Under the pieces are notes generated by a model that was not told the DNA's origin, made no database searches, and saw only the letters and a list, made by a program, of their open reading frames with translations. Shown piece after piece: positions 1-64,000 of a DNA stretch of 64,000 bases. The stretch spans positions 124,001 through 188,000 of the forward strand of contig JAHJLB010000014.1 of NCBI GenBank assembly GCA_018822105.1. The letters run 5' to 3'. The translations under genes were made by a program, and so were the position numbers. The stretch is from Pseudomonadota bacterium (GTDB lineage Bacteria; Desulfobacterota; Desulfovibrionia; Desulfovibrionales; Desulfovibrionaceae). Each line of letters begins with the position of its first letter. Position 1 is the stretch's first letter.

Positions 1-6
1 GCGACC

Positions 7-49
7 AATTAAAAGGCCGTCAGGAGCTCTCCTGGCGGCCTTTTTAATT
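7..49. terminator. Bidirectional intrinsic terminator
   Basis: A near-perfect stem of about 15 bp (AAAAGGCCGTCAGGA paired with TCCTGGCGGCCTTTT, one G-T wobble) has A/T runs on both sides, so it can end transcription in either direction. It lies just beyond the stop of cbiB (minus) and would also serve a plus-strand gene left of the window. Confidence 0.85.
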
Positions 50-77
50 GCCCGGGGCTGCCCCCCCCGTCCCGGCC

Positions 78-1025
78 TTACGGCGCTACGAGCACCTTCA
101 CGGCCTGGAGCGCGAAAAGGCCCAGGAAGGCAGCAAACGCCATGAGTCTAAATAATTTCTTGAGTTTTTCTACACTCCAGTCCTGGCCCTTCGGCCCAAG
201 TTCGGGCTTGCATTTAGCTTCGCCGAAGTACACCGCCGCCCCGCCCATGCTCCCGTCCAGGAGCCAGGCGCAGGCGCTCATGGGCCAGCCGGCGTTGGGG
301 CTGTCCATGGTCGCGGCTTCCGACGGGATGTGCCGCGCCGCTTCGCGCCAGGGCAGGCGCATGAAAGCGCCGGCCAGCAGCAGGAACAGGGCCGTCAGGC
401 GTGCCGGCACCCAGGCCAGGAGGTCGTCGGCCTTGGCCGCGGCCCAGCCCAGGTCGCGGAAGCGCTCCGTGCGGTAGCCCCACATGGAGTCCATGGTGCT
501 CACGGCCTTGTAGGCCCACATGAGCGCCGGGCCGCCAAGCACGAGGTAGAACAGCGGGGCCACGAACCCGTCGCACAGGTTTTCGCTCAGGGTCTCGGCC
601 AGGGTCCGGCGCAGCCCGGCCTCGTCCAAGGCCGAGGTGTCGCGGCTCACAAGCCCGCCCACGGCCTCCCGCGCCTCCTCAAGCTCTCCGCCCTCAAGGA
701 GCTCCAAGGCGTCGCGGCCCTCATCCATGAGCTCGCCCAGGGCCAGGCCGGCATAGGCGAAGTACAGGGAGGCCAGCATGCCCACGAAGCGCAGGCCGGT
801 GAAGAACTCCACCACGGCCCAGGCCGCCGCGGCCGTGATCAGGACGCACAGGACGCCGGAGGCTCTCAGCCCCAGCACCCATTCCCGGGCGTGGCCCTCC
901 AGCCAGTCCAGCCAGCGGCCGATGAGGCGCACCGGGTGCGGCAGACGCCGGGGGTCGCCCATGAGCAGGTCCAGCACCGTGGCCAGGACAGGGAGGCTGA
1001 AGAGGATCGTGACCAGGGTCTTCAT
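78..1025 (-). CDS. cbiB: Adenosylcobinamide-phosphate synthase CbiB/CobD
   Basis: This is an integral membrane enzyme of cobalamin synthesis that joins the aminopropanol arm to adenosylcobyric acid. The N-terminus has a hydrophobic stretch followed by the family signature 'GDPRRLPHPVRLIGRW'. Further family motifs are 'RDTSALDE', 'SENLCDGFVAPLFY' and 'YKAVSTMDSMWGYR', with several membrane segments. I start at ATG 1025 (MKTLVTIL), which has AGGAGC upstream, giving 315 aa, the usual length. The ORF-track extension (MAARLF...) reads through the rpoD terminator and is unlikely. It is the last gene after rpoD but is separated from it by a strong terminator, so it is expressed by read-through or a weak promoter. 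No cobalamin riboswitch was seen. Confidence 0.93.
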   Translation of the reverse strand: MKTLVTILFSLPVLATVLDLLMGDPRRLPHPVRLIGRWLDWLEGHAREWVLGLRASGVLCVLITAAAAWAVVEFFTGLRFVGMLASLYFAYAGLALGELMDEGRDALELLEGGELEEAREAVGGLVSRDTSALDEAGLRRTLAETLSENLCDGFVAPLFYLVLGGPALMWAYKAVSTMDSMWGYRTERFRDLGWAAAKADDLLAWVPARLTALFLLLAGAFMRLPWREAARHIPSEAATMDSPNAGWPMSACAWLLDGSMGGAAVYFGEAKCKPELGPKGQDWSVEKLKKLFRLMAFAAFLGLFALQAVKVLVAP

Positions 1026-1038
1026 GGCGGGCTCCTGG

Positions 1039-1087
1039 CAAAAAACGAAACGGGGCGGGAACAGCCGTGCGGCCATTCCCGCCCCGT
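1039..1087 (-). terminator. Intrinsic terminator of rpoD
   Basis: A 12-bp perfect stem (ACGGGGCGGGAA / TTCCCGCCCCGT on the minus strand) is followed by TTTCGTTTTTT. It lies directly after the rpoD stop and before the cbiB Shine-Dalgarno sequence, separating the macromolecular-synthesis operon from cbiB. Confidence 0.88.
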
Positions 1088-1096
1088 GCTGAGTGG

Positions 1097-2853
<1,757 letters not shown>

Positions 2854-2857
<4 letters not shown>

Positions 2858-4593
2858 TCTTCCTCCCTGCTGGGGGCATTCAAAGCCGAAAGGGCCGCCA
2901 TAATATTCCTGACCTCTGCGGCATCGCCTAAGCCATGTGCCGCACCAAGTTTCTGCATCAGATCCTTGCGCATCATTTCCATGCGCTGCTTGTCGATCCA
3001 GGTGCACAGGCTCTCCCAGTGCTCAGCCAGATCCTCACCGGAAAACATGTGCGGGGCATCCAGGGTGCTTCGCCAAAAGGCCCTGTCTTCCTCATTCAAG
3101 TCTTGAAACACATCCTCGAACTTTTGCAGAAAAAGCTTCTGCCAGAAGGACTTCGCCCATTGCGTGGTCAGAAAATTGTGCAATCCCCGCTTGGCGAGAT
3201 GGGGAATATAATCCGGATACAAAATGGAAAAGGCAATGAACTTCTTGTCGGACACATCGTCCATGCCCACAGACCGGCGCGCCCGGACGCCCTGGGCGGG
3301 CCGCGCGGGCTCCTGGCGCAGGGCCGCTCCGCCCGCCGGGCCGCCGTAGCGCCGCAAATCGGCCTCGGACAGGCCCAGGCCGTCCGCAATGCGCGGCAGG
3401 TAGTACGCCCGCAATGCATTATCGGACAATCGGGCCAAAAACCCGCTGGCCCAGCCCACGATTTCTCTGGGCGCAAAGCCCTCTCGAACCGTGTCCAGGC
3501 AGTAGTCCAAGCCGTCCGCGGCCTTGTCAAAGCAGGCGTCCAGCCCCGCGCGCCCCTGCTTGTGCAGCAGGCTGTCCACATCCTCGCCATCTGGCATGAG
3601 CAGCACCCGGCAGGCCACGCCCAGGTGCAGGATCATCTCCGAACTGCGCAGCGCAGCCTTGCGCCCTGCCCCATCGCCGTCAAAGATCAGGTCGATGCGC
3701 GAGCAGAACCCGGCCAGCCGCTTCACCTGGTCCGGGGTCAGGGCCGTGCCCAGAACGCCGCAGCAGTCCTCATAGCCGAACTGGGCCAGGGAAAGAACGT
3801 CCATGTATCCTTCGGTCAGGATGGCCCTCTTGCTGCGGGTCATGGCCTGTCTGGCCTGATGCAGCCCGTAGAGGTGTTCGCCCTTTTTGTAGATGGGCGT
3901 ATCGCTGCTGTTCAGGTACTTGGGTTCCCCCTCTGTAATTATTCTTCCGCCAAAGGCAATGACCTGACCCGACATATTCTGTATGGGAAAGATCAGTCTT
4001 CCACGGAACCTGTCGTAGATATTCCCTTTTTCATTTTTCGACAAGAGGCCTGCCTGCACCCCCTGTTCCTGGGAAAACCCCTTGGCCTTCAGGTGGTTCA
4101 GCAGGCCGTGCCAATCCTCCGGGCTTGCCCCCAGGCCAAAGGCCGCCACGATCTCCGGGATCGTGCCGCGCCGGCGGATATAGGCCCTGGCAGCGTCGCC
4201 CGCGGCCTGGCCCAGGTTGCGCCGAAAATATTCCTGGGCCTCGGCGTGCATGTCCAGGCAAAGCCGCTTCAGCTTCTGGCGCTCGTCATACTCCGGGTCC
4301 GGCCGGAACTCCTTCAGCTCGATGCCGGCCTCGGCAGCCAGCTGCTCCAGGGCTTCCTTGAACTCCACCCCATTGATCTTCATGTAGAAGTCCAGGACGT
4401 CCCCGCCAGCCTGGCAGCCGAAGCAATAGTAAAACCCCTCGGCCTCATTGACGCTGAAGGACCCTGTCTTTTCCTGGTGGAAGGGACACAGGCCCATGTG
4501 GCGGCCGGACACGGAGCGCAGGGGCACGTAGCGCCGCACGACGTCGACGATGTTGACCCGCTGCTTCAGCGTCTGGATGACCTGGTTGTCCAT
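2854..4593 (-). CDS. dnaG: DNA primase DnaG
   Basis: This makes RNA primers at the replication fork with DnaB helicase. The N-terminal CHC2 zinc finger is visible (Cys36, His39, Cys57, Cys60 in '[10 protein letters not shown]' and '[10 protein letters not shown]'). The primase core follows ('[10 protein letters not shown]'), then the TOPRIM domain ('[13 protein letters not shown]', '[13 protein letters not shown]'). The C-terminal helicase-binding region is divergent, as is usual. The length of 579 aa is typical. The ATG at 4593 has AAGGAAG upstream. The stop overlaps the rpoD start, and mutS2 lies 24 bases upstream. Confidence 0.96.
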
Positions 4594-4617
4594 TGCTTCC
4601 TTGCCGGAATGTCCCGG

Positions 4618-6918
4618 CTATTTGAGCGTCACCTCGGTCATGCCGTCTCCGCCCCGGTCCTCATTGGCCAGGGTGAAGGAGGCAACCGAGGGCGCGGCGC
4701 GCAGAAAGGCGTGGATCTCCTTGCGCAGGGCGCCCGTGCCCCGGCCGTGGATGACCTCCAGGGTATTGGCCCCGCGCAGGAGCGAGGCGTCGAGAAATTT
4801 CTCCAGCTCAGCCAGGGCCTCGTCGGCGCGCAGGCCGCGCAGATCCAGGCGCGGGGAAAAGCCAAGCTCGGCCTCGGCGCCCTGGCTGGCCTTGGGCTGC
4901 TGGCGCGGAGCGCGTCCGTCCAGGGTGAGCTCGCCAAAGGCCACCCACATGGCCACGCCGGCAAAGTCCACCTTCACCTGTCCGCGACGCTCGTCCTTCT
5001 CCAAAACCTGGCCGGTCTTGTTCCAGGCCCGGTAGGCCACGCGCTGGCCCTGGCGCAGCTCCGCGAAGTCCAGGGCCGATGGAGCGGCAATGGCCTCGGG
5101 CGCGGCCGCAGGCTCCAGGCGCTCGCGGACCTCCGCCAGCTTCTTGAGGGCCTGCTTGCGGCCCAGGCGCTCGCTCTTCCAGTCGCGCAGCACGCCCTGG
5201 GCCAGCTCGCGCACCTCGGAGAGCACCTTCACGCGCTCCTTCTCGAAGCGGGCCTCCAGGCTATCGCGCTTCTTGCGCAGGGCCTTGCGCTCCTCGTCCA
5301 GGGCGTCGTTCTCCTGCTCCCGGCGCACGGCCAGGGAGTTCAGGCGGTCAAGCACGGCGCTGGTGTCCGTGCCGTCGAGCAGCAGATACTGCTCTGCCCG
5401 GGACAGGATGCTGCGCGGCAGGCCATGCTCGCGGGCCACGTCAAGGGCTATGCTCGCGCCCACCTGATCGTAGGCCAGGCGGTACAGCGGCCGCTTGGTC
5501 TTGGGGTCAAAGAGCACGCTGGCCGCGCGCACGCGGTCCGTGGCCAGGGCATAGGCCTTGAGGGCCGGGAAGTGGGTGGCCGCAATGGCGCAGGCCCCGT
5601 GCTCCAGCAGCCCGTCGATGACCGCCTGGGCCAGGGCGGCGCCCTGGGTAGGGTCCGTGCCCGCGCCGAATTCGTCCAGCAGGAACAGGGAATCCGGGCC
5701 GACGCGGTCCCAGACCCGCGCAAGATACTGGATCTGCGCCGTGAAGGTGCTCACGTGCTCCTCCAGGCTCTGCTCGTCGCCCAGCACCACGTAGATGTCC
5801 GTCCAGAGCGGCAGGGAGCTGCCCTCGGCCACGGGCACGGGCAGGCCGGAGAAGGCCATGAGGGCGATGAGGCCCATGGTCTTGAGGCACACGGTCTTGC
5901 CGCCGGCGTTGCCGCCGCTGACGATGAGCGCCAGCTGCCCCTCGCGGAGCTTGATGTCCAGGGGCTGCGTGGCTCCGCCCTGCAGGGCCAGAAGCGGGTG
6001 CCGGGCCTGGATGAGCCGTGCGGGCAGACCCGGGCCGACGTCCAGGGGGCGGGCCTGCACGGCGTCCGCCAGGCGGGCCTTGGCCATGAGCAGGTCTAGC
6101 TGCACCAGGCCCTGGTAGCTGGCCTCGATGCCCTCGCGCTCCTGGCGCACCAGCCCGGTGATGTACTCCAGGACCTTGCGCTCCTCGGTGCGCTCCTCGC
6201 GCTTGAGCTCCTGAAGGGAGTTGTTGATCTCCACCAGGAACATGGGCTCGAAATAGCAGGTCTCCCCGGTCTGGGAATAGTCGTGGATGATTCCGGGAAA
6301 GCGGTTCTTGAAATTCACCCTGAGGGGCAGCACGTAGCGGTCCGAGGAGATGGTGACGAAATCGTCCTGCAGATACTGGGCGATGTTCTCCGAAAGCACG
6401 AAGTCCTTCACGCGCTTGGTGCATTTCTGGTGGATGGAGCGGATCTCCTGGCGCACGGAGAACAGGCCGGGGGAGCTCTCGTCGCGCAGGCGCCCGTCCT
6501 GGTCCAGGCAGCGCTTCAGGGCCGACCAGGTGGACGCCGGCCACGGCGCGCCGCTCACGGCGCGGCCCAGCTCGTCCCAGCCCCTCTCGGCATAGGGCTC
6601 CAGCAAATCGCGGGCGCCCCTGGCCTGCTCCAGGGTGGCGCTGAGGGCGCAGAGGGCGTCCAGGTCAAGGACCCGGTGCGCAATGTCCAGCACAGGAAAG
6701 AACCCGCCGAAATCCGGAAAGGCGGCCAGCCGGAAGCCAGACTCGCGCACCCACAGCAGGGCTTGCTCAAGGAGGGTGAGCTGGAGGCGCACCGAGAGGG
6801 CGTCGGTGAAGGGGCGGACCTGCAGACAGGCCGAAGCGCCAGGCTCGGAGACAGCAAATCCCGACAGTTCCTTAAGGATCTTCGGGAACTCCAGCAGATG
6901 CAGGGTTCTCGGTTCCAT
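4618..6918 (-). CDS. mutS2: Endonuclease MutS2
   Basis: This is a MutS-family ATPase with a C-terminal Smr nuclease domain, known in other bacteria for suppressing recombination or splitting collided ribosomes. The Walker A motif is 'GGNAGGKTV', where many homologues have GPNTGGKT. Walker B is 'LFLLDEFGAGTDP'. A long charged coiled coil follows, then the Smr domain with 'LDLRGLRADEAL' and 'VIHGRGTGALR'. I start at ATG 6918 (MEPRTLHLLEF), giving 766 aa; the track's extra 27 residues overlap yqeY. No strong Shine-Dalgarno is visible, so translation may depend on coupling to yqeY, whose stop is 13 bases upstream. Placement between yqeY and dnaG suits Desulfovibrio-type operons. Confidence 0.94.
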   Translation of the reverse strand: MEPRTLHLLEFPKILKELSGFAVSEPGASACLQVRPFTDALSVRLQLTLLEQALLWVRESGFRLAAFPDFGGFFPVLDIAHRVLDLDALCALSATLEQARGARDLLEPYAERGWDELGRAVSGAPWPASTWSALKRCLDQDGRLRDESSPGLFSVRQEIRSIHQKCTKRVKDFVLSENIAQYLQDDFVTISSDRYVLPLRVNFKNRFPGIIHDYSQTGETCYFEPMFLVEINNSLQELKREERTEERKVLEYITGLVRQEREGIEASYQGLVQLDLLMAKARLADAVQARPLDVGPGLPARLIQARHPLLALQGGATQPLDIKLREGQLALIVSGGNAGGKTVCLKTMGLIALMAFSGLPVPVAEGSSLPLWTDIYVVLGDEQSLEEHVSTFTAQIQYLARVWDRVGPDSLFLLDEFGAGTDPTQGAALAQAVIDGLLEHGACAIAATHFPALKAYALATDRVRAASVLFDPKTKRPLYRLAYDQVGASIALDVAREHGLPRSILSRAEQYLLLDGTDTSAVLDRLNSLAVRREQENDALDEERKALRKKRDSLEARFEKERVKVLSEVRELAQGVLRDWKSERLGRKQALKKLAEVRERLEPAAAPEAIAAPSALDFAELRQGQRVAYRAWNKTGQVLEKDERRGQVKVDFAGVAMWVAFGELTLDGRAPRQQPKASQGAEAELGFSPRLDLRGLRADEALAELEKFLDASLLRGANTLEVIHGRGTGALRKEIHAFLRAAPSVASFTLANEDRGGDGMTEVTLK

Positions 6919-6931
6919 GAACTGCCGTTGG

Positions 6932-7378
6932 TTATGAGGACAATATGGAGCGGACAGCCTCGCTGGCCTTCTTGCCGTCGAAGCGCCCCTTGTAGCCAAG
7001 GGTCAAGGCCTGCATGACCCTGCCCATGTCCTTGGGCCCGTTTGCGCCCGTCTCCAGCACGAGGCTTGCGATGATCTCGCCAAGCTCGGCTTCCGTGAGC
7101 GGCTGCGGCATGTAGCCCAGAAGGACTTCCAACTCGCCGGCCTCCACCGCGGAGAGATCGGCGCGGCCATGCTTGTCATACTGCTCGATGGATTCCCTGC
7201 GCTGCTTGACTTGGCGCGAGAGCAGATCAAGGTAGTCGTCGTCGGTGAGCGGGCGCATGGTCTCGACCGCACGGTTCTTGGCGGCTGTCTTGAGGTGCCT
7301 CAAGACAGCCAGCCGAACCGCGTCTTTGGCCTTGTAGGCCTGAATGTAGTCGGACTCGATGCGTCCCTGGATGGTCAT
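6932..7378 (-). CDS. yqeY: GatB/YqeY domain protein
   Basis: This 148-aa protein is a stand-alone YqeY domain, related to the tail domain of the GatB amidotransferase subunit that contacts tRNA. Family features are '[23 protein letters not shown]', '[17 protein letters not shown]', '[16 protein letters not shown]' and the C-terminal '[16 protein letters not shown]'. Its biological role is not settled; a link to tRNA or translation is inferred. The ATG overlaps the rpsU stop by four bases, so the two are translationally coupled, an arrangement common beside rpsU. Confidence 0.92.
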
Positions 7379-7578
7379 CCGTCGATCCTGGACTTGCGCA
7401 TCTTCTTCAGCAGGCGCTTCTTGGCGGCCGCCTTCTTCTTTTTTTCCTGGACGCTGGGCTTCTCGTAGTGCTGACGCTTCTTCAGCTCGGAGAGGACGCC
7501 CGCCTTCTCGACCTGCTTCTTGAAACGACGCAGGGAGATCTCAAAGTTATCACTTTCATCCAACAAAATACCGGGCAA
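7375..7578 (-). CDS. rpsU: Ribosomal protein bS21
   Basis: This is a 67-aa, very basic small-subunit protein with the bS21 features '[21 protein letters not shown]' and '[15 protein letters not shown]'. It is the promoter-proximal gene of the macromolecular-synthesis operon. The start codon in the sequence is TTG (7578-7576), preceded by a very strong Shine-Dalgarno, GGGGAGGTGAT; no in-frame ATG exists nearby and the protein begins correctly at MPGILL. The stop overlaps yqeY. Confidence 0.96.
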
Positions 7579-7623
7579 TTAAATCACCTCCCCTCACAGA
7601 AATCTGCTCAAACAAAGAAAGAC

Positions 7624-7652
7624 TGCCTAACCCATGCGCCTGTGGATTGCAA
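7624..7652 (-). promoter_or_regulatory. Possible sigma-70 promoter of rpsU operon
   Basis: On the minus strand TTGCAA and TAGGCA are separated by 17 bases, about 45 bases upstream of the rpsU start. The -10 match is weak, so this is only a candidate. Confidence 0.35.
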
Positions 7653-7671
7653 GCGGGGCAGACAGAATAAA

Positions 7672-7707
7672 AAACGGGCCCACCAGGTATACTCCGGATG
7701 GGCCCGT
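7672..7707 (-). terminator. Terminator after the 59-aa gene
   Basis: A 10-bp perfect stem (AACGGGCCCA / TGGGCCCGTT) with a 16-base loop is followed on the minus strand by TTTTTTATTC. It lies about 20 bases beyond the stop of the 59-aa membrane protein gene and insulates it from rpsU. Confidence 0.85.
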
Positions 7708-7729
7708 TCTGGCCTTGATCAAGCGTTGA

Positions 7730-7909
7730 CTAGTGTCCCGTGTGGGAATCGCCGCAGCTGTCCCACCAGGATTTAATCACGCAGTAGCCCATGCCGATGC
7801 TGATGACGATCAGCACCATGTAGAGCACGCCGAAGAAGATGGCGTGGTCCGCCTGGAACCAGGGCAGATCCTGCGGCAGGGGGCTATGAACGGTTTCGCC
7901 ATGCAGCAT
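7730..7909 (-). CDS. Small single-pass membrane protein, unknown function
   Basis: This 59-aa ORF is below the ORF-track cutoff. It begins at ATG 7909 with GGAGG seven bases upstream and ends at TAG. The protein starts MLHGETVHSPLPQDLPW, has one membrane segment of about 22 residues ('FFGVLYMVLIVISIGMGYCVI'), and ends in a short polar tail containing Cys and His (SWWDSCGDSHTGH). It has its own terminator and lies 15 bases after hupB, so it is probably co-transcribed with HU. I do not recognise a family. The good ribosome binding site, clean membrane helix and terminator argue that it is real. Confidence 0.72.
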   Translation of the reverse strand: MLHGETVHSPLPQDLPWFQADHAIFFGVLYMVLIVISIGMGYCVIKSWWDSCGDSHTGH

Positions 7910-7924
7910 TGCAAGCCTCCAGAT

Positions 7925-8197
7925 TTACTTTACGGCGTCCTTGAGGAGCTTGCCAGGACGGAACTTCACAACCTTGGTAGCCGGAATCTTGATTTCCTTG
8001 CCGGTGCGGGGGTTGCGGCCCACGCGCGCCTTGCGCTTCTCAACCTGGAAGGTACCGAAGCCAGTCAGGGTGAGCTTGCCTTCCTTCACCAGGACGTCCT
8101 CGACGGCTCCGATGAAAGCGTTCAGGGCGCGCTCAGCATTGGCCTTGGTCAGGTTGGCCTTTTCTGCGATTTTGACAACCAGCTCAGCCTTGGTCAT
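7925..8197 (-). CDS. hup: HU family DNA-binding protein
   Basis: This is a 90-aa nucleoid protein with the classic HU sequence: '[25 protein letters not shown]', '[27 protein letters not shown]' (the DNA-binding arm), and '[12 protein letters not shown]'. It acts as a dimer that bends DNA. The Shine-Dalgarno GAGGAGGAAGG is strong, as expected for an abundant protein. It is the first gene of a short unit followed by the 59-aa membrane protein. A second, more divergent HU/IHF-type gene lies near 19.6 kb. Confidence 0.96.
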
Positions 8198-8374
8198 GTG
8201 TCCTTCCTCCTCATTGATGAATCACTGTTTGATACTCGGCCAACCCGAGCTTGCGACGAAATTCTGTAGTGCGCTTATCGCAAGCTGTCTGATTTGAGCC
8301 GTCTCCAGCCAGTAATCGCCTGGTGGCGTTTGAGTCCGGCCAAAGCCTGCCCAGCCACCTTGCTATGCAACTGA

Positions 8375-8404
8375 ACACCGATAAACACCAAAGCAAAACC
8401 CAAG
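8375..8404 (-). promoter_or_regulatory. Possible promoter of hup
   Basis: On the minus strand TTGACT is followed after 17 bases by TTTATC. This lies about 180 bases upstream of the hup start, next to the rsmA stop. The rest of the 207-base gap has no other clear signal. Confidence 0.35.
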
Positions 8405-9220
8405 TCAAGAGCCAAAATGGATTTTCAACGAATTTGCCAAGGCCTGAAACCGTTCCGGCGCAAGCGTCTCCGGCCTTTGGGAGGGCTGCACGCCCAGGGC
8501 CAGGAGGATGTCCTCGCCGCCGGCAATCCCTTTTGATTTCAGTATGGTAGCCAGCTGCTTGCGCCGCTGCTGGAAGCACATCCTGATGGTGGCGGACAGG
8601 GCCTTGGCCGTCTCCGGCACAATCTGCTGCGGGTGCAAAATAAAGCGCATCACCGCTGAGGTAACCTTGGGTTGAGGCTGAAAAACCTGGGGCGGAACCT
8701 TGAAGAGCAGCTCCACCTGCGCGTGGCTCTGCACCCAGACGCTCAGCCCGCCATAGTCCTTGCCGCCGTGCGCGGCCTTGAGCCTTTGCCCGACCTCCAG
8801 CTGGACCATGAACACCGCCGCCGCGAAGGACGCCCGGCTCACCAGGTCCCAGATGAGGGGCGAAGCGATGTTGTAGGGCAGATTGCCGACGATCTTCCAG
8901 CCGGCCCCGGGCATCAGGGATTCCCACGGAAAGTCCAGGGCGTCGCCCTGCACCAGTTCGATGGCCGGGCAGTCTGCGGCCAGGGCTGCGGCCAGGTCGT
9001 TGTCCTTCTCCAGAACCACAAAGCGCCCGGGCTTGCGCTCCAGGATGTGCCTCGTGAGCGCTCCGCGCCCGGGGCCGATCTCCAGGACGTTGTCGCCGGG
9101 CTGGATGTCCAGGCTGGCGACGATCTTGCGCGCGATGTTGGCGTCGGTAAGGAAGTTCTGCCCCAGGCTGCGCTTGGCGGGCGCATAGCCCGCGCCCTGC
9201 CCGCGCCCCTTCAGGGCCAT
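8405..9220 (-). CDS. rsmA: 16S rRNA dimethyladenosine transferase RsmA/KsgA
   Basis: This methylates two adjacent adenosines near the 3' end of 16S rRNA using S-adenosylmethionine. Motifs are 'AKRSLGQNFLTD', the SAM-binding 'VLEIGPGRGALTRHIL', and the catalytic 'NLPYNIASPLIWDL'. The C-terminal domain ends with 'FQQRRKQLATILKSKG'. I start at ATG 9220 (MALKGRGQGAG) with AGGA eight bases upstream, giving 271 aa. It is transcribed toward hup, divergently from apt. Confidence 0.95.
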   Translation of the reverse strand: MALKGRGQGAGYAPAKRSLGQNFLTDANIARKIVASLDIQPGDNVLEIGPGRGALTRHILERKPGRFVVLEKDNDLAAALAADCPAIELVQGDALDFPWESLMPGAGWKIVGNLPYNIASPLIWDLVSRASFAAAVFMVQLEVGQRLKAAHGGKDYGGLSVWVQSHAQVELLFKVPPQVFQPQPKVTSAVMRFILHPQQIVPETAKALSATIRMCFQQRRKQLATILKSKGIAGGEDILLALGVQPSQRPETLAPERFQALANSLKIHFGS

Positions 9221-9265
9221 GTGCGTGTTCCTGTCATGCTTGGAGCCTAGCAACAGCCCGGAGTG

Positions 9266-9295
9266 TTGACAACTGCTTTAAGGAGTCAGTAGAAG
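9266..9295 (+). promoter_or_regulatory. Likely sigma-70 promoter of apt-mtnP
   Basis: A perfect -35 TTGACA is followed after 18 bases by TAGAAG (4 of 6 consensus). It lies about 30 bases before the apt ATG, in the divergent gap with rsmA. Confidence 0.5.
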
Positions 9296-9325
9296 CTCAG
9301 ATCATTTGAGTAAGGAGCTCTGCGC

Positions 9326-9835
9326 ATGGACCTTCGCAAATACATCCGTGACGTCCTCGACTTCAAGCCCGGCATCACCTTTTTCGACATCACCCCGCTT
9401 CTGGCCGACCCCAAGGCCTTCAACTACGCCATCGACGCCCTGGCCGAGCGCTACAAGGATTCCGGGGCCAACAAGATCGTGGCGGCCGAGGCCCGCGGCT
9501 TCATCTTCGGCGCGCCCCTGGCCTACAAGATGAACATCGGCTTCATCCCCGTGCGCAAGCCCGGCAAGCTGCCCTACAAGACCACCTCCGTCACCTATGA
9601 CCTGGAATACGGCACGGACACGCTGTGCATGCATGTGGACGCCGTGGCGGCGGGTGATCAGGTCTTGATCATCGACGACCTGCTGGCCACAGGGGGCACC
9701 ACCGGAGGCATGATCCAGCTGGTGAAGAACGCCGGCGGCATCGTTGCCGGCATCGGCTTTCTCCTGGAGCTGGGCTTTCTGGACGGGCCGAGCAAGCTCG
9801 AGGGCATCCCCCACCAGTACATCCTGAAGCTCTAG
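9326..9835 (+). CDS. apt: Adenine phosphoribosyltransferase
   Basis: This salvages adenine to AMP using PRPP. The 169-aa protein shows 'YIRDVLDFKPGITFFDITPLL', the family motif 'AAEARGFIFGAPLAY', and the PRPP-binding loop 'VLIIDDLLATGGTTGG'. The ATG at 9326 has AAGGAG upstream. It is 12 bases before mtnP. The pairing makes sense because MtnP releases adenine from methylthioadenosine and Apt recycles it. Confidence 0.96.
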   Translation: MDLRKYIRDVLDFKPGITFFDITPLLADPKAFNYAIDALAERYKDSGANKIVAAEARGFIFGAPLAYKMNIGFIPVRKPGKLPYKTTSVTYDLEYGTDTLCMHVDAVAAGDQVLIIDDLLATGGTTGGMIQLVKNAGGIVAGIGFLLELGFLDGPSKLEGIPHQYILKL

Positions 9836-9847
9836 GGCGGTCCCGTT

Positions 9848-10597
9848 ATGGCGAACATCGGCATCATCGGCGGCAGCGGGCTGGACAACCCCAGCATCCT
9901 GCACGACCCCAGGGACATTCAGGTCAGCACCAGCTACGGCTCCACCACCTCTCCGGTGCGCGCGGGCACCATCGGCAGGCACAACGTCTACCTCCTGGCC
10001 CGGCATGGACGCGAGCACACGGTCCCGCCCTCCCAGGTCAACTACCGCGCCAAGATCGAGACCTTGAAGAACCTGGAGTGCGACTTCATCCTGACTACCA
10101 CGGCCGTTGGCTCCCTGCGCGAGGAGATCGGGCGCGGGGACCTCGTGATCCTGGACCAGTTCATCGACTTCACGCGCCACCGCAGCATCACCTTCCACGA
10201 GTCCTTCACCCCCCACGCCCCAGTGCACACCCCCATGGCCGACCCCTTTTCCGAGCAGTTGCGCGGCCTGCTCAACGAGTCCTGCGCCGAGCTCGGCATC
10301 CGCCACCACAGGGAGGGCACGGTCATCACCATTGAGGGCCCGCGCTTCTCCACCCGCGCAGAATCGCGCATGTTCCGGCTCTGGGGCGCGGATGTCATCA
10401 ACATGAGCATCGCCCCGGAGGTCATCCTGGCCAACGAGGTAGGCATCCCCTACGCTTCGGTGGCCATGAGCACTGACTACGACTGCTGGAAGACCGACGA
10501 GGCACCTGTCACCTGGGACGAGATCCTGCACATCTTCCGGCAGAACGCCCAGAAGGTTACGGACGTGCTCATCCGGACCATCGGCAAGATCGCCTGA
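9848..10597 (+). CDS. mtnP: S-methyl-5'-thioadenosine phosphorylase
   Basis: This purine nucleoside phosphorylase family enzyme splits methylthioadenosine into adenine and methylthioribose-1-phosphate. Motifs are 'IGIIGGSGLDNP', 'LLARHGREHTVPPSQVNYRA', 'TTAVGSLREEI', 'TIEGPRFSTRAESRMFR' and 'GADVINMSIAPEVILANE'. The later 'STDYDCWK' is typical of MTA phosphorylase rather than inosine or guanosine phosphorylase. The 249-aa length is normal. It forms an operon with apt. Confidence 0.94.
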   Translation: MANIGIIGGSGLDNPSILHDPRDIQVSTSYGSTTSPVRAGTIGRHNVYLLARHGREHTVPPSQVNYRAKIETLKNLECDFILTTTAVGSLREEIGRGDLVILDQFIDFTRHRSITFHESFTPHAPVHTPMADPFSEQLRGLLNESCAELGIRHHREGTVITIEGPRFSTRAESRMFRLWGADVINMSIAPEVILANEVGIPYASVAMSTDYDCWKTDEAPVTWDEILHIFRQNAQKVTDVLIRTIGKIA

Positions 10598-10633
10598 GGC
10601 CGGCCCCCGGACGATTTTGCAGCCGGTTCGAGC

Positions 10634-10662
10634 TTGACAAGCAGGGGCTTCCGTGCATAAAC
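10634..10662 (+). promoter_or_regulatory. Likely promoter of the PxxKW gene
   Basis: A perfect TTGACA (10634-10639) is followed after 16 bases by CATAAA. It lies about 70 bases upstream of the PxxKW ATG, leaving a leader with an AGGAGGAAG ribosome binding site. Confidence 0.55.
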
Positions 10663-10730
10663 AGCCTCTCTATTTTTTACGCTGACAACCTGACAGCGGC
10701 ACGCCGCGCCAGGCAAGGAGGAAGAATCTC

Positions 10731-11021
10731 ATGGCTGAAGACAAAAAGAAGGCGAGCGTCTTTGACGGCGCCGTCATGACCGCTGACGGACTGTCCTTCA
10801 AGGGCGTCATCATGACCCCGGTGGTGGAGAACTGCACCGGCTGTGAACGCATCACCCAGTTTGAAGAGGTGTCCTACTGCCCCACCTACGCCCGACCGGC
10901 CACGAAGTGGACGCGCGGCATCTGCAACTTCGCCACCCACATCAAGGCCACGGTGGACAAGGAAGGCAAGATCAAGGTCAATCCCCTCAAGGCGTCCAAG
11001 CGCGCCGCCAGGGGCCGCTAG
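10731..11021 (+). CDS. PxxKW family cysteine-rich protein
   Basis: This 96-aa protein has four cysteines in 'ENCTGCERI', 'SYCPTYARPATKW' and 'GICNFATH'. The phrase 'RPATKW' is the motif that names the PxxKW cysteine-rich family of sulfate reducers. The function is unknown; metal or Fe-S binding by the cysteines is my inference. A strong AGGAGGAAG ribosome binding site, a consensus-like promoter and a clean terminator make it a single-gene transcript, probably well expressed. The N- and C-termini are lysine/arginine-rich. Confidence 0.85.
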   Translation: MAEDKKKASVFDGAVMTADGLSFKGVIMTPVVENCTGCERITQFEEVSYCPTYARPATKWTRGICNFATHIKATVDKEGKIKVNPLKASKRAARGR

Positions 11022-11035
11022 CCCGAAGACACGAC

Positions 11036-11061
11036 AAGGCGGGGGCGACCCCGCCTTTTTG
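11036..11061 (+). terminator. Terminator of the PxxKW gene
   Basis: The stem AAGGCGGGG / CCCCGCCTT, with a loop of four bases, is followed by TTTG TTT. It lies 15 bases after the PxxKW stop codon. Confidence 0.88.
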
Positions 11062-11108
11062 TTTCCTCATCCAGGCGAAAAACCTCATCCGTCACTACGG
11101 AGCCCACA

Positions 11109-12332
11109 ATGCTTGCCGAGATTCACCGGCACATCGAAGCCCAGTCCCAGACCGTCATCGACCTGCAGCGCGCCCTGGTGGGCATCCCGGCCCTCGGCCC
11201 CATGAACGGCGGGCCGGGCGAAAAGGACAAGACCGAATTCCTCAAGGGCTACCTTAAGGAAATGGGCTTTTCCACGGTGCGTGAGCTGCGCGCGCCGGAC
11301 CCGGCCGTGCCCTGCGGCTACCGCCCCAACCTGGCGGCCATTGTGCCGGGCCGAAACAGCGCCAAGACCCTCTGGATCATCTCGCACACGGACATCGTGC
11401 CCCCCGGCGACCTGGAACTCTGGGACAGCGACCCCTATGCGCTCAAGGTGGACGGCGACATCATCATCGGGCGCGGCGTGGAGGACAACCATCAGGGCAT
11501 CGTCTGCTCGCTGCTGGTGGCCAAGGCCCTCCTCGACCAGGGCCTGACCCCGCCCATGAACTACGGCGTGCTCCTGGTGGCCGACGAGGAAACCGGCAGC
11601 AAATACGGGCTGGATTATGTGGTCAGGCACCATGCCGAGCTTTTCGGCCCGGAGGACCTGTTCCTGGTGCCGGACTTCGGCGAGCCAAAGTCGGAGATGA
11701 TCGACATCGCCGAGAAGAGCATGCTCTGGCTCAAGGTGGTCGTTGAGGGCAAGCAGTGCCACGCCTCCACGCCCGAGGCAGGCATCAACAGCCTGCTGGC
11801 CGCCTCGGCCCTCATTGTGCAGATACCGAAGCTGCACCAGGTCTTCGACCGCCAGGACCCCCTGTTCAACCCGCCTCACTCCACGTTCCAGCCCACCAAG
11901 AAAGAGGCCAACGTGGAGAACATCAACACCATCCCCGGCCGCGACGTGTTCTACGTGGACTGCCGGGTCATGCCCGGCTACGACCTGGGCGAGGTGCTGG
12001 GCGCCATCAAGGGCTATGGCAGCCAGGTGGAGCGCGAGCACGGCGTGCGCATCAGCTACGAGTTCGTCCAGCGCGAGCAGGCCGCCCCGCCCACTCCGGC
12101 GGACAGCGAGGTCGTCACCAGGCTCGTGCGCAGCGTGCGGTCCGTGTTCGGCAACCAGCCGAGGCTCATGGGCATCGGCGGCGGCACCGTGGCCGCCTAC
12201 CTGCGCCGGGCCGGCCACAAGGCCGCCGTTTGGGGCACCCTCATGCACAACGCCCACCAGCCCAACGAGCGCTCCTCCATCGGCAACAGCATCAAGGACG
12301 CCAAGGTCATGGCGGCCATGCTCTTCGACTAG
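11109..12332 (+). CDS. M20 family metallo-hydrolase
   Basis: This is a 407-aa zinc-dependent hydrolase of the ArgE/DapE/PepD superfamily. Metal-binding motifs are '[12 protein letters not shown]', '[12 protein letters not shown]' and '[12 protein letters not shown]', with a later 'VPDFGEPKS'. The central lid domain ('[17 protein letters not shown]') and the C-terminal '[15 protein letters not shown]' and 'HNAHQPNE' complete the fold. The substrate cannot be assigned; succinyl-diaminopimelate, acyl-amino acids or a dipeptide are all possible. The ATG has GGAGCC upstream. The stop lies 16 bases before mnmG, so the two are likely co-transcribed. Confidence 0.88.
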
Positions 12333-12348
12333 CGCATCCGAGGCCTTC

Positions 12349-14262
12349 ATGCGACGCAGGCCAGAGCAGCCGGACATCCTTGACCTCGTCATCGTCGGGG
12401 CCGGGCACGCCGGGTGCGAGGCGGCCATGGCCGCCGCGCGCCTGGGCCTGACCACGGTGCTGCTCACGGTGAACATCGACCGCATCGGGCATTTGTCCTG
12501 CAACCCGGCCATCGGCGGCCTGGCCAAGGGCCACATGGTGCGGGAAATCGACGCCCTGGGCGGCCGGATGGGCCTCTGGGCCGATGCGGCGGGCATCCAG
12601 TTCCGCCAGCTGAACATGAGCAAGGGCCCGGCCGTGCGCTCCACCCGCGCCCAGATCGACCGGGCCGAATACCTGCGCGTGGTCCAGCGCGACCTCTTCG
12701 CCCAAGATAACCTGTGGATCCACCAGGACATGGCCGAGGGCCTGCTCACGGAGCAGGGCCGCGCAGCGGGCGTGCGCACGCGCCTGGGCCAGGAGTTCCG
12801 CGCACGCAGCGTGCTGCTCACCACAGGCACCTTCCTCTCCGGCCTCCTCCACATCGGCCTGACCCATTTCCCCGGAGGCCGCCTGGGCGATCCCGCATCC
12901 ACGGGCCTTTCGCCCTGCCTGCGCGGCCTGGGCTTCGAGCTGGGACGCCTCAAGACCGGCACCCCGCCGCGCCTGCTCAAGTCGAGCATCGACTTTTCGG
13001 TGATGGAGGAACAGCGGGGCGACGACCCGCCCAGGCCCTTCAGCTTCATGAACCGCGCCGTGCCCCTGCCCCAGGTGCCCTGCCACCTGACCTACACCAA
13101 CGCCGCCACGCACGCGGCCATCCGCAGCGGGTTCGGGCGCTCCCCGCTCTATTCCGGCGTCATCCAGGGAACAGGGGCGCGCTACTGCCCCTCGGTGGAG
13201 GACAAGGTGGCCCGCTTCCCGGACAAGGAGCGGCACCAGATCTTCATCGAGCCCGAGGGCCTGGACAGCCCGGAGGTCTACCCCAACGGCATCTCCACCA
13301 GCCTGCCCCTGGACATCCAGAAGCTTCTCCTGACCACGGTGCCCGGCCTGGAGCAGGCCCTCATCGTGCGGCCCGGCTACGCCATAGAATACGACTATGC
13401 GCCGCCCACGCAGCTTTTGCCCACCCTGGAGTCCAAGCCCGTGCCGGGACTGTATCTGGCCGGCCAGATCAACGGCACCTCGGGCTATGAGGAGGCCGCC
13501 GCCCAGGGCCTCTGGGCCGCCCTGAACGTCTTCTGCGCCCTGCGCGGCCGGCCGCCGTTCCTTCTGCGCCGCGACGAGGCCTACATGGCCGTGCTGGTGA
13601 ATGACCTGGTGACGCGCGGCACCAGCGAGCCGTACCGCATGTTCACCTCCCGCGCCGAACACCGGCTGCTCCTGCGCGAGGGCAACGCCGACCAGCGCCT
13701 GACGGCCATTGGCCGGGAGCTGGGCCTGGTGGACGGGCTCCGGTTCGACCAGTTCCAGGCCAGGCAGCAGAGCCTTGCGTCCGTTCTCGAGGCCTTTGAC
13801 GGCATCCGCCTGCGTCCCGACGCCCCCACCCGCGAGATCCTCACCCGCCTGGGTGCGGCCATCCCCGGCAAGTCCGTGACCCTGGCCGCCCTGCTGCGCC
13901 AGCCCCAGCTGCGCATCGCAGACCTGGCCGTGTTCTGGCCGGACATGCGCCAGGTGGACCCGGTGGTGCTGGAAGAGGCCGAGACGCGCATCCGCTACGC
14001 CAGCTACCTGGAGCGCGAGGCCGAGCTCGTGGAGCGCAGCCGCGGACTGGAAGGCACGCAGTTGCCGCCGGACATGGACTATGCCCTGGTCTTTGGCCTG
14101 ACGCGCGAAGCCCGGGAGAAATTCGCCCGCGTCCGCCCGGCCACCCTCGGCCAGGCAGGCCGAATCCCCGGCATCACCCCGGCGGCCGTAACCTGCCTGG
14201 AGATCCAGCTGCGCAAGCTCGGCCTGCTTTCCCGGGCATGCCCTCCGGGCCTGCAGCCTTGA
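12349..14262 (+). CDS. mnmG: tRNA U34 carboxymethylaminomethyl synthesis enzyme MnmG
   Basis: With MnmE this modifies the wobble uridine of several tRNAs. The FAD-binding N-terminus '[22 protein letters not shown]' and family motifs '[23 protein letters not shown]', 'RSTRAQIDR', '[12 protein letters not shown]' and '[11 protein letters not shown]' are clear. Conserved 'YCPSVEDKV', '[15 protein letters not shown]' and the C-terminal '[15 protein letters not shown]' follow. I start at ATG 12349 with GAGG upstream, giving 637 aa. The track's much longer ORF is a frame extension through the preceding gene. Confidence 0.96.
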
Positions 14263-14347
14263 CATTGCTTCTTCCGCGAAATATCTTAAATTCTTGCACG
14301 ACATTCAGTGCCTGACCAAGGCCGCCCTTTCCCCAGGAGCACATACA

Positions 14348-15163
14348 TTGGACGAAGGCTCAACAGGCAATATTCTCACGGCAATCCGCAACCTCTTCCG
14401 AAAATCCGACACGCCCCTTGAGGAATGCCTACGGGAGGCCCTGGAAGAGGGCGACATCCCCCTTGACGACATCCGCATCCTGAACAACGTTTTGGAGCTG
14501 GAGAACAAGCACGCCAGCGAGGTCATGGTGCCCAGGCCGGACATGGTCTGCATCGAGCTTGACGACACCCTGGCGCAGGCCGCGGAACTCATCGTCCAGC
14601 ACGGGCATTCGCGCATCCCTGTCTACCGCGAGAACCGCGACCACATCGTGGGCGTGCTGCACGCCAAGGACATCGTCGGCCCGCTTTTGCTGCCGCAGAG
14701 CGGCCACCCTGCCCTGTCGAGCCTCATCCGGCCCACCTACTACGTGCCGGAGACCACCAACCTGAAGGTCATCCTGCACGACATGCAGTCCCGCAAGAGC
14801 CACCTGGCCATCGTCACCGACGAGTACGGCGGCACGGCGGGCATGCTGACCCTGGAGAACGTGCTGGAGGAGATCGTGGGCGAGATCGGCGACGAGCACG
14901 ACGCCCTGCGGCCCGAGGACGTGCAGGTGCTGCCCGACGGCAGCCAGCTCGTCTCCGGGCGGCTGACCCTGGACGAGATCAATGAGCGCTTCGGCCTGGA
15001 GCTGGCCTCGGAGCAGGTGGAGACCATCGGCGGCCACATCTGCGAGATCGCGGGGAGCATTCCGGCCCAGGGATACTCCATTGTCCTCGGCCCGTGGCGC
15101 TTCCTGGTGCATGAGGCCGACCCCAAGCACATCGAGACCCTGCGCGTGGAGCGCGCGGAATAG
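14348..15163 (+). CDS. CorC/hemolysin-type CBS domain protein (YbeX family)
   Basis: This cytosolic protein has two CBS domains ('ASEVMVPRPDMVCIELDD', 'IPVYRENRDHIVGVLHAKDI', 'LAIVTDEYGGTAGMLTLENV') and a C-terminal CorC_HlyC domain ('VETIGGHICEIAGSIPAQGY'). Relatives are linked to magnesium/cobalt resistance. I prefer TTG 14348, because AGGAG lies eight bases before it (271 aa); the track start, also a TTG, has no ribosome binding site. It sits eight bases before lnt, matching the ybeX-lnt order of many Proteobacteria. Confidence 0.88.
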   Translation: MDEGSTGNILTAIRNLFRKSDTPLEECLREALEEGDIPLDDIRILNNVLELENKHASEVMVPRPDMVCIELDDTLAQAAELIVQHGHSRIPVYRENRDHIVGVLHAKDIVGPLLLPQSGHPALSSLIRPTYYVPETTNLKVILHDMQSRKSHLAIVTDEYGGTAGMLTLENVLEEIVGEIGDEHDALRPEDVQVLPDGSQLVSGRLTLDEINERFGLELASEQVETIGGHICEIAGSIPAQGYSIVLGPWRFLVHEADPKHIETLRVERAE

Positions 15164-15170
15164 GACCGCC

Positions 15171-16694
15171 ATGCGACCGCGCTATCTCTTCATCCTGGCC
15201 ACGGCGGTGGGCACCTGGCTGGGCCATGCTAACCCGCTGGTGCAGTTGCCCCTGGCGGCCCTGCTCCTTCCCGCCGGGCTGATGGTCCTGGGCCAGGCCG
15301 CAACCGTCCCGGGCGTGGCCTTCCGCCAGGCCTGGCTGGCGGGCTCCCTGGCCGCCCTGGGCTGCCTCTACTGGGTATACTGGCCCGTGCAGCACTTCGG
15401 CGGGGTCCACTGGCTCCTGGCCGCGCCCGTGCCGGTGCTGCTCAGCCTGGCCATGGGCGCGTATTTCGGCCTCTTCGGCTTGGCCGCGCACTATTCCGCC
15501 CGCCGCCTGAGCCCCTTGCAAAGCCTGATCTTCCTCGGCCTGTGCTGGTCGCTCATGGAAATGGCCGTGGCCACCTTTTTTTCCGGATTCCCCTGGCTGA
15601 CCTTGAGCGCCGCCTTCGTGCCCTGGACCATCGTTGTGCTGCCCGCGGCCGACATCGGGGCCTACGGCCTGTCCGGGGTGCTAGCGGTCATCGCCTGCGG
15701 GGCCGTGCACAGCCGCGGCTCCCGCTCCTGCGCCGTTGCGAGCGCCTCCGCGGTTGTTCTTGTCCTGGGCCTGGGGCTCCTGCATCTGCGCGCCTACGCC
15801 GAGGACAGCCCGCCGCGCACCGTGGCCGTGGTCCAGGGCAACATCGACCAGAGCCTCAAGTGGGACCCCGCCTACCAGCAGACCACGGTCTCCACCTACG
15901 TGGATCTGAGCCGCAAGGTCCTGGCCACGGCCCGGCCGGAGCTCATCGTCTGGCCCGAGACCTCCATGCCCTTCTATTTCCAGGACGATTCCCCGCTGCG
16001 CAAGCCCGTGCTGGACTTCGTCAGCAGCACCAACGCCACCCTGCTTCTCGGCGCCCCGGCCTACTCGCGCCAGTTGGGCGACGCCTTCACCCTGTTCAAC
16101 CGCGCCTTCCTGCTGGGCGGCGCTGGCGTGGCCCCGGACTGGTACGACAAGGAGCACCTGGTGCCCTTTGGCGAATACATGCCCCTGCCGAGCTGGCTGC
16201 CCCTGGAGAAGCTCGTCAACGGCGTGGGCGACTTCGTGCCCGGGCGCGACCAGAAGGCCATCCGCAGCGGCGACCTGGCCCTGGGGGTGCTGATCTGCTA
16301 TGAGGCCATCTTCCCTGGCCTGGCCCAGGAGCGCGTGTCCCAGGGCGCGAACATCATCGTCATCCTTAGCAACGACGCATGGTTCGGTGCCACCTCCGCG
16401 CCCATGCAGCACCTGAACCTCACCGCCCTCCGGGCCATTGAGCAGGGACGCTGGATCGTGCGCAGCACCAACACCGGCATCTCGGCCTTCATCGACCCCC
16501 TGGGCCGCGTGCAGCGCGCCGGACCGCAGTTCGAGGCCCTGGCCGCGGCCGGGCGGGTCTATCCCAGGACGCGGACCACCCTGTTCCACACACTCTATGG
16601 CCCGCTGCTCCTTGGCGCGGGCGTGCTGGCCGCCCTGTTCGCGGCCCTGTTCATCCTGGGCGGCAGATCAGCCCGCCCCGGCAACCAGATCTGA
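15171..16694 (+). CDS. lnt: Apolipoprotein N-acyltransferase
   Basis: This inner-membrane enzyme adds the third acyl chain to lipoproteins. The first half has several membrane segments. The second half is a nitrilase domain with the catalytic Glu in 'LIVWPETSMPF', Lys in 'YDKEHLVPFGEYMPL', and Cys in 'GVLICYEAIFPGL', followed by 'NDAWFGATSAPMQHL' and a final membrane helix. I start at ATG 15171 (MRPRYLFILAT), giving 507 aa. It lies directly after the CorC gene and 19 bases before prfB. Its substrates would include the two lipoproteins predicted here (BamD and the gene at 63 kb). Confidence 0.95.
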   Translation: MRPRYLFILATAVGTWLGHANPLVQLPLAALLLPAGLMVLGQAATVPGVAFRQAWLAGSLAALGCLYWVYWPVQHFGGVHWLLAAPVPVLLSLAMGAYFGLFGLAAHYSARRLSPLQSLIFLGLCWSLMEMAVATFFSGFPWLTLSAAFVPWTIVVLPAADIGAYGLSGVLAVIACGAVHSRGSRSCAVASASAVVLVLGLGLLHLRAYAEDSPPRTVAVVQGNIDQSLKWDPAYQQTTVSTYVDLSRKVLATARPELIVWPETSMPFYFQDDSPLRKPVLDFVSSTNATLLLGAPAYSRQLGDAFTLFNRAFLLGGAGVAPDWYDKEHLVPFGEYMPLPSWLPLEKLVNGVGDFVPGRDQKAIRSGDLALGVLICYEAIFPGLAQERVSQGANIIVILSNDAWFGATSAPMQHLNLTALRAIEQGRWIVRSTNTGISAFIDPLGRVQRAGPQFEALAAAGRVYPRTRTTLFHTLYGPLLLGAGVLAALFAALFILGGRSARPGNQI

Positions 16695-16713
16695 CCAACG
16701 AGACAACCATCCC

Positions 16714-17839
16714 ATGCTGCAATACGCCGACCTGAACACCCACGGCCAGGCCCTGCTGGCACAGTTCGAAACCCTCTGGGGGCGCCTTTGACTATGCCGA
16801 GACCAAGGAGCGCCTGCGCGAGATAGAAAGCGAGCTTTCCAAGCCCGGCGCCTGGGACAGGCCCGAACTCCTGACCCCCGCGCTGCGGGAGAAAAGCGCC
16901 CTGGAGTTCCGGCTCGGCATGTACGACGGCCTGACCCAGGCCAAGGCCGACGTGGACGTCTGGCTGGAGCTCGCCCAGGAGGATCAGGGCCAGGACGCCA
17001 TGGAGGCCCTGCGCGAGCATCTGGGCATCTTCCAGGCCAGGCTCGACGAGACGGAGCTGTGCATCCTGCTCTCCGGCCCGGACGACGACACCGCGGCCAT
17101 CCTGGAGATACACCCCGGGGCCGGCGGCGTGGACGCCCAGGACTGGGCCGAGATGCTTCTGCGCATGTACCTGCGCTGGACCGAGGCCAGGGGCTTCCAG
17201 TCCCTGGAGATGGACCGGCTCTACGGCGAGGAGGCGGGCATCAAGAGCGTCACCCTGCAGATCACCGGGCCTTACGCGTACGGCCTGCTCAAGGGCGAGG
17301 CGGGCATCCACCGCCTGATCCGCATCTCGCCCTTCGACGCCTCGGGCCGCAGGCACACGGCCTTTGCCTCGGTGGATGTGTATCCGGACATCGATACGAA
17401 CATCGAGATCGACGTCAAGGAGGAGGACCTGCGCATCGACGTGTTCCGCGCCAGCGGCCCTGGCGGCCAGCACGTGAACCGCACCAATTCCGCGGTGCGC
17501 ATCACCCACAACCCCTCCGGCATCGTGGTCCAGTGCCAGAACGAGAAGTCCCAGCTCAAGAACAAGCAGCTGGCCATGAAGATCCTCAAGGCCCGGCTCT
17601 ACGAGCGTGAGCTGAAGGAGCTTGAGGCCACCAAAAAGGCCGACTACGCCAGCAAGGACGCCATCGCCTTTGGCAGCCAGATCCGCACCTACACCCTGCA
17701 GCCATACCGCCTGGTCAAGGACCACCGCTCCGGGTTTGAGAGCAGCAGTGTGGAGGCCGTGCTCGACGGGCGGCTCGATGAATTCCTGCGCGCAACCCTG
17801 CTCCACTGCCATGCCGAAAAGAAATCCGCGCAATCCTGA
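16714..17839 (+). CDS. prfB: Peptide chain release factor 2, programmed +1 frameshift
   Basis: RF2 ends translation at UGA and UAA. The first 25 codons (MLQYADLN...LWGRL) end at an in-frame TGA; reading resumes in +1 after CTT as 'DYAETKERLREI'. The shift site is TGGGGGCGCCTTTGAC, matching the known autoregulatory prfB site (internal Shine-Dalgarno, CUU slip, UGA stop). The joined product is 374 aa: codons 16714-16788, skip 16789, then 16790-17839. The GGQ motif is in 'RASGPGGQHVNRTNSAVRI', and the stop-recognition region is near 'SPFDASGRRHTAFASV'. Cellular RF2 level sets frameshift efficiency, a known feedback loop. Confidence 0.96.
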
Positions 17840-17897
17840 AGCCGCGCCGCTGCTGGACGAGCTCCGCAGCATCGAGGCCTGTTCCCCGGAGGAACCT

Positions 17898-18620
17898 GTG
17901 AACGACGCCGCTTCAATATGCCTGCTGCGGGTGGTGGCAGGCCTGGACGGCCCCACCTGGATGGGCCTGAGCGCTGATCATGGCCTGGAGCACTGGTGCG
18001 CGGTTCCGCTCAGCGCACCCCCGCCCAGGGCCGAGGTGCTGGCCCAGGCCCTGGCCCAGGTGGCGGCGAGTTCCGCCGCCGCGGACCTGCGCACCACCCT
18101 GCGCACGGAGATCGACCGCTCACGCACCTGCCGCGTGCCCCTTGCCCTGGCCCTCATCCAGCCCGACGCAGCCCCGCCCGAAGGCCAAAGGACCAGCTCT
18201 TCCGCGCGGCACACACTGCTGGAGCTGGCCCTGGGCCTCAAGCGCAGCTTCGACCATGCGTCCCACCTGGAGGGCGAGCGTCTGGCGCTCATCTTCTCCG
18301 GAGCGTCCTTGGCCGAGGCCGAACGCATGGTCGGGACCATTCTGCGGCGCATCCGCTCCCAGGCCGATCCAGGCGGCTCCAGCGCCGACGGCTCGCTGCT
18401 CTGTTCCGCCGGCCTTGCCGGCTACGGCGGCAGCGTCGAGTTCACCCCGGAGGACCTGCTCAGGCGCGCCGGGCAGGCCCTGGACAATGCCCGCGACCTG
18501 GGCGGCAACCGCCTTGAGGTCGCCCCCTCGGCGGACGAAGGCATGGCCCCGAGGGACACCCTGGTGCGCGCGAGCGAAAAGCATTTCCTCTTCACCGGTA
18601 ATAAGACGGGGGGCATATGA
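17898..18620 (+). CDS. Degenerate GGDEF-like protein, unknown function
   Basis: This protein resembles a diguanylate cyclase domain without catalytic residues. 'TTLRTEIDRSRTCRVPLALALI' looks like the first GGDEF strands, but the GGDEF position reads 'HLEGERLALIFSG'. The end 'LLRRAGQALDNARDLGGNRLEV' matches the typical C-terminal helix (A-x-ALY-x-AK-x-GxNR). It is unlikely to make c-di-GMP; a binding or structural role is inferred. I prefer GTG 17898 with GGAGG five bases upstream (240 aa); ATG 17811, overlapping prfB, would give 269 aa. Its stop overlaps the ATPase gene as ATGA, so the products probably work together. Confidence 0.7.
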   Translation: MNDAASICLLRVVAGLDGPTWMGLSADHGLEHWCAVPLSAPPPRAEVLAQALAQVAASSAAADLRTTLRTEIDRSRTCRVPLALALIQPDAAPPEGQRTSSSARHTLLELALGLKRSFDHASHLEGERLALIFSGASLAEAERMVGTILRRIRSQADPGGSSADGSLLCSAGLAGYGGSVEFTPEDLLRRAGQALDNARDLGGNRLEVAPSADEGMAPRDTLVRASEKHFLFTGNKTGGI

Positions 18621-19450
18621 GCGCCGTCAACCCAGGCAGCACTGTCAGCCTGTGCATCATGAGCGGCAAGGGCGGGGTGGGCAAGACCAACCTGGCCCTG
18701 AACCTGGGCCTCACGCTGCGCGACATGGGGCACCGCCTTCTGCTCATGGACTGCGACCTGGGCCTGGGCAACCTGGACGTGCTCCTGGGCCTGACCCCGG
18801 AGAAGAACCTGCAGGACATCCTGGGCGGCGAGGTCAAGCCCGAGGATGTGGTCCTTGCCGTGGAGGACGGCCTGGACATTCTGCCGGCCGCCAGCGGGGT
18901 TCCGGAGCTGGTGGAGATGGACCAGAACCAGCGCGACAGCCTCTTCGAGCAGCTGGCCGGGCTGGTGGCGGGCTACGACTTCCTGCTCATGGACCTGGGC
19001 GCCGGCATCAGCTCCACGGTGCTCGCCCTGGCGCGCATGGCGCAGATGCGCATCGTGCTGGTGACCCCGGAGCCCACGTCGCTCACCGACGGCTACGCCA
19101 TCATCAAGGTCCTGAACGCCAAGTTCGGCGTGCGGGACTTCTGCGTGGTGGTGAACCAGGCCTCAGCCGAGGAATCCCGCGAAACATTCCAACGCCTGAA
19201 CATGGCCTGCAAGAATTTTCTCGGTTTCGAGCTGCTGCACCTTGGGCACGTGCGTCTGGACCGCACCCTCACCCAGGCTGTGATCCACCAGACCCCGCTG
19301 GCCAGGTTTGCTCCGGAATGCCCGGCCAGCGTCGACATACGCGTTCTGGCCGGGCGCATCGCCCGCTACCGGAGCGAGAACCTGGAGACCATCGCCGCCC
19401 GCCGGGCGCTCAAAGAATTTCTTCCCGGCGCAACCGCACGAAACACTTGA
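18617..19450 (+). CDS. MinD/FlhG-family ATPase
   Basis: This is a 277-aa P-loop ATPase of the deviant Walker A (MinD/ParA) type: 'CIMSGKGGVGKTNLALNLGL', 'LLLMDCDLGLGNLDVLLGL', 'DFLLMDLGAGISSTVL' and 'VTPEPTSLTDGYAIIKVL'. These features are closest to FlhG/YlxH, which places flagella. A canonical FlhF or flagellar neighbour is absent here, so the exact role is open. It is translationally coupled to the degenerate GGDEF gene. A membrane-targeting helix is not obvious at the C-terminus. Confidence 0.85.
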   Translation: MSAVNPGSTVSLCIMSGKGGVGKTNLALNLGLTLRDMGHRLLLMDCDLGLGNLDVLLGLTPEKNLQDILGGEVKPEDVVLAVEDGLDILPAASGVPELVEMDQNQRDSLFEQLAGLVAGYDFLLMDLGAGISSTVLALARMAQMRIVLVTPEPTSLTDGYAIIKVLNAKFGVRDFCVVVNQASAEESRETFQRLNMACKNFLGFELLHLGHVRLDRTLTQAVIHQTPLARFAPECPASVDIRVLAGRIARYRSENLETIAARRALKEFLPGATARNT

Positions 19451-19551
19451 CGGAATGGCTGGATTTTCGGCATACGAAAAGTATACGTGAGGAGTCCTGC
19501 GCAATCGGCGCTTGAAAAGGACCACCCAACAGGCCAACAAACGGAGCGGAC

Positions 19552-19827
19552 ATGAACAAGAGCGAGCTCATCAAGGCGCTAGCGGAAAAGAAAAACCTGC
19601 ATGTCGACGACGCCACCAAGATTGTTGGAGCTTTCTTCGACTCCATCAAGGACGCCCTTGTGGCCGGCGACAGGGTGGAGGTTCGCGGCTTTGGCAGCTT
19701 CAAGGTCAAGGACTACAACGGCTACACCGGCCGCAACCCCAAGACGGGCACCGTGGTCCAGGTGCAGTCCAAGCGCCTGCCCTTCTTCCGTCCGGGAAAA
19801 GAACTGAAGGAATTCATCAACGACTGA
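19552..19827 (+). CDS. HU/IHF-type DNA-binding protein
   Basis: This 91-aa protein has the HU fold: 'MNKSELIKALAEKKNLHVDDATKIV', 'VEVRGFGSFKVKDYNGYTGRNPKTG' and 'LPFFRPGKELKEFIND'. The 'GRNPKTG' arm tip includes the intercalating proline. It is more divergent than the HU at 7.9 kb and could be an IHF-like or specialised HU protein. Its stop is one base before the selenoprotein ATG, so the two are probably co-transcribed. Confidence 0.92.
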   Translation: MNKSELIKALAEKKNLHVDDATKIVGAFFDSIKDALVAGDRVEVRGFGSFKVKDYNGYTGRNPKTGTVVQVQSKRLPFFRPGKELKEFIND

Positions 19828-19828
19828 C

Positions 19829-20713
19829 ATGCGGCGCATCATACCATTTCTCCTGTTTGCGGTTCTGGCCTTCACCACTGACAGCTTCGCGGATGCGTCC
19901 AAGCTCACCCTGGTGTTCAGCGGCAATACCGAGGGCGAGGCGCGCCCCTGCCCCACCTGAGGAGGGAAAACCGTAGGCGGACTGGCCCGGCGGGCCACGT
20001 ATCAGAAAGCGCTTCGCCAAAGCGCCACAAGGGAGGTTCCGGTGCTCATCCTGGCCGGAGCCTATGAATTCGCGCAATTCCAAGCCCAGAAACCGCCCAC
20101 GCCCAAGCGCCTGGAGTTCATGGCCAAGGCCTTTGAGCTCCTGCGCAATGACCTGGTCTTTGCGGCGCCCTATGAGCGCGAGGTCATGTCCAGAGCCGGG
20201 GTTTCGCCCAGACAGGGCTGGCACGGATCCCGCCGCCTGGAGCTGCATATCCTCGGCCCGGACGCGGCGCACAGGATCGGCGTCATCCTCCTGCCCCCCC
20301 TGCCCGCACCAGCCACGGACCTGCCCCTGGCCCTGGTGCGCCAGCTTGCCGACGCCGTGCGCAAGCTGCGCGCCAGCGCAAGGCTGGTGGTGGCCATGAG
20401 CCCCTGGGGCTACATGGGCGAGCAGGAGCTGCTCAAGAACGGCGGCCCCTTGCCGGATGTGCTGCTGGGCTCTGGCCCGGGCATCGGCCTGACGGGCAAC
20501 ATCGCCGCAGGCGGCAAGACGCTCTGGATCCGCTCCTTTTCCCAGGGCAAGTCCATGAGCCGGCTGGACATTCTGGCCTGGCCGGACCACGGGGACCCGA
20601 ATTTCAAATGGACGGAGGAGAAAAATGTTCGTATGACCCTTGTGGGGTTGACGGATCAATATCAGGAAGATCCGCAGGTGCTTTCGCTCATGCAGAGCCT
20701 GGGCACGGACTAG
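19829..20713 (+). CDS. UshA-like selenoprotein, secreted (Sec at in-frame TGA)
   Basis: The frame is open from ATG 19829 to TAG 20713 except for one TGA at 19958-19960, giving 294 aa with Sec at residue 44. The start has a clear signal peptide (MRRIIPFLLFAVLAFTTDSFA). Next comes 'LTLVFSGNTEGEARPCPTU', then 'GGKTVGGLARRATYQKAL', which keeps the UshA/metallophosphatase 'GLARRAT' element but lacks the metal-binding D-x-H. C41-P-T-U44 is a redox-type C-x-x-Sec motif, so an exported thiol/selenol oxidoreductase or peroxidase role is plausible (inference). I recall NCBI using the name 'UshA-like (seleno)protein'. The track shows only the part after TGA. It overlaps no other gene and precedes dapA. 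Confidence 0.83.
19958..19997 (+). promoter_or_regulatory. Putative bacterial SECIS element
   Basis: Downstream of the in-frame TGA, TGGCCC pairs with GGGCCA around a GGC loop (19983-19997). The loop begins about 29 bases after the TGA and has G at its first two positions. Known bacterial SECIS elements have a small apical loop with a conserved G at this kind of distance. Fold and SelB binding are not tested. Confidence 0.55.
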
Positions 20714-20747
20714 CCTGGCCGCATCGGAACGGTCAGAGGAGGGAGAG

Positions 20748-21626
20748 ATGCAGTTGCGCGGAGCGTTTACCGCACTGGTGACGCCGTTCAAGAACGGCGC
20801 CGTGGATGAGGAGGCCTACAGGGCCTTCATCGAATGGCAGATCGAACAGGGGATCAACGGCGTTGTGCCCTGCGGCACCACCGGCGAGGCAGCCACCCTG
20901 TCCCACGAGGAGCAGGGCCAGGTCATCCGCATCTGCGTCGATCAGGTCAAGGGGCGTGTTCCGGTCATCGCCGGGGCCGGCTCCAACAACACCAGGGAAG
21001 CCATCGGGCTCACCGCCCTGGCCAAGAAGGCCGGAGCCGACGCCGCGCTCATCATCACGCCCTACTACAACAAACCCACGCCCGACGGCCTGGTGGCGCA
21101 TTTCAAGGCCATCGCCGCCGAGGCTTCCATGCCCTACATCTTGTACAATGTCCCTGGACGCACCGGCCAGAACGTGCTGCCCAAGACCATCGCCCGCGTG
21201 GTCCGCGAGGTCCCAGAGGTCATCGGCTGCAAGGAGGCCACCGGCAACATCACGCAGGGCTCGGAGCTCGTGGAGCTCATGGGCAAGGACTTCCTCGTCC
21301 TGTCCGGCGACGACTTCACGGTGCTACCCCTCCTGGCCGTGGGCGGTTGCGGCACCATCTCCGTCACCTCCAACGTCATGCCCGCCAAGATGTCCGGCAT
21401 GATCGACGCCTTCTTCAAGCGCGACAACGCCCGCGCCCTGGCCCTGCACTTGGAGATGAACCCCGTGCACCGGGCCATGTTCCTTGAGACCAACCCCATC
21501 CCGGTGAAGACGGCCTTGTCGCTCATGGGCAAAATGGGGCTGGAGTTCCGGCTGCCCATGGTGCCGCTGGAGGCCGCCAGCCTGGCCAAGCTGAAGGAAG
21601 CCCTGGCCAAGAGCGGACTGATCTAG
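20748..21626 (+). CDS. dapA: 4-hydroxy-tetrahydrodipicolinate synthase
   Basis: This condenses pyruvate and aspartate semialdehyde in lysine/diaminopimelate synthesis. The 292-aa TIM barrel shows 'GVVPCGTTGEAATLSHEEQ', 'VIAGAGSNNTREAI', 'ALIITPYYNKPTPDGLVAHF', 'YILYNVPGRTGQNV' (catalytic Tyr) and 'VIGCKEATGNI' (Schiff-base Lys). The ATG has GAGGAGGGAGAG upstream. The strong terminator that follows ends this plus-strand block. dapB, which acts next, is at 40 kb on the other strand. Confidence 0.97.
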   Translation: MQLRGAFTALVTPFKNGAVDEEAYRAFIEWQIEQGINGVVPCGTTGEAATLSHEEQGQVIRICVDQVKGRVPVIAGAGSNNTREAIGLTALAKKAGADAALIITPYYNKPTPDGLVAHFKAIAAEASMPYILYNVPGRTGQNVLPKTIARVVREVPEVIGCKEATGNITQGSELVELMGKDFLVLSGDDFTVLPLLAVGGCGTISVTSNVMPAKMSGMIDAFFKRDNARALALHLEMNPVHRAMFLETNPIPVKTALSLMGKMGLEFRLPMVPLEAASLAKLKEALAKSGLI

Positions 21627-21651
21627 CACCCGGACGCGCCTGCGCCATACG

Positions 21652-21690
21652 ACGCCCCGGCAACCGCATGGTCGCCGGGGCGTTTTTTTC
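21652..21690 (+). terminator. Terminator of dapA
   Basis: The stem CGCCCCGGC / GCCGGGGCG, with a 12-base loop, is followed by seven T residues. It lies about 25 bases after the dapA stop. Confidence 0.92.
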
Positions 21691-21708
21691 GTCTTTCCCT
21701 TAGGGCAA

Positions 21709-21740
21709 TAAAAAAGGCGGGCCCCCCGAAGGGGCCCGCC
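21709..21740 (-). terminator. Terminator of ppaC
   Basis: The stem GGCGGGCCCC / GGGGCCCGCC, with a loop of about five bases, is followed on the minus strand by TTTTTTATTG. It ends the long pyrG-to-ppaC minus-strand block and faces the dapA terminator. Confidence 0.92.
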
Positions 21741-21766
21741 AAAGGAATCGTTTCAAGCGGCTGGAA

Positions 21767-22690
21767 CTAGGCGAAGGCCTTTTCCATGGGCGGAACGACC
21801 TGCTTCTTGCGGCTCATGCAGCCATCGACCCACATGGAGTTCAGCGCGCCGCCGACCTTGCCGCCGAAGGCCTTCTCGACCAGGGAGGCGTCGGAGGAGA
21901 CCACGAGGATCTCGGAGCCTTCCTTCATGATGTCGGTCAGGAGCAGCATGACGGTGTGGCGGCCGTCGGCCTGGAGCTTCTTGCACTCCTCCACCAAAGC
22001 GGGCTTGATCTTGTCCAGCAGGGCCAGGTCCAGAACCTCGACCTGGCCGATGCCGACCTTCTTGCCGCCCATGTTGAAGTCCTTGTAGTCGCGGTTCATC
22101 AGGTCAACGGCGGGGATGCCGTCAACGGAACCCTTGATCTTCAGCATGTCCATGCCCAGGGCCTTGTAGTCGGCCACGCCGGCGATCTTGGCCAGGCCTT
22201 CGACGGCCTTCTTGTCGGCGTCGGTGCAGGTGGGGGACTTGAAGAGCACGGTGTCGTTCAGGATGGCGAGCATCACGGCGCCGGCGATGTTCTTCGGAAT
22301 CTCGATGCCGTAGAACTCGTACATGGCCTTGATCACGGTGCCGGTGCAGCCCACGGGCCAAACCCACATCTCCAGGGGATTGGAGGTGGTGACGTCGCCC
22401 AGCTTGTGGTGGTCGACCACGAGCACGACCTTGCCCTTGTCCAGGTTGTCCAGGGCCTGGGACAGCTCGGTGGTGTCCACCAGGGCGATGTCCTTGCCGG
22501 TGGCGTCGGTCTCGATGGCCGGGGCGGCCAGACCGAAGGTCTTGAGCACGAAATCAGTGTCCGGGGTAACGGGACCCTGGGCCACGGCAGTGGCTTCCAT
22601 GCCGCGCTTGCTCAGCAGGTCGGCAACGGCGATGGCAGCGGTGATGGTATCGCAATCGGGATTTTTGTGACCAGCAACGATAATAGCCAT
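21767..22690 (-). CDS. ppaC: Manganese-dependent inorganic pyrophosphatase (family II)
   Basis: This DHH-family enzyme hydrolyses pyrophosphate to phosphate; in sulfate reducers it pulls sulfate activation (ATP sulfurylase) forward. The motifs are 'IVAGHKNPDCDTITAAI', 'IALVDTTELSQA', the DHH motif 'LVVDHHKLGDV', 'CTGTVIKAMYEF' and the DHHA2 region near 'IKGSVDGIPAVDLMNRDYK'. The C-terminus includes 'SDASLVEKAFG' and 'MSRKKQVVPPMEKAF'. The ATG has AGGAGGAC upstream. The length of 307 aa is typical. It is last in the block and may also have its own promoter in the 91-base gap. Confidence 0.96.
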   Translation of the reverse strand: MAIIVAGHKNPDCDTITAAIAVADLLSKRGMEATAVAQGPVTPDTDFVLKTFGLAAPAIETDATGKDIALVDTTELSQALDNLDKGKVVLVVDHHKLGDVTTSNPLEMWVWPVGCTGTVIKAMYEFYGIEIPKNIAGAVMLAILNDTVLFKSPTCTDADKKAVEGLAKIAGVADYKALGMDMLKIKGSVDGIPAVDLMNRDYKDFNMGGKKVGIGQVEVLDLALLDKIKPALVEECKKLQADGRHTVMLLLTDIMKEGSEILVVSSDASLVEKAFGGKVGGALNSMWVDGCMSRKKQVVPPMEKAFA

Positions 22691-22721
22691 GAAAGTCCTC
22701 CTAAAAATTTTGGATTGCTAA

Positions 22722-22765
22722 GGATTGTCCTTTGTGTTCGGACGATTGTTCCATTTATCACAAAG
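22722..22765 (-). promoter_or_regulatory. Possible promoter of ppaC
   Basis: On the minus strand TTGGCA is followed after 16-17 bases by an ATAAAT/TAAATG hexamer, in the AT-richer gap between PTS IIC and ppaC. It could give ppaC expression independent of the upstream genes. Confidence 0.35.
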
Positions 22766-22781
22766 ATTATGCCTTGCCAAG

Positions 22782-23485
22782 TCAGAAGATGCCTGCCAGC
22801 CGGAAAAATCCGAGGGCCACCGCGCTCACCCCCACCGACAGGTACAGGCTGCGCAGCCGCAGGGAGAGCAGCCCGCCTATGCTGGCGGCGATGAGGAACT
22901 GATTCCAGGTGAGCTCCAGACCTTCCAAAAATCCGGCATACTGGTTGAGGGCAAAGCGCAGGAGCACGGCCAGTACCCCGGCACCGAGCACAAAAAACAC
23001 CCAGGAGACCACGAGCTTGCCCAGCAGCGTGCGCAGGATGAGCCTGCCCGGCACGCCGGGATCCACGGGCCTGCGCAGCCAGTGCAGCACCGAGCTGTAG
23101 GAGCGGTTCAGGCTGTCGCGCAGATTGCGGTCCAGCCGTGCGCCAAGCCAGGCCATGGGCAGGCCGCAGACAACGGCGCCAAAGACCAGGGGCGGGGAAT
23201 CCAGCCCGAAATACGTGGCCAGGGCCAGGCCGGTAAAGGCGGCCGCTGTCATGTGCGGCGGGATGAAGGTGCCGACAGGAAGGAAGTCGAGCCAGAGCAG
23301 CTCGTAGAAAATGGCTATATACAGGCAGGAGGTGAGGTTCCCGAAGAGCAGGCCCCAGAACAGGCCGATGACCAGGGGGCGCTCAAGGAGCCCGAGGCTT
23401 ACCGAAAAGCGGCAGAGCGAGAACAGGGCAAAAAAAAACCGACCGCGGCGAACCACATGGGACCGGTCAAAGGCATGTCGATCAT
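22782..23485 (-). pseudogene. PTS mannose-type IIC component, frameshifted at a T9 run
   Basis: The long frame (stop 22782) encodes a hydrophobic sorbose/mannose-family IIC: 'CRFSVSLGLLERPLVIGLFWGLLFG', several membrane helices, 'PVGTFIPPHMTAAAF'. The track start (GTG, MVRRGR) has no ribosome binding site. The natural start is ATG 23485, overlapping the IIB stop as ATGA with GAGG upstream, giving MIDMPLTGPMWFAAVGF before nine T residues (plus strand A 23430-23438). With 9 T the frame is lost; 7 or 10 would restore it to the rest of IIC. It may be a real mutation, slippage-based expression, phase variation or a sequencing error, since the remainder is intact. Confidence 0.8.
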
Positions 23486-23943
23486 GTGAACCTCACAGGC
23501 ACAGGGTCATTGGGCACGCAGCGGAAATCCAGCTCCACGCCCTTTCCTTGCAGGTAGCGCAGGCAGGACTCGTCGTCCGCGCCCAGGGACACGCTGGGCG
23601 AAAGCTGGCGCTTCCCGGTTCCATAGTGCAGGTTGCCCACGTTGAGCGTCTCCAGGCGCAGGCCCTTGTCCACGGCCCGGCGCACGTCCAGGCAGCAGGA
23701 AAAGAGCAGCAGGGTGGCGTCGCGGCCAGGCCCGTTCAGGCGCGAATCCCCGGCCAGCTGGTCGATGAGCAGAAATGCGCTGTCCACGGCCCTGGGTATG
23801 GCCAGGGCCATGATCTCCTGCTGCAGCTCGTCCCTGGCCAAGTCGTCGTTGCCGACGATGATGCTGCGCGCCCCGATGTAGGGAACCCATGCCTCCACCA
23901 CCTGGCCGTGGATGAGCCTGTTGTCCACGCGTACCCAGAACAT
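23482..23943 (-). CDS. PTS mannose-family IIB component
   Basis: This 153-aa cytosolic phosphocarrier passes phosphate from IIA to sugar or to a regulatory target. The phospho-histidine is His12 in 'RVDNRLIHGQVVEAWV', the family's signature start. 'SIIVGNDDLARDELQQEIMALAIP' is also typical. It lies four bases after IIA and its stop overlaps the natural IIC start. No sugar-catabolic gene is nearby, so the substrate is unknown. Confidence 0.92.
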   Translation of the reverse strand: MFWVRVDNRLIHGQVVEAWVPYIGARSIIVGNDDLARDELQQEIMALAIPRAVDSAFLLIDQLAGDSRLNGPGRDATLLLFSCCLDVRRAVDKGLRLETLNVGNLHYGTGKRQLSPSVSLGADDESCLRYLQGKGVELDFRCVPNDPVPVRFT

Positions 23944-23946
23944 GCC

Positions 23947-24393
23947 TCAGCTCCCGGCGGCCTTCTTGCGCAACATTTCCCCCGGCACCACGATGCCCTG
24001 CTGCCCGGCCGCCTTGGCCTGTCCCGCCAGCTCCGAAAGGCTCTGGGTACGGTTCTGCAAGACCTTGAGCAGCATGGGCAGGTTCACCCCGGCCACCACC
24101 TCAAGGTTTCCGGTCTTGAGCAGGGACAGGCTCAAGGTCGTGGGCGTTCCGCCAAACAGATCCGTCAGCACGATGACCCCCAGGCCGGTCTCCAGGCTGG
24201 CCAGCCCCGCCTTCAGGGCCACCACGACCTCGTCCACGCCGTTTGTGACCTGCACGCTCACGGCGGCAAGCCCCTGCTGCCGGCCCAGGATCATCTGCGC
24301 CGCATCCAGCAGGGCCGAGCCGAACTCCCCGTGGGTGACCACAAGGACGCCGACCTGCTGCGGAGCGGGTTGTGTTTCCGTGTTCTCCGTCAT
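23947..24393 (-). CDS. PTS mannose-family IIA component
   Basis: This 148-aa protein has the IIA-Man fold with phospho-His21 in 'GVLVVTHGEFGSALLDAA'. 'GVIVLTDLFGGTPTTLSLSLL' and 'LEVVAGVNLPMLLKVLQ' are further family motifs. A short polar N-terminal extension (MTENTETQPAPQQ) precedes the domain. It lies 54 bases after rapZ. It may act with IIB and IIC as a transporter or, as the rpoN-ptsN setting suggests, in regulation. Confidence 0.93.
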   Translation of the reverse strand: MTENTETQPAPQQVGVLVVTHGEFGSALLDAAQMILGRQQGLAAVSVQVTNGVDEVVVALKAGLASLETGLGVIVLTDLFGGTPTTLSLSLLKTGNLEVVAGVNLPMLLKVLQNRTQSLSELAGQAKAAGQQGIVVPGEMLRKKAAGS

Positions 24394-24447
24394 GTCCTCG
24401 CCTGCCAGGCACGGCTGACGGCCGCGCCAGGTTGTGGCACCGCCCGC

Positions 24448-25329
24448 TCAGCCGAGATCATAGTGCCGATGTTCAAGAGTCACGGAATAGCCGCTGTCGC
24501 GCAGGGTGGCAAGCAGTTGCTCGGCCATGGCCACGGACCTGTGGCGCCCACCGGTGCAGCCCACCGCGAGCGCAATGCGGTAGCGTCCCTCGGACGCATA
24601 GAGTGGGAGCAGATAAAGCAAGAAATTTAGAAGCTTGCGCTGAAAAGTCAAGCCCGGATCGGCTTTGAAGACATAGTCGGCCACGGCCTGATCCTTGCCG
24701 GACAAGGGCCGCAGTTCGGGCACGAAATAGGGATTGGGCAAAAACCGGAGGTCAAAGACCAGATCCGCCTCGGCGGGGGCTCCGTACTTGAAGCCGAAGG
24801 AGATGACGTGCACGCGCATGCCCTGGCTCTTGTGCTCGGGCGTGGCGAAGCGTTCCAGGACCATGCGCCGCAGATCATGTATGGAATACTCGCTGGTGTC
24901 GATGACCAGTTCGGCGTCCTTGCGCAGGGGCGCAAGCATGGCCCGCTCCCTGGTCAGCGCCTGCTCAAGGCCGAGGCTGGCGCTCTCCAGCGGATGCGGG
25001 CGGCGCGTGGTGGCATAGCGGCGCACCAGGGAGGAGTCCTTGGCCTCCACAAAGAGGACGCGCACATGAATGCCCATGCCCGCCAACTCCTGCACAGCGT
25101 CATTCCACTGGTCCAGGAAGTCGTGCTGGCGCAGGTCCATGCCCAGGGCCAGGCCCCGGTGCCGGGAGTCCTTGCCCAGGAACAGGGTCACCAGCTTGAC
25201 CAGCATGGCGGCGGGCAGGCCGTCCACGCAGAAGTAGCCGAGATCCTCAAAGACGTTGAGGGCAGTGCTTTTCCCGGAACCGGACAGGCCGGTCACCACC
25301 ACCACGGAGAATCCTTCGGGCACGTTCAT
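24448..25329 (-). CDS. rapZ: RNase adapter protein RapZ
   Basis: This 293-aa protein belongs to the RapZ/YvcJ P-loop family, which in enterobacteria guides RNase E to small RNAs of amino-sugar control and binds nucleotides. The Walker A is 'VVVTGLSGSGKSTALNVFED', with 'YFCVDGLPAAML' after it. The C-terminal half has 'VHVISFGFKYGAPAEADLVFD' and 'VGCTGGRHRSVAMAEQL'. Whether it controls RNA here is not shown. It follows ptsN by 15 bases, the order seen in many Proteobacteria. Confidence 0.94.
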   Translation of the reverse strand: MNVPEGFSVVVVTGLSGSGKSTALNVFEDLGYFCVDGLPAAMLVKLVTLFLGKDSRHRGLALGMDLRQHDFLDQWNDAVQELAGMGIHVRVLFVEAKDSSLVRRYATTRRPHPLESASLGLEQALTRERAMLAPLRKDAELVIDTSEYSIHDLRRMVLERFATPEHKSQGMRVHVISFGFKYGAPAEADLVFDLRFLPNPYFVPELRPLSGKDQAVADYVFKADPGLTFQRKLLNFLLYLLPLYASEGRYRIALAVGCTGGRHRSVAMAEQLLATLRDSGYSVTLEHRHYDLG

Positions 25330-25344
25330 GGCCTTGACCTCCGC

Positions 25345-25794
25345 CTAGAACGACTGGAGCAGCGCGTAGAGCGCGTCGCGGTCTTCGGCGTCAAAGAAAT
25401 CCTTGCGGAAGGACTCGTCTTTCAACAGCCGGGAGATGTGTGCCAGGATGCGCAAATGGATGCCCGTCATCTGCTCTGGAGCAAGGACGAGGAAGAATAT
25501 GGTGCAGGGTTTGAAGTCCAGGGAGTCGAACTCAACGCCCTTGCGGCTTCTGCCCACGCACAGGATGACGCGCGTGAGGGAGGCGAGCTTGCCGTGCGGG
25601 ATGGCAACGCCCTCGCCAATGCCCGTGGTGCCCAGGCCCTCGCGGTCCAGAAGGACGGCAAGGGCCTGGGCGGCGTCCACATTGGGATGACAAGCGGCCA
25701 GGGCCTCGGTCATCTCCCGCAGCACCTCGGACTTGCTCGTGGAGTAGAGGTCCGGAAGCACCAGCTCCTTGTCGATGTACTCGTCGAGACGCAT
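25345..25794 (-). CDS. ptsN: PTS IIA-Ntr regulatory protein PtsN
   Basis: This 149-aa protein is a nitrogen-PTS type IIA with the phospho-acceptor His67 in 'GIGEGVAIPHGKL'. It also shows 'CVGRSRKGVEFDSLDFKPCTIFFLVLAPEQ', typical of the family. It acts as a phosphorylation-state signal rather than a sugar transporter. The stop of hpf is two bases upstream, and rapZ follows, so it belongs to the rpoN-hpf-ptsN-rapZ unit. Confidence 0.94.
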   Translation of the reverse strand: MRLDEYIDKELVLPDLYSTSKSEVLREMTEALAACHPNVDAAQALAVLLDREGLGTTGIGEGVAIPHGKLASLTRVILCVGRSRKGVEFDSLDFKPCTIFFLVLAPEQMTGIHLRILAHISRLLKDESFRKDFFDAEDRDALYALLQSF

Positions 25795-25796
25795 CG

Positions 25797-26339
25797 CTAG
25801 TTTCCAGGGTCGATGAGGCCGAAGTCGCCGTTCTTGGCGCGATACAGCACGTTCACCCGCTCGGTCTCGGCGTTTCGGAAGACCAGGAATTCGTACTTGA
25901 GGGATTCCAGCTGCATTGCGGCCTCGTCAATGTTCATGGGCTTGGGCTCGAAATGATCGGAGTCCTTGATGGTCGGGGCTCCGCCGCCGGGCTCCTCGGA
26001 GAGGCTGATGACGTCCATGCGCGCGGCGCGCGGGGTGCCGGCGCGGCGGCGCTCCTTGTGGCGTTCGCGCATGCGCTTGAGCTGGCTCTCCAGCTTCTCC
26101 AGCACCAGATCGATGGTGGAGTACATGTCCTCGGACTCTTCGTAGGCCGAAATGTGCATGTTGTCGGCGGAAAGTATGACCTCGGCCTGATGGCGAAACT
26201 TCTCCACGGACAGGTTGATCTGCAAATCTGTTTCCACGGTGTCGCCGATGAACTTGCCCATCTTCTCAAAACGGGAAGCGGCATATTCCTTCAAGTGGTC
26301 AGAGGGATCGAAATTCTTGAAGGCGTAACTGATGTTCAT
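25797..26339 (-). CDS. hpf: Ribosome hibernation promoting factor, long form
   Basis: The 180-aa length marks the long form, which on its own makes 100S ribosome dimers. The N-terminal domain 'MNISYAFKNFDPSDHLKEYAASRFEKM' is followed by 'VEVILSADNMHISAYEESEDMYSTIDL', a basic linker 'RERHKERRRAGTPRAAR' and the C-terminal dimerisation domain ('FEPKPMNIDEAAMQLESL', 'FLVFRNAETERVNVLYRAKNGDFGLIDP'). It lies 35 bases downstream of rpoN, with AGGAGG upstream of its ATG. Confidence 0.95.
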   Translation of the reverse strand: MNISYAFKNFDPSDHLKEYAASRFEKMGKFIGDTVETDLQINLSVEKFRHQAEVILSADNMHISAYEESEDMYSTIDLVLEKLESQLKRMRERHKERRRAGTPRAARMDVISLSEEPGGGAPTIKDSDHFEPKPMNIDEAAMQLESLKYEFLVFRNAETERVNVLYRAKNGDFGLIDPGN

Positions 26340-26374
26340 GCGAAACCTCCTGGGATGTGGCGGGCGACGCCGGT

Positions 26375-27817
26375 TTAGAAGACCTGCTTGCGCTTGGAGG
26401 AGGACTCGATGTTCATGGCGGTGCGGTATTTGGCCACAGTGCGCCGCGCGATGTTCACCTCCAGCTTCTGCTTGAGGATCTCGCCGATCTGCTCATCGCT
26501 CATGGGGTGCTTGGGATTTTCCCCGCTGATGAGCTGCTTGATGAGCGCCTTGACGGACTCCGACCCGACCTGGGTGCCGTCGTCCAGGTCCAGGGCGCTG
26601 TTGAAGAAGAACTTGAGTTCAAAGATGCCATGCGGGGTCGCCACATACTTGCTTGTGGTGATGCGGCTGACCGTAGACTCATGCATGCTGATGTCCTCGG
26701 CCACCTCCTTGAGGATCAGCGGCTTCAAGCGGCTCACGCCGTGCTCGAAAAACTCTCGCTGGAAACGCACAATGCTCTCCATGACCTTGTACAGGGTCCG
26801 CTGGCGCTGGTACAGGCTCTTCATGAGCCACTCCGCGGAGCGGATCTTGCTCTGGAAATAGTCCTTCTCGGCCGATGTCTTGGCCTTTACGTTTTCAACA
26901 TAATACGAATTCAGCTGAAGTCGAGGAAAACCATCCTCGTTCAACACGATGACGAAGTCCCCCCCGAGCATGTAGACGAACACGTCCGGGCTCACGTACT
27001 GGGGTTCGCCGCTGAAGAAGGTCGCCCCGGGCATGGGCTCCAGGGTCTGCATGAGATCAAGGTATTCCTTGAGCTCATCCATGCTGATCTTGAACTTCTT
27101 GGTCAAGGGCTTGTAGCGGTGCTGCTCCAGGTCCTCCAGGTGCTCGCGCACCAGGGACAGCAGGATGGGGTCGTCCAGGCCCAGGACCTCCATCTGCACC
27201 AGGAGGCACTCCTTCACGGTGCGGGCCGCGACCCCCACGGGGTCCAGGCGCTGGATGCGCTGGATCACGGCCTCGATGGCCTCAGGGGAGACATCCGGCA
27301 GCAGGACCTGGAGCTCCTCCACCGAGGCCTGCAAATAGCCCCGCGAGTCCAGGTTGCCGATGATCATCTCGCCGATCTCCAGCTCAGCCTCGGAGAAGCG
27401 CGACAGTCGCATCTGCCAGGAGAGGTGCCCGTCCAGGCTGGGGCGGGAGGTCAGCCGGGCCTCGAGGGAGAGGCCCTCTTCCGGCACCTCCAGCTCTCGG
27501 CCCAGGGACTGCTTGGTGACGCTGGAAAACTCGCCGAGGTAGTTCTCCCAGTCGGCATTGCGCATGAGCTCTTCGCTGGCCCGGCTCTCGACGTCGGCAT
27601 GGGCGGGCTCGTAATCGTCCAGGCTGTCCCTGGCCGGGGCCGTGTCCTCCACCTCCGCATCAAGCTCGTCAAGGAATGGATTCTCCATCAACTCCTGCTG
27701 GATGGACTCCACAAGCTCCAGCCGCGAGAGCTGCAGGAGCTTGATGGCTTGCTGCAGCTGAGGCGTCATGACCAGCTGCTGCGACAGCTTGAGTTGTTGG
27801 CGAAGCTCCAAACCCAT
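26375..27817 (-). CDS. rpoN: RNA polymerase sigma-54 factor RpoN
   Basis: This is the alternative sigma factor that needs enhancer-binding activators. Region I is 'MGLELRQQLKLSQQLVMTPQLQQAIKLLQLSR'. An acidic stretch follows, then the core-binding and DNA-binding domains. The C-terminal RpoN box is 'IARRTVAKYRTAMNI', a close variant of ARRTVAKYRE. I start at ATG 27817 (480 aa), the usual family start; the track uses a GTG nine codons upstream. GGAGG lies 14 bases before the ATG, which is long spacing, so the start is not certain. It sits after lptB and heads the hpf-ptsN-rapZ-PTS genes. Confidence 0.95.
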   Translation of the reverse strand: MGLELRQQLKLSQQLVMTPQLQQAIKLLQLSRLELVESIQQELMENPFLDELDAEVEDTAPARDSLDDYEPAHADVESRASEELMRNADWENYLGEFSSVTKQSLGRELEVPEEGLSLEARLTSRPSLDGHLSWQMRLSRFSEAELEIGEMIIGNLDSRGYLQASVEELQVLLPDVSPEAIEAVIQRIQRLDPVGVAARTVKECLLVQMEVLGLDDPILLSLVREHLEDLEQHRYKPLTKKFKISMDELKEYLDLMQTLEPMPGATFFSGEPQYVSPDVFVYMLGGDFVIVLNEDGFPRLQLNSYYVENVKAKTSAEKDYFQSKIRSAEWLMKSLYQRQRTLYKVMESIVRFQREFFEHGVSRLKPLILKEVAEDISMHESTVSRITTSKYVATPHGIFELKFFFNSALDLDDGTQVGSESVKALIKQLISGENPKHPMSDEQIGEILKQKLEVNIARRTVAKYRTAMNIESSSKRKQVF

Positions 27818-27844
27818 ATGCGAAACCGATGCCTCCGGATTCAC

Positions 27845-27914
27845 TGCGCCTGTGGCGCAAAAAAATTAGACCCGCACACGCTTCTTCGTGCATAACCATC
27901 GTGCCACAGGCGCA
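27845..27914 (-). repeat. 12-bp inverted repeat in the rpoN leader
   Basis: TGCGCCTGTGGC (27845-27856) and GCCACAGGCGCA (27903-27914) are perfect inverted copies separated by 46 bases, just upstream of rpoN. In RNA they could pair and enclose a T-rich segment; in DNA they could be a two-site operator. There is no U-run after it in the right position for a simple terminator. Confidence 0.6.
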
Positions 27915-27988
27915 TCTGGTTCGCAAGAAAAACTGTTAACTCCATGGAGATACAAACTTTTTTATAACGGGCTGAGCCGCATGAAAAA

Positions 27989-28017
27989 AGTGTACCAACC
28001 TTCACGGCTTGTGTAAA
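27989..28017 (-). promoter_or_regulatory. Likely sigma-70 promoter of rpoN
   Basis: On the minus strand TTTACA (5 of 6) and TACACT (4 of 6) are spaced by 17 bases. It lies about 170 bases upstream of the rpoN ATG in the 280-base gap after lptB, so rpoN need not depend on read-through from the lpt genes. Confidence 0.5.
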
Positions 28018-28097
28018 TCCACAATTCTGCGGGCTTGAAGAAGCTTGATGGCGGATCCCCATGAAATATCACGAGAATCATACGGAAATGCTTGGAG

Positions 28098-28820
28098 CTA
28101 GAGACTGAAAGACTCGCCCAGGTAGAGCTTGCGCGCCTTGCTGCTCTGCACGATCTCCGCCGGGCTGCCCTCAAGGATGACCTGCCCCTCGTACACGAGG
28201 TAGGCGCGGTCGCAGATGTTCAGGGTCTCGCGCACGTTGTGGTCGGAGATGAGGATGCCGATGCCCATCTTGGTGAGCACGGCGATGATCTCCTGGATGT
28301 CGATGACGGCGATGGGGTCGATGCCGGCAAAGGGCTCGTCCAGCAGGATGAATTTGGGGTTGAGGATGAGGGCGCGCGCAATCTCCAGCCGCCGGCGCTC
28401 GCCGCCGGAGAGGAACATGGCCGGCTGGTGCGCCAGCTTGGTGATGTTGAACATCTCCATGAGCTCCAAAGCCCTGGCCTCGCGCTCGCTGCGGCTCATG
28501 GGCATGTGCTCCAGGATCACGTCCAGGTTCTTGCGCACCGAAAGCTTCTTGAAGATGGAGCTTTCCTGCGGCAGATAGGAAAGCCCCCTGCGGGCGCGCT
28601 CGTGCAGGGGCAGCTCGGTCACGTCAACGCCGTCCAGCAGCACGTTGCCCGTGGTGGGGTTCACCACGCCCACGAGCATGTAGAAGGTCGTGGTCTTGCC
28701 CGCGCCGTTTGGGCCCAGCAGGCCCACCACCTCGCGGTCACGCAGGCGCACGTTGATGTGGCGCACCACCTCGCGCTCGCCGTAGCGCTTGGACAAATTG
28801 GTGGCGACAAGTTCAGCCAT
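28098..28820 (-). CDS. lptB: LPS export ATP-binding protein LptB
   Basis: This is the ABC ATPase that powers LPS extraction with LptF/LptG. Walker A 'LGPNGAGKTTTFYMLVG', the signature 'LSGGERRRLEIARAL', Walker B 'FILLDEPFAGIDPIAV' and the switch 'ILISDHNVRETL' are intact. The LptB-specific 'SYLPQESSIFKKLSVRKN' segment supports the assignment over other ABC ATPases. The length of 240 aa is typical. Its ATG directly abuts the lptA stop. Confidence 0.96.
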   Translation of the reverse strand: MAELVATNLSKRYGEREVVRHINVRLRDREVVGLLGPNGAGKTTTFYMLVGVVNPTTGNVLLDGVDVTELPLHERARRGLSYLPQESSIFKKLSVRKNLDVILEHMPMSRSEREARALELMEMFNITKLAHQPAMFLSGGERRRLEIARALILNPKFILLDEPFAGIDPIAVIDIQEIIAVLTKMGIGILISDHNVRETLNICDRAYLVYEGQVILEGSPAEIVQSSKARKLYLGESFSL

Positions 28821-30077
28821 CTACTTCTTCTCCCCCTTGGGCGACTGGAAGATGGCCTCAACGCGGCGCTGGGTGCCGCTCAGGACCTCGCTGCGGTTCT
28901 CCCGGATGAAGAACTTGATGACATCTCCGCGCACGGTGTTCTGACCCTCGCGCAGGATGGGATTGTTGTCCATGCGGATGACCCCCTCCTGGACGAAATA
29001 GGTGAGCTGTCCGCAGGCGCCCTCGTTCTTGTTGGCCACCAGGCGCACATTGCCATCGGCCACGATGCGCTCGATCTTGTCGCCGAAATCCCCAATCCCG
29101 CCCGGCTCCTGCTTCTGCTCCTTGCCCTTCTTCTTGTCCGTGAAATAGGCCGTGATGCGCTCCGCCCAGATGGCCATGTCCGTGTGCGTCCCATGCACGT
29201 TGCCCTGGAACATGACGGAATTCTCCACCTGGTTGTAGACCATCTTGTCCGAGGTGATGCGCACGGGGTCCTGCTTGGAGAGGGTGGGCTGGTTGCCCAG
29301 AAGGGCCGGGCCTTCCTTGACCTCGCCCTTCATCTCCGAGGCGGGCAAAGACTTGGCCTCGGCCTTGGCCGGGACCTGGGCGGGCGCAACGGCCTTGAAC
29401 TCCGTGGCCTTGGCCGGGGCGGCGGCAGGAGAAACGGCTTGCGCCGCGGCCTGGCGCGCTGGCGCGGGCGCAGCAGGGGCAGGCAGGGCCTTGACCATGC
29501 CTTCGGGCACGTAGCCCACGGCGGCGGCCTCGGAACTGGTGGAATCGTTCATGCGGAACACGGCGATGAAGCCGTAGCGCGGATAACCGGTCTGCACCCG
29601 CTCGCCAGGGGCAAGCACGGCCACCACCGGAGACTTGAGGGAACGCTCCTTGAAGACTTCGGTGCGGGCCTCCACCTGGCTCAACTGACGGACCTCCGGG
29701 GTAACGGGCGCCGCCGGGGCAGCGGCGCGCGCGGGAGCGGGCGCGGCAGTCTTGGACGGAACCGCCGCAACGGGCTTCATGAGGCGCACGTCGGAAAAAC
29801 CCATGGCCTTGGCCTCGTCGCGCTCGGAGGCGTCCACCTCGAAAATCGCCCCCCAGCCGGAGGGCCGCACAAAGTCCACCTTGACCCGCTCTCCGGGCTT
29901 CAAGGCGCGCACCACCGGGGCCTGGGTGCTGCGGGTCTGGCGCACGTTGACGGGGGTCTCCACCACGCGCACCTCGCCCCAGGACTGGGCCAGGGCCGAA
30001 GCGGCGGCCAGGACGACCAGGGCCAGACCCAGCATCAGGGCGACAGTTGGCCGGAGCGCAGGTCGCTCGTGCCTCAC
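28821..30077 (-). CDS. lptA: LptA-like protein with N-terminal SH3-type domains
   Basis: LptA carries LPS across the periplasm. This 418-aa protein is over twice the usual length. A signal peptide ends near 'LAAASALAQ'. Then come two SH3-like segments, 'VRVVETPVNVRQTRSTQAPVVRALKPGERV' and 'VEARTEVFKERSLKSPVVAVLAPGERV', joined by Ala/Pro-rich linkers. The LptA (OstA) domain is C-terminal: 'PVRITSDKMVYNQVENSVMFQGNVHGTH', 'IVADGNVRLVANKNEGACGQLTYF'. The GTG start overlaps the lptC stop as GTGA. The SH3-like parts could bind peptidoglycan (inference). Confidence 0.88.
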   Translation of the reverse strand: MRHERPALRPTVALMLGLALVVLAAASALAQSWGEVRVVETPVNVRQTRSTQAPVVRALKPGERVKVDFVRPSGWGAIFEVDASERDEAKAMGFSDVRLMKPVAAVPSKTAAPAPARAAAPAAPVTPEVRQLSQVEARTEVFKERSLKSPVVAVLAPGERVQTGYPRYGFIAVFRMNDSTSSEAAAVGYVPEGMVKALPAPAAPAPARQAAAQAVSPAAAPAKATEFKAVAPAQVPAKAEAKSLPASEMKGEVKEGPALLGNQPTLSKQDPVRITSDKMVYNQVENSVMFQGNVHGTHTDMAIWAERITAYFTDKKKGKEQKQEPGGIGDFGDKIERIVADGNVRLVANKNEGACGQLTYFVQEGVIRMDNNPILREGQNTVRGDVIKFFIRENRSEVLSGTQRRVEAIFQSPKGEKK

Positions 30078-30658
30078 TTCACTTTCTCCTTCCTCAGCGA
30101 ACCCAGGGCCGCGGGGGTCAGCTCCGCGGTGACGCCTCCGGCGGCGGTCAGCTCCCGGGTATCCAGGTTGATCTCCACCGTGGTTGCGTTCATGGAAAAG
30201 TCTGGCCTGGTGACGCCCACCCGGCCCTTGAGGTAGATCTTCTTCATGGCCCCGATGTAGTCGAACACGTCGGAGGTCAGGACAAATTCGCCGAAACGGC
30301 CCGTGATGTTGTCGCGCAGGGTCATGGTGTTGCCCTGCTGGTTCACTTCGCCCGTGTCGGACTTGACGAAGACCTCCTGGCGGTCCGCCCCGACATAGGC
30401 GGAAAGCTGGGGCCGCAGCACCTGCACGATGCGCTGGTCCACGCTGTACTGCGCGCTCTTGGCCCGCACGCGCCAGAGCACCTTGCCATCCGCGCCCTGC
30501 ACGAACTCCAGGTCCTCGGCCAGGACATCCGGCTCAGCGGTCTTGGCCACAGGCCTCTCCGCCGCGCCATTGCGCACGTCCCGCCTCTCGTTGACCACCA
30601 GACCGATGGCCAGGCCGAGAACGAAGATCAGCACCAGGTACAACAGAGGCTTGCGCAT
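30074..30658 (-). CDS. lptC: LPS export protein LptC
   Basis: This 194-aa bitopic inner-membrane protein links LptB2FG to LptA. It has one N-terminal membrane helix ('LLYLVLIFVLGLAIGLVV') and a periplasmic beta-jellyroll region with 'LEFVQGADGKVLWRVRAKSAQYS', 'VFVKSDTGEVNQQGNTMTL' and 'FDYIGAMKKIYLKGRVGVTRP'. The ATG directly follows the kdsC stop, and its stop overlaps lptA. Confidence 0.9.
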   Translation of the reverse strand: MRKPLLYLVLIFVLGLAIGLVVNERRDVRNGAAERPVAKTAEPDVLAEDLEFVQGADGKVLWRVRAKSAQYSVDQRIVQVLRPQLSAYVGADRQEVFVKSDTGEVNQQGNTMTLRDNITGRFGEFVLTSDVFDYIGAMKKIYLKGRVGVTRPDFSMNATTVEINLDTRELTAAGGVTAELTPAALGSLRKEKVK

Positions 30659-31204
30659 TCATCCACTCCACTTCTCCCAGGCCGCCTCGTATTGTCCACG
30701 GCAGTCCAGAAGGAACATGATGGCCTCTCGGACAGCGCCCTGACCGCCATGCAACCTGGTCACCCATTTCGCCAGCCGCAGTATCTCCGGCTGGGCGTTG
30801 CCCACGGCCATGGGCAACCCCACGGCCTGCATCACGCCCGCGTCGACCCAGTCGTCTCCCAGGAAGGCGATCTGGGAGCGCTCGCAACCCAGCCGTCCGC
30901 GGATCTCCTCCATCAGGGGCACCTTGTCCACATGTCCGGCGTGGTACTCCTCGATGCCCAGCTCGCGCACCCGCTTCTCCACGGCCCCATGCTTCAGGCC
31001 GGTGATGACCGCGATGGCAAGCCCCAGGGATTGTGCAATCTTTATTCCAAGACCGTCCTGGACGTGGAAACGCTTGCTGACGTTGCCCTGGTGGTCATAA
31101 TGGAGGCCGCCGTCCGTGAGCACGCCGTCAACATCCAGGATCAAGAGTTTGACATCCCGGCCCAGGGCCAGGACAGCGGGGTCGATCGCGAACTCAGCCG
31201 GCAT
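30659..31204 (-). CDS. kdsC: 3-deoxy-D-manno-octulosonate 8-phosphate phosphatase KdsC
   Basis: This small HAD phosphatase removes phosphate from Kdo-8-phosphate. The nucleophile motif is '[23 protein letters not shown]', with '[26 protein letters not shown]' and '[26 protein letters not shown]' following. I start at ATG 31204 ([11 protein letters not shown]), giving 181 aa; the track's longer start lies inside kdsA. The start overlaps the end of kdsA by 11 bases. Confidence 0.94.
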
Positions 31205-32012
31205 CGGGCACACTCCATATGGCCATGAGCCGCCGGAGCAGGCCTTCCACCTGGGACAGCGGCAGGCTGTTGGGCCCGTCGCACAGGGCGCGGTCCGGGT
31301 CCGGGTGGACCTCCAAAAACACGCCGCTGGCCCCGGCGGCAACGGCCGCAGCGGCAAGCACCGGCACGAACTCGCGCTGGCCGCCGGATGATCCGCCCTG
31401 CCCTCCGGGCAGCTGCACCGAGTGCGTGGCGTCGAAGACCACGGGCGCGCCCAGACCGCGCATGAGGGACAGGGAGCGCATGTCGACCACGAGGTTGTTG
31501 TAGCCGAAGCACGAGCCGCGCTCCGTGAGCCAGAAGCGCCCGTTGCCCGTGCTGCGCAGCTTGTCGGCCACGTTCTTCATGTCCAGCGGGGCGAGAAACT
31601 GCCCCTTTTTGACGTTGACGATGCGCCCGGTCTCGGCCGCGGCCACCAGCAGATCCGTCTGGCGGCAGAGGAAGGCAGGGATCTGGAGCACGTCGGCCAC
31701 CTGGGCCACGCGCTCGGCCTGCTCCGGCAGATGGATGTCCGTGACCACGGGCAGGCCCGTGGCTTCCCGCACCTCGGCCAGCCAGGAGAGGCCCATGTCC
31801 AGGCCAGGACCCCGGAAGCTCGAGGCGGAGGTGCGGTTGGCCTTGTCGTAGGAGCTCTTGAAGACCATGGTCAGCTCCAGGCGCTGGGCGATGGCGGCCA
31901 GTTCGCGCGCCACGTCCAGGGCCAGCTGCCGGCTCTCCAGCACACACGGGCCGGCCAGGACAAAGGGCCCGGTCAGGCTTTTGGCGTAGAGCGCTGCGGA
32001 ATCAACGGCCAT
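31194..32012 (-). CDS. kdsA: 3-deoxy-8-phosphooctulonate synthase KdsA
   Basis: This condenses PEP with arabinose-5-phosphate to make Kdo-8-phosphate for LPS inner core. Motifs are '[19 protein letters not shown]', '[23 protein letters not shown]', '[37 protein letters not shown]' and '[12 protein letters not shown]'. I choose ATG 32012 ([12 protein letters not shown]), giving 272 aa; the track extension lies in pyrG. It starts one base after the pyrG stop. Confidence 0.96.
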
Positions 32013-32013
32013 G

Positions 32014-33675
<1,662 letters not shown>

Positions 33676-33712
33676 TCAGGTTGAATTGACAGCTCCGGTG
33701 CCGAGGACCGTG

Positions 33713-33741
33713 TTGACGCCGCGCGCGGGCGCACGTACTCT
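33713..33741 (+). promoter_or_regulatory. Possible promoter of purQ-tadA
   Basis: TTGACG and TACTCT are spaced by 17 bases about 60 bases upstream of purQ. A second perfect TTGACA occurs at about 33686 without a good -10. The pyrG promoter should lie in the same 150-base divergent gap, but I see no clear match. Confidence 0.35.
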
Positions 33742-33801
33742 TGGGCTCTGGCGGGACAAAACCTGAGCGGCCCGCTTCGACAGTCGCAATGGAGGACGTT
33801 C

Positions 33802-34611
33802 ATGGCCCGCGTCAAAGCACTAGTTCTTACCGGATACGGCACCAATTGTGAACAGGAATCAGCATACGCCGCCCGGGAATCCGGGGCCGACGAGGCCACC
33901 ATCGCCTTTTTCTCCGACATCACCTCAAACCATGTGCGCATGGAAAATTTCAATTTCCTCATTTTTCCCGGCGGTTTTCTGGATGGTGACGACTTGGGCT
34001 CGGCCCAGGCCGCGGCCCTGCGCTGGCGTTTTGCAAAAACTTCAAGCGGCGAACACGTGCTGGACCAGCTCAAGGCCTTCTTCCAGGCCGGGGGGATCAT
34101 CCTGGGCATCTGCAACGGGTTCCAGCTCCTGGTGAAGCTGGGCCTGCTGCCGGCCCTGGGCGGCCGCTACTTCGAGCGCCAGGTGTCCCTGTCGCACAAC
34201 GATTCCGCCCGCTACGAGGACCGCTGGGTGACCCTCAAGGCCAACCCGGCCTCGCCCTGCGTGTTCACCAAGGGCATGGACCGCCTGGAGGCCCCGGTGC
34301 GCCACGGCGAGGGCAAGATCGTGCCCCAGGACCAGGCCACCCTGGACGCCCTGGAGGCCGCCAATCTCGTGGCCCTGCGTTACATCGACCCGGCCACGGG
34401 CGAACCCAGCATGCAGTTCCCGGAAAACCCCAACGGGTCGGCCAACGCCATCGCCGGGCTCACGGACCCATCGGGCCGCATCCTGGGCCTCATGCCCCAT
34501 CCCGAGGCCTACAACTCCCCCTGCAACCACCCGGCCTGGACCCGGGGTGAAACCTCCGTCCTGGGGCTGACCCTGCTTGAGGGCGGCGTTCGCTACCTGA
34601 AGGGCGTCTAG
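33802..34611 (+). CDS. purQ: Phosphoribosylformylglycinamidine synthase subunit PurQ
   Basis: This glutaminase subunit supplies ammonia for purine synthesis. The N-terminus is 'KALVLTGYGTNCEQESAYAARESGAD'. The nucleophile Cys is in 'GIILGICNGFQLLVKLGLLP', and the His/Glu pair is in 'GRILGLMPHPEAYN'. At 269 aa it is longer than the common PurQ of about 225 aa but within the range of the larger type. GGAGGACG precedes the ATG. PurL and PurS partners are not in the window. Confidence 0.92.
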   Translation: MARVKALVLTGYGTNCEQESAYAARESGADEATIAFFSDITSNHVRMENFNFLIFPGGFLDGDDLGSAQAAALRWRFAKTSSGEHVLDQLKAFFQAGGIILGICNGFQLLVKLGLLPALGGRYFERQVSLSHNDSARYEDRWVTLKANPASPCVFTKGMDRLEAPVRHGEGKIVPQDQATLDALEAANLVALRYIDPATGEPSMQFPENPNGSANAIAGLTDPSGRILGLMPHPEAYNSPCNHPAWTRGETSVLGLTLLEGGVRYLKGV

Positions 34612-34618
34612 AGGCGTC

Positions 34619-35113
34619 ATGGCCCGCATCTCCCCACCAGAGCGCCCGCCCGGATACTCCTGGCGGGCGCTCATGGCTCTGGCCCTTGACGAGGCCCTGA
34701 GCGCGGCCCGCGAGGACGAAACCCCGGTGGGCGCCGTGCTTCTGGGCGCGGACGGGGCCATCCTGTCCAGGGCGCACAACAGGAACATCGCCCTCTGCGA
34801 CCCCACGGCCCACGCCGAGATGCTCTGCCTGCGCGAGGCCGCAAGCAAGCTTGGCAACCACCGCCTGAACGGCGCCATCCTGGCCGTGACCCTGGAGCCC
34901 TGCCTCATGTGCGTGGGCGCCCTGGTCCATGCGCGGGTGGCCGGGGTGGTCTTCGCCGCCAGCGACCCCAAGGCCGGCGCCCTGGTGTCCAACCTCGACG
35001 TTTGCACCCTGCCCTTCCTCAACCATCGCCCCTGGATCCTCCGGGGCGTCATGGCCGAGGAATGCGGCGCCTTGCTCAAGCGCTTTTTCCTGGCGCGCAG
35101 AAAGCCTTCCTAA
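34619..35113 (+). CDS. tadA: tRNA-specific adenosine deaminase TadA
   Basis: This changes wobble adenosine to inosine in tRNA-Arg. Zinc-binding and catalytic motifs are 'DPTAHAEMLCLREAASKLGNHRLN' (HAE) and 'VTLEPCLMCVGALVHARV' (PCxxC). 'VFAASDPKAGAL' and the C-terminal 'GVMAEECGALLKRFFLARR' are typical. The length of 164 aa fits. It lies seven bases after purQ. Confidence 0.95.
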   Translation: MARISPPERPPGYSWRALMALALDEALSAAREDETPVGAVLLGADGAILSRAHNRNIALCDPTAHAEMLCLREAASKLGNHRLNGAILAVTLEPCLMCVGALVHARVAGVVFAASDPKAGALVSNLDVCTLPFLNHRPWILRGVMAEECGALLKRFFLARRKPS

Positions 35114-35128
35114 ACATTCTCCAGAGTC

Positions 35129-35181
35129 AAAAATCCACGATTCCGTGCGGAAACAGTATCAAGACATTATCTGGATTTTTT
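35129..35181 (+). terminator. Possible terminator after tadA in an AT-rich patch
   Basis: AAAAATCCA (35129-35137) can pair with TGGATTTTT (35172-35180), enclosing a small hairpin TTCCG-TG-CGGAA; the right arm runs into a T stretch. It lies 15 bases after tadA. The long loop makes this weaker than the other terminators. The surrounding 35130-35215 stretch is strikingly AT-rich and holds no gene that I can see. Confidence 0.45.
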
Positions 35182-35250
35182 CTAATAATTGATATTACAC
35201 TTGATTTTTAAACCCCCTACCCTTGTTGTGCAGACAGGAAAACGCCACCC

Positions 35251-35289
35251 AAAAGGCCGTCCCGCGCCCTGATGTGGGGGGCACGGGGC
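35251..35289 (-). terminator. Likely terminator of rsfS-gpmI-zinc ribbon unit
   Basis: GTCCCGCGCCC and GGGCACGGGGC form an 11-position stem with one mismatch and one G-T pair, followed on the minus strand by GGCCTTTT. It lies about 30 bases beyond the stop of the zinc-ribbon gene. Confidence 0.6.
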
Positions 35290-35319
35290 GTCGCGCCAGT
35301 GTGCGGCGGCAAGGATGGA

Positions 35320-35553
35320 TCAGAGGAAGTCGGGATCGATGGCGGCCTTGCCGCCGTTGAGCATGACCTTGAAATAGCGCAGGGTGCGGTCATCCACGGG
35401 CACGATGGGGAAGCTTTTGCGGCAGGCGTCGCACTGGGCCATGGTCGGGCGGGTGGGCGCGATGAGCGTCACGTCGCGGGCGCAGTGCGGACACGGATAC
35501 AGAAACACGATCTCCATGCCCACAGGGCGCACGGGCATCAGCGGCTTGCTCAT
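35320..35553 (-). CDS. Small zinc-ribbon protein, unknown function
   Basis: This 77-aa protein has two C-x-x-C pairs ('YPCPHCARDVTL' and 'AQCDACRKSFPI') 18 residues apart, a typical zinc ribbon. No DNA-binding or enzymatic domain follows; the tail ends 'RYFKVMLNGGKAAIDPDFL'. I do not recognise a named family. It begins four bases after gpmI and shares its terminator, so it is co-transcribed with rsfS-gpmI. A protein- or RNA-binding accessory role is possible but unsupported. Confidence 0.8.
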   Translation of the reverse strand: MSKPLMPVRPVGMEIVFLYPCPHCARDVTLIAPTRPTMAQCDACRKSFPIVPVDDRTLRYFKVMLNGGKAAIDPDFL

Positions 35554-35557
35554 GTGT

Positions 35558-37093
35558 TCATCCCTCGAAAAGGCTTGCGCCGGTCATGCTGTCGGGCTTG
35601 GGCTGACCCCAGGAAGCCAGGATGGTCGGGGCGATGTCGCCCAGTTTGCCGGGCTTGAGCCTGCGCCCCCCGCCCTGGTCCGCGTGCAGCAGCGGCACGG
35701 GATTGGTGCTGTGGGCCGTCTGCGCGCCCCCGAGGGCGTCGAGCATCTCCTCGGCGTTGCCGTGGTCGGCCGTGAGAAAAACCTGTCCGCCATCGGACAG
35801 GAAGGCATCCACGATCCTGCCCACGCACTCGTCCACGGTTTCGCAGGCCGTGATCACCGCCGGGATGATGCCCGTATGGCCCACCATGTCCAGGTTGGCC
35901 AGGTTGCACACGCAGAGGTCGAACTCGCGCCGCCGCTCCAGCAGGGCCAGGGTGACCTCGCGGGCGCTCATCTCCGGCTTGTGGTCGTAGGTGGGCACCT
36001 CGCGCGGGGAGGGGACCATGACGCGCTCCTCGCCGGGCAGGGGCTCCTCCACGCCGCAATTGAGAAAATAGGTCACATGGGCGTATTTCTCGGTCTCGGC
36101 GATGCGCAGCTGCCGCAAGCCCAGCCGGCTCGCCACCTGCCCCAGGAACCCGTCCAGGGACAGCGGCCCGAAGGCCACTGGCAGGGGAAAGGTGGACTCA
36201 TACTGGGTCATGGTGGACATGCCGGAAAGCCTGGGCCGCAAAGGCCTCGGGAATTCCTTAAAGTCATCCTCGAAAAAGGCGCGGCTGATCTGCCGAGCCC
36301 GGTCGGCCCGGAAATTGAAGAAGAACAGGCCGTCCCCGTGGCCCATGGTGCCGACGGGCTGGCCATCGCTGCCAGCCACCAGGCAGGGCTTGACGAACTC
36401 GTCCGTCTCTCCTGCGGCATAGGCGCTCTGCACGGCCTCGACGGCCGAGGCCACAGTCCTGCCCTGTCCGCAGGCCAGGGCCAGATAGGCGGGCTCGTTG
36501 CGCTCATAGTGCTTGTCGCGGTCCATGGCGTAGTAGCGGCCCATGACCGTGGCGATGCGCCCCAGGCCGAGGCCGGCCAGCTTCGCCTCCAGCTGCCGCA
36601 CATAGTCCAGGCCGCTTGAGGGCGGGGTGTCGCGGCCGTCCAGAAAGGCGTGCACGAAGACCTCGCGCAGGCCCTGGCGTCCGGCCAGGGCCACCAGGGC
36701 GTGGATGTGGTTCTGGTGGCTGTGTACGCCGCCGTCGGACACCAGGCCCATGAGGTGCAGCCGCCCGCTGCCGGCCTTCACCTTGGCCATGAGGTCGAGC
36801 AGCGCGGGGTTCTCGAAAAAGCTCCCATCCTCGATGCTGATGTCGATGCGCGTCATGTCCTGGTAGACCACGCGGCCCGCACCGATGTTCATGTGCCCCA
36901 CCTCGGAGTTGCCCATGAAGCCGTCGGGCAGGCCCACGGCGCGCCCGGCGCAGGCCAGCTGCGTGTGCGGGTAGCGGGCGAACAGGGCGTCGAGGTTGGG
37001 CGTGTTGGCCAGGGACACGGCATTGCCGGGGCCAGCCGGCGACAGGCCGAAGCCGTCCAGGATGAGCAGCAGTGTGGGCGTCACGGGCTTCAC
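35558..37093 (-). CDS. gpmI: 2,3-bisphosphoglycerate-independent phosphoglycerate mutase
   Basis: This Mn-dependent enzyme interconverts 3- and 2-phosphoglycerate. Motifs are 'LLLILDGFGLSPAGPGNAV', the phospho-serine loop 'GFMGNSEVGHMNIGAGRVVYQD', 'VHAFLDGRDTPPSSGLDY', 'NLANLDMVGHTG' and 'FLTADHGNAEEMLD'. I start at GTG 37093, which overlaps the rsfS stop as GTGA, giving 511 aa, the family's normal length; the track's upstream start is inside rsfS. Confidence 0.95.
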   Translation of the reverse strand: MKPVTPTLLLILDGFGLSPAGPGNAVSLANTPNLDALFARYPHTQLACAGRAVGLPDGFMGNSEVGHMNIGAGRVVYQDMTRIDISIEDGSFFENPALLDLMAKVKAGSGRLHLMGLVSDGGVHSHQNHIHALVALAGRQGLREVFVHAFLDGRDTPPSSGLDYVRQLEAKLAGLGLGRIATVMGRYYAMDRDKHYERNEPAYLALACGQGRTVASAVEAVQSAYAAGETDEFVKPCLVAGSDGQPVGTMGHGDGLFFFNFRADRARQISRAFFEDDFKEFPRPLRPRLSGMSTMTQYESTFPLPVAFGPLSLDGFLGQVASRLGLRQLRIAETEKYAHVTYFLNCGVEEPLPGEERVMVPSPREVPTYDHKPEMSAREVTLALLERRREFDLCVCNLANLDMVGHTGIIPAVITACETVDECVGRIVDAFLSDGGQVFLTADHGNAEEMLDALGGAQTAHSTNPVPLLHADQGGGRRLKPGKLGDIAPTILASWGQPKPDSMTGASLFEG

Positions 37094-37485
37094 GCAGCCC
37101 CCTCTGAAGAGTTCCAGGGCAGCAGCTTGCCCTCGGACCACAGGCCTTCGATGTTGTAGAAACGGCGCATGTCCTCATGGAAGATGTGCACCACCACATC
37201 GTTGAAATCGAGCAGGATCCAGGCGCCTGTCTGGTAGCCCTCCATGCCCCGGGAGGTGAACTTGCGTTCGCCGGCCAGGTGCAGCAGGGCGTCGGCCAGG
37301 GCCTGGGCGTGGCGCTGGCCCTTGGCCGTGGCCAGGAGGAGGTGCTCCGTGATCGGGCAGATGCCGGTGACGTCCAGCAGCCGGATGTCCTCGCCCTGTT
37401 TTTCGTCCAGCATCCTGGCCAGGAGCAGCCCCTTCTCCAATGTCGGCATGCCGGGCGTGCCCGGCAGTTCGCGCTTTTTCTTCAT
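37090..37485 (-). CDS. rsfS: Ribosomal silencing factor RsfS
   Basis: RsfS binds ribosomal protein L14 and blocks subunit joining when nutrients are low. The 131-aa protein has 'LLLARMLDEKQGEDIRLLDVTGICPITEHLLLATAKGQRHAQALADALL' and the conserved 'GMEGYQTGAWILLDFNDVVVHIFHEDMRRFYNIEGLW'. I start at ATG 37485 (MKKKRELPGTPG) behind GGGGT; the track's long extension reads across the intergenic region. It is translationally coupled to gpmI. Confidence 0.93.
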   Translation of the reverse strand: MKKKRELPGTPGMPTLEKGLLLARMLDEKQGEDIRLLDVTGICPITEHLLLATAKGQRHAQALADALLHLAGERKFTSRGMEGYQTGAWILLDFNDVVVHIFHEDMRRFYNIEGLWSEGKLLPWNSSEGAA

Positions 37486-37912
37486 GATACCCCGTTTGCG
37501 CCGGTTGGCGATTGCTTGCGTGCCTTGTACTGGAATCCATGCCCCAGCGCAATGATCGGGCGCGGGCTTGGGGCCGGCGGCTGCGCGGGAAGCGGACGCG
37601 GCCCGGATGCGCTGCGCTGAAAGATCAGGGGCCAGGGGCCTTCCGTTTCGGCAAGAACGCCTCAGAACCTTGACGCAGTGCCGTGTTTGGGGCATGAATA
37701 GATCAATCTGCGCGGACCATGAAACCGCGTTTGCACCTAGCCTGAGCGCTGGTTTCGCGGCACAGGACAGGCGGAGCAGAATTTCGCGCAGGAAGAGACG
37801 AGAATGCAAGGCTGCGGGGCGAAAATCCCCCCGTGGCCGTTTTTTACGGGCCGCCTTGCCCCAAGGCCCACGATGTCACCCTTCGCCCCGCACCATCCCA
37901 GGAGGACAGACC
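37486..37912. other. Intergenic region between rsfS and paaK
   Basis: This 427-base divergent gap contains no gene I can support, although frames stay open because of high GC. It should hold the promoters of both flanking units. For rsfS, TTGCGC and TACAAG spaced by 17 bases occur on the minus strand (37552-37524). For paaK, TTGACG at 37670 is followed after 17 bases by a weak CATGAA. A small hairpin GGCCGT-TTTTT-ACGGGCC lies near 37835. Confidence 0.6.
37524..37552 (-). promoter_or_regulatory. Possible promoter of rsfS-gpmI
   Basis: On the minus strand TTGCGC and TACAAG (4 of 6 for -10) are spaced by 17 bases, about 40 bases before the rsfS start. Confidence 0.4.
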
Positions 37913-39220
37913 ATGATATTTGATGTGGAAAACGAAACCCTGCCCAGGGAGGACCTGGAGAAGCTGCAGCTGCGCCGGCTCCAGGACCTTGTGGCCCGCG
38001 TGTACGAGAACGTGCCCTTCTACCGCAAGAAGCTCGACGAGCGCGGGATCAAGCCGGAGCACATCCAGCAGCTTTCCGATGTGACGCTTCTGCCCTTCAC
38101 CGAGAAGCAGGACCTGCGCAACCACTACCCCTTTGGCCTGTTCGCGGTCTCGCGCGAGAACATCGTGCGCATCCATTCGTCCTCCGGCACCACGGGCAAG
38201 GCCACGGTGGTGGGCTACACCCGCCGCGACATCCGCACCTGGGCGCAGCTGTGCGCGCGCTGCCTGGCCGCGGCTGGCGCGCACAGCGGCGACTTCATCC
38301 ACAACGCCTACGGCTACGGCCTGTTCACCGGCGGCCTGGGGGTCCATTACGGGGCCGAGGAGCTGGGCGCCACGGTGATCCCCATCTCCGGCGGAGCCAC
38401 CCGGCGCCAGGCCATGCTCCTGCGCGACTTCGGGGCCACGGTGCTCACCTGCACCCCCTCCTACGCCCTGCACCTCTTTGAGGCGGCCAAGGACATGGGC
38501 ATCGACTTCCGCGAGCTGCCCCTGCGCATCGGCATCCACGGGGCCGAGCCCTGGACCGAGTCCATGCGCACCGAGATCGAGAACAAGCTCGGCATCACCG
38601 CCATCGACATCTACGGCCTGTCCGAGATCATGGGCCCGGGCGTGGCCATCGAGTGCGCCAAGGTCAAGAAGGGCCTGCACATCCAGGAGGACCACTTCCT
38701 CCCGGAGATCATCGACTCCGAGACCGGAGAGCAGCTCCCCACTGGTGAAAGGGGCGAGCTGGTCATCACCACCCTGACCAAAGAGGGCATTCCCCTGCTG
38801 CGCTACCGCACCCGCGACATCAGCAGGCTGAACAAAGCGCCCTGCCGCTGCGGCCGGACCACCGCGCGCATGGAGCGGGTCACGGGGCGCAGCGACGACA
38901 TGCTCATCATCCGCGGCGTCAACGTGTTCCCCTCGCAGATCGAGACCATCCTGCTGGAGACCGAGGGACTGACCCCGCACTACCAGCTCATCGTCACCCG
39001 CGCGGGCAACCTGGACAACATGGAGGTGCGCGTGGAGGTCGACGAAAATGTGTTCTCCGACCAGGTCAAGAATTTACAACGCCTGGAATCCAAGATAGAA
39101 AAGAACATCAAGGAGTTCCTGGGAGTCACCGCCAAGTGCAAGCTGGTGGAGCCCAAGGGCATCGAGCGAAGCGAAGGCAAGGCCAAACGCATCATCGACA
39201 TGCGCAAGGAACAGGCCTGA
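37913..39220 (+). CDS. paaK: Phenylacetate-CoA ligase family protein
   Basis: This adenylate-forming enzyme makes a CoA thioester of an aryl acetate using ATP. Motifs are '[22 protein letters not shown]' (P-loop), '[20 protein letters not shown]', '[16 protein letters not shown]' and '[10 protein letters not shown]', with the C-terminal domain '[20 protein letters not shown]'. I start at ATG 37913, directly behind CAGGAGGACAGA (435 aa); the track's earlier start is not supported. It is followed 40 bases later by a tandem ACT protein, a pairing I associate with indolepyruvate:ferredoxin oxidoreductase genes in amino-acid-degrading anaerobes. The natural substrate is inferred. Confidence 0.93.
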
Positions 39221-39260
39221 GGCGACTAACCATGTGCCAACACAGCAAGCGAGGAGCGTC

Positions 39261-39692
39261 ATGAAGGTCGATCAACTCTCCATCTTCCTGGAAAACCGCG
39301 CCGGAAGGCTGGCCGAGGTCACCCGCATCCTGGCCGAATCCGGCGTCAACATCCGCGCCCTGTCCCTGGCCGACACCTCGGACTTCGGCATTCTGCGCCT
39401 CATCGTCAACGACTTCGAAAAGGCCAAGGAGAACCTCAAGGCCGGGGGCTTCACCGTGGGCCGCACCACGGTGGTGGCCGTGGAGGTCCCGGACAATCCG
39501 GGCGGGCTGCACAGCATCCTGGAGATGCTGCGCGAGGCCAAGATCAACGTGGAATACATGTACGCCTTCGTGAACCAGAGCGGGGCCCACGCCATCATCA
39601 TCTTCCGCTTCGACCGCACGGACCAGGCCATCGAGCTTTTGCAGAAGAACAACATCCCCATCGTGCCCGGCGAAAAGCTGTACAAGATGTAG
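39261..39692 (+). CDS. Tandem ACT-domain protein
   Basis: This 143-aa protein is made of two ACT domains: '[35 protein letters not shown]' and '[34 protein letters not shown]'. ACT domains bind small ligands, often amino acids. The linkage to paaK suggests sensing of an aromatic amino acid or arylacetate (inference). I start at ATG 39261 with GAGGAG upstream rather than the track's earlier start. Confidence 0.92.
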
Positions 39693-39700
39693 CGCACTCT

Positions 39701-39738
39701 TCCGGCGGGGGAGGCCATGTGCCCCCTCCCCCGCCGGA
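39701..39738 (+). terminator. Strong 14-bp hairpin after the ACT gene
   Basis: TCCGGCGGGGGAGG pairs perfectly with CCTCCCCCGCCGGA around a 10-base loop, eight bases after the ACT-gene stop. No T-run follows, so it may end transcription with Rho or protect the 3' end of the paaK mRNA. Confidence 0.55.
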
Positions 39739-39824
39739 GGCCTGCCCATCCACCCGTCAGGGCGAGGCTCAAGGGGGCCGCCTCAAGGCCTGAGCCGCCA
39801 AGCCCCACCCAGCCGGAGACCGCC

Positions 39825-40205
39825 GTGACCGAGCCCAAGCAATCCCCGTCTCCCGTTGACACGCGACCGCCCATCAACGAGGCCTGGCTTACGCGCATGC
39901 GCAGCACCAAGCCGGAGTTCCTGGCGCGGCTCTTTGCGGTGTTTCTGGACGACGAACCGGCCCGCCTGGCCAAATTGAAGGAGGCCGTGGCCACGGGCGA
40001 CCTGGACATGGTGCGCTACCTGGCCCATTCCATCAAGGGCGCGGGCGCGACCCTGGGCATGGAGCGCCTGAGCGACGCTGCGCGCGCGCTTGAGCAGGCG
40101 GCCAAGGGCGGCCAGGCCCACGGCCTGGCCGGGGCGCTGTCCCTGGTGCAGGACGAATTGGAGGCGGTGTTTGCGGTGATGCGGGAAGACCGCTTTGCGA
40201 CCTAG
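39825..40205 (+). CDS. Hpt-domain phosphotransfer protein
   Basis: This 126-aa protein is a single histidine phosphotransfer domain: 'FLARLFAVFLDDEPARLAKLKEAV' then 'VRYLAHSIKGAGATLGMERLSDAARALEQAAKGG', with the phospho-His in 'AHSIKGAGA'. It would shuttle phosphate between a hybrid kinase and a receiver; neither partner is adjacent. I prefer GTG 39825 with GGAG upstream; the track's start at 39717 lies inside the strong hairpin. A terminator follows. Confidence 0.87.
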   Translation: MTEPKQSPSPVDTRPPINEAWLTRMRSTKPEFLARLFAVFLDDEPARLAKLKEAVATGDLDMVRYLAHSIKGAGATLGMERLSDAARALEQAAKGGQAHGLAGALSLVQDELEAVFAVMREDRFAT

Positions 40206-40226
40206 CAGGATGCCCGCCCGCGAAAC

Positions 40227-40258
40227 AAAACGCCGGACCCTCACAGGCCCGGCGTTTT
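40227..40258. terminator. Bidirectional terminator between the Hpt gene and dapB
   Basis: AAAACGCCGG and CCGGCGTTTT are perfect inverted copies around a 12-base loop, so a T-run follows the stem on either strand. It serves both convergent genes. Confidence 0.88.
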
Positions 40259-40280
40259 CTCGTCAAAATATGACTGGTTG

Positions 40281-41060
40281 CTAGAACAGGTCGGCCATGC
40301 CGAACAGGCGGCCCGGCTGCTGCTTGGCCAGCCACTTGGCGGCGCGCAGCGCGCCCTGGGCAAAGGTCTCGCGCGAATGCGCCCGGTGCGTCACCTCGAT
40401 GCGCTCGCCCGGGCCGAAGAAATAGGCCGTATGGTCGCCCACCACGTCGCCGCCGCGCACGGCCAGGACGCCCAGTTCGTTCTGCGGGCGCTCGCCGATG
40501 ATGCCGTCGCGGCTGTGGCGCTTGACCTCGTCGTAGACCCAGCCTCTGGCCTCGGCCATGCACTGGGCCAGTTTCAGGGCCGTGCCGCTGGGCGAGTCCT
40601 TCTTGCGGCCGTGGTGGATCTCCACCATCTCCATGTCATAGGCCGAGCCGAGCATCTGCACCAGCTGCGGCAGGACCTTCAGGAGCACGTTGACGCCCAC
40701 GCTCATGTTCGGGGCCAGCAGGATGGGGATGTCCTTGGCCGCGGCGGCCACGAACTCCGCCTGATCGGGTTTCAGGCCCGTGGTGCCGATGACCATGGGG
40801 TTGCCGTGCTTGCGGCACTCGCGCACATGCTCCACCGTGGCCTCGGGCGAGGTGAACTCCACCACCACGGCGCGCGGGGTTTTGGCCAGCACCTCCTCAA
40901 GGTCGCTGGAAACCACGCAGTCCAGGTTCTCCAGTTCGTCCAGGCGCTCGGCCCGTTCGACAACGGCCCTGACCTCCAGTTCGGGGTCCTGCTGGGCCAG
41001 GCGGATCAAGGTCCCGCCCATGCGTCCGCAGCCGCCCATGATGATCACGTCGCAACTCAT
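40281..41060 (-). CDS. dapB: 4-hydroxy-tetrahydrodipicolinate reductase
   Basis: This reduces the DapA product with NAD(P)H. The cofactor site is '[19 protein letters not shown]', followed by '[32 protein letters not shown]'. The catalytic segment is '[20 protein letters not shown]'. The length of 259 aa is normal. It is in line with ligA (15 bases downstream of its stop). Confidence 0.96.
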
Positions 41061-41075
41061 GGCTTCCTCTCCGGG

Positions 41076-44487
<3,412 letters not shown>

Positions 44488-44489
44488 TC

Positions 44490-46493
44490 CTACTCCCCCA
44501 GCTGCAGCAGTCGATCACGCAGCGACAGGACCCTGTCGCGCAGGCGCGCCGCGCGCTCAAACTCCAGCTCCTTGGCCGCCTCGCGCATGTCGCGCTCAAG
44601 GGCGGCGATCTCCTTCTTCAGCCGTTTCGGGTCCAGCTCCCGCAGGAGCTCATCCGGCGTGAGGTCGCAGCCTTCCGGAAGCACATGCGCGGCCAGGGCG
44701 CCCAGCACGTTGTCCAGACCCTTGGTGATGGTCTGCGGCACGATGTTGTTGCGGACATTGTGCTCCACCTGCTTCTCTCGCCTGCGGGCCGTCTCGTCAA
44801 GTGCCGCGCGCATGGAGGGGGTCACGGAATCGGCATACAGGAGGACCCTGCCTCCGACGTTGCGCGCGGCCCGGCCAAAGGTCTGGATGAGGGAGCGCGC
44901 CGAGCGCAGGAAGCCCTCCTTGTCCGCGTCCAGGATGGCCACCAGGGAAACCTCCGGGATGTCCAGGCCCTCGCGCAGCAGGTTGATGCCCACAAGCACG
45001 CTGAACTCGCCGGCCCGCAGGGCCTGGATGATGACCATGCGCTCAAGGGTCACCACATCCGAGTGCAGGTAGCGCGCGGACACGCCCATCTGGTTCAGGT
45101 AGTCAGTAAGGTCCTCGGCCATGCGCTTGGTCAGGGTGGTCACCAGGACGCGCTCGCCCCGCTGCATGCGCAGCCGGCACTCGCCCAGCAGATCGTCCAC
45201 CTGGCCCTTGACGGGCCGAACGTCCACCTCCGGGTCCACCAGGCCCGTGGGCCGGATGACCTGCTCCACCACTAGGCCCTGGGCCTGGTCAAGCTCCCAG
45301 GGGCCGGGCGTGGCCGAGACATAGACCGCCTGGGTCAGGCGGTCCTGGAACTCCTTGAAGTTGAGGGGACGGTTGTCCAGCGCGCTGGGCAGGCGGAAGC
45401 CGAAGTCCACCAGGGTGCTCTTGCGGGAGAAGTCGCCGCTGAACATGCCCCCCACCTGGGGCACGGTGATGTGGCTTTCATCAAGGAAAAAGAGGAAATC
45501 CTCCGGGAAATAGTCGATGAGCGTGGCCGGGGGCTGCCCCGGGGCGCGCCCGTCCAGGTGGCGAGAGTAGTTCTCGATGCCGTTGCAATAGCCCAGCTCC
45601 TCAATGGTCTCCAGGTCGAACATGGTGCGCTGCTCCAGGCGCTGGGCCTCCACAAGCTTGCCCTGGGCCTTGAACTCCGCCAGGCGCTGCTGCAGCTCGC
45701 GGCGGATGTCGTCCGTAGCCCGCTTCAGGTTGTCCTGGTCGGAGACATAATGCGATCCCGGATAGATGACGGTCTTGCGCAGGCCCGCCAGCACCGCCCC
45801 GGTGAGGGGGTCGGTCTCCTGAAGGGACTCGATCTCGTCGCCAAAAAAACTTATGCGCAAGGCCTTTTCATGACTGTAGGCCGGAATGAGCTCCAGAGCG
45901 TCGCCGCGCACGCGGAAGGTGCCGCGATGGAAGTCCATGTCGTTGCGCTCGTAGTGCACCTCCACCAGGCGGCGCATGAGGGCCTCCAGGGGCATGGCCT
46001 GCCCGACCTCGACGGGGATGATCATCTTGGCGTAGTATTCCGGGGAGCCCAGGCCGTAGATGCAGGACACCGAGGCGATGATGATGACGTCGCGCCTGGT
46101 CAGGAGGGCATGGGTGGCGGCATGGCGCAGCTTGTCGATGTCGTCGTTGATGCTGGAATCTTTCTCGATGTAGGTGTCCGAGTGCGGCAGGTAGGCTTCT
46201 GGCTGGTAATAGTCGTAATAACTGACGAAATACTCCACGGCATTGTTCGGGAACAGGCCCTTGAACTCGTTGAAGAGCTGCGCGGCAAGGGTCTTGTTGG
46301 GCGCCAGCACAAGGGCCGGTCGGTTCAGCCTGGCCACCAGGTTGGCGATGGTGAAGGTCTTGCCCGAACCCGTGACACCCAGGAGCACCTGGTGGGGCAC
46401 CCCGGCGCGGATATTGGCCTCCAGGTCGGCAATGGCCTGGGGCTGGTCGCCCTGGGGCGTAAATTCGCTCACGAGCTCAAAGGGCCTGGCCAT
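44490..46493 (-). CDS. uvrB: Excinuclease ABC subunit B
   Basis: This is the damage-verifying helicase-like subunit of nucleotide excision repair. Walker A is '[21 protein letters not shown]', the beta-hairpin is '[33 protein letters not shown]', and helicase motifs '[18 protein letters not shown]' and '[29 protein letters not shown]' follow. The C-terminal UvrC-binding UVR motif is '[24 protein letters not shown]'. I start at ATG 46493 ([11 protein letters not shown]), 667 aa; the track's TTG adds 13 residues and cannot be excluded. Confidence 0.96.
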
Positions 46494-46573
46494 CTTCTCC
46501 GCCCCGCCGTGCCCCTTGAATCCGAAGGGCAAAGCAACTACATTGACATAACCAAACCCAACCGGAGGCCCAA

Positions 46574-47065
46574 GTGGACATCCAGATCATCCCTGCTGGC
46601 GGCAATCTGCCCATCGACCGGGCCATCGCCCTCTCCATGACCATCAAGAGCTTCAAGGGCCGGCGCGACGTGGAGGTGCACCTCTTCCGTCACGCCTGGG
46701 ATCCCGAGGAGGAGGAGGCCATGGACTGGGACCGGCTGCTCAGCGCGCCGGACATGTCCGAGGCGGAAGAGGCCGCGGGCAGCCGCAGGGTCGTCCTGGA
46801 AGCCCTCACCGTCGAGGAGCGCGACAGCATCGTCGGCTACCTGAAGGAGCATTACGCCGGCAGGCTCTCGTCCATCACCTCAGCGCCCATCCCCTTCCCG
46901 GTGCCCGTCGGGCTCATGGCCCTCTCGGACATGAGCGAGGGCAAGACCGTGGGCTTCATCCACTTCGAGCGCATCCCGCATTTCAATCTGGGCATCGCCC
47001 TGCGCGGCTTCTACGACCTGGGCCAGCATCCGCCCATGGTGGAGACCGAGGCCAGCTCCAGCTGA
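46574..47065 (+). CDS. Conserved-looking hypothetical protein
   Basis: This 163-aa protein starts at GTG 46574 with GGAGG seven bases upstream and is in the divergent position to uvrB. It has no signal peptide or membrane segment, and is acidic with a short EEEE stretch. The recognisable parts are '[38 protein letters not shown]' and '[26 protein letters not shown]'. I cannot assign a family. Codon use fits the surrounding genes. A strong hairpin follows it. Confidence 0.8.
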
Positions 47066-47067
47066 GG

Positions 47068-47108
47068 CCGGGCGCGGCAGCCTGGCCCCGGGCCGCAGCC
47101 GCGCCCGG
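47068..47108 (+). terminator. Hairpin after the hypothetical gene
   Basis: CCGGGCGCGGC and GCCGCGCCCGG form a perfect 11-bp stem around a 19-base loop directly after the stop codon. There is no T-run, so it could be Rho-assisted or an mRNA-stability element. Confidence 0.5.
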
Positions 47109-47172
47109 GACGTGTCGAGCCCTGTGCGCAGGCACTACCCTAGCAGCAGCATACCGAGGAGAAAAGCGGAAA

Positions 47173-47811
47173 ATGCCCCTGGAAATCGAGGTCAAATACC
47201 TGGACGCGGACCACGCCGCCCTGCGGCCAAGGCTGGCCGCCCAGGACGCGACCTGCCTTGGCCGCTGGTTCGAGTCCAACATCGTCTTCGACGACGCCCG
47301 GCGCAGCCTGAAGGCCTGCGGGACCCTGCTGCGCCTGCGCGAGAAACGTGGCCTCTTCGTCCTGACCCTCAAGCGCACCGCCCCCGGCGCGGCCGAACCC
47401 GGATTGAAGGTCTACGAGGAGTCCGAAACCGAGGTGTCCGCCCCTGCGGCCCTGGTCGAGATCCTGGCCGGCCTGGGCCTCGCCCCGGTTCTGCGCTACG
47501 AGAAATTCCGCGAGAAGTGGCTGCTGCTCGACTGTGCGGTCTGCCTGGACACCCTGCCCTTCGGCGATTTCGTGGAGATCGAGGGCAGCAGGCAGGGCAT
47601 CGGCGCCTGCGCCCTGGCCCTCGGCCTGCCGGACGCCCAGGCCTCCACCGCCACCTACCACCAGTTGAATCGGGAGCAGCTCCAGGCCAAGGGTCTTGCC
47701 CCCGACGAATCCTTTGTCTTTGCCGAGGCGGCCAAGGCCATGCTGCTGGCCCTGGGCGAAACCGCGCGCAACGGCGACGTTCCCCTCGACAGCCGGCCTG
47801 GGAGTGCCTAA
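47173..47811 (+). CDS. CYTH-domain protein (class IV adenylate cyclase-like)
   Basis: This 212-aa protein begins with the CYTH signature 'LEIEVKYLD' (E-x-E-x-K), followed by charged strands such as 'LLRLREKRGLFVLTLKRTAP' and 'YEKFREKWLLLDCAVCLDTLPFGDFVEIEG'. The family includes CyaB-type adenylate cyclases, triphosphatases and thiamine triphosphatases, all acting on triphosphates with metal ions. I cannot tell which activity it has. It sits about 45 bases before clpS with no obvious terminator. Confidence 0.86.
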   Translation: MPLEIEVKYLDADHAALRPRLAAQDATCLGRWFESNIVFDDARRSLKACGTLLRLREKRGLFVLTLKRTAPGAAEPGLKVYEESETEVSAPAALVEILAGLGLAPVLRYEKFREKWLLLDCAVCLDTLPFGDFVEIEGSRQGIGACALALGLPDAQASTATYHQLNREQLQAKGLAPDESFVFAEAAKAMLLALGETARNGDVPLDSRPGSA

Positions 47812-47856
47812 TATGTCCAGCATGAGAGAATGCCCACATTCCGGGAGCCCACAGGC

Positions 47857-48168
47857 ATGAGCGAGCGGACGGACACGCGCTACGCCCCCAGCCTTTTTGA
47901 TGAGAGCGAGGCCAGGGAGCCCAGGCGCTTCAAGGTGCTGCTGCACAACGACGACTACACGACCATGGATTTCGTGGTGCACGTGTTGCGCAGAGTGTTC
48001 CAGAAGCCGGAGCAGGAGGCCATGCGCATCATGCTGGCCGTGCACCAGCAGGGGCTGGGCATGTGCGGGGTATATACTGCCGAAGTGGCGGAAACCAAGG
48101 TGGACACCGTCCACGCCATGGCCAAGGCCGCGGGGTTCCCCCTGCGCGCCAGCCTTGAGGAGGTTTAG
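47857..48168 (+). CDS. clpS: ATP-dependent Clp protease adaptor ClpS
   Basis: ClpS binds proteins with N-degrons and delivers them to ClpA. The 103-aa protein has 'FKVLLHNDDYTTMDFVVHVLRRVF' (the Asn-Asp pair of the N-degron pocket), 'IMLAVHQQGLGMCGVYTAEVAETKV' and 'GFPLRASLEEV'. I start at ATG 47857 (MSERTDTRYAPS) with GGGAG upstream; the track's earlier ATG would add nine residues. clpA begins four bases after its stop. Confidence 0.94.
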   Translation: MSERTDTRYAPSLFDESEAREPRRFKVLLHNDDYTTMDFVVHVLRRVFQKPEQEAMRIMLAVHQQGLGMCGVYTAEVAETKVDTVHAMAKAAGFPLRASLEEV

Positions 48169-48172
48169 CCAA

Positions 48173-50527
<2,355 letters not shown>

Positions 50528-50544
50528 CCGCGGCGCAACGGGCC

Positions 50545-51252
50545 ATGACCATCTACCGCCTCTTCGATGAGCCCGTGTTCCCGGACCCTGCGGAGGCGGA
50601 CCCGGACGGCCTGCTGGCCATCGGCGGCGACCTCAGCCCCGAGCGGCTCATCAGCGCCTATGGCAACGGCATATTCCCCTGGTATGCCGAAAACTCGCCC
50701 ATCCTGTGGTGGTCGCCGGACCCGCGCCTGGTCCTTGAGCCCGCGCGGCTGCACGTGCCCAGAAGCCTTCGCCGCGTGCTCAACTCCGGCCGCTTCCGCT
50801 TCACCCTGGATGCGGCCTTCGCACAGGTCATCCGCGCCTGCGCCCGCACCCCGCGACCGGATCAGCCCGGCACCTGGATCGTGCCGGAAATGATCAGGGC
50901 CTATGAGCGCCTGCACGCCCTCGGCGTGGCGCACTCGGCAGAGGCCTGGAACGGGGAGCGGCTCGTGGGCGGGGTCTACGGCGTGGCGCTGGGCTCGGTG
51001 TTCTTCGGGGAATCCATGTTCTTTGCGGAAAAGGACGCCTCCAAGACCGCCTTCGCGCTGCTGGCGCACTGGCTGTGGAGGCGCGGCTGCACCCTCATCG
51101 ACTGCCAGCAGACCACGGCGCACCTTCTGCGCTTCGGCGCCCGGGAGATCCCGCGCCGGGAGTTCCTGCAGCGCGTGGCCGAAGGCCTGGAAAGCCCCGC
51201 CCTTTCCGGGCACTGGTCGCCGGGCGAGGGCTGCCCTCAGTCCTTGCAGTAG
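50545..51252 (+). CDS. aat: Leucyl/phenylalanyl-tRNA-protein transferase
   Basis: This adds Leu or Phe to N-terminal Lys/Arg, creating N-degrons for ClpS-ClpAP. The 235-aa protein has '[25 protein letters not shown]', '[26 protein letters not shown]', '[30 protein letters not shown]' and '[16 protein letters not shown]', all family hallmarks. It sits 17 bases after clpA, so tagging enzyme, adaptor and unfoldase are encoded together. Its 3' end overlaps the convergent cheB by 16 bases. Confidence 0.96.
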
Positions 51253-52310
51253 CGCACCACCTCCTGGGCGATGGAGGTCAGGGGCATGACCTTGTCCACG
51301 CCCCCGGCCTTGATGGCCTCCATGGGCATGCCGAAGACCACGCAGCTGGCCTCGTCCTGGGCGATGGTGTAGGAGCCGGCATCGTGCATCTCGCGCATGC
51401 CCTTGGCCCCGTCGTCGCCCATGCCGGTCATGATCACGCCCACGGCGTTCTTGCCCGCATACCTCGCTCCGGAACGGAACAGCACATCCACGGACGGCCT
51501 GTGGCGCGACACCAGCGGCCCCTCCTTGACCTCCACATGATAGCGCGCGCCGCTGCGCTTGAGCAGCATGTGCATGTTGCCGGGGGCGATGAGGGCCTGG
51601 CCGCGCAGGAGCGTGTCGTTGTCCTGGGCCTCCTTGACGCTGACGCGGCAGATGCCGTCCAGACGCTTGGCAAAGGCGGCGGTGAAGTGCTCCGGCATGT
51701 GCTGCACCACGGCGATGGCCGGGCAGTCCAGGGGCAGGGCCAGGAGAAAGGTTTGCAGGGCCTCTGTGCCGCCGGTGGAGGCGCCCACCAGCACGACCTT
51801 CTCCGTGGTGCGGAAGTTCTGCTGCGCAATGCCGGCCTTGGCCAGCATGACGTCGGCGCTCAGCTTGGGGGACACCTGCATGGGTCTTGCGGACAGCGGG
51901 CGGAGCTTGGCCTGGGCAGCGGCGCGCACGGCGTCGCAGATGCGCACCCGGGACTCCTCCAAAAACTTCTTCGTCCCGATCTTGGGCTTGGTGATGATCT
52001 CCACCGCGCCGTATTCCAGGGCTCGAAAGGTGGTCTCGTCGCCATCCAGGGCCAAGGACGAGCAGATTACCACGGGGATGGGGTGCTGGGTCATGAGCTT
52101 GCGCAGGAAGGTCAGGCCGTCCATGCGCGGCATCTCGATATCCAGGGTGATGACGTCCGGCGCCATCTCGCGCATCTTTTCAACCGCGGCGATGGGATCC
52201 ACGGCGGAGCCGATGACCTTGATGCCCGGATCGGATTCCAGGATGGTGGTGAGCGTCTGCCGCACCAGGGCTGAATCGTCGACAATGAGAACGCGTATCT
52301 GGCTGCCCAT
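51237..52310 (-). CDS. cheB: Chemotaxis protein-glutamate methylesterase CheB
   Basis: This removes methyl groups from chemoreceptors when phosphorylated by CheA. The receiver domain is '[20 protein letters not shown]' with the phospho-Asp in '[18 protein letters not shown]'. The esterase domain has the catalytic Ser in '[17 protein letters not shown]', His in '[17 protein letters not shown]' and Asp in '[19 protein letters not shown]'. I start at ATG 52310 ([12 protein letters not shown]), giving 357 aa. It follows cheR by 17 bases. Confidence 0.96.
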
Positions 52311-52327
52311 GCGGGGCCTCCTGTGTC

Positions 52328-53215
52328 CTATATTCGCCTGTAAACCGTCGGCGCCACAGGCTCCAGGGGCAGATCCATGCCCGCCAGGCTTTCGGAATGG
52401 CCGATGAAGAGATAGCCGCCTGGTGAAAGCTTGCGACAAAAACGTGAGAAGAGCATTTCCTGGGTCTGGCGATCAAAATAGATGACGACATTGCGGCAGA
52501 AGATGATGTCCAGCTGATTGTCGAAGGAGAAATCCTCCATGAAGTTCAGCCGGCGGAAGCGGATATGGTTGCGCACTTCGGGGGCGATGCGCACCACCTG
52601 CCTGGTGCGGTCCTTGCTGCGCAGCAGGTAGCGCTTGCGCAGCTCCAGCGGAATGGGCTCGATCTTCGCCTCGGGGTATATGGCGCGCGCGGCCATGCCC
52701 AGGACCTTGTTGGAGATGTCCGAGGCCAGGATGGAAAAGCTGAAGCCCGCATTCAAGCGGGAATACTCGCTCAGTACCATGGACAGGGTGTAGGGCTCCT
52801 CTCCGGAGGAGCACCCTGCGCTCCAGATGTTCACATGGTTTGACGCGCCCCTGCGGGACAGGAGTTCCGGCAGGACCGTGCCGGACAGGAGCTCAAAATG
52901 CTTGGGCTCGCGGAAGAAATCCGTCGTGTTGGTGGTCACCACGTCGACGAGGTTGGCCAACTCCCGCTCCATGCCCTGCGGGCTGAAGAGGTACTCGCAA
53001 TACTCCTCGTGGGAGGTCATGCACAGTTCGCGCAGGCGTTTCTGCAGTCTGGCCTCCAGCAGCGTCTTCTTGGACGAGGGCATCTTGATGCCCAGCTCAT
53101 TCTTGATGAACAGGCTGAAGCGCTCAAAGATGCGGTCATCCATGCGCACAAGGTGCAGCTTCTCCTGCGCTGCGCCTCCATTGCCGGCGCGAGTCGTTTT
53201 CGTTGCTTCGGTCAT
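52328..53215 (-). CDS. cheR: Chemotaxis protein methyltransferase CheR
   Basis: This SAM-dependent enzyme methylates receptor glutamates. The N-domain includes '[34 protein letters not shown]'. The catalytic domain has '[18 protein letters not shown]', '[23 protein letters not shown]', '[20 protein letters not shown]' and '[21 protein letters not shown]'. The 295-aa length is normal. A non-conserved polar stretch of about 20 residues precedes the N-domain. It lies between cheA and cheB. Confidence 0.95.
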
Positions 53216-53233
53216 GCTGTTCTGCCGTCAGTG

Positions 53234-55513
53234 TCAGTGGGAAAGTGCAGCCACCACGGAACGGACGAGCCGCGGCACATCCAGGATGAGGGCCAGGGTT
53301 CCGTCCCCCTTGATGGTGGCCCCGGAAATGCCTTCCACATCGCGATACACGCGGCCCAGTGTCTTGATGACGGTCTGGTGCTCGCCAATGACCCTGTCCA
53401 CGACGATCCCAATGCGCTTGCCCTCCACCCCGGCGATGACAATCTGCTCGATGGGCGGCGGCTCGCCGCTCAGTTCGAACCAGCGTCGCAGGTGGATGTA
53501 CGGCACCAGTTCGCCGCGCAGGTTGATGATCTGCTGCTTGCGCGAAGGATCGACGTCCTTGCCGTGCAGCTCCACGCACTCCTCGACCAGGGACAGGGGG
53601 ATGACATAGTATCCCTCACCCACCTGGACCTGGAGTCCGACGATGATGGCCAGGGTCAGGGGCAGCCTGATCGTTATGGTCGTGCCCTGCCCAAGGACGC
53701 TCTGGACTTCGATGATGCCGCGCAGGGATTCGATGGCCCGGTGGACCACATCCATGCCCACGCCGCGTCCGGAAATGCTCGTAATTTTGGATGCCATGGA
53801 GAAGCCCGGCAGGAAGATGAGCTTCAGGGTGTCCTGCGCGCTCAGCTCCGCATCCGGGGCGATGAGGCCCTTTTCCACGGCCTTGCTGCGGATGGCGGAG
53901 GCGTCCATGCCCTTGCCGTCGTCGGTGATGCGGATGAGCACCTCGCTGCCCGAATGCTCGGCCTCTAGCAGGATGACGCCCTGGGCGCGCTTGCCGGCGG
54001 CCTTGCGCTCCTCGGGCATGTCGATGCCGTGGTCGATGCTGTTGCGTATGAGATGCACCAGGGGATCCCCAAGACGCTCGATGACCGTCTTGTCCAGTTC
54101 CGTCTCCTCGCCGCGCGTCACCAGCTCAATGTCCTTGCCCAGCTCAGAGGACAGGTCGCGCACCAATCGCCGGAACTTGCTGAAGGTCGAGCCGATGGGC
54201 AGCATGCGGATGCCCAGGGTGCTGTCGCGCAGATCTCCGCTCAAACGCTCCAGCTGTTCGGAGAGGATCGTCAGCGCTGGGTCGGAGCGATCCGCGACCA
54301 CCTGGGAGATCTGCGCCTGCACGATGACCAGCTCGCCCACAAGGTCCACCAGGGTGTCCAGTTTGTCCGCGGCCACGCGCAGGCTGGTCCCGACCTCCTT
54401 CTGCTGCCTTGCGCTGATGGCGTCGCGCGATTGCTGCTGCTTGGCGGCGGCCTGTTCAACCTGCTCCTCGGTAACCAGCCCGGATTCGGCGAGGATCTTG
54501 CCGATGGGCTTTTGCTGACGCAGGGCGTTCTTCAGATCGTCCTGCTTGATGATCCCTTCCTGGATCAATATCTCGCCCAGCCGAGGCGGAGCGGCCTCGG
54601 AAAATTCGCCGTCGTCGTCATGCAAGTCTGAGGAAGGCGCCTGCCGCGCCGAAGAAGGAGCCTCCTGCACCTGTGGACCTGGCAGGACGGGGGGCAGAAC
54701 CGGAGTGGAAATGGCCGAGGGTTCGCCAGGGGCAATGCCCCGGATGTCAACATCCAGGTCGATGTCCGCAAACATGAACAGGTCGCGGATGGACTCCTCG
54801 CCTGCATCGGTGGCCAGGTCCACCTCCCAACCCAGGTACAGGGTCTGCGGATCAAGGTCGCCCAAGGCGGGCAGACCGCTGTGGTCCACGCGCACGGTGC
54901 ATGGCCCCAGCCTGCGCAGCTCCTCAAACAGCGTGTCCAGGCGCAGCTCCTTGCCCACGGCGCGAACCCGCGGTCGGATCTGGAGGCGGTAGTTGGCCAC
55001 GGCGGCGCCGGCGAGCGGCTCCGGTTCGGCCTGCGCTGCGGGGACTTCGGGCTCCGCAGCCGGCTTGGATTCGGGTTCCACGGCCTGAGGGGCCGGATCC
55101 TTCTGCCCCGGCACATGTTCCGGCTCGACTGCGGGCTTCAGCAAGGCGTTGATCTGCGCCAGGATCTCCGCCCCCTTTTCCGGGGTGCCGTTGCCCGCTT
55201 CGTCGGGGCCGTTCAGAAGGCCTAGGATATGGTCGCGGGCAAAAAACGATATGGTGATCAGGTTCTTGGTCACCTTCAGTTGTTCGGTGCGCACCTTGTC
55301 AAAGATGTTTTCAAGATCGTGGGTGAAATGGGCGATGTCGTCGAAGCCGAACATGGCTCCTGACCCTTTGATGGTGTGCAGGGCGCGAAAGACCTTGTTG
55401 ACCAGGTCCAGATCCTCAGGGCTCTGCTCAAGCTCCAGGAGGGTGGTCTCCAGTTCGCCGAGCAGTTCATAGGCCTCTTCCTGGAATATTTCGCGGCTCT
55501 GGTCATCAGACAT
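53234..55513 (-). CDS. cheA: Chemotaxis histidine kinase CheA with MshEN-like linker repeats
   Basis: This 759-aa kinase starts with a P1/Hpt domain (phospho-His46 in 'VFRALHTIKGSGAMFGF'). A P2-like region ('LRLDTLFEELRRLGPCTVRVDHSGLP') follows. Residues about 310-358 contain two repeats, 'RLGEILIQEGIIKQDDLKNAL' type and 'PIGKILAESGLVTEEQVEQA' type, matching the MshEN motif pattern. The dimer, ATPase ('HLIRNSIDHGID', 'DDGKGMDASAI', 'GRGVGMDVVHR') and CheW-like domains complete it. I start at ATG 55513 (MSDDQSREIF). No cheW, cheY or receptor gene is nearby. Confidence 0.95.
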   Translation of the reverse strand: MSDDQSREIFQEEAYELLGELETTLLELEQSPEDLDLVNKVFRALHTIKGSGAMFGFDDIAHFTHDLENIFDKVRTEQLKVTKNLITISFFARDHILGLLNGPDEAGNGTPEKGAEILAQINALLKPAVEPEHVPGQKDPAPQAVEPESKPAAEPEVPAAQAEPEPLAGAAVANYRLQIRPRVRAVGKELRLDTLFEELRRLGPCTVRVDHSGLPALGDLDPQTLYLGWEVDLATDAGEESIRDLFMFADIDLDVDIRGIAPGEPSAISTPVLPPVLPGPQVQEAPSSARQAPSSDLHDDDGEFSEAAPPRLGEILIQEGIIKQDDLKNALRQQKPIGKILAESGLVTEEQVEQAAAKQQQSRDAISARQQKEVGTSLRVAADKLDTLVDLVGELVIVQAQISQVVADRSDPALTILSEQLERLSGDLRDSTLGIRMLPIGSTFSKFRRLVRDLSSELGKDIELVTRGEETELDKTVIERLGDPLVHLIRNSIDHGIDMPEERKAAGKRAQGVILLEAEHSGSEVLIRITDDGKGMDASAIRSKAVEKGLIAPDAELSAQDTLKLIFLPGFSMASKITSISGRGVGMDVVHRAIESLRGIIEVQSVLGQGTTITIRLPLTLAIIVGLQVQVGEGYYVIPLSLVEECVELHGKDVDPSRKQQIINLRGELVPYIHLRRWFELSGEPPPIEQIVIAGVEGKRIGIVVDRVIGEHQTVIKTLGRVYRDVEGISGATIKGDGTLALILDVPRLVRSVVAALSH

Positions 55514-55615
55514 ATGCCCTGCCCCTTTCGACAACATTTGCAGCCAGCAGCAAACGAGACGGCGTTCTGCGAAGCTGTTGCCGGGAAAAAATGCGACAAC
55601 GGTCTAGCTTGCCAA

Positions 55616-55644
55616 TTTGTAGCCAGTTGCGCAGAAGAATGCAA
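55616..55644 (-). promoter_or_regulatory. Likely sigma-70 promoter of cheA-cheR-cheB
   Basis: On the minus strand TTGCAT and TACAAA (4 of 6 each) are spaced by exactly 17 bases, about 105 bases upstream of the cheA ATG in the 215-base gap after the EF-G gene. No flagellar sigma-28 or sigma-54 site was found in the gap. Confidence 0.45.
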
Positions 55645-55728
55645 CGCCTGCAATTGATACAAACGACATGCGGCACAGATTTGCCGTAACGTCACCCTGT
55701 GGGTGTGGCGCTGCGACGGGAAGAATGC

Positions 55729-57777
55729 CTAAAGGAGGACGTCGAATCTGGCAAACTTCATGACAAATGAAGCGCGGCCCTGGGTGGATGAGCGCAAGGA
55801 GGTGGAAAAGCCGAACATCTGGCGCAGGGCCGCAAAGGCCTGAACGGTCTTCTGTCCGCCCCGGTCGAGAATGTTTTCGATCTTGGCGCCCTTGGCCCCG
55901 AGCAGGCCCACGACCTCGCCCACAAAGGCGTCAGGGGCGCTCACCTCGACCCACATGATGGGCTCGAGGAGCATGGGCGCGGCCAGGGCCAGAACGCTGC
56001 GCAGGGTCATGGCCGCCGCCATGCGGTAGCCGGCCGGGCTGGACTCGCCCTCCCTGCGCGGCATGTCCAGCACCCGGATCTTCACGTCCTGCACGGGATA
56101 GCCGCCGAGAACGCCGCATTGCAGCCCGTCGCTCAGGCCCTCGTGCACGGCGTCGGACCAGGCCTGCGGCACATGGGCCAGGTCGACCTCAAAGAGCACC
56201 ACCCTGCCCTGGCCACGAGCCAAGGGCTCGACAGCCAGGCGCACAGCGCCGAAATGCATGACCTCGCCCAGTTCGCGGTGGAACTCCTCGCCCGCCTCGG
56301 CTGCCTTGGTGACGGTTTCCTGGAAGACCACCTGGGGCTTTCCTGTGCGCGGCTTCAGGTTGTGCTCGCGGGCCATGCGCTCCAGGAGCACCTCCAGGTG
56401 CAGCTCGCCCATGCCGGAAAGGATGACCTGGTTCGTGTCGGCATCGCGCAGCACGTTCAGCGTCGGGTCCTCCAGAAGGTACTTATGCAGCACCTCGTCA
56501 AGCTTCTCGGACTCCTCGACGTTGCGCGTTTCGATGGACAAGGAGATCACGGGCTTGTACGCGGCGATCTGCTCCAGCAGGATGGGATTGTCCTTGCGGG
56601 CCAGGGTGTCGCCCGTGCGCCCGAAGCGCATGCCGGCTGCAGCCACAATATCGCCGGCGCAGGCGACCTCGATCTTCTCGCGGCGGTCCGCATGCAGCCG
56701 GAACAGCCGGGCCACGCGCTCCTCGCTGCCGTGGGTGACGTTGAGCACGGTCTCGCCCTCGAAGAGGTGCCCGGAATAGATGCGCAGGAAGGACTGCTTC
56801 CGGCCGGATTCCATGAGCACCTTGAACACCAGGGCCGCAAGGGGCGCCTCCGGGTCCACGGGAAAGCTCTTGGGCAGACGGCTCACCGGGTCGACGCCCT
56901 CCTGCACGGGCACGTCCAGCGGGCTGGGCAGATACTCGGCCACAGCGTCCATGAGCGGCTGCACCCCGATGTTCTTCAGGGCCGAGCCGGCCAGCACGGG
57001 CACGAGCTTGAGCCCGATGGTCGCCTTGCGGATGGCCGCGCGCAGCAGCGCAACCGGGATGTCCTCTCCCGCCAGATAGGCCTCCATGACGGCGTCGTCG
57101 TGCTCGGAAAGCGCCTCCAGCATGCGCTCGCGCCAGGGGGCCACGCGCTCCGCCTCCGCCGGCGACAGCGGCGCGCGCAAGTATTCCACGCCCATGCTGT
57201 CCGCATCGAAGACCAGACGCTCCAGGCTCACCAGGTCGAACACGGCGCGGAACTCGGCGCCCTCGCCGTCCGGCACCTGCAGCGGCAGCACGCTGGCCCC
57301 GAGCTTCTCCTGCATGGAGTCGAGCACGGCGGAGAAATCCGCCCCGAGGCGGTCGATCTTGTTGACAAAAGCCAGCTTGGGCACATGGTAGGTCTCGCTC
57401 TGCCGCCAGACGGTCTCGGACTGCGGCTCCACCCCGCTCACGGCGCAGAACACGCCTACGGCCCCGTCCAGCACGCGCAGGGACCGCTCCACCTCCACGG
57501 TGAAGTCCACATGCCCCGGGGTGTCGATGAGATTCACCGTGCAGCCCTGCCACTGGCAGGAGGTCACCGCCGAGGTGATGGTGATGCCGCGCTCCTGCTC
57601 CTCGGGCATGAAGTCCATGGTGGCCGTGCCCTCATGGACCTCGCCCATCCTGTGGATGCGCCCGGCGTAGAAGAGGATGCGCTCGGACAAGGTGGTCTTG
57701 CCCGCGTCGATGTGCGCGATGATGCCGATATTGCGGATGGAGCGCAGGTACTTTGAGGACAGGGGTTTTCTGCTCAC
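55729..57777 (-). CDS. Elongation factor G paralogue (EF-G2-like)
   Basis: This 682-aa GTPase has the complete EF-G layout. The G domain has 'NIGIIAHIDAGKTTLSERILFYAG', 'DFMPEEQERGITITSAVTSCQW', 'VNLIDTPGHVDF' and 'AFVNKIDRLGADF'. Domains II-V follow ('GMGELHLEVLLERMAREHNL'). The 'RIHRMGEVHEGTATMDFMPEEQERG' wording and the lack of rpsL, rpsG or tuf neighbours suggest the second, non-str-operon EF-G. The role could be translocation, ribosome recycling or stress translation. The start is GTG 57777, 15 bases after the upstream gene's stop. Confidence 0.9.
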   Translation of the reverse strand: MSRKPLSSKYLRSIRNIGIIAHIDAGKTTLSERILFYAGRIHRMGEVHEGTATMDFMPEEQERGITITSAVTSCQWQGCTVNLIDTPGHVDFTVEVERSLRVLDGAVGVFCAVSGVEPQSETVWRQSETYHVPKLAFVNKIDRLGADFSAVLDSMQEKLGASVLPLQVPDGEGAEFRAVFDLVSLERLVFDADSMGVEYLRAPLSPAEAERVAPWRERMLEALSEHDDAVMEAYLAGEDIPVALLRAAIRKATIGLKLVPVLAGSALKNIGVQPLMDAVAEYLPSPLDVPVQEGVDPVSRLPKSFPVDPEAPLAALVFKVLMESGRKQSFLRIYSGHLFEGETVLNVTHGSEERVARLFRLHADRREKIEVACAGDIVAAAGMRFGRTGDTLARKDNPILLEQIAAYKPVISLSIETRNVEESEKLDEVLHKYLLEDPTLNVLRDADTNQVILSGMGELHLEVLLERMAREHNLKPRTGKPQVVFQETVTKAAEAGEEFHRELGEVMHFGAVRLAVEPLARGQGRVVLFEVDLAHVPQAWSDAVHEGLSDGLQCGVLGGYPVQDVKIRVLDMPRREGESSPAGYRMAAAMTLRSVLALAAPMLLEPIMWVEVSAPDAFVGEVVGLLGAKGAKIENILDRGGQKTVQAFAALRQMFGFSTSLRSSTQGRASFVMKFARFDVLL

Positions 57778-57792
57778 GGTGCGCAGCCTGCC

Positions 57793-58716
57793 TTAGCCCC
57801 GTGGCCTGTGTGCGGAGGAAAACGACCGGGAGGCCACGGCGAACAGGTCCGGGGAAAGCTCCGGCCAGGTCCACAGCCCGGTGCGGGACTCGCCCACAAT
57901 GAGACGGGCGGGCGGCAGGCCAGCCCCGAGGCGGGCCTCGGGCAGGAGGAGCAGGTCGCGGGGAGCCGCGGCGAACGCGGCCAAGCGCTCAGGGTCAGGC
58001 CCTTTGCGGGAGCCGGATCCGGGCTGCGCGCCACCGGCCTCGAAGCTGTGCCCGGCGAACAGGAACTCCAGGCGCTCCGGGGCGAACTGGTCCGGGCTGT
58101 CGCGCCAAAGGCCCAGACCGCGCGGCAGGCGCAGAGGCGCCAAGCGCAGGCTGGAGGCCTCCAGCCGGGCGCGCAGGGCCGGGCGTTGCAGCAGCCGGCG
58201 CAAGGCCGGGGTGTCCGGGTAGAGGACAAGGCCCGGCAAGCCGCTGGCGGCGCAGTCGCCCAGCAGCCGCGCAGCCAGCACAGGGCCCAGGGCGGCCACG
58301 CGCTCCTGCCCGGCCAGTTCGCAGGCGGCCAGCAAGGCGTCCGGCAGGGCCGCGCGCGCGCCAAGGCGCAGCACGAGCACCTCCGCCGCGCCGGAGGTCA
58401 AAACCGGCATGAGGGCGGCCAGAAACAGGGCCGGGGCATCCAGGCCGGCGTCGGTCAAGAGCAGGACAAAGGGCCGGGGACTCGTGCTCAGGCGGCTGCG
58501 CAGCCCCGAGGCCAGCTCGAGCATGCAGTCCGAGCGCAAGGCGGCCACGGGCGGGGTCAGGGCGTAATGGTCGGCGATGAGGCCCTTGAGCAGGGCGCGG
58601 CGCTCCTCCCCCAGGCGCTCATAGGCGCGGGCGAAGCGGCGGTCGGGGGTGAGCCCTGGGTCAAGCCAGGAGGGCCAGGTCCAGGCGGTTTCTGCTGCTC
58701 GCGGAAGAATCTCCAT
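57793..58716 (-). CDS. Hypothetical protein with weak histidinol/aldehyde dehydrogenase-like segment
   Basis: This 307-aa protein is not confidently assigned. The middle, 'PFVLLLTDAGLDAPALFLAALMPVLTSGAAEVLVLRLG' followed by 'LLAACELAGQERVAALGPVLAARLL', resembles the cofactor-domain pattern of histidinol and aldehyde dehydrogenases (alpha-x-AG-x-x-EV-V, then LAGV-x-x-V-x-x-GGAQAIA). The usual glycine-rich and catalytic residues are not visible, so it may be a non-catalytic relative or chance likeness. It is rich in Leu, Ala and Arg. I start at ATG 58716 (MEILPRAAET). It lies between bamD and the EF-G paralogue, in the same direction. Confidence 0.72.
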   Translation of the reverse strand: MEILPRAAETAWTWPSWLDPGLTPDRRFARAYERLGEERRALLKGLIADHYALTPPVAALRSDCMLELASGLRSRLSTSPRPFVLLLTDAGLDAPALFLAALMPVLTSGAAEVLVLRLGARAALPDALLAACELAGQERVAALGPVLAARLLGDCAASGLPGLVLYPDTPALRRLLQRPALRARLEASSLRLAPLRLPRGLGLWRDSPDQFAPERLEFLFAGHSFEAGGAQPGSGSRKGPDPERLAAFAAAPRDLLLLPEARLGAGLPPARLIVGESRTGLWTWPELSPDLFAVASRSFSSAHRPRG

Positions 58717-58749
58717 ACCTCTCAGGCCTCGCTGCAAACCAGGCGTCCG

Positions 58750-59478
58750 CTAGAGCCACTTGAGCAAACGCTTCCAGGTCCACTGCAGCTTCTCCCGCTC
58801 CTCCTCGGAGAGAGTCTTCTGGTGTTCGTAGTAGGAGTATTCCGCGCGCTTGCGAACATATTCCTTGAACTCCGCAACATCCGCAAAGTTCTCCAGGACA
58901 TAGAGATAGCGGTGCCAGGCGGCCCCGTACTGGCCGGTGCGCCAGAAGAAGTCCGCGACAAAGATCTCATGTTCTGCAAGGATCTTGCGGCATTTGTAGA
59001 TGTATTCCTTCACCGCCTTGGAATACTCTGATCCGGGGTAGGACTCCTCCATGCGGTAGAAGATCTCCAAGGCCTCCTTCACATTGTCCTGGCGCAGGTC
59101 AATGGTCCGGAACTGCTTGAAATTGCTCTGGGCCATCTGGAAGAGCACGTAGGGGATCAGGGGACTGCTGGGGTGCAGCTGTTCGAATTCCTTGTAGGCG
59201 TCCAGGGCTTCCGGATACTTGGCCTCAAAGAAATAGGCGTCGCCCAGGGCGACCTCGGCCTTGGGCGTCAGGGGGCTGAAGGGATAGCGGTCCTTGAGCT
59301 TGAGGAATTGCTCCTCCGCGCGGGAGTATTGCTTCTCCTTCATGTAGTCCATGCCGGCTTCGAAAAGCTCCTGGGCGGTGTCGTCCGGGGGCGGCAGGAA
59401 ATAGTAGTCGATGAGGCCGCAGGAAGAGACCAGCGGCAGCAGCAACAGGAACAGGACCGCGAACAGGCGTCTAGGCAT
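58750..59478 (-). CDS. bamD: Outer membrane assembly lipoprotein BamD
   Basis: BamD is the essential TPR lipoprotein of the BAM complex. A lipoprotein signal peptide with lipobox 'LPLVSSC' ends at Cys22 (MPRRLFAVLF start). TPR-type repeats follow: 'QELFEAGMDYMKEKQYSRAEEQFLKLKDRYPFSPLTPKAEVALGDAYFFEAKYPEALDAYKEF'. The segment 'HPSSPLIPYVLFQMAQSNF' and later 'FYRMEESYPGSEYSKAVKEY' fit BamD. I choose ATG 59478 (242 aa), overlapping the trxB stop by eight bases; the track's N-terminus is trxB in another frame. Confidence 0.93.
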   Translation of the reverse strand: MPRRLFAVLFLLLLPLVSSCGLIDYYFLPPPDDTAQELFEAGMDYMKEKQYSRAEEQFLKLKDRYPFSPLTPKAEVALGDAYFFEAKYPEALDAYKEFEQLHPSSPLIPYVLFQMAQSNFKQFRTIDLRQDNVKEALEIFYRMEESYPGSEYSKAVKEYIYKCRKILAEHEIFVADFFWRTGQYGAAWHRYLYVLENFADVAEFKEYVRKRAEYSYYEHQKTLSEEEREKLQWTWKRLLKWL

Positions 59479-60400
59479 GCATGTGTTCCAGATAGGCATA
59501 GGCCGCGGTGGCTGCGGTCGCCCCATCGCCAACGGCGGTGGCCACCTGGCGGCAGTTCTTGCTGCGCACGTCGCCGGCGGCGAAGAACCCCGGCAGGTTG
59601 GTGCGCATCTCGCAGTCGGTGATGACAAAGCCGGCCTTGTCCCGCTCCAGGGTGGCGGGCACAAAGGAGGCCACGGGCTCGAAGCCGACAAAGACGAAGA
59701 CCCCGTCCACAGGCAGGTCGGACTTCTCGCCGCTCTTGACGTTGGTGAGCTTCAGGCCGGTGACGCCCTTGAAGGGGTCGCCCTGGATCTCGTCGACCAC
59801 GGTGCTGCGCAGGATGTTCATCTTCGGATGCACGAAGCATTTGTCCTGATAGCACTTGGCCCCGCGGAAATCCTCGCGCCGGTGGATGAGGTAAAGCTTG
59901 TCCACGATGCGGGCCAAGTAAAGCGACTCCTCCAGGGCGGAATTGCCGCCGCCGATGACGGCCACGGTCTTGCCCTTGTAGAAGTTGCCGTCGCACAGGG
60001 CGCAATAGGAGACCCCGCGCCCGGTGTAGAGTTCCTCGCCGGGGGTGCCCACGCGCTTGTAGCGCGCGCCCGTGCACAGGATGACGGTCCTGGCCTGGAT
60101 GGCTTCATCCCCCACCTGGATGCGGTAGCCGTCATCCACGGGCGTCATCTCGCGGACCTCGTCGCCCAGGCGGTCGAGCTCATAGGGCGCAAGGTGCTCC
60201 ACGAACTTGTCCACGAGCTCGTACCCCTTGATGGCCGTGGGGTGGCCGGGGTAGTTCTCGATGTCCTCGGTCATGAGCATCTGCCCGCCGGGAGAGAGCT
60301 TCTCCACCAGCACAGTGCGCACACCTGCCCGGACGAGATAGAGGGCGGCGGTCAGCCCGGCCGGCCCTCCCCCGATGACGGCGGCGTCATACGTCTTCAT
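59471..60400 (-). CDS. trxB: Thioredoxin reductase
   Basis: This flavoenzyme passes electrons from NADPH (or another donor) to thioredoxin. FAD binding is 'DAAVIGGGPAGLTAALYLVRAG', the redox site is C-A-L-C in 'GVSYCALCDGNFYKGK', and the pyridine nucleotide site is 'VAVIGGGNSALEESLYLA'. The C-terminal FAD motif is 'LPGFFAAGDVRSKNCRQVATAVGDG'. The active site reads CALC rather than the common CATC. The length of 309 aa is typical. It begins four bases after trxA. Confidence 0.95.
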   Translation of the reverse strand: MKTYDAAVIGGGPAGLTAALYLVRAGVRTVLVEKLSPGGQMLMTEDIENYPGHPTAIKGYELVDKFVEHLAPYELDRLGDEVREMTPVDDGYRIQVGDEAIQARTVILCTGARYKRVGTPGEELYTGRGVSYCALCDGNFYKGKTVAVIGGGNSALEESLYLARIVDKLYLIHRREDFRGAKCYQDKCFVHPKMNILRSTVVDEIQGDPFKGVTGLKLTNVKSGEKSDLPVDGVFVFVGFEPVASFVPATLERDKAGFVITDCEMRTNLPGFFAAGDVRSKNCRQVATAVGDGATAATAAYAYLEHMHA

Positions 60401-60404
60401 GTGG

Positions 60405-60725
60405 CTACAGCGCCTTTTTGGCGATCATGTCCTTGATGCTGCTCTTGGACACGGCGCCGGTGGTCTGGTCCACTACCTCGCCGTTCTTGAAGAGGATCAG
60501 CGTGGGGATGGCGCGGATGCCGAAGCGGCTCGGGCTGGCGGAGTTCTCATCCACATTCATCTTGCAGATCTTCACCTGCCCCTCGAACTCGGTGGCCAGG
60601 TCGTCGATGATGGGGCCCATGGCGCGGCAGGGACCGCACCAGGGGGCCCAAAAGTCCACCAGCACGGGCAAGGCGCTCTTCATCACTTCCTCGTCGAAAT
60701 TGCCGTCAGTCACCTGCGTCGCCAT
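60405..60725 (-). CDS. trxA: Thioredoxin
   Basis: This 106-aa protein has the WCGPC active site in 'VLVDFWAPWCGPCRAMGPIIDDLA', followed by 'KICKMNVDENSASPSRFGIRAIPTLILFKNGEVVDQTTGAVSK', which contains the cis-Pro 'IPT'. I start at ATG 60725 with AAGGAGAG upstream; the track's extension contains the leader hairpins. It is co-transcribed with trxB and bamD. Confidence 0.97.
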   Translation of the reverse strand: MATQVTDGNFDEEVMKSALPVLVDFWAPWCGPCRAMGPIIDDLATEFEGQVKICKMNVDENSASPSRFGIRAIPTLILFKNGEVVDQTTGAVSKSSIKDMIAKKAL

Positions 60726-60743
60726 ATGCTCTCCTTTATTCCG

Positions 60744-60804
60744 AATCTTTTCAGATTGTCTGCGTATGGTGCCCTTCCGGGCACACGGCAGGCGATACCC
60801 TGCC
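60744..60804 (-). promoter_or_regulatory. Structured trxA leader with three short hairpins
   Basis: Between the promoter and the ribosome binding site are three consecutive inverted repeats: GGCAGG/CCTGCC (60787-60804), GTGCCC/GGGCAC (60769-60784) and AATCT/AGATT (60744-60757), each with a 4-6 base loop. None carries a T-run. A regulatory role is speculative. Confidence 0.4.
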
Positions 60805-60814
60805 ACCTTCGCGT

Positions 60815-60843
60815 AAACTAGTTGCCCGCCCCTGATCTGTCAA
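60815..60843 (-). promoter_or_regulatory. Likely promoter of trxA-trxB-bamD
   Basis: On the minus strand a perfect TTGACA is followed after 17 bases by TAGTTT. It lies about 90 bases upstream of the trxA ATG, just after the tsaD stop. Confidence 0.5.
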
Positions 60844-60877
60844 GCCGCCACGGCGGCGCAGGCCCAGCGGAAGACCC

Positions 60878-61978
60878 TCAGCGCACCGTGTCCGGGGACG
60901 TTCGCACCCAGTCCAGAGGCACGGCCCGGCCGCGCGGAATGGACTCCAGGTCCAGGCCGTGGCTGTACCCGGCGCGCAGGGCCAGCCACCCGGCGTGGGC
61001 GATCATGGCCGCGTTGTCCGTGCACAGGCGCAGACCGGGAAGATGCAGCGACAAGCCGCGCTCCAGGGCCAGGCGCGTCATGGTCTGGCGCACCAGGCTG
61101 TTGGCCGCCACGCCTCCGGCCACCACAAGGCCCTTGAGGCCCTTTTCGCGGTCCAGGGCGCGCTCGACCTTGAGGCGCAGGGTGGCGGCCACGGCCCAGT
61201 TGAAGGAGGCGCAGACCAGGGCCAGCTCCTCCGGGTGCGCGGACAGGGCCCTGGCCCCGGTCTGGCGCAGGGCGTCGGCAGAGGGCATCACGGGCAGGCT
61301 CAAATGCGGGCGCCGGTCCAGGTATTCGGCCACGGCGGTCTTGAGCCCGCTGAAGCTGAAGTCCAGGCTGTCGTTGTGGATGTAGGCGCGCGGAAACATT
61401 TTTGTGTCGGGGTCCACGCCCTGGGCCAGTTCGTCCAGATAGCGCCCGCCGGGATACGGAAAATTGAGCAGCTTGGCCACCTTGTCAAAGGCCTCGCCCG
61501 CCGCGTCGTCCAGGGTGCGTCCCAGGAGCTGGAAATCCGTGGGCGAGCCCATGCGGTAGAGGTGCGTGTGCCCGCCGGACACCAGAAGCCCCAGGGCCGG
61601 ATAGCGGATGTCGGCCTCAAGGCCCGGGGCCAGCAGATGCGCGTGCAGGTGGTTCACCCCGATGAGGCGGGCCCTGTGGGCCAGGGCCAGGCCCTTGGCG
61701 AAGCTCATGCCCACCAGCAGGCTGCCCAACAGTCCCGGCCCGCGCGCCACGGCCACGGCGTCGATGTCCGCGGCCCCACAGCCCGCCTGTCCAAGAAGCT
61801 GCTGCAGGAGGATGGGCAACATGCGCAGATGCTCGCGCGAGGCGATCTCCGGCACCACGCCGCCGAACACGGCGTGCATGTCCGTCTGCGAGGCCAGGAC
61901 CTCCGCCGCCAGGACGCCGTCGCGCGCCAGGGCGAGCCCGGTCTCGTCACAGGAGGTCTCGACACCCAGGACAAGCAT
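60878..61978 (-). CDS. tsaD: tRNA N6-adenosine threonylcarbamoyltransferase TsaD
   Basis: This makes the essential t6A37 tRNA modification together with TsaB, TsaE and TsaC. The N-terminus 'LVLGVETSCDETGLALARDG' and metal-binding His residues in 'LIGVNHLHAHLLAPGLE' are clear, as are 'FGGVVPEIASREHLRMLPILL', 'ALGLLVSGGHTHLYRM', 'DDAAGEAFDKVAKLLNFPYPGG' and 'LVVAGGVAANSLVRQTM'. I start at ATG 61978, giving 366 aa; the track start lies inside fbp. It begins eight bases after the fbp stop. Confidence 0.96.
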   Translation of the reverse strand: MLVLGVETSCDETGLALARDGVLAAEVLASQTDMHAVFGGVVPEIASREHLRMLPILLQQLLGQAGCGAADIDAVAVARGPGLLGSLLVGMSFAKGLALAHRARLIGVNHLHAHLLAPGLEADIRYPALGLLVSGGHTHLYRMGSPTDFQLLGRTLDDAAGEAFDKVAKLLNFPYPGGRYLDELAQGVDPDTKMFPRAYIHNDSLDFSFSGLKTAVAEYLDRRPHLSLPVMPSADALRQTGARALSAHPEELALVCASFNWAVAATLRLKVERALDREKGLKGLVVAGGVAANSLVRQTMTRLALERGLSLHLPGLRLCTDNAAMIAHAGWLALRAGYSHGLDLESIPRGRAVPLDWVRTSPDTVR

Positions 61979-61986
61979 GGACGCTC

Positions 61987-63015
61987 CTAGCCCTGGGGGC
62001 CCTGAACGGATTTGGCGTAGATCTCGATGACCTGCTCCACATCTTTGCGCGAACCCACGAACAAGGGTACGCGCTGGTGCAGGTTGTCCGGCACGATGTC
62101 CAGGATGCGGCGGTGCCCGTCGGTGGCCATGCCGCCGGCCTGCTCCACGATGAAGGCCATGGGCGCGGCCTCGCACATGAGCCGCAGCTTTCCGCCGGGC
62201 TTGCTGGGATCGCGGTTGTCCGAGGGATACATGAAGATGCCGCCGTAGATCAGGTTGCGGTGGAAATCGCTGACCAGGGAGCCGATGTAGCGCAGACTGT
62301 AAGGCTTCTTGCGCGTCATGCTGGCGGCCTTGAAATGCGCCAGAACGTCCAGGGTGGGCTTGTCCCAATAGTGGTAGTAGCCCTCGTTCACGGAATAGAT
62401 GCTGCCCTGCTCCGGGATGCGGATGTCCGGGTGCGAGAGCAGGAACTCGCCCACGCTGGGGTCCAGGGTGAAGCCGTTCACCCCGTCGCCGGTGGTGAAG
62501 ACCATCATGGTCGAAGAGCCGTAGATGATATAGCCCGCGGCCACCTGCTCCGTGCCGGGCTGCAGGTAGTCGGTGGTGAGCAGGCGGGTGTCGCTGGGGC
62601 TTTTGCGGCGGTAGATGGAGAAGATGGTGCCGATGCTCACGTTGGCGTCGATGTTCGAGGACCCGTCCAGGGGATCGAAAATGACAAAGTAGTCGCCCGT
62701 GGGCAGCCCGTCCGGGATCTCGATGATGTCGGCGTTCTCCTCAGAGGCCATGGCGCACAGGGCGCCGCAGCGCGAAAGGCGGTGGATGAGCACGTGGTTG
62801 GCGAAGTCGTCGAGCTTCTTGACCTCCTCGCCCTGGACATTGGTCTCCCCGGTGAAGCCCAGGGCGTCAACAAGGCCGGCCTTGCTCACCTCGCGGGTGA
62901 TGAGCTTGGCCGAAAGGATGAGCTCGTTGAACAGGCGGGTGAAGCGCCCCGTGGCCATGGGCACCTGCTTCTGGTGCAGCAGCAGGTGTTCTGTGACGGT
63001 GATCTGCTGGGACAC
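61987..63015 (-). CDS. fbp: Class I fructose-1,6-bisphosphatase
   Basis: This gluconeogenic enzyme hydrolyses fructose-1,6-bisphosphate. Metal-binding motifs are '[13 protein letters not shown]' and '[29 protein letters not shown]'. The later '[19 protein letters not shown]' and '[25 protein letters not shown]' are typical. The track starts at TTG 63021, but GTG 63015 is better placed, with GGAGG eight bases upstream (342 aa). It sits between a lipoprotein gene and tsaD. Confidence 0.96.
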
Positions 63016-63061
63016 GGTCAATACCTCCGCGTTGGGTCAGGTTCGGGCGCGGCGGGCGGCG

Positions 63062-63940
63062 CTACTTGGATGAGCCGAAAAACGGGATCAGCTGGAGCCC
63101 CTTGTCCTCGATGGAGGCGTTGGCGCTCTCCGTGGCGTAGATGAAGCGGTCCCGGCCGATGTAGCGCGCCAGCCAGGTGAAGTGCTTGCCCTCGACCTCA
63201 AGGGTGCCCTGGCTCTTTTCCAGCAGCATCTGCTCCCAGGGCAAGTCGGCCAGGGCGGCCCCGGCGGGGATCGCAGTGCCCGCGGTCCAGATCTTCCTGG
63301 CCCGGGGATCGACGATGAGCAGCTCCTCCGGCCGCGGGCAGAAGGTGAACAGCACCCGCGGGTCGAAGCTCACCACATGCAGGCCGACGAATTCCGTGCC
63401 GTCGAAATTCGGCGTGCCAAGATAGATCTCCGGGCCGAGCGTGGTGTAGTCCACCACGGTCTTGACCAGCGTATCGCGCCAAATGGACTCGAAGACCAGG
63501 GGTTCGCTGAAGCGCTTCACCGGAACCGGGGGCTTGCGGACAAGAATGTCCCCGTTGGCGTCGGCCACCAGAATGCCGTCGATCCAGGGAAAGCGCAGCA
63601 GGAGGTAGTCCATCCAGGCGTCGTCGGGACGATAGTCCTGGCTGGTGGCGTAGCGCATGAGGGACAAGACCTTGGCGTCCACGGGTGAAAACAGCAGCGC
63701 CAGCTTCTCCTGGTTGGGATTGTCCCAGGCGTAGCGGGTCACATCGACCTTGGGGGCGGGGTTGATGCTGTCGCGCGTGTCGCGCACGGTGGAGATCACG
63801 GCCTGCTTGCCCTCATCCCACGAGGGGCCCAGGGCGCCACAGGCGGAGAGGGCGAGCAGCGCGGCCATGACGAAAATTAAGGCCAGGCCCCGGCCGTGGT
63901 TGCGGAAAGGGCTGCAAAGCGGGCAAAGACGTATGATCAA
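63062..63940 (-). CDS. Predicted lipoprotein with a Cache/PDC-like domain
   Basis: The N-terminus has a hydrophobic signal and lipobox 'LLALSAC', so the mature protein would be lipid-anchored. The rest has no recognised catalytic motif. The segment 'PWIDGILVADANGDILVRKP' and the later 'VVSFDPRVLFTFCPRPEELLIVDPRARKIWTAG' resemble the strand pattern of periplasmic Cache/PDC sensor domains (weak inference). I prefer TTG 63940 with AGAGG seven bases upstream (292 aa); the track extends to the window edge. It lies about 45 bases upstream of fbp. Its function is unknown. Confidence 0.75.
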   Translation of the reverse strand: MIIRLCPLCSPFRNHGRGLALIFVMAALLALSACGALGPSWDEGKQAVISTVRDTRDSINPAPKVDVTRYAWDNPNQEKLALLFSPVDAKVLSLMRYATSQDYRPDDAWMDYLLLRFPWIDGILVADANGDILVRKPPVPVKRFSEPLVFESIWRDTLVKTVVDYTTLGPEIYLGTPNFDGTEFVGLHVVSFDPRVLFTFCPRPEELLIVDPRARKIWTAGTAIPAGAALADLPWEQMLLEKSQGTLEVEGKHFTWLARYIGRDRFIYATESANASIEDKGLQLIPFFGSSK

Positions 63941-64000
63941 CTGGGGACCTCTGGGCCTTGGTTCAACCCTGAACGCGGGACTCAAGCCGCGAAGCAAGAG

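Follow-up and report, generated by a model that had tools for sequence, protein, structure and literature searches.

How a full-length membrane subunit might be produced from a gene whose start codon lies out of frame with the rest of its coding sequence is the question raised by the IIC gene of a phosphotransferase system (PTS) in the window, by which is meant the whole 64,000-nucleotide stretch of Desulfovibrionaceae DNA analysed. The start of this gene is separated from the IIC body by an uninterrupted run of nine T residues (T9). The relevant features are listed below.

21767..22690, minus strand: DHH/DHHA2 protein (manganese-dependent pyrophosphatase type, ppaC), downstream of IIC; profile match
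22782..23438, minus strand: PTS IIC (EII-Sor, mannose class) body, from the FFF codons of the tract; PF03609, man-PTS IIC structures
23399..23401, minus strand: start-frame TAA, formed by body codons GTA-AGC; such stops are enriched class-wide
23399..23485, minus strand: start-frame ORF, 28 aa if unslipped (ATG, N-terminal half of transmembrane helix 1, tract, TAA); from the minus-strand reading, the only hydrophobic frame
23430..23438, minus strand: T9 tract (U9 in mRNA), putative slippage site; FFF in the body frame, nnT TTT TTT TTG in the start frame
23482..23943, minus strand: PTS IIB (sorbose/mannose class), directly upstream of and overlapping the IIC start; PF03830
23947..24393, minus strand: PTS IIA (mannose class); PF03610
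24448..25329, minus strand: rapZ; PF03668/PF22740
25345..25794, minus strand: ptsN-type IIA; PF00359
25797..26339, minus strand: hpf-like ribosome hibernation factor; PF02482/PF16321
26375..27844, minus strand: rpoN (sigma-54); PF00309/PF04963/PF04552

The T9 tract and the split IIC gene

Reading of the minus strand revealed that the IIC start codon (ATG, 23485-23483) overlaps the stop codon of the IIB gene (TGA, 23484-23482). Translation from this ATG gives MIDMPLTGPMWFAAVGFFLPCSRSAAFR, which terminates at a TAA codon (23401-23399) after 28 codons; ahead of the tract the start frame reads MIDMPLTGPMWFAAVG, and is followed by T9 at 23438-23430 in the context GG-T9-GCC. The IIC body lies one base off this frame, and is open between the FFF codons (23438) and a TGA codon at 22784-22782. 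It matches the EII-Sor family (Pfam PF03609; E=2.5e-11, 43.9 bits versus a curated cut-off of 26.3), and the adjoining IIA and IIB genes are as befits a mannose-class PTS. The two frames are joined by the addition of one T or the removal of two (T10 or T7), such that MIDMPLTGPMWFAAVG continues directly into FFFALF. The initial annotation, which described a start at 23485 leading through GG-T9 off the frame of the IIC body, and T7 or T10 as the lengths that would restore it, is therefore borne out by the reading frames.

The tract has the composition and length associated with bacterial programmed transcriptional slippage, namely a homopolymer of approximately nine or more A or T residues within a gene. 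A pattern search identified only five occurrences of T9 or A9 in the 3.17-Mb assembly. Two belong to terminator-like hairpins as their T tails, one is the IIC tract, one is located in AT-rich, apparently intergenic DNA, and one is within in-frame coding sequence. Since runs of this type are so rare in the assembly, and the frame break is shared by 179 of 194 loci examined across the class, its occurrence in the IIC gene is above chance. The other coding T9 (L032:1501-1509) lies in an unbroken 360-aa ORF (Y-N-V-F-F-Y-K), the product of which would be truncated by slippage.

The gene order is rpoN-hpf-ptsN-rapZ-IIA-IIB-IIC-ppaC, with ppaC located within approximately 1.5 kb downstream of IIC in 54 of 80 named loci. 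The genes for IID, HPr and EI are found together on another contig (L271:6466-9387, G000 contig C61), apart from IIA-IIB-IIC. With the partner IID subunit encoded elsewhere alongside HPr and EI, slippage control in this PTS appears to be limited to IIC.

Conservation across the class

A search conducted with the IIC body in relatives and in a set of named genomes yielded 194 distinct loci from the class, which include representatives of Humidesulfovibrio, Pseudodesulfovibrio, Solidesulfovibrio, Nitratidesulfovibrio, Halodesulfovibrio, Desulfomicrobium, Desulfohalobiaceae, Desulfonatronovibrio, Desulfonatronospira and other Desulfovibrionales. On the basis of these IIC loci the window genome falls within or beside Humidesulfovibrio. 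An exact T9, encoding the same body codons FFF-(A/V/G/T), is present in 181 of the 194 loci and is retained down to less than 30% identity in the IIC body. The upstream region is readable in 180 of the T9 loci, and in 179 of these the frame of the start codon, which is located 30-65 nt upstream of the tract (ATG in 172 of the 179), is offset from that of the body by one base. The T9 loci are related by descent, the 181 representing 99 sequence clusters. The combination used previously to recognise slippage sites, i.e. the arrangement of ORFs together with a run kept in non-identical homologues (PMC1088944), is thus found in 179 of 194 loci and 99 clusters.

The lone readable exception among the T9 loci, L075, has its start in the body frame; in the L075/L214 lineage the tract is kept with an in-frame ATG (A-FFF-G), which places the run inside a plain gene. 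Thirteen of the 194 loci lack T9, comprising three with T10, three with T8 and seven without a run. The start is in the body frame in all 12 of these loci that are readable, the 13th being truncated, and 17 orthologues outside the class but within the phylum likewise have no run and an in-frame start. A tree indicates one change between the outgroup and the class, followed by approximately 10 reversions within the class. Judged by these sequences, then, the frame break is not essential everywhere, some 10 lineages having returned to an in-frame gene. The T10 loci, which have an in-frame start, belong to two MAGs and one draft isolate genome (Salidesulfovibrio brasiliensis) (L156, L159 and L211), and may represent true reversions or read errors.

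Location of the frame change

No ATG, GTG or TTG codon occurs in the body frame ahead of the tract in 128 of the 181 T9 loci, and in three species (L230, L237 and L247) a body-frame TAG is found immediately before the tract. Since this stop codon abuts the tract, the change of frame must take place at the tract itself. Across 98 clusters, the ten codons that precede the tract have a mean hydropathy of 1.15 in the start frame, with no stops, versus -0.62 with 25 stops and 0.01 with 40 stops in the other two frames. In-frame relatives carry the matching N-terminus within one protein, as illustrated by L211 (MMASPFIWFAVVAFFFALF) and L053 (MSVGTVGWFALVSLFFAVF). The structure predicted for the L211 protein, as an in-frame relative of the window IIC, has a mean pLDDT of 88.6 with a first helix that spans residues 5-25, and the tract encodes residues 14-16. 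According to the predicted structure, the IIC body alone would consequently lose approximately half of transmembrane helix 1; the missing half is encoded by the start frame.

These observations bear directly on whether IIC might start independently downstream of the tract, at the GTG at 23456 or inside the body, with the upstream ORF serving as a coupling leader. A GTG at position -18 is present in the window and in most Humidesulfovibrio relatives, but is mainly restricted to that genus, and the absence of body-frame start codons in most T9 loci, the TAG at the tract in three species and the loss of half a helix that the start frame supplies all speak against such a start, which is considered very improbable. 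The proposal that orthologues start at the downstream GTG was rejected on the first two of these grounds.

Signs of selection on the tract and on nearby stop codons

None of the nine T residues varies among the 181 T9 loci. The first occupies the wobble position of a GCT, GGT, AGT or TGT codon, although the rest of these genes is dominated by codons ending in C; the last yields TTT although TTC is nearly as common. A codon-usage test with 99 cluster representatives returned log10 P values of -75 for the first T and -27 for the last, which, as the clusters are still related, only indicate strength. By this test the whole run is under constraint, beyond the extent of a ribosomal heptamer, as would be expected of transcriptional slippage.

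The sequence downstream of the tract shows a related bias. A start-frame stop is encountered within 12 codons after the tract in 83% of clusters, versus 47% (sd 3.4) in synonymous shuffles, and A-ending V, I and L codons show enrichment solely at positions where they form such a stop (26% at codons 9-13, 7-8% beyond). Third-frame stops are depleted in the first 12 codons after the tract (14% of clusters versus 36% in synonymous shuffles), which may stem from amino-acid context. T10 is seen in three loci only, though a single replication slip would give a plain gene; the near absence of a variant just one base away argues, from sequence conservation, that selection favours the frame shift itself.

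Proposed mechanism of the frame change

The explanation favoured here is that IIC is expressed via conserved programmed transcriptional slippage from U9 to U10, to which a probability of roughly 0.8 is assigned. RNA polymerase would stutter on T9 (template A9), such that a proportion of transcripts would gain one U (U10) or, more rarely, lose two. In the slipped mRNA, translation from the IIB-overlapping ATG would run into the IIC body and give a full-length membrane protein of ∼235 aa, whereas the unslipped mRNA would encode a peptide of ∼25-30 aa, terminated shortly past the tract. The arrangement would probably keep IIC at a constant, small share of IIA and IIB output. Of the components of this model, the assignment of the shift to RNA polymerase rather than the ribosome, its +1 direction, its efficiency and its purpose are those that we infer. 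Transcriptional slippage explains why the full run of nine is kept, and the initial suggestion of slippage-dependent expression gains strong support from the conservation of T9. E. coli RNA polymerase has been reported to rescue the reading frame at T7 and T8 with efficiencies of 5-10%, with T runs preferred over A runs (PMC6260861).

The main rival is -1 programmed ribosomal frameshifting on U_UUU_UUU or U_UUU_UUG, which would join the same frames and give the same protein. Both heptamers are present within T9 in the right phase, and the frame change required at the tract is indeed -1, as ribosomal frameshifting gives. However, with either heptamer one end of the run (T8-T9 or T1-T3) would be unconstrained, whereas all nine residues are invariant in the face of codon usage. 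Moreover, none of the usual stimulators was evident: no pseudoknot-free RNA structure was detected upstream or downstream of the tract (mean z +0.1 to +0.4), and an SD-like element is located upstream in only 2 of 98 cases. Conservation cannot finally separate the ribosomal mechanism from transcriptional slippage; the data as a whole render the former unlikely.

The initial annotation had also raised phase-variable expression, in which replication slippage would toggle IIC between on (T10 or T7) and off (T9) states among cells, and had regarded sequencing error as the main alternative. In-frame T10 loci do exist, in the two MAGs and the draft isolate genome referred to above, but a switching locus should show mixed tract lengths, whereas the 'off' length would be nearly fixed among species (181 T9 versus three T10) and uncompensated T7, T8 or T11 tracts are absent from the 194 loci. 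Nor does phase variation predict the enrichment of start-frame stops, and it is accordingly given very little weight. Homopolymers are error-prone, and annotators would call this gene frameshifted, as expected of an assembly or sequencing error or of a decaying pseudogene. Conversely, the same T9 and frame break recur class-wide in independent assemblies, single-contig genomes and those of named isolates among them, on which grounds sequencing error was rejected, and the IIC body is intact, stop-free and variable at third positions, unlike that of a pseudogene. This explanation is the least credible of those considered, and is refuted by the conservation of T9.

Transcriptional slippage at T9 could, in addition, serve a regulatory function. 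If slippage varied with the level of UTP or the speed of transcription, the tract would act as a sensor by which the share of full-length IIC would track the nucleotide and energy state of the cell. This is a speculative extension, doubtful at present, though a sensor role would explain the rarity of plain T10 reversion; were it true, sugar uptake via the PTS, or PTS signalling through the rpoN-ptsN-rapZ cluster, would follow nucleotide and energy state.

Relation to known systems

The closest parallel is with mxiE of Shigella flexneri, in which a U run likewise separates a 5' ORF from the main ORF, and the longer product depends on an extra untemplated nucleotide that fuses the two (PMC1088944). 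Whereas mxiE is a plasmid-borne virulence regulator with RNA evidence, IIC is a chromosomal PTS membrane subunit, present class-wide and known here from sequence. The dnaX gene of Thermus thermophilus similarly has nine identical A/T bases in a chromosomal gene, with an early stop near the run in one frame (PMC1088944), but there the A9 run is late in the gene and gives rise to a shorter second product, whereas slippage in IIC would occur near the start and be needed for the only full-length product. In tssM1 of Citrobacter rodentium, an A11 run permits restoration of the frame without SD-like or structural stimulators, with frameshifting of ∼20% (PMC4256274). The two cases differ in that the A run of tssM1 is long and each of its two variants is put to use, whereas IIC has T9 and a very short unslipped peptide.

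With respect to the protein itself, the in-frame relative and man-PTS structures share a fold with a Foldseek probability of 1.00, albeit with E values of at least 2.4e-3, i.e. above 0.001. Membership of the EII-Sor family and a sequence match to chains 7dyr and 6k1h relate IIC to ManY, the mannose-class IIC. Unlike that for ManY, the IIC gene is split by T9, and the gene for its IID partner lies apart from it, together with those for HPr and EI.

A survey of 108 genomes identified seven conserved slippage cases or groups, six of which were insertion sequences (PMC1088944). The D. vulgaris PTS has been treated as a putative mannose-class transporter in passages that make no mention of a frameshift (PMC2405797), and two later works refer in their main text to neither this gene nor Desulfovibrio. 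A literature search that combined slippage with Desulfovibrio or sulfate reducers gave no match, and no description of this site was found, though an earlier listing is possible in Sharma et al. 2011 or in the supplements of Antonov 2013 and Baranov 2005.

Implications

Few cases of conserved slippage have been documented in the chromosomal genes of bacteria. Judged from the loci sampled, the T9-split IIC gene is typical of almost every species in this class of sulfate-reducing bacteria, and production of full-length IIC probably relies on RNA polymerase stuttering at the nine T residues. The best reading of the arrangement is that it is the one known from Shigella mxiE, in this instance in a class-wide chromosomal PTS gene. 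If this is true, a T9 tract kept in GC-rich genomes throughout nearly the whole class would constitute an unusually well-conserved example of slippage, in a chromosomal transporter subunit, and one that is easy to test. Such IIC genes may easily be labelled as frameshifted, or assigned the wrong start, during annotation, with the result that IIC, and the completeness of the PTS, may be misjudged in Desulfovibrionales genomes.
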